A DNA stretch of 29,256 bases from a virus. Position 1 is the stretch's first letter. Every line of letters starts with the position of its first letter. The notes under the pieces were generated by a model. It searched no databases. It worked only from the letters and a program-made list of their open reading frames with translations, and had not been told where the DNA came from. Both the position numbers and the translations under genes were made by a program. Below are positions 1 through 29,256 of this stretch, piece after piece. The stretch is taken from IMG/VR virus record IMGVR_UViG_3300025154_002528, positions 1-29,256 of that record. One strand, written 5' to 3'.

Positions 1-1708
1 CTATCGGATTCTGAACTTTTGACGGGCTTTCTGGATTTTTCCCTTCCAGAGTTTCAGGCGTGATTATCATCTTGCGTCCGTTTTTGTATTTGAAAAACGC
101 CGGGACTCGCAGCATCACTTTGCCTTCCGGCAGAATTTCCGGGAAAACAGTCCCAGCCTCTTTACCTGTCATCGTCTTTTCCTTCCTGTCTGAAATATCA
201 ATCCCCGAAAGTTCCGCTATCAATGAAGGCATCTCGTCAGTCTTCAGAATGATACTGATTGAGTCCTCCATAACATTTATGCTCTCGATCATCAGACGCA
301 TCAATCGGTATTGCTCTGTCGGAAAGAGCATGTCCCAAAGTTCCTCGATATTTCCGAACGCATTGCCGATATCCTGCTCTTCTATTGGTTCCGCTTTGAA
401 ACGGACAAGCTCCTCTTTTATCCCATTGAGCCGTGTCACAAGATTTTTAACAGATTCTATTTTCTCATCTTTTTCGGGCAAATTAGTACCCCTCAATTTG
501 GTAATTTCAGATTGAATGTTATAAATTTCTCTTTCGCATGATTGCTTTTCTATTAGCAACTTCTCCCGTTCGGATGTCTCAAGCTCGCTTGCCTTTGCGA
601 AAGTATGGGCCATCAGGCTCGGAGTCCTGAATACCGCGCCCAGCTGCTGGATAACGGCTTTTTCGACATCCCCGCCGGGAATCCGCTTCAACGGACAGGT
701 ACTGACCGCACGCTTCGAGTCTTTTTGGCAGAAGTAATATGTATAGCGCCGTTTACCGTTTCTGCTGTAAGTCGGAGCCATCGCGCCGCCGCAGTGTCCG
801 CATCTGATGATTCCCCGAAGCGGCGTATTCATTTCGATTTTACTTTTCCGTTTCTGCCCGTGACAACTGTCCTCAAAAATCTGGTGAACCTTATCCCACG
901 CCTTCTGACTTATCATTGCTTCGTGTTCGCCTGGAAAAGTCTTTTCATAATGAGTCACTTTTCCAAGATAAACCGGGCTGTTCAAGACACGGAAGATATG
1001 ACCTGTATTCCACGGCTGGCCTTCATGATGCCTGTCCTTTCTGGAAGTCCATGTCTTTGTCCTGTAACTTTTTTCATTAAGCTCAGCAGCCAGCTTTTTA
1101 GCGGAACCTAATTCAGGATAACGTGCAAAAATATATTTTACGATTTCGGCCTCTTTCTCATTTATTACCAACTTTTTCTTTTCAGAATCGACATCATAAC
1201 CTACAATAGGATAGCCTCCGCAGTACTTACCGCGCCTCTTCGAAGCCGCTATTTTGTCACGGATTCGTTCCGCAATAATTTCCCTTTCATACTGTGCGAA
1301 TGTCATCAGAATATTGAGCATCATTCGCCCTGCCGAATCGGTAGTCTGGATATGCTGTGTAACCGCAACAAAATTCACGTTATACTTGTTGAGATTCTCG
1401 ATAAGTTGGGTAAAATCCAGAAGCGATCTGGAGAGCCTGTCTATCTTGTAAACAACTATGCAATCGATATTTCCAGCTTTGACTTCATTCATTAGATGCC
1501 TCAGAGCCGGACGCTCCATATTGCCTCCTGAGAACCCGCCGTCGTCATATTTTTCGGGCAATGCTATCCAGCCGTTTTCCTTCTGACTGGCGATGTAATT
1601 TTCGGCAGATTCCCGTTGCGCGTCCAATGAGTTAAATTCGAGTTCCAAACCGTCTTCATGGGATTTTCTTGTGTATATACCGCATCTGACAACTTTATCT
1701 CCATTCAT
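1..1708 (-). CDS. Large serine recombinase (phage integrase), C-terminus cut by window edge
   Basis: Site-specific recombinase likely to integrate and excise the element. The frame is open for 569 codons and runs off the left edge. The N-terminal resolvase domain (about residues 1-150) contains IYTRKS with the predicted nucleophile Ser16, the core motif YKIDRLSR near 87-94, and the FAQYEREIIAERI helix near 137-149. A recombinase domain follows (about 165-285), then a zinc ribbon with CGHC (303-306) and cysteines 327 and 338, then a coiled-coil-rich region from about 375 to 440. This order is that of large serine integrases. Start: ATG at 1708 has AAGGG six bases upstream. An ATG at 1714 in the same frame overlaps the TGA of the preceding gene and is the alternative. 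It is the last visible gene of the HARE-HTH/DUF2924 operon. The real 3' end and the attachment site are not visible. Confidence 0.95.
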   Translation of the reverse strand, partial: MNGDKVVRCGIYTRKSHEDGLELEFNSLDAQRESAENYIASQKENGWIALPEKYDDGGFSGGNMERPALRHLMNEVKAGNIDCIVVYKIDRLSRSLLDFTQLIENLNKYNVNFVAVTQHIQTTDSAGRMMLNILMTFAQYEREIIAERIRDKIAASKRRGKYCGGYPIVGYDVDSEKKKLVINEKEAEIVKYIFARYPELGSAKKLAAELNEKSYRTKTWTSRKDRHHEGQPWNTGHIFRVLNSPVYLGKVTHYEKTFPGEHEAMISQKAWDKVHQIFEDSCHGQKRKSKIEMNTPLRGIIRCGHCGGAMAPTYSRNGKRRYTYYFCQKDSKRAVSTCPLKRIPGGDVEKAVIQQLGAVFRTPSLMAHTFAKASELETSEREKLLIEKQSCEREIYNIQSEITKLRGTNLPEKDEKIESVKNLVTRLNGIKEELVRFKAEPIEEQDIGNAFGNIEELWDMLFPTEQYRLMRLMIESINVMEDSISIILKTDEMPSLIAELSGIDISDRKEKTMTGKEAGTVFPEILPEGKVMLRVPAFFKYKNGRKMIITPETLEGKNPESPSKVQNPI

Positions 1709-1710
1709 GA

Positions 1711-2199
1711 TCATCCCTTTTTCTCATTAATTGTTCTTTTTATTCTCGTGCCGCGGGGCATCCTGTCCAGCTTTGACAATCCAAAAAACTGGCGCCCGTT
1801 CCAGTGCGATCCGGTAATCTTTTCCGTAACTGCCGTAAGGGAACGAAACCTCTGTCCTTCGTACTCAAATCCGCCCTGAACTACAGATACTTTATGCTCT
1901 TTCTTGTTCCACATTCTGACAAGCTGCGTCCCGATTGTGAAATCTGATTTCTTGCCGTTTTTTGAATAATCATTATTTGATTCAGATTTCTGTAATACGT
2001 CTTTCACTTCTTTTTTTAGGCCACCGTAAAAAAGCTCCTGCAAACGATAAGCCAGCTGTCGAAACATAAAATCCCTGCCGTAACTCGGCGGCTCGGAACC
2101 GTAGAGGTCGCGCCATTTATTCTGAAGTTCCTCAAGCGACATCTTCTGCAATGCCGCGAGCTGGCGAAGAACGGAGTTGCGGTTTTTATCATCTGCCAT
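1711..2199 (-). CDS. DUF2924 family protein
   Basis: A 162-residue protein with the DUF2924 signature. It has LQNKWRDLYGSEPPSYGRDFM, then FRQLAYRLQELFYGGL, then the C-terminal core GTQLVRMWNKKEHKVSVVQGGFEYEGQRF, SLTAVTEKITGSHWNGRQFFGL. The family is found beside serine recombinases in prophages and integrative elements. Its biochemical role is not established, and a DNA-binding helper of the recombinase is a guess. The chosen ATG (2199) follows AAAGGATGCAATA. An upstream in-frame ATG at 2253 would add 18 residues without a good ribosome site. The stop is coupled to the recombinase start (overlap or 2-bp gap), so the two are probably co-translated. Confidence 0.88.
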   Translation of the reverse strand: MADDKNRNSVLRQLAALQKMSLEELQNKWRDLYGSEPPSYGRDFMFRQLAYRLQELFYGGLKKEVKDVLQKSESNNDYSKNGKKSDFTIGTQLVRMWNKKEHKVSVVQGGFEYEGQRFRSLTAVTEKITGSHWNGRQFFGLSKLDRMPRGTRIKRTINEKKG

Positions 2200-2275
2200 T
2201 ATTGCATCCTTTCTTTTATAGTATTTCCCATTTTTGACAATCTTCTGATTCAATTCACGAGGCCGACTCTATCGC

Positions 2276-2460
2276 CGCCGAAGGCGAGCAGGTCGAAGAC
2301 CTGCACCCCACTTCCAGAACTTATGCAATGGTAATTTTATGACGTCGATCACAGGCCGTAATTCAATGCGCACCGATTATCTCAATCGGTAAGCCTGCCC
2401 GTGGCGGGGGCCAGGCTCTTTTGGAACCCAGCGCAGGCTTCGCCTGCTTAGAGTTCCAAA
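2276..2460. repeat. Cluster of five tandem hairpins in an intergenic gap
   Basis: The gap between the HARE-HTH and DUF2924 genes contains five hairpins. CGCC-GAA-GGCG is at 2276-2286. GCAGGTC-GAA-GACCTGC is at 2288-2304. ACCGATT with a 5-base loop and AATCGGT is at 2372-2390. AGCCTG pairs with CAGGCT at 2392-2417. A nested element at 2420-2460 has the outer arms TTTGGAAC/GTTCCAAA and the inner hairpin GCAGGC-TTC-GCCTGC. No T-run follows, so they are not typical terminators. Three have GAA or TTC triloops, as do two of those at 4909-4981. They could be a dispersed palindromic repeat, mRNA-processing sites, or recombination or binding sites. Confidence 0.7.
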
Positions 2461-2473
2461 TGCGGTAATTCTA

Positions 2474-2899
2474 TCATCCATTCAGTGTAAACTTGCCTTT
2501 TTCGGCTTTTTTGAATCGGGAATTTTCCTTCGTCAAAATTTCCCGTCCGATAGCGGCGGAGAGCGTGTTGCTTGGGGTTTTCCCGGTCTGACTTTTCCAC
2601 AAATTTGCCTCGGCCATTGCCGCTATCATCTCCTTTGCCGACATGGGTTGCGAAGCAACTTTTAATACTTCCACAGCCGCATCGAGCATGGACATTTTCT
2701 TTTCGGTTTGCAGAACTGGAAGCTCGTGAACCTCAAGGCATTTGATGAAGCGTTCGGCATTGTTGACAGGAAACTTGTTCCCCGAAGGAGCTTTGACATT
2801 CCAGCCGCGTTCCGTCTGTTCTATGACGGTCACTTCGATTTCGTTTCTTCCGACTTTTACCTGATACTTTTTCCCGATTGTGATTTCCGATGCATTCAT
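2474..2899 (-). CDS. HARE-HTH winged-helix protein with N-terminal SH3-like region
   Basis: A 141-residue predicted DNA-binding protein. Residues 1-55 (ITIGKKYQVKVGRNEIEVTV, then GWNVKAPSGNKF) look like a small beta-barrel (SH3/KOW-like). Residues about 69-140 match the HARE-HTH winged-helix fold: MSMLDAAVEVLKVASQPMSAKEMI, ANLWKSQTGKTPSNTLSAAIGREI and the closing SRFKKAEKGKFTLNG. HARE-HTH domains occur in RNA polymerase delta, restriction and chromatin proteins. Start ATG 2899 follows GAAGGAGTT. It is the first gene of the integration operon, with a good promoter just upstream and an inverted repeat around it, so autoregulation or control of recombination is plausible. That role is inference. 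Confidence 0.8.
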   Translation of the reverse strand: MNASEITIGKKYQVKVGRNEIEVTVIEQTERGWNVKAPSGNKFPVNNAERFIKCLEVHELPVLQTEKKMSMLDAAVEVLKVASQPMSAKEMIAAMAEANLWKSQTGKTPSNTLSAAIGREILTKENSRFKKAEKGKFTLNG

Positions 2900-2916
2900 T
2901 TTTTTTAACTCCTTCT

Positions 2917-2987
2917 ATTCGTTGCTGTTAAATGTTTTATGCTTTTCTAGTGTCATTATAAAGCATTAAAAGACATTAGCAACGAAT
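2917..2987. promoter_or_regulatory. Inverted repeat ATTCGTTGCT flanking the promoter (putative operator)
   Basis: ATTCGTTGCT at 2917-2926 is repeated in perfect inverted form, AGCAACGAAT, at 2978-2987. One arm overlaps the -35 box. The other lies in the 5' leader just before the ribosome binding site. This is the expected layout of a repressor acting at paired sites. The binder is unknown; the HARE-HTH protein is a candidate. Confidence 0.6.
2955..2982 (-). promoter_or_regulatory. Sigma-70-type promoter of the integration operon
   Basis: Read on the minus strand, TTGCTA (2982-2977) is followed by a 16-base spacer and a perfect TATAAT (2960-2955). The HARE-HTH start codon lies about 55 bases downstream. 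The -35 box lies inside one arm of the flanking inverted repeat. Confidence 0.75.
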
Positions 2988-3078
2988 TATCATTCAAACA
3001 TAAGCTATTTATTATTAATGAATTATGCCTTAATCCCCTGTTCTGGCGCGCTATTTGCATGTAGCATAGGAACAGCTT

Positions 3079-3414
3079 TTATTTTTCCTCTGTCTTAGTC
3101 GCTTCTTCTTCGGTTTTAATAGCCGGTCCTTTGATTTTGAAAGTCGTTGTGCCGTTGCCGGAACCCGTCCAGAAACTGATGTCGTTGTAGGTCGTCGACA
3201 TGTCAACTTCGCCACCTTCCGGAGCATCGGCGAAACGCGTTATGATTACCCCCAATTTCAGGCACGCTATCGAGCTTGAACTGTAAAGGTTCGGCACTTG
3301 CAAATCGACGCCATAAACCTTCGATTCGATCGCGACCGTCTTCTCCTTCAAGGCCGTGCATCCCGTTAAGATTCCCACTGCTGCTATTGCGATGACTGTT
3401 TTTGTGATTCTCAT
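3079..3414 (-). CDS. Small lipoprotein at the end of the late operon
   Basis: A 111-residue protein with a lipoprotein signal peptide: charged start MRITK, hydrophobic core and lipobox LTGC, with Cys19 as the predicted lipidated residue. The mature part is short, lacks a recognisable enzyme domain and ends in a Glu/Lys-rich tail. ATG 3414 is preceded by AAAGGAGGATCT, a very strong ribosome site. Being last in the structural operon, it may serve in host lysis (spanin-like), superinfection exclusion or as a lysogenic-conversion protein. None of these is shown by the sequence. AT-rich DNA at 3000-3078 separates it from the integration promoter, and I see no clear terminator there. Confidence 0.75.
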   Translation of the reverse strand: MRITKTVIAIAAVGILTGCTALKEKTVAIESKVYGVDLQVPNLYSSSSIACLKLGVIITRFADAPEGGEVDMSTTYNDISFWTGSGNGTTTFKIKGPAIKTEEEATKTEEK

Positions 3415-3429
3415 AGATCCTCCTTTTAT

Positions 3430-3783
3430 TTAGTATAAAATTGTGCCTGCGTCGATTCCGCAAGCCGTTAATAATTCGATTACTTGCGTATCATTTATGG
3501 CGATTTCCGTTGCCGCATTCCAGCGGTCATTGGCATATTCGTTATTGGCTAATGCCGCCTTGACAAGCGCCCTCTTTCCAATCGCTTCAAGCCTGTCGAC
3601 TATCGTCAATTTCGATATATATTTTATTGGTTCAATTTCTTCATCTGCGGCATCGGGTTCGTTGCCTTCTCTTATCCAATTTTGGAATTCCAAATCGGAA
3701 GCTGTTCCGTTGCCGACTGGGATACTCGCGTTGTTCTCAGTATCAAGAACAAGTTCATTTTCATTCACCCACTTATAGCGCAT
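3430..3783 (-). CDS. Small phage protein after the tail fibre (possible fibre accessory protein)
   Basis: A 117-residue acidic protein. The first third (KWVNENELVLDTENN...IPVGNGTASDLEFQNWI) is followed by an acidic linker and a helical C-terminal part, KYISKLTIVDRLEAIGK...ANDRWNAATEIAINDTQVIELLTACGID. Helical parts of this kind (SKLTIVDRL, then W-A-A-I) are common in short phage proteins next to tail fibres. ATG 3783 has GGAG seven bases upstream. Position suggests a fibre assembly or attachment role. I do not recognise a named family. Confidence 0.7.
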   Translation of the reverse strand: MRYKWVNENELVLDTENNASIPVGNGTASDLEFQNWIREGNEPDAADEEIEPIKYISKLTIVDRLEAIGKRALVKAALANNEYANDRWNAATEIAINDTQVIELLTACGIDAGTILY

Positions 3784-3797
3784 GATAAATCTCCAGT

Positions 3798-4886
3798 TTA
3801 AAGCTCGGCATCGAAGGTGAATCCGACGCCTTCCGTAACATTATTGAACGAAATACGACCGACTGATGTCGAAGTAGCCCCTAAAATAAAAGTCGTTGTT
3901 GTCGGACCGTATGTGATGGTCGGCTGGTTGCAGTAGCTGACAATCCACGTTCCGATTCTTGTAATCGTAGGAGCCACTCGCATCGGAACAGGAAACGAGA
4001 CCGGAATTCCCACGTAATTTCCTGAAGTACCGGAATAAAGTCCATAGATGACAAACTCACCGCCTTCCGTTTCCTGGCGGAAATAACGCAGACTGTCCAT
4101 GTATTCCTGAGCATATGTTTTTATGATTGGCGCCACATAGGAAATGCCATAGCTAAGTGCCGCATCTGCAAGTTTTACCACATCACCGGCAACTAGACTC
4201 CCGGAGGGAATAACGAGTCGAAATTCCACACCGTTTCCGATATTTGAATAGCCGGATAAATCACCTGTCCAGGTGACTTTTGTCCATGCAGAGTCGGGAC
4301 ATTCCTGCAAAGTTGCCGAATCCACAGTCGTTATGCTGCTCCAAGTGTCGGAGACTGACGGCGTCCTGATCTGCAGCACGGGAGAAAAAACGGCACCTGA
4401 TCCGTTGTAAATATATATTGAAAAATAGACCGTGCTTCGGGGTGTGTTCATTGCCTCGATTCGCTGCCCGATATAGACGGCAGTCACGCCGGAAGCGCCA
4501 GTTAACTGCATGGAATATCTTGAGCGGCTGGTACTTGGCACGCTTGCGGATCTTGCAACCGAGGCAAGTGTCCCGCCGCCAGTCTGGAGAGACCACCTGT
4601 CGGCAAGATATGCGCGGCTTGTCGATATCGCTGAACTGCTTACGCCACGTTGCCAGACTGAAAAATTGCCATTAATGAAGATATTACTCTGCGCTCCAAC
4701 GCTCCCACTGCTCGAATTTTCGACTATACTATCAACTTCGCTTTTTGAATAAGTCTCTGATTTTGGGTAAACATTATCCAATCTATCCTTAACGGACTCC
4801 GTTGCCGAAAGAGGGATATCCTGGGCGCGAACACAGTCCGGATCAGACCAACTTGTCTTCAGCCATTTTCTGCCTGTTTTGCTCAT
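3798..4886 (-). CDS. Tail fibre / receptor-binding protein with carbohydrate-binding-like domain
   Basis: A 362-residue predicted tail fibre. The N-terminal 65 residues contain a short helical segment (PKSETYSKSEVDSIVENSS) of the kind that trimerises fibre shafts. From NIFINGNFSVWQRG (about residue 73) onwards it reads as a beta-sandwich receptor-binding domain of the type seen at fibre tips, with RAYLADRWSLQTGG and MQLTGASGVTAVYIGQRIEA, and a Ser/Thr-rich C-terminal part. ATG 4886 (MSKTGRKW) follows TGGAGAAACA. An in-frame ATG at 4904 lacks a good ribosome site. It likely contacts the host surface; the ligand cannot be told from sequence. Confidence 0.8.
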   Translation of the reverse strand: MSKTGRKWLKTSWSDPDCVRAQDIPLSATESVKDRLDNVYPKSETYSKSEVDSIVENSSSGSVGAQSNIFINGNFSVWQRGVSSSAISTSRAYLADRWSLQTGGGTLASVARSASVPSTSRSRYSMQLTGASGVTAVYIGQRIEAMNTPRSTVYFSIYIYNGSGAVFSPVLQIRTPSVSDTWSSITTVDSATLQECPDSAWTKVTWTGDLSGYSNIGNGVEFRLVIPSGSLVAGDVVKLADAALSYGISYVAPIIKTYAQEYMDSLRYFRQETEGGEFVIYGLYSGTSGNYVGIPVSFPVPMRVAPTITRIGTWIVSYCNQPTITYGPTTTTFILGATSTSVGRISFNNVTEGVGFTFDAEL

Positions 4887-4908
4887 TGTTTCTCCATAAT
4901 TCAATCCC

Positions 4909-4981
4909 CTCCCGACCTGCGAAGCAGGTTATTTATGCCACTTCGTGGTCGGGAGAAAGTAAAGTCCAGAGCCTGCTCTGG
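4909..4981. repeat. Three-way-junction hairpin plus adjacent hairpin between fibre genes
   Basis: CTCCCGA (4909-4915) pairs with TCGGGAG (4949-4955). Enclosed are CCTGC-GAA-GCAGG (4916-4928) and CCAC-TTC-GTGG (4938-4948), which would give a three-way junction. CCAGAG-CCTG-CTCTGG follows at 4966-4981, touching the stop of the next fibre gene. The GAA/TTC triloops and GCAGG arms resemble the hairpins at 2276-2460. Confidence 0.65.
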
Positions 4982-6145
4982 TCAGCTCTGGTATTCGAGT
5001 ATCAACACATCGCCTTCGCCGATATCGCCCGAAAGCCCGGTCGCTCCGCCGTTGCCATTGATGTGCAGTTCCGTATCGTTCAGGACATCGAAATCAGCAG
5101 TCGCGCCGCTGGTTCCGACGACCTGTTTATTGACCTGCATCGGGCCGCCGAGAACAGTCATCCTGACCGCCTGCGCGTTCACCGGCGTGTTGCCAAGAGC
5201 GAAGTAACCTGCGGTAACTTCGGCGGCTGTCACCGTGTGCATTTCCTGAACTATTTCCTCGCCGGAAAGATTTGCCAATGCGTTGTCGATCCCGGCAAGA
5301 TGGGCAGATAATTCACTCGCGCTGTCGACTTCAGCTGGCGTGGTGTCGGGCGTATAGTTTGTCGGAGTATAATCGATATCGATTTTATCGCCATCAATTT
5401 CTGCCGTGCCACCACTGAGAAGGTCGGAAGACTTCACCGACAATGTGTTGCCTGTCTTTTGCAGACCGTTACCGGCAGTTATCGAACCAGCTCCGCTGAA
5501 CTGTGTGAAATTGAGGTCGTTTGTGCCTACAACATCAGCGAGACTGTCGCTGGTGCAGACCCAGCCGGAATCGGCATAATTCGTACCCTGTTCGACGAAG
5601 CAGAATGAGCCAGCCGCAGAGAGTCCGGCCGCAAAATCCACGGGCCGTTCCCAAGACTCTGGTCTCACGAGCCAGATGCCGTTTTCAGATGAGGTCGTCT
5701 GGTTTATCAGAAGAACACGGTCGCCATCAACGAGTGAAGTCCCATCGACCGATTGGGTTCCTGAAATCGTCAGATTTGAGTCAGCAAGCGCCTTCACTGA
5801 AGGCTTGATATCAAGGCCTTGCGCCACGGCATCAACATAGGCTTTTCGAACCAGCTGATTGTCAGTCGTGGGATCAGCCGATGCGGTCGGAGCATTGGTG
5901 AAGTTCCAATTCCCGGCGACAGTTTCGTCCTGATCTAGACGCGCTATATTGGCGTTATCGGCCAACTTCTCGAAGTCGATATTTCCGGCGAGCTGATCGT
6001 TTGTGACGCCGCCATTTTTGATGTTCAGGCCGTTCGCGGTACGCTCCAGCGCGCCCGACGCATCGACCTTTACCCTCAGATTTACGCCGTCATTTTCAAG
6101 CGACTGCGCGTCCTTGTTAATCCATTTTGCGTTCATTTTTGACAT
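4982..6145 (-). CDS. Tail fibre protein
   Basis: A 387-residue fibre-type protein. The N-terminal region (NGVNLRVKVDASGALERTANGLNI and GNWNFTNAPTASADPTTDNQLVRKAYVDA) is typical of phage fibres. The middle segment DGDRVLLINQTTSSENGIWLV, with YADSGWVCTSD, is a fibre repeat domain seen in many tail proteins. The C-terminal roughly 90 residues (HTVTAAEVTAGYFALGNTPV to GEGDVLILEYQS) resemble the C-terminal domain of the next protein upstream. ATG 6145 follows AGAAGGG. It probably forms or connects the distal fibre and works with the proteins on either side. Confidence 0.85.
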   Translation of the reverse strand: MSKMNAKWINKDAQSLENDGVNLRVKVDASGALERTANGLNIKNGGVTNDQLAGNIDFEKLADNANIARLDQDETVAGNWNFTNAPTASADPTTDNQLVRKAYVDAVAQGLDIKPSVKALADSNLTISGTQSVDGTSLVDGDRVLLINQTTSSENGIWLVRPESWERPVDFAAGLSAAGSFCFVEQGTNYADSGWVCTSDSLADVVGTNDLNFTQFSGAGSITAGNGLQKTGNTLSVKSSDLLSGGTAEIDGDKIDIDYTPTNYTPDTTPAEVDSASELSAHLAGIDNALANLSGEEIVQEMHTVTAAEVTAGYFALGNTPVNAQAVRMTVLGGPMQVNKQVVGTSGATADFDVLNDTELHINGNGGATGLSGDIGEGDVLILEYQS

Positions 6146-6150
6146 AATAT

Positions 6151-6954
6151 TTACCCTTCTATTTGATATTTTATTCTCAGCGTATCACCCTCTGCGAGTT
6201 CATTTTCGAGGAGATATCCATTCCATGAAACCGTTGAATCCGTAAGTAAAAAATCTATTCTTTCATGTTGCTCCAGCCCTCCTATTATTATTAGGGTCAG
6301 TGACTCTTTATCTGATGGCGTATTTGCCAGAATTATCTGCTTTGCTATGATGTCATCAGCTGTTAAAATGTGATCTTCGATCACCCAATCTTTCTCGGGA
6401 TGCGTATGATTGACGTCGGCCTTGCTATCAAGTAAATCATTAATTTGCGCAATCGAATATGTGCCGTTTGTCACGGGTGTCGGAGTATCCGTACCTCCGG
6501 TACCGCGACGGTTTCGCACGCTCATATCGAACTGGATAAGGAAGCCCGGATCGTCTTCTCCCGATTCATAACCTGCCAGTTCCGCACCCAGTTTTATGCT
6601 TGGGGAATTACCCAATACAGCAATCAACTCATCGGTATTGGTCTCGTTGAGCGGAATGTTTATCTGTGAAAAAACTTTCTCATTGACGGTTACCTCGGTA
6701 ATGCTGATATCAACCTGCATCCTGATCTGGACGGGCGTCGCAATATTCCAGTCGTGTGCAAGCACAAAATCCCAGCCGATATAGTCGAGATTTGCCGCAG
6801 AGAACGCCGTTCCTTCCTTGTCCATGAGCCGCAGACAGAGCAATGCCCTCATTCCCCTTGTTATTGAGGGAGTTGTCTTTGCCGGCTGATTGAATTCGTC
6901 GACAACCGTTGCCACGACATCACCAGCCTTCAGATATATGACTATTTTCTGCAT
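6151..6954 (-). CDS. Tail fibre / baseplate-associated protein
   Basis: A 267-residue protein. The N-terminal 150 residues (beta-rich, LKAGDVVATVVDEFNQPAKTTPSITRGMRALL) resemble a connector at the tail tip. A fibre-like linker follows, with TYSIAQINDLLDSKADVNHTH (a motif common where fibres begin). The C-terminal domain runs HILTADDIIAKQIILANTPSDKE to AEGDTLRIKYQIEG. That domain is repeated in diverged form at the end of the adjacent fibre, so it may be a trimerisation or docking unit. ATG 6954 follows AAAAGGGATTAA. It is five bases upstream of the next fibre gene, so the two are probably co-translated. Confidence 0.75.
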   Translation of the reverse strand: MQKIVIYLKAGDVVATVVDEFNQPAKTTPSITRGMRALLCLRLMDKEGTAFSAANLDYIGWDFVLAHDWNIATPVQIRMQVDISITEVTVNEKVFSQINIPLNETNTDELIAVLGNSPSIKLGAELAGYESGEDDPGFLIQFDMSVRNRRGTGGTDTPTPVTNGTYSIAQINDLLDSKADVNHTHPEKDWVIEDHILTADDIIAKQIILANTPSDKESLTLIIIGGLEQHERIDFLLTDSTVSWNGYLLENELAEGDTLRIKYQIEG

Positions 6955-6980
6955 TTAATCCCTTTTATTATCCATTTTTT

Positions 6981-8417
6981 TCAACCCTGAAATTCAAACT
7001 CGGGTTTTATCACATGGAGAAACTGGTAATAGTAATAAGCTGAAAAAGAACCAGTTTTAAACACCCGGTACTCGTCCTGCTGTTCCGGTATTGTCGGCAG
7101 GGAAGGAATTTCAGCAGACGGCCTGAACAGCTCAACAATAGCATCCTGAAAATCTGTTTTAGCCTCAAGCCTGTAAGACTTAACGTATTGCAAAGTTCTC
7201 AATTCGTTACTGCCTAATCCCAGAGGATTCCATGACTCAAATGGCGCCCATCGGTGGATATATTCAGGGTCTATTTCATTGTTATGATCATATTTTGTAT
7301 CTGGATTAATTCCGATGGACCCGTTATAACCCCATTCAAACAACATCGCATACGTATCCACATTCAACGGGACTGAAGCGCGTGTCGCCAATGCCCCAGC
7401 AAAGAATTCATCATATTCAAGATTCCCGAACGAACTATCGGTAATGGACACGCTTCCATCGGGATAGGTAGTCATGCCAGTATGCGCAGAACAATAGAGA
7501 CGCCAGCCGTAATAGGACCCACTGTCTACAAATGCCCCGTCCGAATCATAATATGGTGTTTTAGCATTCGTCTTAAGCTTTTCAAACACAGCCGATAATG
7601 ACGTTTCAACAGGCAGATCGCCGCCTTCAGCTTCACTGTTATAATCCGGGTCGTCCGGGTGTCCTGCATCAGTGTCCTTGGAATACCAGGCGGAGTGTTT
7701 GCTCTTTCGATGTAAAACATAAGACCCCATCGCGTTGAAGTTCTGGGATGTCGCGATAGGATTTGCCCACGGGCTGCGTTGCACAAAAACCTTTAACGCA
7801 TTGAGAATATGATATTTCTGACGCGCCCATTTGGTATTATCTCCGTAATCAGAGAATAGATAAAGTTGGTCGTCTCCTATATATTCCAATATATCGGTAA
7901 CTTCCGTAATGACTGCAAAATTGTGGTATGTCGAACAGTTTAATGTGGACTTTGGCGTAAGCATGCTGGTAATGGTCGGACTGGTATATGTGTCGTAATA
8001 TATCCCTTCAAAATTATCCACCTCCCACCAGCGAATCCACATATAGGTGGACGAGTAAACCATTTTCTGGATGGCGGCATCAATCGCATGTCCCATCTGC
8101 GTGTATTGATGAAAGCTGAGTTTTTGACATCCCATCGGCTTAATAATGGGATTCGTCACGGATTTATTTACTTCGGCATCACGGTAACCAAGCGAGAAAT
8201 TATTGTTGTTATAGTAATCGTGAGTAAACAAAATATCCCCGCTTTCCCTGTTCACGGCAAAAGTATTGTTAATCTGGGCAAAACTCCGCTCTGTCTGACC
8301 ATTTTTGTTACTGTAAAAGGGAGCCCTTTCGAGAATGGCCCGCCTGAGCGCATCCAGGCAGTCCGCTTTCCAATATTCAGGATTATTCCAGTTTATGTTG
8401 TAATTATTCCAGCCCAT
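6981..8417 (-). CDS. Uncharacterised tail-tip structural protein
   Basis: A 478-residue protein rich in Tyr, Trp and Asn (MGWNNYNINWNNPEYWKADCL...) with no recognised domain, signal peptide or membrane segment. Position, between tail-tip and fibre genes in the structural operon, argues for a virion component. The ATG at 8417 overlaps the TAA stop of the preceding gene (TAATG), a coupling arrangement. A TTG three codons earlier is the alternative. The aromatic-rich composition would fit a carbohydrate-contacting or beta-helical protein, but this is only suggestive. Confidence 0.75.
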   Translation of the reverse strand: MGWNNYNINWNNPEYWKADCLDALRRAILERAPFYSNKNGQTERSFAQINNTFAVNRESGDILFTHDYYNNNNFSLGYRDAEVNKSVTNPIIKPMGCQKLSFHQYTQMGHAIDAAIQKMVYSSTYMWIRWWEVDNFEGIYYDTYTSPTITSMLTPKSTLNCSTYHNFAVITEVTDILEYIGDDQLYLFSDYGDNTKWARQKYHILNALKVFVQRSPWANPIATSQNFNAMGSYVLHRKSKHSAWYSKDTDAGHPDDPDYNSEAEGGDLPVETSLSAVFEKLKTNAKTPYYDSDGAFVDSGSYYGWRLYCSAHTGMTTYPDGSVSITDSSFGNLEYDEFFAGALATRASVPLNVDTYAMLFEWGYNGSIGINPDTKYDHNNEIDPEYIHRWAPFESWNPLGLGSNELRTLQYVKSYRLEAKTDFQDAIVELFRPSAEIPSLPTIPEQQDEYRVFKTGSFSAYYYYQFLHVIKPEFEFQG

Positions 8418-9466
8418 TATTGCCAATGTCCATTGTAAGCTGTTGGTAAAAAAGTGATCAGCCGTGCGGCTGTCTTGGAGCCAATGTGTGCCTGATATTC
8501 CGAGAAGCTGAGAGTTATTGTGAACGGATACGGGTCATCTCCGCTTCCTGCCCACACTCTCGTAAGCGTAACCACCGACATTCCTGAGTGATATGGCAGG
8601 ATGCCAGTGTATTTCCAGTATGATAAATCTGTCTCGTAAATCCGGCACTCGGCGCTTGTCTTGAAACGTCCTCCGGTATAGTAATCAGTTAAGTCCATAT
8701 ATAGATTAAGCGGCGTACTGGTACGCGCCATAAAACTTGCAACTTGTGATTCCAGCAGAATTATCCTCTCGTCATTATATTGAACATAGTTTGTCATTGC
8801 AGAGCTTGTGTTATATGGATCGGAACCGTTCAGTTTTAGAGTGAATCCGATGAAGCCGACCAGGGCTTCCTTGTTGTTCCGGTTCTTGTAAACTCCGATT
8901 GGAAACGAGCCGTAAATCAATTTATAAGCATCGTCTTCCTCAGCCGTTATCGAAACATTCGCACTTATATAACCGCCCGTTGCTAATTGAGCAGGCTTTT
9001 TCCAGCCGCCACTGGCTTTGAAATAGAAATCGTCACTGGTGTTGTCATAGTTATATCGCGTCCCGAGCGAAGTCCCGACTGTTATCACAGGCCATGTCGA
9101 AGTACCGTAAGTCGCTACCCATAAATAACGTGGATTGCTGTGCGTCGTTTTCAGGTACCCGAAACGAGGCGTGTCGCTGATGACAGGATACGGATGAAAA
9201 TATCCGTAGCCTTGCGAGCCGTCAATCGTGACTTTCAGCCTTCTCCCGATGGAGCCAGTGACCGACATATTATGCAGAACATATTCCGTAGTCGATGAGT
9301 TGTATGCCTGCCTCTGGTAGAGGTACCAGTTCGGAAGGCTCGCGAGCTGCCAGACGGTCGGCCCGGAGATGACTTTGCTCGACAGAAGCTCAGCTTCCCA
9401 GTTGCCCCACCAACTCTGGACGTCGGACGGAACAAGAATGTCTCTTTGCTTCAATAAATAGTACAT
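8417..9466 (-). CDS. Uncharacterised tail-tip structural protein
   Basis: A 349-residue, beta-strand- and Tyr-rich protein beginning MYYLLKQRDILVPSDVQSWW. No domain, membrane segment or catalytic motif is evident. ATG 9466 is preceded by GAGGTTTGAAAA. It lies three bases from the upstream structural gene and shares TAATG with the downstream gene, so it belongs to the tail-tip/baseplate block. Likely a virion protein; its exact role is unknown. Confidence 0.75.
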   Translation of the reverse strand: MYYLLKQRDILVPSDVQSWWGNWEAELLSSKVISGPTVWQLASLPNWYLYQRQAYNSSTTEYVLHNMSVTGSIGRRLKVTIDGSQGYGYFHPYPVISDTPRFGYLKTTHSNPRYLWVATYGTSTWPVITVGTSLGTRYNYDNTSDDFYFKASGGWKKPAQLATGGYISANVSITAEEDDAYKLIYGSFPIGVYKNRNNKEALVGFIGFTLKLNGSDPYNTSSAMTNYVQYNDERIILLESQVASFMARTSTPLNLYMDLTDYYTGGRFKTSAECRIYETDLSYWKYTGILPYHSGMSVVTLTRVWAGSGDDPYPFTITLSFSEYQAHIGSKTAARLITFLPTAYNGHWQ

Positions 9467-9469
9467 TTT

Positions 9470-10210
9470 TCAAACCTCAATCTGGGCCGGAAGAGTCTGG
9501 CCCTTTGTAAAAATCACATAGACTTGCTGGCCCGTAGTCAGGTCGGCATAATCGTCGTTCCAGCCCAATAATGATGCATTCATTATCAGCGTATCTCCTT
9601 CTTTATAAACCGTTACGCTGTAGCTTCCTCCGCCATTCGCCCCATTGATCGTCCCGAGATAAACATGCTTTGTTTCATCGCCACCGGACGGTGATGCGGA
9701 CCCCAGATTGACTATTGCCCATTTTTCGCCGGTGCCGGATTCTTTCCATAATATTCGAACGGCTCCGGAATCGGAAGATTTCAATCCGTCAGCCGAGGCC
9801 TCGGCATATTCATGGCTCTCGCTCGAGACGTTTATTTTTGCCGGAGTAATCCCCGCGACCAGCGCGATGCCGCACTCTTTCTTCGCAAGCGGCTTCTGCA
9901 GGACAGCAAATGGCTTGTCTTTGTTCGATCCCGAGAGAGGAACAGCCTCAAAAACAGGCGTTTTATTCCTGAACTCCTGCTCGTTATCCGTGGGTGTGAT
10001 TATCAGGTCTCCGATGCACACGAGGGCAAACTGTCCCAGCGCTTCATCGGTTCCGTTGCGAAGCATGACCGTCCCGGACTTGGTGTCGCGGCGACCCGTC
10101 TGGCTGTTCATATCGGCCTGTCTCTGCTTCACAAATTCAGCCGCGTTAATGAACGAATTCCAAGTCTCCGCCTTGACGCTGAACTTTTCTCTTGATTTAA
10201 CCTTTTTCAT
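9470..10210 (-). CDS. Conserved phage structural protein (tail-tip region)
   Basis: A 246-residue protein. The N-terminus SREKFSVKAETWNSFINAAEFVKQRQ resembles the start (W-N-x-F-I-x-A-A) of structural proteins I associate with prophages of related bacteria. A beta-rich region follows (GQFALVCIGDLIITPTDNEQEF, KPFAVLQKPLAKKECGIALVAGITPAKI, EKWAIVNLG) and then a Gly/Ser hinge leading to a C-terminal beta domain. Overall it looks like a multi-beta-domain virion protein, possibly at the tail tip. ATG 10210 sits three bases after the upstream stop. No enzymatic motif was seen. Confidence 0.7.
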   Translation of the reverse strand: MKKVKSREKFSVKAETWNSFINAAEFVKQRQADMNSQTGRRDTKSGTVMLRNGTDEALGQFALVCIGDLIITPTDNEQEFRNKTPVFEAVPLSGSNKDKPFAVLQKPLAKKECGIALVAGITPAKINVSSESHEYAEASADGLKSSDSGAVRILWKESGTGEKWAIVNLGSASPSGGDETKHVYLGTINGANGGGSYSVTVYKEGDTLIMNASLLGWNDDYADLTTGQQVYVIFTKGQTLPAQIEV

Positions 10211-10213
10211 ATC

Positions 10214-11035
10214 TCAAGTTCCTATCCCTAAAATTCCGAAATTTGAAACCTTGTAAACCCGCTCGACATAGACGGCGACCGGCTTTTTGAGCAGTGTTTT
10301 CTTCTCGTCGTCGACATGATCCGCATACCTGACCCACATGTAGTCCCAACCATATTTCTGGCTGACCGTGATATCGCCCACCTTGAAATTTTTCCTATTC
10401 GGCGACACCGCGAACTTGTACGTAACCTCCCACTGTGAGCTCGAACTGTCGCCTTTTCTCGTTCCGCTTGCCCCCAGGAAAAGAACCTCGCCGGGATCGT
10501 AGCCACGGAACGAGCCGTTGTTCATCGTCCCGGTTATGGTCGAGACATTTTTCTTGTACGTCGTCGAGATCGTGGTGTCATCAAGATAATGAGTCTCTGC
10601 AAAATTCGACACCGGCTGGACGATGTCGACACCCGCCACGGCATCGCCGTCATAACCGATTGCTCCGCCTAAGCTTGGCGCGTCATTCGGGTACTTGCCG
10701 ACGGTCAGAAGCGACTGTGTTATGTGCTGGGTTCCGCCGCCCGTATCGAACGAATAAACAGGCTCAACCTCAGTTTCAGAATCATCATTTGAATCTTCGC
10801 TTTCCTTGTACCTGACAACAACCTTGAACGTCGTTTCATTGATCCTCTCGTCGTTCTCAACCGAGTCCAGAACCAGCCCATTGAACGTCGCTGAAGCAAC
10901 ATTAAAAACACACTGAACAGCCTCGTCTTCATCCTCCGCCCCAAACACAAAATACGGGACATCGGCGGTCGTATAAGCCCCGTCGCTCCCCATTGCCTGA
11001 GTCCGGTCGAAAAATGCTTGTTCTACTCGCACCAT
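10214..11035 (-). CDS. Conserved phage tail protein of unknown function
   Basis: A 273-residue protein, the first structural gene downstream of the HigBA insertion. The middle contains GGGTQHITQSLLTVGKYPND and GAIGYDGDAVAGVDIVQPVSNFAETHYL, and the end is DYMWVRYADHVDDEKKTLLKKPVAVYVERVY. The YDG-AGVDI region recalls tail or baseplate proteins between the tape measure and the fibres (distal-tail-like position). ATG 11035 follows AAAGGCTCAAGATA. A possible minus-strand -10 (TATAAT, 11107-11102) lies upstream in the HigBA promoter region, so it may have its own promoter in addition to read-through. Confidence 0.7.
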   Translation of the reverse strand: MVRVEQAFFDRTQAMGSDGAYTTADVPYFVFGAEDEDEAVQCVFNVASATFNGLVLDSVENDERINETTFKVVVRYKESEDSNDDSETEVEPVYSFDTGGGTQHITQSLLTVGKYPNDAPSLGGAIGYDGDAVAGVDIVQPVSNFAETHYLDDTTISTTYKKNVSTITGTMNNGSFRGYDPGEVLFLGASGTRKGDSSSSQWEVTYKFAVSPNRKNFKVGDITVSQKYGWDYMWVRYADHVDDEKKTLLKKPVAVYVERVYKVSNFGILGIGT

Positions 11036-11096
11036 TATCTTGAGCCTTTTAAACTTTTATACTCGAAAGAAAAATCTAAAAACTTCATTTTGGCTA

Positions 11097-11125
11097 TTGA
11101 CATTATATCAATTTTGATATATTCT
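11097..11125 (+). promoter_or_regulatory. Promoter and palindromic operator of the toxin-antitoxin pair
   Basis: TTGACA at 11097-11102 is a perfect -35 box. TATTCT (11120-11125, spacer 17) or TATATT (11118-11123, spacer 15) can serve as the -10. The 18-bp perfect palindrome TATATCAATTTTGATATA (11104-11121) fills the spacer and touches the -10, as expected for autoregulation by the antitoxin. The same interval contains TATAAT on the minus strand, pointing at the tail gene starting at 11035. Confidence 0.7.
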
Positions 11126-11142
11126 TTATAAGAGAGGCTTGT

Positions 11143-11472
11143 ATGTTCAGTATTTTTTATTACAATCAGAGCGTGAAAAATGATGTCGAGGATTTTCCGG
11201 CTGGAATCAAAAAGCGCTATTTCAATCTCGCAGACAGAATGATTGAATATGGCCCCAACCTCGGAGAACCTCACACAAAAGCTCTCGGCGATGGACTTTT
11301 TGAAATAAGAGCAAAAGGTCAGGAAGGTATAGGCCGGGCGTTTTACTGTACTGTCATTGGGAAGAAAATTGTTGTCCTGCATGCTTTTATAAAAAAGTCT
11401 CAGAAAACGCCTAAAAACGACTTGGATACGGCAAGAAAAAGAATGAAGGAGGTGCAAAATGCGTGGAAATAG
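11143..11472 (+). CDS. higB: RelE/HigB-family toxin (phage Gp49-like)
   Basis: A 109-residue protein of the RelE-superfamily toxin type Gp49/HigB. Features are SIFYYNQSVKNDVEDFPAGIKKRYFNLADRM at the start, LGEPHTKALGDGLFEIRAKGQEGIGRAFYCTVIGKKIVVLHAFIKKSQKTP in the core, and a closing A-x-x-R helix. Family members are ribosome-dependent mRNA endonucleases. The basic residues of the core (R near AKGQ, and R, K and H near the FIKK segment) are kept. It precedes its antitoxin (HigBA order) and overlaps it by 14 bases. It is transcribed opposite to the structural operon in which it is embedded, so late transcripts would be antisense to it. Confidence 0.88.
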   Translation: MFSIFYYNQSVKNDVEDFPAGIKKRYFNLADRMIEYGPNLGEPHTKALGDGLFEIRAKGQEGIGRAFYCTVIGKKIVVLHAFIKKSQKTPKNDLDTARKRMKEVQNAWK

Positions 11473-11791
11473 AACAGAAGGATTCAAGCCTGTCACACAT
11501 GACAGAGAAGCAATGCTCGCCAAGGCGATGAAGAACGCCGATTTCACAAAGAAATGGAATGAAATTGATCCCGAAATATCCGCACTTGACATCGTCCTTA
11601 AAGCACGAAAAAAAGCCGGCATTACCCAGAAGGAAATAGCTCGGAAGATGCATACTAGCCAGGCAGCCGTCGCTCGTATTGAACGACTTGCGTCCGGGAA
11701 CACAAAAACGCTTCCCAGCATGATGTCACTGAAAAAATATGCAGCAGCTCTTGGATTCAGAGTTAAGATAGATTTTGAACTCACTAAGTAA
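11459..11791 (+). CDS. higA: HigA-type XRE antitoxin
   Basis: A 110-residue antitoxin with an N-terminal extension (1-40) and a Cro/C1-type helix-turn-helix at about 43-100. Features are IVLKARKKAGITQKEIARKMHTSQAAVARIERLASGNTKTLPSMMSLKKYAAALGFRVKIDF. Such proteins bind and neutralise the toxin and repress their own promoter. The palindrome at 11104-11121 is the probable operator. Its ribosome site AAGGAGGTG (11446-11454) is far stronger than that of the toxin (GAGAGG), which would keep antitoxin in excess. It converges with the tape-measure gene with 31 bases between the stops and no clear terminator. Confidence 0.9.
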   Translation: MRGNRTEGFKPVTHDREAMLAKAMKNADFTKKWNEIDPEISALDIVLKARKKAGITQKEIARKMHTSQAAVARIERLASGNTKTLPSMMSLKKYAAALGFRVKIDFELTK

Positions 11792-11822
11792 TTCCTTTTT
11801 ACTGTCATTTTTATCTTGTTCC

Positions 11823-14153
11823 TCACTCAAAAACCATTTCATCGGAGGAACTTTGCTTCTCCAGAAGCTGGTTTGTTTTCTTTGTGTTTTTCGCGGTTTC
11901 CTCGACGGCTTTCGCTGTCCTTTCGGAAGCATTCCCGGCAGACAACGAACGCACGGACGCGGCATAGAACGAGCCTGCGACATCGACTTTTCCCTTCGCA
12001 ACATCAAGTTGGGATGAAGCTCCCTTCATAGCATCCTTCAGGCTTCCTAAATTGAGGCTGCGCCCGCTGCCGCTTTTGAGGTTGCCGGACTCCGTCCGTT
12101 TGCTTTTCGCTTCCTCGATTGCGGCTTTCCATTCGGACCTTGCGGCTTCCAGTTTCTTCTGCGATTCGGCAAGCTCGTCGGCATATTCCTGTTGCTGATT
12201 GCGGAGATCATCCGACATCATGCCGCCGAGGAAGTTCTCCGTTGCTTGACGTCGGTTCTCAATTTCAGCAATTTTACTGCTCCGGTCGGACTCAACTTTC
12301 GCAAGGGCATCATCCTGGACGTTATTCTTTTGAGAGGTTTCAAGGTCGACCTGAGCTTTCGCCGCTTCCACATCAATCGACTGGTCAAACATTCCGATAA
12401 TGTCGAGCCATTTCTTGGTAAGAAATCCGTAGACTTCATTCCATGTCTTTATTATGGTACCCGTAAATTTTGTCCAAAAGCCGGTGAGAAAACTCACAGT
12501 ATTCACCCACTCTTTCCGGAGTCCTGCCCAGCTGTCGTTGATGATAGCGAGCGATCCGAGGAAAATCTCACTCGTCGTTTTCTGATACCATGACTTGAAC
12601 TCAATCCAGAGCGTTTTCAGTAAATTGACGCCGCTTTGCCAGGCGACCAGAAGCGATGTCCAAAGTATCTTCGCCGCAAGCGTGAAATCACCAGCCGTCA
12701 TGGCGTTTTTTATTGCATCAAAAGACTTCATCGCAAAATCCTTTAACGCCTGGAACTTTTCACTCAGCCAGCCGAGCATTTTGCCGCCAAGTCCAGTATA
12801 ATAAAGGATGGCAATTCCCAGTCCCGCAATGGCAGTAACGACAAGTCCGATGGGGGAGAGAATGGCTCCGATTATCGTTATAAGAATGCTGATCGTCGTT
12901 CCGACTCCGGCAATGACTGCCGAGATGCCGCCGAACACAAAAGCCACGCTCTTTGCAATCGTCCCGATGACGATAAGCGCCGTACCAGCCGCCGCTATCG
13001 CACCAACGATTTTCAAGGCCGAAATGACGACCTCTTTATTGTTCGCAATCCACTCGCGAATCAGCCCCATATAACGAACGACTGTCTTTGACATCCGTTT
13101 GATTGAACCCGATAACGCTTCGCCTATTTCGACAAAAATCGCGATCCCTGCCTGTTTCATTCTGGCGAGAGCCAACGACAAGGTGTTGCTCATCTTTTTA
13201 TATGCTCGGTCGGCGGCGCCAGCACGCTTCTGCATGACCTGGATGTCTTCGATGAAACCCTTCATATTTTGAATGGCCGGAAGTACGCCTCGCAATGCCC
13301 TTACATTGGGAAATAATGTGCTTATATCGTCCGGCGACAATTTCGATATCTTCTGAAAGACTCCCAATAATCCGCCGCTTTTGATAGTGGCAGATGACAT
13401 TTCAAAACCAAGTTTCCTGGCGTATTCCGCAGCCTCTTTTGAGGGAGAAAGAAAACTCGTAATGATGGCATTCAAGGCGGTAACCGCATTGTCGGTATTT
13501 ACCCCATTTCGGGTCATTGTTGCAATGGCGGCGCCGAACTCGTCCATGCCGACACCGGCAGTCGCGGCAGTCGTCGCAACCATCCCGACAGCAGGCGCCA
13601 ATTCAGCAAAAGTAGTTTTTCCCTTTTTGACCACGGAAAAAAGCCAATCCGAAACATCACCCGCACGGCTTGCCGACAACCCGTAAGCATTTAGGATTGT
13701 GGTTATTGCATCGGCGGCAATGCCGGTATCCGTTACCCCGGCCTTTGCCGCTTTTGCGGAAATACCAAGGACGTAAAGAGCTTTCTCGGCAGGTATTGAC
13801 GCTGATAAAATATCATATAAACCTTTTGCCAGCGTTCCCGTGTCCTCACCGAATTTTATGGACATATCCGTGACGCCTTTTTTGAAAGCTCCCATGAATT
13901 TATCAGGCTGATCGAGCATGGTTGAAACGTTCGCCATCTCCTCTTCAAAATCGGCGGCCGCCTTTACTCCCAGCGCAAAAGGCGCAGCCATGACGAGGCT
14001 CGCTTCAAGCAGCTTCTTGCCCATATGCGTAGCAGATTCGCTGAAGGCTTTCAGCTTTTTCTGAGCGCCGTTCAGCCCTCGGACAAGCCTGTTGTCCTGC
14101 ATAAAAAGCTCGACATAAGCCGCGCCTGCTTTGATGTTAGTTCCTGCACTCAT
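11823..14153 (-). CDS. Tail tape measure protein (TP901 type)
   Basis: A 776-residue tape measure that sets tail length. The N-terminal region (ADFEEEMANVSTMLDQPDKFMGAFKKGVTDMS, YDILSASIPAEKA, VTDTGIAADAITTILNAYGLSAS and SDWLFSVVKKGKTTFAELAPAVGMVATTAA) is the phage tail tape-measure core of the TP901 family. A hydrophobic block follows at about 385-455, usually the part that enters the host membrane, then long amphipathic and coiled-coil segments towards the C-terminus. At roughly 1.5 angstrom per residue this predicts a tail of about 115 nm. ATG 14153 overlaps the stop of the tail chaperone frame (ATGA). Its 3' end borders the toxin-antitoxin insertion. Confidence 0.95.
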   Translation of the reverse strand: MSAGTNIKAGAAYVELFMQDNRLVRGLNGAQKKLKAFSESATHMGKKLLEASLVMAAPFALGVKAAADFEEEMANVSTMLDQPDKFMGAFKKGVTDMSIKFGEDTGTLAKGLYDILSASIPAEKALYVLGISAKAAKAGVTDTGIAADAITTILNAYGLSASRAGDVSDWLFSVVKKGKTTFAELAPAVGMVATTAATAGVGMDEFGAAIATMTRNGVNTDNAVTALNAIITSFLSPSKEAAEYARKLGFEMSSATIKSGGLLGVFQKISKLSPDDISTLFPNVRALRGVLPAIQNMKGFIEDIQVMQKRAGAADRAYKKMSNTLSLALARMKQAGIAIFVEIGEALSGSIKRMSKTVVRYMGLIREWIANNKEVVISALKIVGAIAAAGTALIVIGTIAKSVAFVFGGISAVIAGVGTTISILITIIGAILSPIGLVVTAIAGLGIAILYYTGLGGKMLGWLSEKFQALKDFAMKSFDAIKNAMTAGDFTLAAKILWTSLLVAWQSGVNLLKTLWIEFKSWYQKTTSEIFLGSLAIINDSWAGLRKEWVNTVSFLTGFWTKFTGTIIKTWNEVYGFLTKKWLDIIGMFDQSIDVEAAKAQVDLETSQKNNVQDDALAKVESDRSSKIAEIENRRQATENFLGGMMSDDLRNQQQEYADELAESQKKLEAARSEWKAAIEEAKSKRTESGNLKSGSGRSLNLGSLKDAMKGASSQLDVAKGKVDVAGSFYAASVRSLSAGNASERTAKAVEETAKNTKKTNQLLEKQSSSDEMVFE

Positions 14154-14566
14154 TCAATTTTCCTATCTACAAAAACGTCTTTCAAAATTCTCAGTCCTTT
14201 TCCGCGAAGGACTGTTTTCTTTTTCTGTTCATGCGGATTCAGTTCCTTGGGACTTACCGCACGGCGCTTTTTCGAGTCGCGATTGACGTTGATTATCAGA
14301 GCCAGAATAGCCGACGTGTGATTCCAATTGTCCCTGCTCTTCGCCTCGGCCATGATCAGCAACTCTTTCAGCGTCAAGGGGTCAGGATTGACTCCGATGA
14401 TTCCGGCAAGTTCCCAGAGAAATCGGTAATATTCTTCAGCGCGTCCTCGATTCTCTTTTCGAAGATTGGACTGTCCAGATATTTGTCCGCCGTCTCGACG
14501 GCTCGGGTCTGCACCTTTTTGAATTTCTCCACCGCTTTGCGAAGTACCTGGCGCTTCGCATCCGGG
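14150..14566 (-). CDS. Tail assembly chaperone, C-terminal domain reached by -1 frameshift
   Basis: This frame has no good start of its own. Its stop lies directly before the tape measure, and the frame opens at TGA 14575-14573, immediately upstream of a slippery heptamer at 14572-14566. A -1 shift there joins 97 residues of the preceding chaperone to 138 new residues (235 in total). The new part includes EEYYRFLWELAGIIGVNPDP, then LTLKELLIMAEAKSRDNWN and SAILALIINVNRDSKKRRAV. It reads as a conserved tail-chaperone extension, and the conserved-looking part starts upstream of the first candidate start (TTG at 14377, which would give only 75 residues). This is the G/GT arrangement of lambda and the usual one before tape-measure genes. 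Confidence 0.8.
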   Translation of the reverse strand, partial: PGCEAPGTSQSGGEIQKGADPSRRDGGQISGQSNLRKENRGRAEEYYRFLWELAGIIGVNPDPLTLKELLIMAEAKSRDNWNHTSAILALIINVNRDSKKRRAVSPKELNPHEQKKKTVLRGKGLRILKDVFVDRKIE

Positions 14567-14856
14567 AAAAAATCAACCAGCTCCTCAAGCAGCGCGACGG
14601 TCGCGTGTTCAATCACGTCGCCAGCCATCGACTGTCCGAATTGCTCGTCGCTGACATTTCGCTTGTCAGCGTCGGGCTTGCATATTGCGTAAATAACGTC
14701 GCATAAAAGCATTGGATCGGTTGCAAGTCTTTGGATGAGATCGCTCTCCACGGCATCCATGAGATTCAGATTCAGCAGCGTTTTGACCCTTTTCATTGCT
14801 GCGACATTGACAGATACATTCCATGACCGTCCTTCGTTGTCTTTAAATGTTTTCAT
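14374..14856 (-). CDS. Tail assembly chaperone (zero-frame product)
   Basis: A 160-residue protein between the tail tube and the tape measure, the canonical place for tail assembly chaperones. It starts MKTFKDNEGRSWNVSVNV and is largely helical afterwards (AAMKRVKTLLNLNLMDAVESDLIQRLATDPMLLCDVIYAICKP). Residues 95-97 (Asp-Phe-Phe) are encoded by the slippery stretch that diverts some ribosomes into the -1 frame. ATG 14856 follows GGAGGCAACCCCATA and overlaps the stop of the tail tube gene (TAATG). A longer reading frame extending to 15138 only overlaps the tail tube gene out of frame and is not real. Confidence 0.85.
   Translation of the reverse strand: MKTFKDNEGRSWNVSVNVAAMKRVKTLLNLNLMDAVESDLIQRLATDPMLLCDVIYAICKPDADKRNVSDEQFGQSMAGDVIEHATVALLEELVDFFPDAKRQVLRKAVEKFKKVQTRAVETADKYLDSPIFEKRIEDALKNITDFSGNLPESSESILTP
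14538..14572 (-). promoter_or_regulatory. Programmed -1 ribosomal frameshift signal
   Basis: On the minus strand the zero frame reads GA-T TTT TTC, giving the classic slippery heptamer T TTT TTC at 14572-14566. After a 5-base spacer comes a stem-loop, TGCGAAG (14560-14554) pairing with CTTCGCA (14544-14538) around a 9-base loop. The -1 frame is closed by TGA just upstream of the heptamer and open to 14150 downstream. All three elements (heptamer, spacer, stem) meet the standard rules. Confidence 0.85.
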
Positions 14857-15278
14857 TATGGGGTTGCCTCCTTCCATTGGGGTGCTCTTGTGGAGTAAGT
14901 CGGCTTGGCCGTGACACTTACGGTCATAGCCTCTTCGAGCGGTTCCGACCTCGAAAAACTTGTAATAGCGAAGTCGGCGTCGAGTCCTTCTCCATCCTCT
15001 CCATCGAGAATGGCAAGCGCGATCGCCGACCCGCTGAAATAAGCATTTTTGATTGCGACAAATCCGGCATTCGCCGAATCCCAGACCATTTCCCATTCTA
15101 TCGAAGCATCCTTCAAAGCCGCTACTGTTGCACGCCATCCGTTGTTTGCACGGGTGGTTACATCGGCTTCGGACGATTCGAGATTTAACGTCACATCTTT
15201 TGCATTTTTGAGTTCAGTTGTAGCCGTATTTCCGGCATCGCCGTAATACAGCTTCCCTTCCAATCCTAGTTTAAACAT
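14856..15278 (-). CDS. Major tail tube protein
   Basis: A 140-residue protein with tail-tube character. It opens MFKLGLEGKLYYGDAGNTATTELKNAKDVTLNLESSEADVTTRANNGW, followed by the segment KDASIEWEMVWDSANAGFVAIKNAYFSGSAIALAI and the C-terminal strand EEAMTVSVTAKPTYS. It is the repeated subunit of the non-contractile tail tube. No sheath gene is adjacent, which supports a siphovirus. ATG 15278 is preceded by GGAGGT at ideal spacing, consistent with high expression. Neighbours are neck proteins upstream and the chaperone downstream. Confidence 0.85.
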   Translation of the reverse strand: MFKLGLEGKLYYGDAGNTATTELKNAKDVTLNLESSEADVTTRANNGWRATVAALKDASIEWEMVWDSANAGFVAIKNAYFSGSAIALAILDGEDGEGLDADFAITSFSRSEPLEEAMTVSVTAKPTYSTRAPQWKEATP

Positions 15279-15297
15279 ATCGAATTACCTCCGTTAT

Positions 15298-15690
15298 TTA
15301 CTTGACAGCACTTGCCCATAATTTGGACACCTTCCGTCTATTCTTATCCAAGGCTGGCTGCATAAATGCACGTTTCGGATACCTGTTTCCTCTAAAAAAT
15401 CCACCATATTCATGGGCCATTCCGGAACGTCCGACCATCGTGTATGTCGGGCCGATTACAACACTCTCATTTCCCTTGTCGACCGTATAACGCAGCGACC
15501 GTTTCAACTGTCCGCGTCTCGTATGAGGTGGCGAACCTGCCATCGAAGCGCTTCGATTCCTTTTTATGCTCTGTTTCGCCGCCAGACGAATTACCGCACC
15601 GGCATGTCCGAGGTTTTTGAACGAGGCCTTTTTCGCCGCGTTTTTGATTTTCTTCGGATGAAAATCCCACTTGATTCTGAAGTCGAACAT
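15298..15690 (-). CDS. HK97 gp10-like neck / tail-completion protein
   Basis: A 130-residue basic protein. The segment SMAGSPPHTRRGQLKRSLRYTVDKGNESVVIGPTYT, followed by GMAHEYGGFFRGNRYPKRAFMQPALDKNR, is the pattern of HK97-gp10-type proteins (R-G-x-L, the H-E-x-G-G segment, then Y-P-x-R-x-F-M-x-P-A-L). They sit at the head-tail interface. ATG 15690 overlaps the upstream stop by one base (TGATG), so translation is coupled. The gene order (neck, terminator, tube) agrees with this role. Confidence 0.85.
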   Translation of the reverse strand: MFDFRIKWDFHPKKIKNAAKKASFKNLGHAGAVIRLAAKQSIKRNRSASMAGSPPHTRRGQLKRSLRYTVDKGNESVVIGPTYTMVGRSGMAHEYGGFFRGNRYPKRAFMQPALDKNRRKVSKLWASAVK

Positions 15691-16109
15691 CAGAACACCT
15701 TAAACGTTAGAGTTAAAACACTTGTGAACTGCCGAAACTGCCGCAGATGCTCTGCGTCATAAATCGGATCGTTCTCCTTTTTTACACACACGGCATTAGG
15801 ATATCCATCCAGCCTCTCGGCTTTGAACAAGCGCTCTATGTCCTCGACGAGTTTCAGAAGTCCGTCCAGTTCCGAATCATCAGAAATCTTTTTCATGACG
15901 CCGATATCGACCTCGATTTCATCACTCGCGTGGCTCCTGGTATCCTGAGTTATTTTCCTGGACTTCGGGACAACCGAAACCTTGAGAGTCTTTAAATCCT
16001 TGAGCTCGAAAATGGGCAGTAAAGTCCTCTCAGCGACAAGCCCAGGAACAAGGTTCGCATTGGTTATTTTTGCCGCCACAGCATCCGCGATATCCGTTAG
16101 TTTCGACAT
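15690..16109 (-). CDS. Probable tail terminator / minor tail protein
   Basis: A 139-residue alpha/beta protein. It has a helical start (KLTDIADAVAAKITNANL), strands in the middle (KTLKVSVVPKSRKI, DEIEVDIGVMKKI), a helix (DGLLKLVEDIERLF) and a final strand TSVLTLTFKVF. This fold order and the location between connector genes and the tail tube match tail-terminator (gpU-like) proteins. No single diagnostic motif was seen. ATG 16109 follows AGGTGAAGC. Confidence 0.65.
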   Translation of the reverse strand: MSKLTDIADAVAAKITNANLVPGLVAERTLLPIFELKDLKTLKVSVVPKSRKITQDTRSHASDEIEVDIGVMKKISDDSELDGLLKLVEDIERLFKAERLDGYPNAVCVKKENDPIYDAEHLRQFRQFTSVLTLTFKVF

Positions 16110-16112
16110 GCT

Positions 16113-16355
16113 TCACCTCATGATATTTGCGATTATCGAGCCTATTGCGGAAAGCAATGCGAGTATCGCAGCCCCAGCCGCCGACAGGATGGTTTTCTGC
16201 ATATCCGAGGCGGCTTTACAAGGCGGATGATGGTGTATTCCGCTATCTCCGATATGCATTTTAAGCATTCCTTTTATCTCCGCGAGGTCAAGTCTTACAT
16301 CGTTGATTACTATCCATAAATCGCGATGATCCGGATTTTCATTTCCGTTCGGCAT
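16113..16355 (-). CDS. Small membrane protein, holin-like
   Basis: An 80-residue protein. An amphipathic N-terminal half (DHRDLWIVINDVRLDLAEIKGMLKMHI) is followed by a His/Pro/Cys patch (GIHHHPPCK) and one C-terminal transmembrane helix (ILSAAGAAILALLSAIGSIIANIM). This layout resembles XhlA-like haemolysins, proteins that accompany phage holins, with the helix at the C-terminus. It lies unusually among connector genes and not beside an endolysin. It could instead be a membrane-anchored virion or entry protein. ATG 16355 follows GGAAAGGAATAGTT. Confidence 0.6.
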   Translation of the reverse strand: MPNGNENPDHRDLWIVINDVRLDLAEIKGMLKMHIGDSGIHHHPPCKAASDMQKTILSAAGAAILALLSAIGSIIANIMR

Positions 16356-16357
16356 AA

Positions 16358-16732
16358 CTATTCCTTTCCTGTTAATTTTGTATGAATCCGCAACGTGTTT
16401 CGATACGTGTCAGAGTATCTCCATTCCGGCTCGTTTGCCGGAGCCATGACCTCATAAATGAAACCGTCATCGATAACCTCATCGCCTTTTTGCGGTGTGA
16501 TGATTATCCCATTTATGAGGAGATCAGCAGAACTGATCAAATAATCACGACTCTCGTAATGGACAATTCTTCCGTAATCATCTTCGATACTGAAGATGGT
16601 TTTGCCAATGGTGGCCGGGACAGTGAAAGAGGCTCCGCCGCCGTTCCCTTTTTTGTAAAGAACAAGCGAAGTGAGATGCTTCTTTCGCTGAGATTCCAGC
16701 CATGACAATGCGTTTTTCAGGATGTCTACCAT
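16358..16732 (-). CDS. Conserved phage connector-region protein
   Basis: A 124-residue protein. The central and C-terminal parts (YESRDYLISSADLLINGIIITPQKGDEVIDDGFIYEVMAPANEPEWRYSDTYRNTLRIHTK) are typical of small head-tail connector proteins between capsid and tail genes in many prophages. The signature is 'P-x-x-G-D ... Y-E-V ... W-x-x-x-D ... L-R-I-H-T-K'. Beyond location its role is not established. ATG 16732 follows AGGAGAAAACGCCG. Confidence 0.7.
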   Translation of the reverse strand: MVDILKNALSWLESQRKKHLTSLVLYKKGNGGGASFTVPATIGKTIFSIEDDYGRIVHYESRDYLISSADLLINGIIITPQKGDEVIDDGFIYEVMAPANEPEWRYSDTYRNTLRIHTKLTGKE

Positions 16733-16744
16733 CGGCGTTTTCTC

Positions 16745-17086
16745 CTACTGTTTCAGGCGGATACGTACTGTCGTATCTGCATCAACTGCGGCGGCGATAG
16801 GCCTTCCGAGCTGGATATTCGCGCCGGAATTACTGTCGGTCGTAACCACCTGGTTCGTTGCATCCCAATAAACGGTCACACCGATTGCGATGGCTGTTCC
16901 GGTTCCCGACGCTTTCGGCATATCGAAAACGCCGACAAGCGCCAGCGCACCGAGTTCACCCGACTTGATATCGAGCTTCGCGATCCCCAGCAGATTTGCC
17001 CCAATTATTAACACATCGCCAGCGCCCACATCGGCACTGGGAGTGTGGTCTATCGAATCACCTCTTTGTAGATAAACTGCTTTCAT
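16745..17086 (-). CDS. DUF2190 family capsid-associated protein
   Basis: A 113-residue beta-rich protein. MKAVYLQRGDSIDHTPSADVGAGDVLIIGANLLGIAKLDIKSGELGALALVGVFDMPKA is followed by IGVTVYWDATNQVVTT and IQLGRPIAAAVDADTTVRIRLKQ. This is the DUF2190 pattern. The family lies next to capsid genes and is thought to decorate or stabilise the head. It directly follows the capsid gene here. ATG 17086 follows GGGAAGG. Confidence 0.88.
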   Translation of the reverse strand: MKAVYLQRGDSIDHTPSADVGAGDVLIIGANLLGIAKLDIKSGELGALALVGVFDMPKASGTGTAIAIGVTVYWDATNQVVTTDSNSGANIQLGRPIAAAVDADTTVRIRLKQ

Positions 17087-17119
17087 ATTTTTTACCTTCC
17101 CTTAATTGTTTTTCATTGC

Positions 17120-19033
17120 TTACAGCCCGTTGGACTTGACCATTCCACGGAAATCCTGCTCGCGTATTCCGAGATCGAAATAGACCCTGAACCACTGTCC
17201 GAGAGTGTTGAAGTCCGTATCGCCGACTTCAACGGTCGGAGTCCGCTTGCCGCGCAAGTACCCTATCTCGAAAGTATCTATCTGAGAAGGATTTCCGAAG
17301 AGATACCATGCTTTGGGACTGGCGTTTGTGTAGGTCGAATTCGAAAGATGCGGCGCGCTAACAACCTGCAGATTTTCATCGGCAAGAACGTTCAGTGCCG
17401 GACGGATTGCCTGGGTTTCGCCGCCTCCCATTATGAGCGTTGCGCCTTTCGTCAATTCGATGGCGGTGTGCTTCAACGCAGTCGGAACGACAAGGAACGC
17501 AGGCTCGATATTGATGGGTTGATCATCGGCATCTGTCTGGTCGAGGAATATCTGGACAGCCTTTCGCAGTCCTTCAAAATTGAGCGTGGTGTCAGCTCCT
17601 TCCATATAGTTTTTGTGTTCAGAATGAAAGAGCTTCTTGCCATCCGACTGGTCGGGATTTTCCATGAGTCTTTTGAAAAAGAGCTGGTCGATCAGACGAG
17701 CGGCTCGATTGCCCATCGCCACAGGAACTTTCATGAACGCGCCCAGATCGTCATTGATGATCATGCGCCTCGTGAGGCAGAATTTCTTGCCGTAAGTGTC
17801 GAGCTGATTTAGTGCCTTCTCCTCTTTTTGTTTGCCTTCTTTGATCTCGCCGCCGTCCGGTACGCGCTCAAGATCACCCACATCAGTAAGGCGGAAACGT
17901 TCGTTTTCCTTGAAGTCGGAAAGATCGCCTTCGCTGCAAAGTTTTGTGGCAATAACCGGCTGTGCGCTGTAACTTTGCAAAAGCTTCTTGTTTGCGACAT
18001 TGGACAATATTCCCGGCAGAGACACCGTCGAAAACGCCGCCTGTATCGTCTCATTACCGAACGAACGAGGCACCGGTGCGCCTTCCAGTTTCAGGCACTC
18101 GACAAGCAGCATCTGGAGCGGCATATCGTTTTCCTTCCAAGCCGTTTCAACTGCTTCATCTCCATATTGTTTGAGAAGTTCGTTCCCGGAAATACCAATC
18201 CTCATGCACATGGCCGCTTCGAGCGTTTTCCTGTGCTGGACACCTTCCGGTTTTCTCTTTACAGTGATGTTCACATCAGCCGCAGGACGCTTCTCCCGGA
18301 TGCCCTTCAAAACTTTCTGGGAAGTTTCCTCGAGAGTCCATCCGGCAAAGATTGCGTCTTTCTCGATTTCCGGGAATTCTCCTGCGCAAATTGACTGAAT
18401 TTTTGCCACTCTTTCACGTTCCTGGCGGATCGTCATAAGCGCAATATCAGCATCGGCAATGACCTGATTTTCGGTTTTCGGTTTTTCGGGTTTTGCCTCA
18501 AAACTCTTTTCTTTACCCATTTCTTCTCCTTCTTTAGGTGTTAAACTGAAACTTGCGGCGACACTCATGCGGGTCGACATATCTGCTCCAACCGCAACAA
18601 CCGAGACCTCGCGCAGGACCGATTTTTTGATGTGTGTAAACGGCCCTGCGATCGCCTGTCCGTTTACAACACGCTTGTCGCTTACAAGCTCCGATTCAGC
18701 GACTTCCGCGCCGATAGAGAGTTGCCAGTCGGCGCCGGACTTTGCCTGTTCTACGATGCCATCCGCCTGTTCGCCTTTGGCCACGATTTCGCCTTCGATT
18801 GTCAGTGTATTTTCCTCTACCTTTGCCGAGATCATCCCGACTCTCGAAGATGTGCGGTTTTCGTGGTTCAATAGCAGCGGAACCTGTTCCGGTATCTGCA
18901 TCCCGGCGAGGTCGACGACAATCGGATTCTTCCAGCCCGGAATGCTCATCTTCCCGCCACTGTATGCCAGTCCGATTACCTTAGGTTTGCCGCCTTCGGC
19001 TGCCGCTTCAATCATTAAGAATTCTTTACCCAT
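17120..19033 (-). CDS. Prohead protease - major capsid protein fusion
   Basis: A 637-residue polyprotein. Residues 1-160 form an HK97-type prohead serine protease, with the predicted catalytic His57 in LLLNHE and Ser106 in WQLSIG, and VLREVSVVAVGAD closing the domain. A charged, helical linker (about 165-280; EKSFEAKPEKPKTENQ, IRQERERVAKIQSI) resembles a scaffold or delta region. From about 285 to the end is the major capsid protein of a Mu-like family (GILSNVANKKLLQSY, KKFCLTRRMIINDDLGAF, EPAFLVVPTALKHTAIEL, FRVYFDLGIREQDFRGMVKSNG). ATG 19033 follows AAAGGATTTAAAA. An ATG further upstream lacks a ribosome site. An internal start at 18520 could yield capsid separately. Confidence 0.9.
   Translation of the reverse strand: MGKEFLMIEAAAEGGKPKVIGLAYSGGKMSIPGWKNPIVVDLAGMQIPEQVPLLLNHENRTSSRVGMISAKVEENTLTIEGEIVAKGEQADGIVEQAKSGADWQLSIGAEVAESELVSDKRVVNGQAIAGPFTHIKKSVLREVSVVAVGADMSTRMSVAASFSLTPKEGEEMGKEKSFEAKPEKPKTENQVIADADIALMTIRQERERVAKIQSICAGEFPEIEKDAIFAGWTLEETSQKVLKGIREKRPAADVNITVKRKPEGVQHRKTLEAAMCMRIGISGNELLKQYGDEAVETAWKENDMPLQMLLVECLKLEGAPVPRSFGNETIQAAFSTVSLPGILSNVANKKLLQSYSAQPVIATKLCSEGDLSDFKENERFRLTDVGDLERVPDGGEIKEGKQKEEKALNQLDTYGKKFCLTRRMIINDDLGAFMKVPVAMGNRAARLIDQLFFKRLMENPDQSDGKKLFHSEHKNYMEGADTTLNFEGLRKAVQIFLDQTDADDQPINIEPAFLVVPTALKHTAIELTKGATLIMGGGETQAIRPALNVLADENLQVVSAPHLSNSTYTNASPKAWYLFGNPSQIDTFEIGYLRGKRTPTVEVGDTDFNTLGQWFRVYFDLGIREQDFRGMVKSNGL
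18518..18532 (-). promoter_or_regulatory. Internal ribosome site and start inside the protease-capsid gene
   Basis: In frame at codon 172, ATG 18520-18518 is preceded at 5 bases by GAAGGAG (18532-18526). Starting here would give a 466-residue scaffold-plus-capsid protein without the protease. The peptide from this start (MGKEKSF) also mimics the main N-terminus (MGKEFLM). Confidence 0.55.
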
Positions 19034-19086
19034 TTTTAAATCCTTTCTATTTTGATGTTTATTTATTATCCGCATTTATTACTTAA

Positions 19087-20568
19087 CTATTCTTCATCCG
19101 TTACCTCCTCTTTGTCTTTATTTTTATTATTCGAAGGAATCGCTTCTTCTTCAGTCAAGCCCAACTCTTTCATCAGCTTCTTTTCTCTTGCCCTCTGACG
19201 AATTTCAGTTTCCCAATCCTTACCCTGAAGAGCGTATTCCGTGGCAAATGTCGTCACGTTGTTTTTGAGCCTGATTTCCTGACCTCTGGCTTCTTTCAAC
19301 GGGTCAACGTGCTGTGTCCCGTCAAAAAACCAGGTATGCGGTGGCAAGGAATACCGCATAGTTATTTCAATCTCAGGATGCAGCAAAAAATATTCCCTCA
19401 ACCAGAGCGCCAATATTTTGTCAAGTATCACGGATGCAATGAACGTCTGATCCACGCGGATAGCCTTGAAATATCCCTGATGATCGAGGCGGCCGCTGGC
19501 GTAATTGTAGCCGGATGAATTCCCTTTTCCGATGTTGAAAGGCATCACGACGCAGCGAAGGATTTCTTCAAGAACTCTGTCCACATGCATCGCATGATTT
19601 GCTGAGGGCTGCTTGGGGTCAATCTGCCCCATTTTCCAACCGCCGGGCAGCGTCAATAGCATGTTCCTGTCAAGTTCGACCAGCGCCATCGGCTCCATGT
19701 ATTCCGCCTCTCCATTTGGAGGCGCATCAGTATAAAGAATTCCCGAAAAAGAAGCGGCGGCTTCGGCTGCGGAAAGTACTGCCTGTGAATACCTTCTGAG
19801 ATACGCAAAGAGCCCCAAAGCAGGCGTGATTTCCGAAATGCCGCGGTGGAGGCCGGGGCGATCCATTCTGAAACAATGGAGCATAAATTCAGCCGGGATA
19901 TTCAATGCGGCATTGTTGTAATTATAACTGCTGCCACCAGGATGATATTTCAAAATACGATAAGAAATCGGATTCCCGAAACTGTCAAAAAATATTCCGT
20001 CGATTTCGTTGTCATCCCTACTTATATAGAAGCCGCTCGTAACCTGATCAGACTCAATTAACATGACGTCAAGCTTCACATCGTGCATGACTTTAGGATT
20101 GGTTCCCATTACCCCAAAAGTTTCTCCGTCCTGGCATCGCGCCATTCTCATCGTGCGCAATTTTTCAGGTAATCTCACTGCGGTTGTCCACATCATGAAA
20201 TCCCGTTCAACGCATCGGTTCAAATCCTCGGATTCCGTAAGCATTTGAAGACGCGGCCCCGTTCCTATAGTGTCATTCGCAAGGGTCAGGAGAATCCCTT
20301 TTGCGTATGAATTATTGGATACCTCATAACGCGCCCGATTACGAAGTGTTCGTCTGACTTCCGGCGATGCTTCTGCGTCCGCACTCAGACTTTCCGCCGC
20401 CGCCCAGTGGCGCCGATTCTCGTGAGTGGTCTGCGCCGCATCGAAACGCGCCCGTACCTGACGTTGCCAGCCTGCAGTCTTTTGCAGTGGAGCAATCGAC
20501 CGAGCCCCGTTTTCGCCAGACCATTTTTTCCCGTTCGGCAGGTAAATAAATGTATTTTCCGCGTCCAC
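19087..20568 (-). CDS. Phage portal protein, lambda type
   Basis: A 493-residue portal of the lambda gpB family. It forms the ring through which DNA enters and leaves the head. Diagnostic stretches are RRTLRNRARYEVSNNSYAKGILLTLANDTIGTGPRLQ, ARCQDGETFGVM, DVMLIESDQV, FDSFGNPISYRI, PAEFMLHCFRMDRPGLHRGISEITPALGLFAYLRRYSQAVLSAAEAAA, and MPFNIGKGNSSGYNYASGRLDHQGYF. The C-terminus is charged and disordered. It starts at GTG 20568, six bases after GGAGGAGC, two bases after the small upstream gene. Position directly before the protease-capsid gene is the classical head order. Confidence 0.96.
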   Translation of the reverse strand: MDAENTFIYLPNGKKWSGENGARSIAPLQKTAGWQRQVRARFDAAQTTHENRRHWAAAESLSADAEASPEVRRTLRNRARYEVSNNSYAKGILLTLANDTIGTGPRLQMLTESEDLNRCVERDFMMWTTAVRLPEKLRTMRMARCQDGETFGVMGTNPKVMHDVKLDVMLIESDQVTSGFYISRDDNEIDGIFFDSFGNPISYRILKYHPGGSSYNYNNAALNIPAEFMLHCFRMDRPGLHRGISEITPALGLFAYLRRYSQAVLSAAEAAASFSGILYTDAPPNGEAEYMEPMALVELDRNMLLTLPGGWKMGQIDPKQPSANHAMHVDRVLEEILRCVVMPFNIGKGNSSGYNYASGRLDHQGYFKAIRVDQTFIASVILDKILALWLREYFLLHPEIEITMRYSLPPHTWFFDGTQHVDPLKEARGQEIRLKNNVTTFATEYALQGKDWETEIRQRAREKKLMKELGLTEEEAIPSNNKNKDKEEVTDEE

Positions 20569-20570
20569 TA

Positions 20571-20771
20571 TTATGCTCCTCCCGGAGGAACGAGTCTGGA
20601 GATTTTTATACCGACACCTCTGCTTTTCATAGCCTTTTTCGAGTTCAGATAACGGTCCGCCGCTATCTGGTCGGCGATAGAATGCTGTTCGACTTTCTGC
20701 CCGTCGCTCTCGGCTGACTTCGGCCCGACGGCATTCTCCTTTATCGATTTTTCAATTTCACTTTCCGGCAT
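20571..20771 (-). CDS. Small head-joining protein (gpW-like position)
   Basis: A 66-residue protein, beginning MPESEIEKSIKEN and with SIADQIAADRYLNSKKAMKSRGVGIKISRLVPPGGA at the C-terminus. Short proteins with 'A-A-D-R-Y' and a closing 'R-L-V-P-P-G' occur directly before lambda-type portals and are taken as head-tail joining proteins. ATG 20771 with AGGGG upstream is preferred over an in-frame TTG two codons earlier. The ParB-like gene stops two bases before it. Confidence 0.7.
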   Translation of the reverse strand: MPESEIEKSIKENAVGPKSAESDGQKVEQHSIADQIAADRYLNSKKAMKSRGVGIKISRLVPPGGA

Positions 20772-20773
20772 TT

Positions 20774-21478
20774 TCAATTCCCCTTGTCCTGCTGACTGTT
20801 TTCTTCCTGAAGAAGCTTGATCAGTTCCTGGATCTGCTCCCGTGAAAGGCGTTTTTTGATTATGCGCAAAACCTTCTTGACATTGCCGATTTCTTCCTCG
20901 GCCTTGTCCAAAGATTCCGGACTGCCTTTCGGAGGATTTTTCGTCTTGGTGTATGCCTTGTTGATTGACATTTTTCCTAATTTGACCGCTTCCTTGATTT
21001 CATCAGGTGCGTTGTCGAGAACGGCTCTTGCTCGTTCAACCTTGCGAGAAGAAATGCCCAATGTTTGAGCCGTGTCATTTGAGGATTTTCCGAAATTAGC
21101 GCCACATGGCGCTAATTTTTCCTTACTGGGACGCCCCGTCATCTTTCTCTTGTCCAATTCGGAAATGCATTGAAGTATCTCCTGATCGCAGAGATTGCGG
21201 CGGTTCCGTTGACACTTTATGGCATACTCCAGTGCCGCTCTCTCATTGGGAAAATCCTTCATGACAGTCGGAATGTCTTTTATCTTTGCAATCTCAGCGG
21301 CCCTCAACCTGGTATGCCCGTCGACAACAGTGAGTCCGCACTTCCGCCAGAGGACAACCGGTCTGCTTTTGTCAAAGCCGTTTTCCTTTATATCCTTAAC
21401 GATTTCGTTCAGAATATTTTCCCTGATCGGAAAAAGATCCTTGAACGGCGATCTGGTTGTTATATCTACGACAAGCAT
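20774..21478 (-). CDS. ParB-like protein with helix-turn-helix
   Basis: A 234-residue protein. The N-terminal 105 residues are a ParB/sulfiredoxin-fold domain: FPIRENILNEIVKDIKENGFDKSRPVVLW, VDGHTRLRAAEIAKIKDIPTV, ALEYAIKCQRNRRNLCDQEI. A helix-turn-helix region follows (KSSNDTAQTLGISSRKVERARAVLDNAPDEIKEAVKLGKMSINKAYTK), then a helical tail rich in Lys and Gln. Such proteins bind DNA and some act as nucleases or CTPases. In phages they often lie near packaging genes. ATG 21478 follows GGAGGTGAT and abuts the stop of the upstream gene. It occupies the place where a terminase gene would be expected. Confidence 0.85.
   Translation of the reverse strand: MLVVDITTRSPFKDLFPIRENILNEIVKDIKENGFDKSRPVVLWRKCGLTVVDGHTRLRAAEIAKIKDIPTVMKDFPNERAALEYAIKCQRNRRNLCDQEILQCISELDKRKMTGRPSKEKLAPCGANFGKSSNDTAQTLGISSRKVERARAVLDNAPDEIKEAVKLGKMSINKAYTKTKNPPKGSPESLDKAEEEIGNVKKVLRIIKKRLSREQIQELIKLLQEENSQQDKGN
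21093..21118. repeat. 26-bp perfect palindrome inside the ParB-like gene
   Basis: AAATTAGCGCCA (21093-21104) and TGGCGCTAATTT (21107-21118) are 12-bp inverted arms around CA. On the plus strand TT follows the arm, completing a run of five T, so it has the form of an intrinsic terminator for antisense transcripts. In the gene it encodes the residues around LAPCGANF. Confidence 0.6.
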
Positions 21479-22360
21479 TTAAATCACCTCCGGGAAACTG
21501 TCATCTGGATGCCATGCCAGATTTTTGATGTTCTGCATTTTTCGGCAATAGTTCCATGCCTTGAAAATCAATGCGATAAGTTCACGTGCCGGAATGTCCG
21601 CCCTTCTGTTTGTATTTCTGAAAAGACGGTTGCGCAGCGCCAGTACCGGATGCCCGGCATGAAGGTCTTCTCCGCAAAGAAGCTGCTTGAAGAACAAGTC
21701 GGCGGCCTTCTGTGATTTTCCGGCAAAGACAAAATGACAGAATGCCAGTACCGAAGAACTGCAAAGCCTGCCGCCCGTCGCAACCTTTGCAACGCTGCTT
21801 TTTATTTCAGGATGCAGTTCAAGGAAGTTCAACAGCGCCTGGTTATAAACGTATGGCACGCTCGAACAACTCAGTGACGGGTCAATATCAAAGTAGATAT
21901 ATGCGATGCGCAGTGCGGCAGCCAGAGTGTTGCTGCGTTTGCATTCGAGAATATTCAATACCTGTCCGGCGGTGCGTTTGCTGCCCTGGTCGATGCTGCT
22001 GAAGTTTTCCTCCTTGATCCCGTAAACAATCATCATTGGTATCGTTATACCGCTCATTGAAATAGCTTTGAGGCGGTTCTGTCCGTCGAGAAGGACTCCG
22101 TTCTCGGAAAAAATGATGGGTTCGCCGTTGAATCTCCAGTTCCCGGCCTTCATGATTCGCGCATAGCGTTCGTTGACGACCTTGCTTATGCGGCGGTTCT
22201 TTGTGTTGTGTTCCAGAAAGATTTCCGCCATTTCAGGGGTGACGTGAACGGCCTCGGTCAACCCGTTGAAGTTTATTCTCTTGGCCCCGAGAATCGCATC
22301 CATGACTTCATGATCTTTGAAGTCCGCTGCCAGTTCCTGCTCATTGTGTGTGTGTTCCAT
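21479..22360 (-). CDS. ParB-fold phage protein (DGQNRL type)
   Basis: A 293-residue protein. Residues 30-110 hold VHVTPEMAEIFLEHNTKNRRISKVVNERYARIMKAGNWRFNGEPIIFSENGVLLDGQNRLKAIS. This is the ParB-like arrangement with the DGQ-x-R-L signature found in phage and mobile-element proteins. FSSIDQGSKRTAGQVLNI follows, then a helical C-terminal domain ending LIFKAWNYCRKMQNIKNLAW. Function in the family is poorly known; DNA binding or nucleotide-dependent clamp activity is inferred from the fold. ATG 22360 follows AAAAGGAAAAGAAGA. It is the first full-size gene of the late operon. Confidence 0.75.
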   Translation of the reverse strand: MEHTHNEQELAADFKDHEVMDAILGAKRINFNGLTEAVHVTPEMAEIFLEHNTKNRRISKVVNERYARIMKAGNWRFNGEPIIFSENGVLLDGQNRLKAISMSGITIPMMIVYGIKEENFSSIDQGSKRTAGQVLNILECKRSNTLAAALRIAYIYFDIDPSLSCSSVPYVYNQALLNFLELHPEIKSSVAKVATGGRLCSSSVLAFCHFVFAGKSQKAADLFFKQLLCGEDLHAGHPVLALRNRLFRNTNRRADIPARELIALIFKAWNYCRKMQNIKNLAWHPDDSFPEVI

Positions 22361-22390
22361 TCTTCTTTTCCTTTTTGTTGTTGAAAATTT

Positions 22391-22495
22391 TTATTTGCCT
22401 TTGAGCTTTCCTTTTTTCTTCATCCTTATGATTCCCGCCGCCAGTATCGCCGAAATTTCCACGATTCCCGATGATTCTTGTTTATCCTTTTGCAT
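22391..22495 (-). CDS. 34-residue basic leader protein of the late operon
   Basis: A short open frame beginning MQKDKQESSGIVEISAILAA and ending in a Lys/Gly-rich tail (KKKGKLKGK). ATG 22495 has AAAGG nine bases upstream. The stop is 30 bases before the next gene. The hydrophobic SAILAAGII core flanked by charges could be a membrane-seeking helix or a small regulator. Reality rests on ribosome site, spacing and composition. It lies 18 bases downstream of the proximal copy of the 47-bp element, so it is the first gene controlled by it. Confidence 0.6.
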   Translation of the reverse strand: MQKDKQESSGIVEISAILAAGIIRMKKKGKLKGK

Positions 22496-22513
22496 AGCAT
22501 CTAACCTTTCGAA

Positions 22514-22560
22514 TTCTGGTTGCTGTGCAATACATACAAAACAATTGGAAAAACGGTCTG
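22514..22560 (-). repeat. 47-bp element, copy 1 (late operon, proximal)
   Basis: On the plus strand it begins TTCTGGTTGCTGTGC and ends AAAACGGTCTG. It is identical to copy 2. Read in the direction of the downstream gene it starts CAGACCG and ends ACAGCAACCAGAA, 18 bases before the leader-protein ATG. Inside, TTGTT can pair with AGCAA. Promoter, operator or 5'-leader RNA element are possible. Confidence 0.85.
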
Positions 22561-22610
22561 TTCAAACATGAGAATTCGTCAGTACTTATGGCCGCCTTCA
22601 ATGTCCAAAG

Positions 22611-22657
22611 TTCTGGTTGCTGTGCAATACATACAAAACAATTGGAAAAACGGTCTG
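22611..22657 (-). repeat. 47-bp element, copy 2 (late operon, distal)
   Basis: A perfect direct copy of the element at 22514-22560, separated from it by 50 bases of unrelated sequence (period 97). It lies just outside the WYL-gene terminator. Confidence 0.85.
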
Positions 22658-22669
22658 AAGTCATTACGT

Positions 22670-22703
22670 AAAAAAAGCGGCATCCGTGATGGATGCCGCT
22701 TTT
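22670..22703. terminator. Bidirectional intrinsic terminator after the WYL gene
   Basis: GCGGCATCC (22677-22685) and GGATGCCGC (22691-22699) form a 9-bp G+C-rich stem, extended by A/T pairs to 13, around GTGAT. Seven A on the left give a T-run for minus-strand transcripts from the WYL gene; four T on the right serve the other direction. Confidence 0.9.
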
Positions 22704-22730
22704 CAGGGAGAATATTGAGTAGGAATCAGG

Positions 22731-23720
22731 TCAGGAGTGAAGTTTGCAGATTTCTTTTGCCGCGATCATGACTTCTTTTCTTATAGATTCGGGTTCGATG
22801 ACCACGGCCTTACCCTGCTGGTATAAAGTCCAGTGTATGAGTTCGGGAATGGTTACGCTTGGAACGTTTAACAAAAACTTTCCGTCATCAAGCCTTTCCA
22901 TCGTCTGCTTTGTATTCAGAGGATTGGTTTCCAGAAAGCTTTTCAATGACTTGTCACAGATTATTTTGACGTTCTCAACTCTTTCAAAGGCGAGGAAATT
23001 GTCCCGGCTTATCTGATTGATGATCTTATCGTCCGGCTCAAAGAACTTGCCCGCTTTTTCAGCAGAGCATATGCGGTGAAGCGCAAAAGTCCTGATCTGA
23101 TTTCGTTTGAGACAAAAAGTTTTTACATACCATGAGGAATCGAAGAAAACCAATGCATGCGGTTCTACCCGTCTTTCGCTTCTGGCGCCATCGACCGCTT
23201 CGTAAACGATATCGACAGCCTCGTGATCGCGCCAGCACTCGAACAGGGTCATGAACATATTTGCATTGATGGAGACATTCAGCCCGGCAAAAACAGTCAG
23301 GGACTTGACGAACGCATTGTCGAGAAAGTCGGGATTATTGGTGGAAAGTTGAAAGTCGACCGCAGCTCGGATGCGGCTTCTCAAAGGTTCCGGGAAGATT
23401 TCTTCGGCTATTCTCGCACCGAGTACGGAAGCAAGCATCTCATTTTCGTCAAGAACTGCCGGACATGAAAAGTTCCATCCATGATGCTTAAGGTAGTAAC
23501 CGTTCTTTTTTCTGTCGAAGCCCAGCGGGCAGTTAAACTCGTCCGCAAGTGCTTTCATATCGCGCTTCACCGTTTCTTTCGAACACGCGATATTCAGTCC
23601 GTGGAGTTCTTCCATTTTGCTGAATTCCTTTACAAGCGAAGCACTGTTTGGATAACGGTTTTCCTTGAGCAGCGAAACGATCCGCGTAAGCCGGTGGAGC
23701 TGTTTTTTATTGAATCCCAT
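22731..23720 (-). CDS. WYL-domain transcriptional regulator
   Basis: A 329-residue regulator. The N-terminal winged helix-turn-helix is KKQLHRLTRIVSLLKENRYPNSASLVKEFS...CSKETVKRDMKALADEFNCPLGFDRKKNGYYL. The WYL domain is at about 160-230, with VDIVYEAVDGARSERRVEPHALVFFDSSWYVKTFCLKRNQIRTFALHRI. A C-terminal WCX-like region ends VIEPESIRKEVMIAAKEICKL. WYL proteins sense ligands (often nucleic acid or nucleotides), and several (BrxR, CapW) repress phage-defence operons transcribed divergently. Here it is divergent from the ATPase operon, with an operator-like inverted repeat in the 131-bp gap. The ribosome site before ATG 23720 is weak (GGTGA), consistent with low-level repressor synthesis. Confidence 0.92.
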   Translation of the reverse strand: MGFNKKQLHRLTRIVSLLKENRYPNSASLVKEFSKMEELHGLNIACSKETVKRDMKALADEFNCPLGFDRKKNGYYLKHHGWNFSCPAVLDENEMLASVLGARIAEEIFPEPLRSRIRAAVDFQLSTNNPDFLDNAFVKSLTVFAGLNVSINANMFMTLFECWRDHEAVDIVYEAVDGARSERRVEPHALVFFDSSWYVKTFCLKRNQIRTFALHRICSAEKAGKFFEPDDKIINQISRDNFLAFERVENVKIICDKSLKSFLETNPLNTKQTMERLDDGKFLLNVPSVTIPELIHWTLYQQGKAVVIEPESIRKEVMIAAKEICKLHS

Positions 23721-23743
23721 CTTAAGTCACCATTTTTTTTCGG

Positions 23744-23775
23744 GTGTCATGTTTAGAGGTGTCATATTTTGACAC
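23744..23775. promoter_or_regulatory. GTGTCA operator-like repeats between the divergent genes
   Basis: GTGTCAT occurs at 23744-23750 and again 15 bases on at 23759. The second copy is the left arm of a 17-bp inverted repeat, GTGTCA-TATTT-TGACAC (23759-23775). TTGACA (23769-23774) inside the right arm resembles a -35 box for the plus operon. TATACT at 23787-23792 is a possible -10, but the 12-base spacing to TTGACA is too short, so the exact promoter is uncertain. Likely binding site of the WYL regulator. Confidence 0.6.
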
Positions 23776-23851
23776 TGCATTAAATATATACTGCCTTTGA
23801 TGATAAAAACATGTCATCGGAGTAAAAACTTAAAAAAACGAGGTGCAGAAA

Positions 23852-25735
23852 ATGATGGTAAGTGCAGACCGTTCGTCGCATCAATTGTGCGAACTCTCCG
23901 TAATCGGCGGGTTCCTTGACGGCGTGAAATTCGATTTTTCACAGGGGCTGAACTGTATAATCGGAGCCAGAGGAACGGGCAAGACAACAGCTTTGGAATT
24001 AATCCGTTACGCGATGGGGAAAATGCCTGAAAGTCCGGCAGCAGGCAAACGCCTTGAATCCCTTGTCGACGCCAATCTCAACGGCGGACGTATTGAGCTT
24101 AAAATCAGGACGAAAGACGGATTGAACTATATCGTCAGTCGGGTTTGCGGAGAGGCACCGGTAGTATTGGACACAAGCAGTCAGCCGACCGGACTGACCC
24201 TGAGGAACGGCAGTTTTTTCAAAATCGACGTATACAGCCAGAACGAGGTGGAAAACATGGCGGACGACCCGCTTTCCCAACTGAACCTCATAGATAATTT
24301 CGAACCGGAAAAGCTCTCTGAAATAGAGCGCCAGATACGGAAAGTAAAATCGGACCTGGCATCCAACTCGAACACTCTTATTCCTTTATATGAACGGCGC
24401 AGGATGTTGAACGAGTCAGTTGGGACGCTCCCGGCAATAGAAGAAAAGCTGAAGTCATTCGCTGCGGAAAATGGAGAAAATTCAGAAGAAATAAACAGGG
24501 CGCATGCGCTGAAGGGGCAGCGGGATCGTGAACGAAGAAGCATGGATGCGGGTCATAAACTTCTTGCCGATGCGGAATCGTACATATCCGGCAGCATTCA
24601 CTATATTCATGATAATCTTCAGAACATTTTCTCAAAGGATATCATTACCGGCTGCAATGCTCAGGTCATACAGGATGCAATGTCGGATCTGCTTTCATGC
24701 GGGGAAAACATCGATATGAAAATAAATCAGTTGCGTGGACTGATAAAGGAAACTCTTGAAAAATTATCAGGCCATTCGGCACGGATTGAACACTTGCACA
24801 CACAGCAGGAAATGCAGTTCAGGAGCTTGATAGAAAAGCATCGTGAAAACCAGGACAAGGCAACGGAAAGAATAAAGCTGGAAAAGCGGCGCAATGAACT
24901 TCTTGGAACCAAAAATGAGTTGGGCGAAATAGATAAGAAAATTAAAAACCTTAAAGACGAAAGAACCCTTATGCTTTCAGAACTTTCCTCTCACCGGGAT
25001 AAAAGGTTCCGCCTCAGAGAAATGATAGTTGACAGAATCAACAGCAAACTGATGCCCGCAGTCCGTGTCTCAATAAATCAGTACGGAAACCGGGGGAAAT
25101 ACAGTGATTTTCTTGGGGAATGCCTGAAGAACGGACACATGCAATATCGCAAGCCTGCGGAGAAAATCGCACACGCATTCTGGCCCTCTGATATCGCATC
25201 TGTGATAAGGGAAAAGAAGACCGTAGAACTTATGGAACGAGCAGAATTAAGTGAGAACATGGCAAAACAGGCACTTGAAGCACTTAGAAAAGTTGAAGTT
25301 CTTCACAAGCTTGAGGTAATCGACTTGCCTGACCAGCCGCTGATAGAACTTAACGACCACGGCAACTATAAAACGACCGCATCGCTTTCCACCGGACAGA
25401 AATGCAATACGATCCTGCCGATACTGCTCCTTGACAGCGACAGTCCGCTTTTGATAGACCAGCCGGAAGACAACCTCGATAATGGCTTTGTCCACAACAC
25501 GATAGTCGAAAGCATCTGCAAAATGAAAGGCCGCCGCCAGATGGTATTCGTAACACACAACCCGAATATTCCGGTACTTGGAGATGCCGAGCGTATTTTC
25601 GTGCTTGAGTCGGACGGAACGGTAGCATCAATGCGGAATTCGGGTGGAGTTGATGAGTGCAAGGAGGAAATCGTCTCGCTTCTGGAAGGCGGGGAACAGG
25701 CGTTCAAAAAGCGCAAAGTACGTTATTCATATTAA
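23852..25735 (+). CDS. SMC/TrlF-like ATPase of the defence-like cassette
   Basis: A 627-residue soluble ABC-type ATPase. Walker A is GARGTGKT (38-45, Lys44). A long helical and coiled-coil region of about 300 residues (roughly 155-460; e.g. KATERIKLEKRRNELLGTKNELGEIDKKI) separates it from the ABC signature LSTGQK (512-517), Walker B PLLIDQPEDNLDN (from 532) and the H-loop VFVTHNPNIPVLGDAE. The C-terminal part closely resembles ATPases of the TrlF / Rad50-like defence group. Start: GAGGTG at 23840-23845 points to ATG 23852 (MMVSADRS); a GTG at 23843 lies inside that ribosome site. No PHP, nuclease or other effector domain is seen, so it probably works with the kinase and regulator downstream. 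Confidence 0.9.
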   Translation: MMVSADRSSHQLCELSVIGGFLDGVKFDFSQGLNCIIGARGTGKTTALELIRYAMGKMPESPAAGKRLESLVDANLNGGRIELKIRTKDGLNYIVSRVCGEAPVVLDTSSQPTGLTLRNGSFFKIDVYSQNEVENMADDPLSQLNLIDNFEPEKLSEIERQIRKVKSDLASNSNTLIPLYERRRMLNESVGTLPAIEEKLKSFAAENGENSEEINRAHALKGQRDRERRSMDAGHKLLADAESYISGSIHYIHDNLQNIFSKDIITGCNAQVIQDAMSDLLSCGENIDMKINQLRGLIKETLEKLSGHSARIEHLHTQQEMQFRSLIEKHRENQDKATERIKLEKRRNELLGTKNELGEIDKKIKNLKDERTLMLSELSSHRDKRFRLREMIVDRINSKLMPAVRVSINQYGNRGKYSDFLGECLKNGHMQYRKPAEKIAHAFWPSDIASVIREKKTVELMERAELSENMAKQALEALRKVEVLHKLEVIDLPDQPLIELNDHGNYKTTASLSTGQKCNTILPILLLDSDSPLLIDQPEDNLDNGFVHNTIVESICKMKGRRQMVFVTHNPNIPVLGDAERIFVLESDGTVASMRNSGGVDECKEEIVSLLEGGEQAFKKRKVRYSY

Positions 25736-25751
25736 TATAAGGAAAAGCTCG

Positions 25752-26906
25752 ATGAACGAATTAAAAGGATTTACAGAAAACGATCTGAATGGCCTTGATT
25801 GGCCGGAACGCCGCAAATTTGCCCAGCAGCTCTGCGAACACATAAAGTCCGGTGATAGAAGCGAAGAGCGCCTTCGCCTCTTCGAAAGACTGGCGCTCGA
25901 TCCCAAGTGGGAAGTTCGTCTCGATATTGCACATAATCTGCTGAATATTCCCGAAGAGCGCTTCTGGAAATTAGTCCCGACGCTGGAAAAGGATACAAAC
26001 TCATTTGTTTTGAATGCTCTAAAAAGGGCAGTCAACAAGCTGGCATGCAAAAAGAAGGAGCGGAAAAAGTATGAAAAGAGTCTGGGCTGCATAGACGGAA
26101 TGCGTTTGAAAATCAAAAAGCAGCATGGCCCTGAGGCGGCTGAAAAGGCGTTCCGGATGACCGAGCGGCTTTACGATGTAATGAACGGATCGATTGTTCA
26201 CGATATGCTGGGAATCCTGACTCCGATAAAGTCCGGAGCCGAGACAATAAGCATATGCTTCGATGAAGGATGGGACGATCGGGAAAAAATCGGACGGGCG
26301 TTAAACTCCATGTCAAAATGCATATACCTGATGGAGCGCCTCCTTGGCGACATGCGTTCTTATTCCAAGCAGACGCCGAGGGAAAGAAAAACCGAACGGC
26401 TGATTGATGTCGTAAATGAATCGCACAAACTTGCGTTGGACTTTTTCGAGTCTAAAGACATGGATGTGCACCACATAAGTCTGGGAATAGATATAACGGA
26501 AAATATAACTCTCGATATCGCCCGGCATCAGATCGTCGAGGTATTTTATAATCTCATCAGAAACGCTTATGAATCTTTCGCGACCGGACCCGGATCTTTC
26601 AGGTCTGGCGGAATAAGCGTATCCGCAGAAATAGCGAACGGCAATTCTGTGAGAATTGCAGTTTCGGATAACGGAATGGGCCTTAATGAAGATGAGCTTT
26701 GCCATGTCCGGCGCTTCGTTCCAGGCGGAACTTCCAAAAAAATGACAGGTACCGGATTCGGATTGCCGATTGCCAGAAGGAAGATTTCCGACCATGGCGG
26801 GACATTGGAAATCGACAGCGAAGAAGGAGAAGAAACAACGGTTACGGTTACGCTGCCACTGAAAAACGGGAGGAACGATAATAATGACACATGCTCTGAT
26901 AGTTGA
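25752..26906 (+). CDS. Soluble histidine kinase with N-terminal HEAT-like repeats
   Basis: A 384-residue sensor kinase without membrane segments. Residues about 20-100 form HEAT-like helical repeats (LFERLALDPKWEVRLDIAHNLLNIPEERFWKLVPTLEKDTNSFVLNALKRAV). The phospho-acceptor motif is GSIVHDMLGILTPI with predicted His150. The ATP-binding domain shows the N-box FYNLIRNAYESF (266-276), the G1 box DNGMGL (307-311) and the G2 box GTGFGLPIARRKISDHGGTLEI. ATG 25752 follows AAGGAAAAGCTCG, 16 bases after the ATPase stop. It overlaps the regulator by 23 bases, so translation is probably coupled. A repeat-containing cytosolic kinase would sense an internal cue or partner such as the ATPase (inference). 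Confidence 0.92.
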   Translation: MNELKGFTENDLNGLDWPERRKFAQQLCEHIKSGDRSEERLRLFERLALDPKWEVRLDIAHNLLNIPEERFWKLVPTLEKDTNSFVLNALKRAVNKLACKKKERKKYEKSLGCIDGMRLKIKKQHGPEAAEKAFRMTERLYDVMNGSIVHDMLGILTPIKSGAETISICFDEGWDDREKIGRALNSMSKCIYLMERLLGDMRSYSKQTPRERKTERLIDVVNESHKLALDFFESKDMDVHHISLGIDITENITLDIARHQIVEVFYNLIRNAYESFATGPGSFRSGGISVSAEIANGNSVRIAVSDNGMGLNEDELCHVRRFVPGGTSKKMTGTGFGLPIARRKISDHGGTLEIDSEEGEETTVTVTLPLKNGRNDNNDTCSDS

Positions 26907-27666
26907 CGATTCGCAGCAGATCATCGAAGATCTCCGCGACCGCCTGGATTCGCTGGGACACTCTTACGATAACGCGATGTCGCAATTAGAGGCTCTTGAC
27001 CTTTTCAGCCGAAACACATATTCCTATATTCTGCTTGACCTGGAAATCCCTTTTATTTACGGCAAGCCAAGCAGGATACAAAACGGAAAAAACACGCTTG
27101 AATCCATAAGAAAAAGCGAGCGTGGAAGTTCAATTCCAGTAATAGTCATAACAAGCCACGGGCTTGACTCACATAAACTGGTGACTGAAGTCATGCGCTG
27201 CGGCGGAGCAGATGATTTCATGGGAAAACCATTTCCCAATATTGGAGAAACCCTCGAACAAAAAATCATGGACGTTTTGAAACAATACCCGGGAAAGGAG
27301 GAAGTCGTCCCACTATCTGAAAAAGTCGAAACTGAGGCGGTAAATGGGGTCAAGCTTCTCCTTGAGGCCAGGGACGGAAAAGAGTACTGGATATTGAACT
27401 CGTCCCCTCCGAAGCTGCTTTATAAGGCTTCCGCCGGAAAACGCGCGAAAGTGATGCGCGTCATATACGATTTCCAGCACCTTGACCTTATTCCCCATGA
27501 CTATTTTCTGAGTCAATGCGGCTGGAAAGACCACGAGTATTTTCTGAAGGATGAACAGGGCAATTATAATGCCATGCGCGGCCCGATGAAAAACCATCTC
27601 TCCGAAATAAACAAGGCGCTGGGCGCAGATTGGAAAATCGAAAGAGGTGGGATAAGGATCAGATAA
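26884..27666 (+). CDS. Response regulator with unassigned C-terminal domain
   Basis: A 260-residue protein. The receiver domain (1-130) has acidic pocket Asp8-Asp9 (ALIVDDSQQ), the phospho-acceptor Asp52 in YILLDLEIPF, Thr90 (VIVITSHG) and Lys115 (FMGKPF). An insert after Asp52, PFIYGKPSRIQNGKNTLESIRK, is longer than usual. After a linker (about 131-150) comes a 110-residue domain (LLLEARDGKEYWILNSSPPKLLY, MRVIYDFQHLDLIPHDYFLSQCGW, and the end LSEINKALGADWKIERGGIRIR) that could be a winged helix (the end recalls OmpR-type 'G-x-R-I'), or an effector. ATG 26884 follows GGGAGGAACGATAATA. It is the last gene before a strong terminator. Confidence 0.9.
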   Translation: MTHALIVDDSQQIIEDLRDRLDSLGHSYDNAMSQLEALDLFSRNTYSYILLDLEIPFIYGKPSRIQNGKNTLESIRKSERGSSIPVIVITSHGLDSHKLVTEVMRCGGADDFMGKPFPNIGETLEQKIMDVLKQYPGKEEVVPLSEKVETEAVNGVKLLLEARDGKEYWILNSSPPKLLYKASAGKRAKVMRVIYDFQHLDLIPHDYFLSQCGWKDHEYFLKDEQGNYNAMRGPMKNHLSEINKALGADWKIERGGIRIR

Positions 27667-27690
27667 ATTTTCAAAGAAGAAGTTCTTCTC

Positions 27691-27726
27691 GCACGGGGAT
27701 GATTTTTCATCCCCGTGCTTTTTTTT
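27691..27726 (+). terminator. Intrinsic terminator of the ATPase-kinase-regulator operon
   Basis: GCACGGGGATGA (27691-27702) and TCATCCCCGTGC (27707-27718) form a perfect 12-bp stem with loop TTTT, followed by eight T. Confidence 0.95.
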
Positions 27727-27743
27727 ATTTCCTATCCGATATT

Positions 27744-27915
27744 TGTCCCAAACTGTCCCGGATTGTCCCAAATCCTGTCCCGACTGAAGAAAATTCAAAA
27801 ATAATTCAAAAATTTTCAGATTTGTTCTTGAGTTCAAATTAGGCCTTTTTAGTCTTCTAAAACCCTGTTCCGACCTGTCCCGGTTCTGTCCCGACTACTT
27901 GGGACACGCTGTCCC
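27744..27915. other. Iteron-like TGTCCC cluster around an AT-rich stretch (possible replication origin)
   Basis: The 304-base gap between the cassette and the next gene contains TGTCCC at 27744, 27754, 27764 and 27776 (spacing 10, 10 and 12). After about 85 bases it resumes with TGTTCC at 27866 and TGTCCC at 27876, 27887 and 27910. The last is one arm of GGGACA-CGC-TGTCCC (27901-27915). The context of each is roughly Y-TGTCCC-R. The intervening 27782-27860 is AT-rich and holds two tandem copies of AATTCAAAAAT (27792-27813). Helically phased repeats flanking an unwinding-prone region are the layout of an iteron origin. A cooperative operator array is the alternative. Confidence 0.6.
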
Positions 27916-27970
27916 GAATTAAAATAAACTCCAGACAATCAAAACAGGAATTTTAACGAAAGGACATAAC

Positions 27971-28288
27971 GTGAAAAAGAGTGAAGTTTCAGAAGGCGGA
28001 CAAACGCTCATCGCCATCATGCAGAATGTGGGATATGGCCGCATCATGAACCTGAAGATCAGCGGCGGAGATATTTTCCTGACCGAGGACAGCATCTGGG
28101 AGCGGGATGTCAGATTCGGCAAAACCGAAGACAAACACGATTATCCGGGAAACCGTGATTATGAACTGAAAAAGCAGCTTGCCGATTTCTTCAGATACAT
28201 CTCGGGAATCGACGAGGGCGAAATAAGCCGCCTCGAAATACAAGCAGGGCTTCCCAGTCTTATGCGCGAAAGGAGGAAAATAGCCTGA
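27971..28288 (+). CDS. Conserved phage hypothetical protein
   Basis: A 105-residue protein, GTG start with AAAGGACATAAC upstream. The motif IAIMQNVGYGRIMNLKISGGDIF, then DVRFGKTEDK...DYELKKQLADFFRYISGIDEGEISRLEIQAGLP, looks like a compact alpha/beta unit. It resembles short uncharacterised proteins in other prophages and bacteria ('M-x-x-x-x-Y-G-R-I' start and 'I-x-x-G-L-P' end). Its place just after the iteron-like cluster and before the sigma-like gene suggests an early or replication-associated role, not shown by sequence. Confidence 0.7.
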   Translation: MKKSEVSEGGQTLIAIMQNVGYGRIMNLKISGGDIFLTEDSIWERDVRFGKTEDKHDYPGNRDYELKKQLADFFRYISGIDEGEISRLEIQAGLPSLMRERRKIA

Positions 28289-28355
28289 AAAAAGGGTTGG
28301 CTTCCCTCATGAAATAAATAACAGAAATTCGGTATTGGTCAATTAAACCGGCCGC

Positions 28356-28415
28356 AAAGCGGAGGTGATTGAGGATGCCGCCAGAAATGGCGAAATTCAA
28401 TCATCTCCGCTTTTT
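28356..28415 (+). promoter_or_regulatory. Hairpin masking a perfect Shine-Dalgarno, with T-run (riboregulator or attenuator)
   Basis: AAAGCGGAGGTGATTGA (28356-28372) pairs over 17 positions, one of them a G-U wobble, with the arm at 28397-28413. An inner stem CGCCA-GAAA-TGGCG (28379-28392) has a GNRA loop. The left arm contains GGAGGTGATT, the best possible ribosome site, with ATG at 28375 in frame with the sigma-like gene. The right arm ends in five T (28411-28415). The structure could hide the ribosome site or terminate transcription. Confidence 0.65.
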
Positions 28416-28467
28416 CATTGGCGCGTGTCTTCGGCTCCTCCCGGCCATAAGCCAGGAGAAAAAGAAA

Positions 28468-29067
28468 ATGGATACGGATTTTATCCCCGAAAGCATAGAG
28501 TCGAACATCAAGGCGAAGGCACGCATGTTCGTCAAGAAAAATAAACTTGCCGAGGTCGATATAGCAGACATCGAACAGGAACTAAGGATAGTCGTTGTAA
28601 AAGGGCTTCAAAAATATAACCCTGAGCTGGCATCGCCTGATACGTTCTGCGACAGGATCATCAGAAACAAGATCAAGAATCTCGCGAGAAAGCATTACTC
28701 CGAGAAAAACCTGATGATCCTCTATGCCGAACAACTCAAGGAAAACGATCAAGGGAATGCTTCGTCCCGACACAATGCGCTGGAAGAAAGTATGAATGTC
28801 GATTCCGCAATATCATTTCCTTTGCATGTAGCAGATCTCAAGTCCGATATAAACGCATTACTGGACAAAATGCCGGAAGAACTCAGGTCGTTTTGCATGG
28901 AAGCCGCCAAAGGGCTTTCTTTTAATCATATAGCAAGAGAAAAAAAGCTCAGCAAGTTCATGCTTTACAAGAAGTATCTGACCCCCATAAGGAAACTGTG
29001 CCGGAAGTTTTGCCTTCATGAATACCTTGATAAATCCATTGTGCTGAGGGGGCCGTCATGTGTTTAA
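28468..29067 (+). CDS. Sigma-70-family-like RNA polymerase factor
   Basis: A 199-residue protein (230 if started at ATG 28375). A region-2-like segment reads KAKARMFVKKNKLAEVDIADIEQELRIVVVKGLQKYNPELASPDTFCDRIIRNKIKNLARKHY, the usual 'D-I-x-Q-E ... Y-x-P ... F ... I-x-N ... R' pattern. The C-terminal part, LDKMPEELRSFCMEAAKGLSFNHIAREKKLSKFMLYKKYLTPIRKLCRKF, matches a sigma region-4 helix-turn-helix. It may direct RNA polymerase to phage promoters. ATG 28468 follows AGGAGAAAAAGAA. The longer form would use the Shine-Dalgarno hidden in the hairpin at 28356-28413. It ends 9 bases before the third 47-bp element. Confidence 0.75.
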   Translation: MDTDFIPESIESNIKAKARMFVKKNKLAEVDIADIEQELRIVVVKGLQKYNPELASPDTFCDRIIRNKIKNLARKHYSEKNLMILYAEQLKENDQGNASSRHNALEESMNVDSAISFPLHVADLKSDINALLDKMPEELRSFCMEAAKGLSFNHIAREKKLSKFMLYKKYLTPIRKLCRKFCLHEYLDKSIVLRGPSCV

Positions 29068-29076
29068 GCCATAACT

Positions 29077-29123
29077 CAGACCGTTTTCTCAATTGCTTTG
29101 TATGTATTGCACAGCAACCAGAA
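29077..29123 (+). repeat. 47-bp element, copy 3 (before RecE-like gene)
   Basis: An inverted copy of the 22514/22611 element with 3 differences in 47. In the gene direction it starts CAGACCG and ends ACAGCAACCAGAA, 24 bases before the next ATG. One difference turns a T-G pair of the TTGTT/AGCAA stem into C-G (TTGCT), keeping the stem. Confidence 0.85.
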
Positions 29124-29147
29124 AAAAATTCAAAAGGGAAGGACAAA

Positions 29148-29256
29148 ATGGAATCGATAAACTGCATCATCAAGGAGTCGGAGGGGGAGTACCGGGCGAA
29201 ACGGAAGGATTTCCTTTCCAGCCATGCGCTGGGGGATTTCAGGAAGTGTCCGGAGT
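29148..29256 (+). CDS. Start of a RecE-like PD-(D/E)XK nuclease (cut by window edge)
   Basis: 36 codons are visible: MESINCIIKESEGEYRAKRK followed by DFLSSHALGDFRKCPE. The 'S-S-H-x-L-x-D-F-R-K-C-P' start is typical of phage exonuclease VIII / Cas4-like PD-(D/E)XK nucleases used in single-strand-annealing recombination. The catalytic residues lie beyond the window. ATG 29148 follows GGGAAGGACAAA. The 47-bp element directly precedes it. Confidence 0.7.
   Translation, partial: MESINCIIKESEGEYRAKRKDFLSSHALGDFRKCPE

Follow-up and report, generated by a model that had tools for sequence, protein, structure and literature searches.

How does the DNA between the genes for a tail tube (major tail) protein and a tape measure come to hold two overlapping reading frames in an uncultured phage, and are these read as two genes or as one gene decoded twice? 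We addressed this in a window of 29,256 nucleotides, positions 1 to 29,256 of IMG/VR record IMGVR_UViG_3300025154_002528, and collected the relevant features in Table 1. The slippery heptamer proposed in the initial annotation is present and in register with the 0 frame, reading GA[T TTT TTC], and is separated by the expected 5-base spacer (CCGGA) from the stem TGCGAAG/CTTCGCA, in which 14560–14554 pair with 14544–14538. The −1 frame indeed opens at a TGA directly before the heptamer (14575–14573) and runs to a TGA overlapping the tape-measure ATG (14153), its earliest ATG, GTG or TTG after the heptamer being a TTG at 14377. Both predicted product lengths were reproduced, 160 residues for the 0-frame ORF and 235 for the fused 0/−1 product, the first 97 of them common to G. 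While the initial annotation had the heptamer, the hairpin and both products right, it overlooked the Shine-Dalgarno-like GAGGAG upstream of the heptamer as well as the frame overlap of about 190 nt (the slip site is 189 nt 5' of the 0-frame stop) and the long tail found in G only.

Table 1. Features of the chaperone locus and its neighbours: feature, position in the window, strand, basis or detail
G-like tail assembly chaperone, 0 frame	14374..14856	(−)	160 aa ORF; aligned homologues, predicted fold
Shine-Dalgarno-like GAGGAG, proposed 5' stimulator	14581..14586	(−)	GAGGA ends 9 nt before heptamer
Slippery heptamer T_TTT_TTC	14566..14572	(−)	read in sequence; family conservation, codon bias
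Downstream hairpin, proposed 3' stimulator	14538..14560	(−)	7-bp stem, 9-nt loop; family folding signal
Dual-coded stretch	14377..14565	(−)	0 frame, G-only tail (residues 98–160); −1 frame, linker of GT and first part of T
T-like domain and C-terminus of GT, −1 frame	14153..14440	(−)	stop codon 14152–14150; aligned relatives, predicted helices
Neighbour: major tail protein	14856..15278	(−)	phrog_1407, E 9.3e-12
Neighbour: tape-measure protein	11823..14153	(−)	PF10145, E 6.3e-30; phrog_991, E 1e-61

A heptamer such as T_TTT_TTC could by itself arise by chance, a doubt that comparison across the family removes. Relatives came from more than 200 uncultured phages and prophages, with Planctomycetota genomes and uncultured phages making up most of the set. 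Of 244 sources, 241 contained both a G-like and a T-like part; L080, L124 and L125, each at a contig end with one part absent, were left out. These 241 sources gave 216 distinct loci by exact sequence and 165 representatives by shared 12-mers, 162 of which were used to build a tree; the row for the window itself (L001) was dropped. Searches of INPHARED by tblastn found no relative, either with the window G and T queries or with G or T of L087, L011, L187 and L008. Neighbouring genes were checked in 10 ORFs picked from 206 loci (upstream) and 10 from 76 loci (downstream) with a suitable ORF; the upstream ORF matched major tail protein families in seven and the downstream ORF tape-measure families in six.

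In every one of the 241 sources with both parts, the T part lies in the −1 frame relative to G, which by comparison supports the proposal of a programmed −1 frameshift. Among the 165 representatives 29 stops in the −1 frame fall in codons −5 to −1 and none in codons 0 to 36, where synonymous shuffles predict about 141 (summed over bins), so that −1-frame stops disappear precisely at the heptamer. By locus, the overlap holds a −1 stop in 1 of 216, compared to a shuffle mean of 129.3 (minimum 116). In the controls, an equal length upstream of the overlap contains a −1 stop in 128 of 216 loci (shuffle mean 144.9), and a +1-frame stop is found in 185 of 216 (shuffle mean 171.7). Some of the loci had been found with the T-frame query, which might select for open −1 frames. 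We therefore reran the test on the 73 distinct loci found by the G query alone, and here too the overlap has a −1 stop in one locus compared to 47.8 expected by shuffles. One locus, L142, speaks against the reading, as it has a stop immediately 5' of its T core.

The slippery codons are themselves under constraint. The 216 distinct loci carry T_TTT_TTC (163), T_TTT_TCC (34), T_TTC_TGC (11) or singletons (8), and 21 lack any perfect in-frame XXXYYYZ in the overlap. At the aligned positions GAT encodes Asp in 147 of 148 cases, compared to a share of 0.33 in the rest of these genes; TTT encodes the first Phe in 201 of 216 (share in the rest 0.25), and TTC the second in 167 of 167 (share in the rest 0.75). 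In three loci with TTC TTC, where the heptamer is lost (L095, L120 and L205), C_CCT_TTG is found two codons later; the tree requires three changes for these loci, and the association has a Fisher p of 0.0003 with relatedness ignored. At the level of sequence, comparison across the family thus shows how the two frames relate, where the frame changes, and that selection acts on both the −1 frame and the slippery codons.

Could the T-like frame instead be a gene of its own that begins at TTG 14377 or further 5' and is expressed without frameshifting? The ORF listing does give a 75-codon ORF at 14377, and 19 of 216 loci have an ATG, GTG or TTG in the −1 frame between the site and the T core, three of them with an SD-like core upstream of that start. 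However, the window and the other 197 distinct loci are start-free from heptamer to T core, and a −1-frame start follows GAGGA by 2–13 nt in only 7 of the 176 GAGGA loci. Conservation in the −1 frame begins about 20 codons 5' of 14377 and RAEEYYRFLWELAGIIGVNPDPLTL is kept in aligned relatives, as the initial annotation had argued in reading this upstream part as conserved protein and a gene start at 14377 as wrong; a gene caller starting a second gene at this TTG cuts off a conserved domain. The pattern that the initial annotation named as its refutation, homologues that begin the second frame on its own at or near 14377 and lack conservation 5' of it, is not what the relatives show. A separate gene, which leaves both the codon bias of the heptamer and the avoidance of stops from the heptamer onwards unexplained, is in our view very unlikely. 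One lone contig might carry a genuine indel or a misassembly, but with the identical −1 relation in all 241 sources we regard this as practically inconceivable.

Similar runs cause slippage of RNA polymerase in other systems, according to a review (PMC5009743), and slippage on the T/C run would yield mixed mRNAs instead of a ribosomal slip. Against this, the run has just six T, with T5 or T3 in many relatives, the site is replaced by C_CCT_TTG in some loci, and the constant 9-nt distance of the SD-like element, together with a downstream hairpin, fits ribosomal frameshifting; polymerase slippage is therefore highly improbable. More weight is due to a ribosomal slip on the overlapping T_TTC_CCG one codon later, or by the P-site alone on T_TTY, in place of a tandem slip on T_TTT_TTC. 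Of the 216 loci, 116 have an in-frame heptamer that starts one codon on, which is TTTCCCN in almost every case. No part of the site varies less than xxT_TTY (213 of 216 distinct loci), and the A-site codon of the T_TTC_TGC loci cannot re-pair. We nevertheless find these variants somewhat unlikely, since the near-invariant TTT and GAT codons are required by T_TTT_TTC and not by T_TTC_CCG. The window product is identical for the two slips; as both give DFFPG, mass spectrometry can prove the frameshift there but cannot choose the site.

Around the tandem site, two candidate stimulators were found. Of 216 distinct loci, 176 have a GAGGA that ends precisely 9 nt before the heptamer, and the motif is present in 135 of 165 representatives compared to a synonymous-shuffle mean of 90 (maximum 100); the anti-SD sequence behind the SD-like scoring, here and at the −1-frame starts, was an assumed one and may differ from that of the host. 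The 7-bp stem described initially is present, but in the window alone it is ordinary (fold z −1.67; 16 of 200 shuffles fold equally well) and it is convincing only across the family. There, mean fold z is lowest (−1.11) at +3 nt, and a stem of at least 6 bp just 3' of the heptamer occurs in 85 of 165 representatives compared to 0–31 at 13 shifted anchors; a stimulatory role is proposed for it. The window stem is kept in 18 of 165 representatives, with six of its seven pairs nearly constant and the outermost pair absent in most, and compensatory change speaks neither for nor against it. At exact stem positions, pairing across the 165 representatives was no better than in slid controls, and an Rfam search of 14100–15000 gave only matches under gathering scores. 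Both the SD-like core and a stem of at least 6 bp are absent in 17 of 216 loci. The stem is more frequent in loci without T_TTT_TTC (39 of 53) than with it (76 of 163), which may reflect one clade. A second cluster of 6-bp stems starts 63–74 nt before the heptamer end.

AlphaFold2 modelled the G-like protein with a mean pLDDT of 88.5 and its G-only tail as two helices (99–127 and 130–146); in GT, the −1-frame linker has low model confidence and the T-like part is modelled with helices. In BFVD, the leading fold matches of G carry the name of tail assembly chaperones but have weak E values; the top one, named Tail assembly chaperone, has E 1.8e-3, prob 1.00 and TM 0.47/0.58. Searches of Pfam, PHROGs and NCBIfam with the G sequence matched none of the known chaperone families, and sequence and fold searches of the PDB gave no meaningful match. 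Of 61 aligned relatives, 36 match Pfam PF06223 (Phage_tail_T) in the T region, the best of them with E 6.1e-8; the T segment of the window had no Pfam match, only a non-significant one in PHROGs, and nothing significant in a BFVD fold search. In that fold search, a 'Minor tail T domain' protein ranked second (E 1.2) and N15 GT fourth (E 2.6). Given the conservation of the G-only tail and its predicted helices, G and GT are probably alternative C-terminal isoforms rather than short and long versions of one chain.

We consider it very probable, from comparative evidence, that one tail assembly chaperone gene is decoded two ways through a −1 slip at T_TTT_TTC (14572–14566). The majority of ribosomes would stay in the 0 frame, yielding the G-like protein of 160 residues, while some would slip back one base at the heptamer and go on in the −1 frame to make GT, presumably the minority product. 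In GT, the 97 N-terminal residues shared with G would be followed by a linker, about 45 residues long and probably disordered, and then by a T-like domain made of helices. GAGGAG may pair with 16S rRNA and the hairpin may stall the ribosome, as in dnaX; as in lambda, G and GT may each bind the tape measure, with the tail tube protein as a further partner of GT.

A −1 frameshift reportedly produces the G/GT tail assembly chaperone of phage lambda, in work attributed to Levin in 1993 and to Xu in 2004 and 2013. Our family resembles lambda in that the chaperone gene follows the gene for the tail tube protein and precedes that for the tape measure, and in a probable −1 shift on a heptamer giving a short and an extended product; a T region related to Phage_tail_T is a likeness of the 36 relatives above. 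The lambda heptamer is G_GGA_AAG (PMC7618472); the review cited above places it close to the 3' end of G and states that the shift in certain tailed phages seems to have no stimulatory signals (PMC5009743). Here, in contrast, 189 nt separate T_TTT_TTC from the G stop, the heptamer is flanked by an SD-like element and a hairpin, and the tail that G has and GT lacks is predicted to be helical. The dnaX −1 signal consists of an upstream SD-like sequence, a slippery heptamer and a downstream hairpin (PMC3711429). The three-part layout is the same in the chaperone family, in another gene and with T_TTT_TTC in place of AAAAAAG (A_AAA_AAG). Frameshifting shortens the dnaX product, whereas it lengthens that of the chaperone gene. 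By analogy the chaperone signal would work like that of dnaX, yet it is not a member of the dnaX type.

PRFect collects SEA-PHAGES tail chaperone frameshifts, with a backward shift, varied slip motifs and an average of 26 nt from slip site to in-frame stop (PMC10885494). The genes, the direction of shift and the variety of motifs are alike in our family, but its slip-to-stop median is 189 nt. Since PRFect predicted 2 of 43 cases above 51 nt in one test set (PMC10885494), sites like these may escape it, and tools expecting a slip near the G stop may overlook them. The family is probably of the lambda G/GT kind, in a new form with a dnaX-like signal; tail chaperone frameshifting is already known, and the signal set here is unusually full.

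We tentatively suggest, as a possibility that falls somewhat short of even, that the slip mechanism was remodelled on several occasions while its position stayed unchanged, by tandem slippage on T_TTT_TTC, by replacement with C_CCT_TTG and, in the T_TTC_TGC clade, by re-pairing of the P-site tRNA only. The SD-like element and hairpin would have been retained and do most of the work, and G and GT would be alternative-tail isoforms, each tail selected in its own frame. The family supplies natural slip-site replacements, and in the T_TTC_TGC clade a tandem slip would leave F-C-P and a P-site-only slip F-L-P, which makes the mechanism testable.

The 160-codon open reading frame upstream of the tape-measure gene (table) is overlapped by a −1 frame that opens past a TGA at 14575–14573 and ends at a TGA at 14152–14150, the latter overlapping the tape-measure ATG. 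This frame holds no ATG, GTG or TTG ahead of a TTG at 14377. A −1 shift at T_TTT_TTC gives a product of 235 residues (GT) beside the 160-residue zero-frame product (G). The initial annotation had proposed this frameshift, and its heptamer site, −1-frame extent and product sizes are all borne out on the sequence of the 29,256-base virus record.

Features of the tail gene region and of the adjacent opposite-strand genes
Feature	Position	Strand	Match or remark
Major tail protein ORF	15278-14856	minus	phrog_1407
160-codon ORF	14856-14374	minus	between major tail protein and tape measure
T_TTT_TTC	14572-14566	minus	inside 160-codon ORF, register suited to -1 slippage
Tape-measure ORF	14153-11823	minus	phrog_991, PF10145
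Gp49-like gene	11143-11472	+	PF05973, E 1.1e-28
HTH_3 protein gene	11459-11791	+	E 1.9e-9

Strong comparative evidence argues that the signal in the window is a real programmed −1 frameshift of a known kind. Searches that used the G protein, and also alignments of G and of the −1-frame products, as queries gave 243 loci, the genome_contigs matches being for the most part Planctomycetota records. Profile searches of these loci and the window (244 sources) found both G and the −1-frame part, T, in 241, the three misses being contig ends that cut the locus off. In all 241 sources the frame of T was −1 with respect to that of G, never +1, and T was never fused to G. Removal of identical regions left 216 distinct loci, with 165 representatives sharing <30% of 12-mers.

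Among the representatives, 29 −1-frame stops fall in codons −5 to −1, reaching the codon just ahead of the heptamer, and none in codons 0 to 36. Within the whole overlap a −1 stop occurs in one of the 216 loci, compared to a mean of 129.3 in synonymous shuffles (1/73 versus 47.8 expected for loci from the G query alone). Comparable stop avoidance was absent from equal-length upstream stretches and from the +1 frame of the 216 loci. The single locus with a −1-frame stop before the T core (L142) carries it 50 codons past the heptamer, either as a sequencing error or in a decayed gene. Between heptamer and T core, 197/216 loci have no −1-frame ATG, GTG or TTG.

At the Phe96 column we found T_TTT_TTC in 163 of the 216 loci, T_TTT_TCC in 34, T_TTC_TGC in 11 and singletons in eight; xxT_TTY, present in 213, is the most constant element. 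Codon choice here is extreme: Asp is GAT in 147/148 (0.33 elsewhere in the same genes), the first Phe TTT in 201/216 (0.25) and the second TTC in 167/167 (0.75). T_TTT_TTC is still held by 102 of 136 loci with G+C above 0.60, the median for these genes being 0.63. This codon bias, the stop avoidance and the missing starts indicate that T is expressed by way of G, the frame changing at the slip site. Three related loci (L095, L120 and L205) have TTC TTC in place of TTT TTC. Each of the three has CCT TTG after it, which makes up a C_CCT_TTG heptamer two codons further on; in nine other loci the two sites occur together. On a tree built by a quick method from 162 rows of the N-terminal region, site replacement needs three changes. 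Such replacement is what one would expect if selection at this place acts on slipperiness rather than on amino acids.

In the window, slippage at T_TTT_TTC or at T_TTC_CCG would yield the same product. In the T_TTC_TGC clade re-pairing would be possible in the P site only, a model described in PMC7618472 for stem-loops blocking the A site; here the junction peptide would distinguish tandem from P-site-only slippage.

The Shine-Dalgarno-like sequence GAGGA stands exactly 9 nt upstream of the heptamer in 176/216 loci. It is present in 135 of the 165 representatives, versus a mean of 90 and a maximum of 100 in synonymous shuffles, and GAG encodes the first Glu in 181/197 (0.65 in the codon-choice comparison). 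When 40-nt windows of the representatives are folded, z stays within −0.4 to +0.3 at the offsets tested at a distance from the heptamer and falls just past it, averaging −1.11 at +3 nt. A stem of at least 6 bp begins 2–9 nt past the heptamer in 85/165, while 13 shifted anchors give 0 to 31. The window carries both candidate stimulators; its hairpin by itself shows nothing remarkable in folding, and its exact stem is retained in only 18/165 representatives, with little covariation. By analogy with dnaX, as treated in PMC3711429 and PMC7618472, the Shine-Dalgarno-like element and the hairpin may both act on the shift. A second cluster of 6-bp stems lies 63–74 nt before the heptamer end (8–19% of the 165 representatives per offset).

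A structure model of G (65 sequences, mean pLDDT 88.5) places the frameshift point in the turn between helices 80–96 and 99–127, the G-only tail comprising helices 99–127 and 130–146. The model of the −1 product shows a linker of low confidence and a helical region predicted with confidence, at about residues 41–110. Going by these predicted models, G and GT would differ throughout beyond residue 97 or 98. In 36/61 relatives the T region matches Pfam Phage_tail_T, without such a match in the window. No sequence family was found for G, and its best viral fold matches, which bear the name tail assembly chaperone, are weak.

The system would work like lambda G/GT and has the same gene order. It differs in that the lambda heptamer is G_GGA_AAG (PMC7618472) and lies near the end of G (PMC5009743), whereas T_TTT_TTC in the window is 189 nt from the in-frame stop. 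This distance is also the family median, compared to an average of 26 nt in the SEA-PHAGES set of PRFect (PMC10885494). A 2016 review notes that the shift in certain tailed phages seems to proceed without stimulators (PMC5009743). Judged from sequence, the candidate signal set and the long, apparently dual-coded overlap of the window's chaperone family are unusual. Only uncultured phages and bacterial genomes yielded members of the family here, with no relative in INPHARED for the members tried. Among the papers listed by text searches on tail chaperone frameshifts with Shine-Dalgarno elements, and on Planctomycetota phage chaperones or frameshifting, none gave an account of it in the title or displayed abstract.

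Just past the tape measure, on the opposite strand to the tail genes, the Gp49-like and HTH_3 genes overlap; by their matches they look like a HigB/RelE-type toxin-antitoxin pair within the structural module. A 47–48 nt sequence occurs in three copies (22514–22560, 22611–22657 and 29076–29123), two direct and one inverted (94%), which bracket a module at 22.7–29.1 kb. Successive plus-strand genes at 23843–27666 encode an SMC/AAA-type ATPase, a histidine-kinase ATPase domain protein and a response regulator, and are followed in this phage record by a Sigma70_r2 protein at 28369–29067.

Follow-up and report, generated by a model that had tools for sequence, protein, structure and literature searches.

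What does a cluster of short, evenly spaced direct repeats do when it precedes the early operon of a phage that also encodes a histidine kinase (HK) and a response regulator (RR)? The question is raised by positions 27744–27915 of a 29,256-nucleotide stretch of viral DNA from IMG/VR (the window, i.e., the whole stretch analysed). The window carries portal, head and tail genes (Pfam, PHROGs) together with a large serine recombinase and is, on these grounds, taken to be a temperate phage of Lentisphaeria; its part 22233–29238 matches a contig of the Lentisphaerae MAG GWF2_45_14 without a difference. Late genes are followed by a WYL-domain regulator gene on the minus strand and by the genes for an ATPase, the HK and the RR on the plus strand, a terminator, the repeat array, the gene for the early protein P1, a hairpin and a sigma-like factor:

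2–1708, minus strand: large serine recombinase
22731–23720, minus strand: WYL-domain regulator P0003 (Pfam WYL/WCX), divergent from the ATPase gene
23843–25735, plus strand: SMC/TrlF-family-like ATPase (Pfam AAA_23/AAA_21), first gene of the ATPase–HK–RR cassette
25644–26906, plus strand: soluble HK (HATPase_c, 2e-20)
26884–27666, plus strand: RR (Response_reg, 1.5e-12), the proposed array-binding protein
27691–27718, plus strand: intrinsic terminator (12-bp perfect stem, then T8) that ends the RR gene, immediately before the array
27744–27915: the array as a whole, eight plus-strand TGTYCC sites and one inverted copy, in two groups around an AT-rich spacer
27920–27925, plus strand: -10-like hexamer TAAAAT of the proposed early promoter, at a position relative to the array that is conserved in relatives
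27971–28288, plus strand: P1 (105 aa), first gene of the early operon, with homologues that follow an array in 13 loci
28355–28417, plus strand: conserved hairpin, then a T run, separating P1 from the sigma gene (20 consensus pairs, of which 5 show compensatory changes on both sides)
28369–29067, plus strand: sigma-70-like factor of the early operon (Sigma70_r2, PHROG sigma factor)

The SMC/TrlF-like ATPase, the soluble HK and the RR form a conserved cassette, usually accompanied by the WYL regulator. The ATPase matches a TrlF-family ATPase at 1e-88, which is below the cut-off, and is conserved in six other loci (alignment A4); the hydropathy profile of the kinase contains no transmembrane-grade segment. 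The true start of the sigma-70-like factor is probably at 28470, and a single-protein scan with this factor found no relatives. Past the end of the window the early operon is known from relatives, where the genes that come next encode a DUF3799 nuclease, a ParB-like protein, an AAA_24 ATPase, DUF669, RusA and a helicase.

Two further elements lie close to the sigma gene. The hairpin at 28355–28417, aligned over L002, L003, L135–L141 and L153–L155 (alignment A8), looks from its sequence like an attenuator or RNA switch; an Rfam search returned no match, this hairpin included. In many loci a strand further downstream, GACGGCATCCCGACCGCTCC, has two potential pairing partners, the 5' arm and the ribosome-binding site of the sigma gene. 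A near-identical 47-bp element, CAGACCGTTTT..AATTGTTTTGTATGTATTGCACAG, occurs at 22514–22560 and 22611–22657 on the minus strand and at 29076–29123 on the plus strand, as well as in L002 from 2456; it stands twice before the late operon and once before the nuclease gene, each copy points into genes, and the copies are candidate promoters for the phage sigma factor.

The array is composed as follows:

27744–27781, plus strand: distal group, four TGTCCC half-sites (27744, 27754, 27764, 27776)
27782–27865: AT-rich spacer of ~84 bp, 27% GC, containing a tandem AATTCAAAAAT pair (27792, 27803)
27866–27892, plus strand: proximal group, TGTTCC at 27866 and TGTCCC at 27876 and 27887
27901–27915: inverted pair GGGACA-CGC-TGTCCC, with the inverted copy at 27901–27906 and a plus-strand TGTCCC at 27910; kept exactly in L002

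The start-to-start spacings of the eight plus-strand sites are 10, 10 and 12, then 90, and then 10, 11 and 23, and all eight are in phase at a period of 11 bp (R 0.86; the fit at 10.5 bp is poor, R 0.46). The array thus has the tandem direct repeats on one face, at ~10–11 bp, of an OmpR/PhoB-type operator. Its density of eight TGTYCC sites in 172 bp compares with ~26 expected over the whole 29.3 kb on both strands; no other hexamer of the window is as clustered as TGTCCC, and elsewhere in the window there is no stretch with more than two same-strand TGTYCC. The phased-pair count of the intergenic region was reached in none of 200 dinucleotide shuffles. A preliminary description of this DNA had reported the eight sites on one strand in two groups, their helical phasing, the AT-rich stretch with its tandem pair and the terminal palindrome, and these observations hold.

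For comparison, homologues of P1 were sought in viral contigs (giving L002), in the class Lentisphaeria and, via the ATPase, in IMG/VR, and the resulting set comprises 13 phage loci sharing P1, the window included; weak P1-like copies (L150, L152) also occur in G034 C92. L002 is the closest relative, with 62% identity in P1 and 66% in the RR, and it keeps both TGTCCC groups, the 8-nt gap of the window and the final GGGACACGCTGTCCCGAWTTAAAATAAA. Most of the 13 loci have direct repeats phased at ~11 bp ahead of P1, the word varying between loci (TGTAAGAT, TCGCATAT, GCGTCCC, GTGGCC, CGGCYC, TTGGCNCAC, TTCGACAA, GGTGTTC and GGACATTTC in the relatives); the unsupervised phasing scan is by itself weak for L003, L137, L140, L135 and L136.

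The gene next to the array varies as well. The RR gene lies directly upstream of it in the window, and one small gene intervenes in L002. In L135 and L136 the RR is replaced by a related wHTH gene that lacks a receiver and adjoins the array on its upstream side; a WYL, ATPase or kinase gene was not found in either locus. In L003, L137–L141, L154 and L155 the cassette is inverted and the WYL gene stands immediately upstream of the array; L153 has the array and no WYL. In L137–L141 and L003 the whole WYL/ATPase–HK–RR block (22731–27666 in the window) has, as one unit, the opposite orientation to that in the window with respect to the array and early operon. More distant ATPase–kinase–RR cassettes, in which the RR C-terminus is unrelated, occur in the viral contigs L156–L161, L164 and L165, and no P1 homologue was found in these.

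The receiver of the RR is a clear Response_reg domain with the phospho-site residues DD, D52, T and K intact, and a cognate regulator with a functional-looking receiver is therefore encoded near the array, as for an OmpR/PhoB-type operator. In the AlphaFold model (AF2; pLDDT 82, and 89 for the C-terminal domain) the winged-helix-like C-terminal domain comprises three N-terminal strands, alpha1, a strand, alpha2, alpha3 and a final hairpin, which is the OmpR/PhoB order. In the PDB the full-length model has matches to VanR, RpaA and KdpE, largely through the receiver; the isolated C-terminal domain has no fold match in the PDB, and a PDB sequence search with the wHTH profile gave no match. Comparison of this profile with E. 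coli PhoB, OmpR, PhoP, KdpE and CpxR is collinear and marginal (P 0.0099; the score is reached in none of 100 column shuffles), and pairs PMKNHLSEINKAL of the RR with TVDVHIRRLRKAL of PhoB. The proposal that the RR would work like PhoB is well founded, but its membership in the OmpR/PhoB family is put as likely, because the profile link is marginal and the isolated domain is without a fold match.

The relation between regulator and array was followed by Mantel tests of the similarity of array words against that of the RR helix alpha3 (15 residues), the repeat words and -10 hexamers having been picked by eye ahead of the tests. Word and helix correlate across the 13 loci (r 0.48, P=0.0002) and across 11 independent loci (r 0.38, P 0.018). 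Over the same 11 loci, no correlation with the word was found for the rest of the RR C-terminus (r 0.00, P 0.48) or for P1 (r 0.05, P 0.39), nor for the WYL N-terminus in the eight independent WYL-bearing loci (r 0.05, P 0.44), a subset in which helix alpha3 itself does not reach significance (r 0.26, P 0.14). All four loci with K-N-H in alpha3, i.e., the window, L002 and the distant L139 and L153, carry GTCCC direct repeats. Genome G133 harbors two closely related prophages with the words TGTAAGAT and TCGCATAT, whose DNA is mostly 73–100% identical across most of the wHTH gene, 30–73% identical over the recognition half of this gene and over the repeats and AT spacer, and again 93–100% identical at the -10 region; diverged stretches are found also in P1 and in the DNA beyond, and the G133 pair alone is therefore no proof.

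In lambdoid immunity types, the operator repeat and the DNA-reading helix change together while the flanks are conserved. Related phages have probably swapped the repeat word together with the RR recognition helix in the same manner. The resemblance lies in the joint change of word and helix between conserved flanks; unlike lambdoid operators, the sites of the array are direct and not palindromic, and an RR with a kinase takes the place of a CI-like repressor.

The array also keeps its distance from a predicted promoter. Unit 27887 starts 33 bp before the -10-like TAAAAT, with which no -35 consensus is seen, and the same 33 bp separate repeat start and hexamer in L002, L003, L137 and L139 (in the window and L002, the unit nearest to P1 is the last direct repeat preceding the inverted pair). 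In L135, L136, L138 and L154 the spacing is 31–34 bp with different words; L155, L153 and L141 fit by eye, and L140 is ambiguous. In most loci a site thus lies just upstream of, or over, the -35 position of a predicted promoter with a poor -35 element. A position ~33 bp before the -10 is where an activator contacting sigma region 4 would sit.

We therefore consider it quite probable that the array is a multi-site operator through which a phage OmpR/PhoB-like RR activates the early promoter. The preliminary description had mentioned a cooperative array for the RR as an alternative, which helix co-variation and promoter-like spacing now favor. The predicted binding of the RR is well supported by the sequence; activation rather than repression, dependence on phosphorylation and a damage-sensing input signal are what we infer beyond it. 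The soluble ATPase–kinase pair would phosphorylate the RR, and phosphorylated RR molecules would bind head-to-tail, as PhoB does, on the ~11-bp direct repeats along one DNA face. Unit 27887 (about -45 to -35) would then recruit RNA polymerase to a promoter that has no -35 element, and the activated promoter would drive P1, the phage sigma factor and the recombination genes; the distal group may contribute cooperative binding or looping.

A rather unlikely variant of this scheme, and the one that fares best among the alternatives, has the RR, perhaps unphosphorylated, keep the early promoter repressed in the lysogen: it would cover the -10/-35 region and loop the two groups together until a signal releases it. 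In favor of repression, the window carries an additional inverted pair that lies over the promoter, and one unit starts 10 bp before the -10-like hexamer; the two groups flank the ~84-bp AT spacer, and placement and word swapping are immunity-like. However, the promoter looks activator-dependent because it has no -35 consensus, and in most other loci the nearest unit lies 31–34 bp upstream of the -10 without overlapping it. Activation is preferred because the placement of the unit suits an activator touching sigma region 4.

The preliminary description had favored an iteron origin. In this reading a phage initiator would bind the repeats, and the AT-rich stretch would serve as the unwinding element. 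Direct repeats do adjoin AT-rich DNA at the head of a DNA-metabolism operon here, as in the lambda origin within gene O and in plasmid iterons, and TGTCCC arrays occur within replication-initiator genes of unrelated phages, among the matches listed. We nevertheless regard this reading as very unlikely. The word tracks helix alpha3 of the RR and neither P1, WYL nor any replication protein; the units, unlike those of iteron origins, are ~6-bp cores every 10–12 bp at a fixed distance from a -10-like hexamer; and the array is linked to a transcription regulator. The tandem AATTCAAAAAT pair, which would be the unwinding repeat, is missing from L002, and a search for a replication initiator recognised none among the flanking proteins (Pfam, PHROGs, NCBIfam), the operon past the window end being seen via relatives.

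The hexamer TGTCCC alone is not diagnostic, because a word-only scan of IMG/VR (three TGTCCC at 9–12 bp) returned many unrelated arrays among the matches listed, some in replication-initiator genes and some of them coding repeats (L104). In L016, L086, L064, L007, L100 and others among the matches listed, arrays with 10–12 bp spacing lie within putative replication-initiator/helicase-loader genes (PHROGs) and are reminiscent of in-gene iterons.

Equally improbable is an operator for the WYL-domain regulator of the same cassette. In L003, L137–L141, L154 and L155 it is the WYL gene that adjoins the array on the upstream side, and proteins with a WYL domain are known to regulate operons for phage defence. 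In the window, however, this gene is 4 kb away on the opposite strand, arrays are present without WYL in L153, L135 and L136, and WYL similarity fails to track the word; WYL was rejected as the array binder on these last two counts. The WYL/ATPase divergent region moreover has its own repeat, and the regulator P0003 probably regulates the cassette, not the array. That repeat, GGTGTCAT...TGTCATATTTTGACA / GGTGTCAT...GAGGTGTCATATTTTGACAC in the intergenic region 23721–23850, is a possible WYL operator. Clustering by chance or composition is practically inconceivable, being contradicted by the shuffles and by the retention of the array in L002 at ~60–66% protein identity.

Among known systems the proposed RR operator comes closest to the Pho boxes. 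PhoB and PhoP molecules line up head-to-tail on at least two direct repeats of 11 nt and make contact with the sigma subunit, and the box, with the core CTGTCAT in E. coli as compared with CTGTCCC in the phage array, varies between species with the contacting residues (PMC4415409). Operators of this kind (PhoB, the complex operators of S. coelicolor PhoP) share with the array ~11-bp tandem direct repeats, several units per promoter, an adjacent gene for an RR with a receiver and a wHTH-like domain, and the lack of a -35 element. Unlike the Pho systems, the present one is phage-encoded and combines an intracellular kinase with an SMC-like ATPase; its array has two groups 90 bp apart and a terminal inverted pair, the word diverges from phage to phage, and the C-terminal fold of the RR lacks a structure-search match.

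In the literature searched, no direct precedent was found for a phage that controls its early promoter through a kinase and RR of its own. A phage with a complete two-component system and operators for it on its own early promoter would, if this is true, have an unusual lysis–lysogeny switch. Tentatively, a lineage of temperate Lentisphaeria phages may decide between dormancy and replication by its own intracellular two-component system, in which the ATPase would sense DNA damage or invading DNA and feed the kinase and RR, and in which operator words would diversify with the helix into 'immunity types', replacing a CI/LexA-type switch. The helices and repeat words that nature has matched in these phages form a ready-made dataset on how members of this wHTH family recognise DNA, and offer a handle on inducing phages of uncultured Lentisphaeria.
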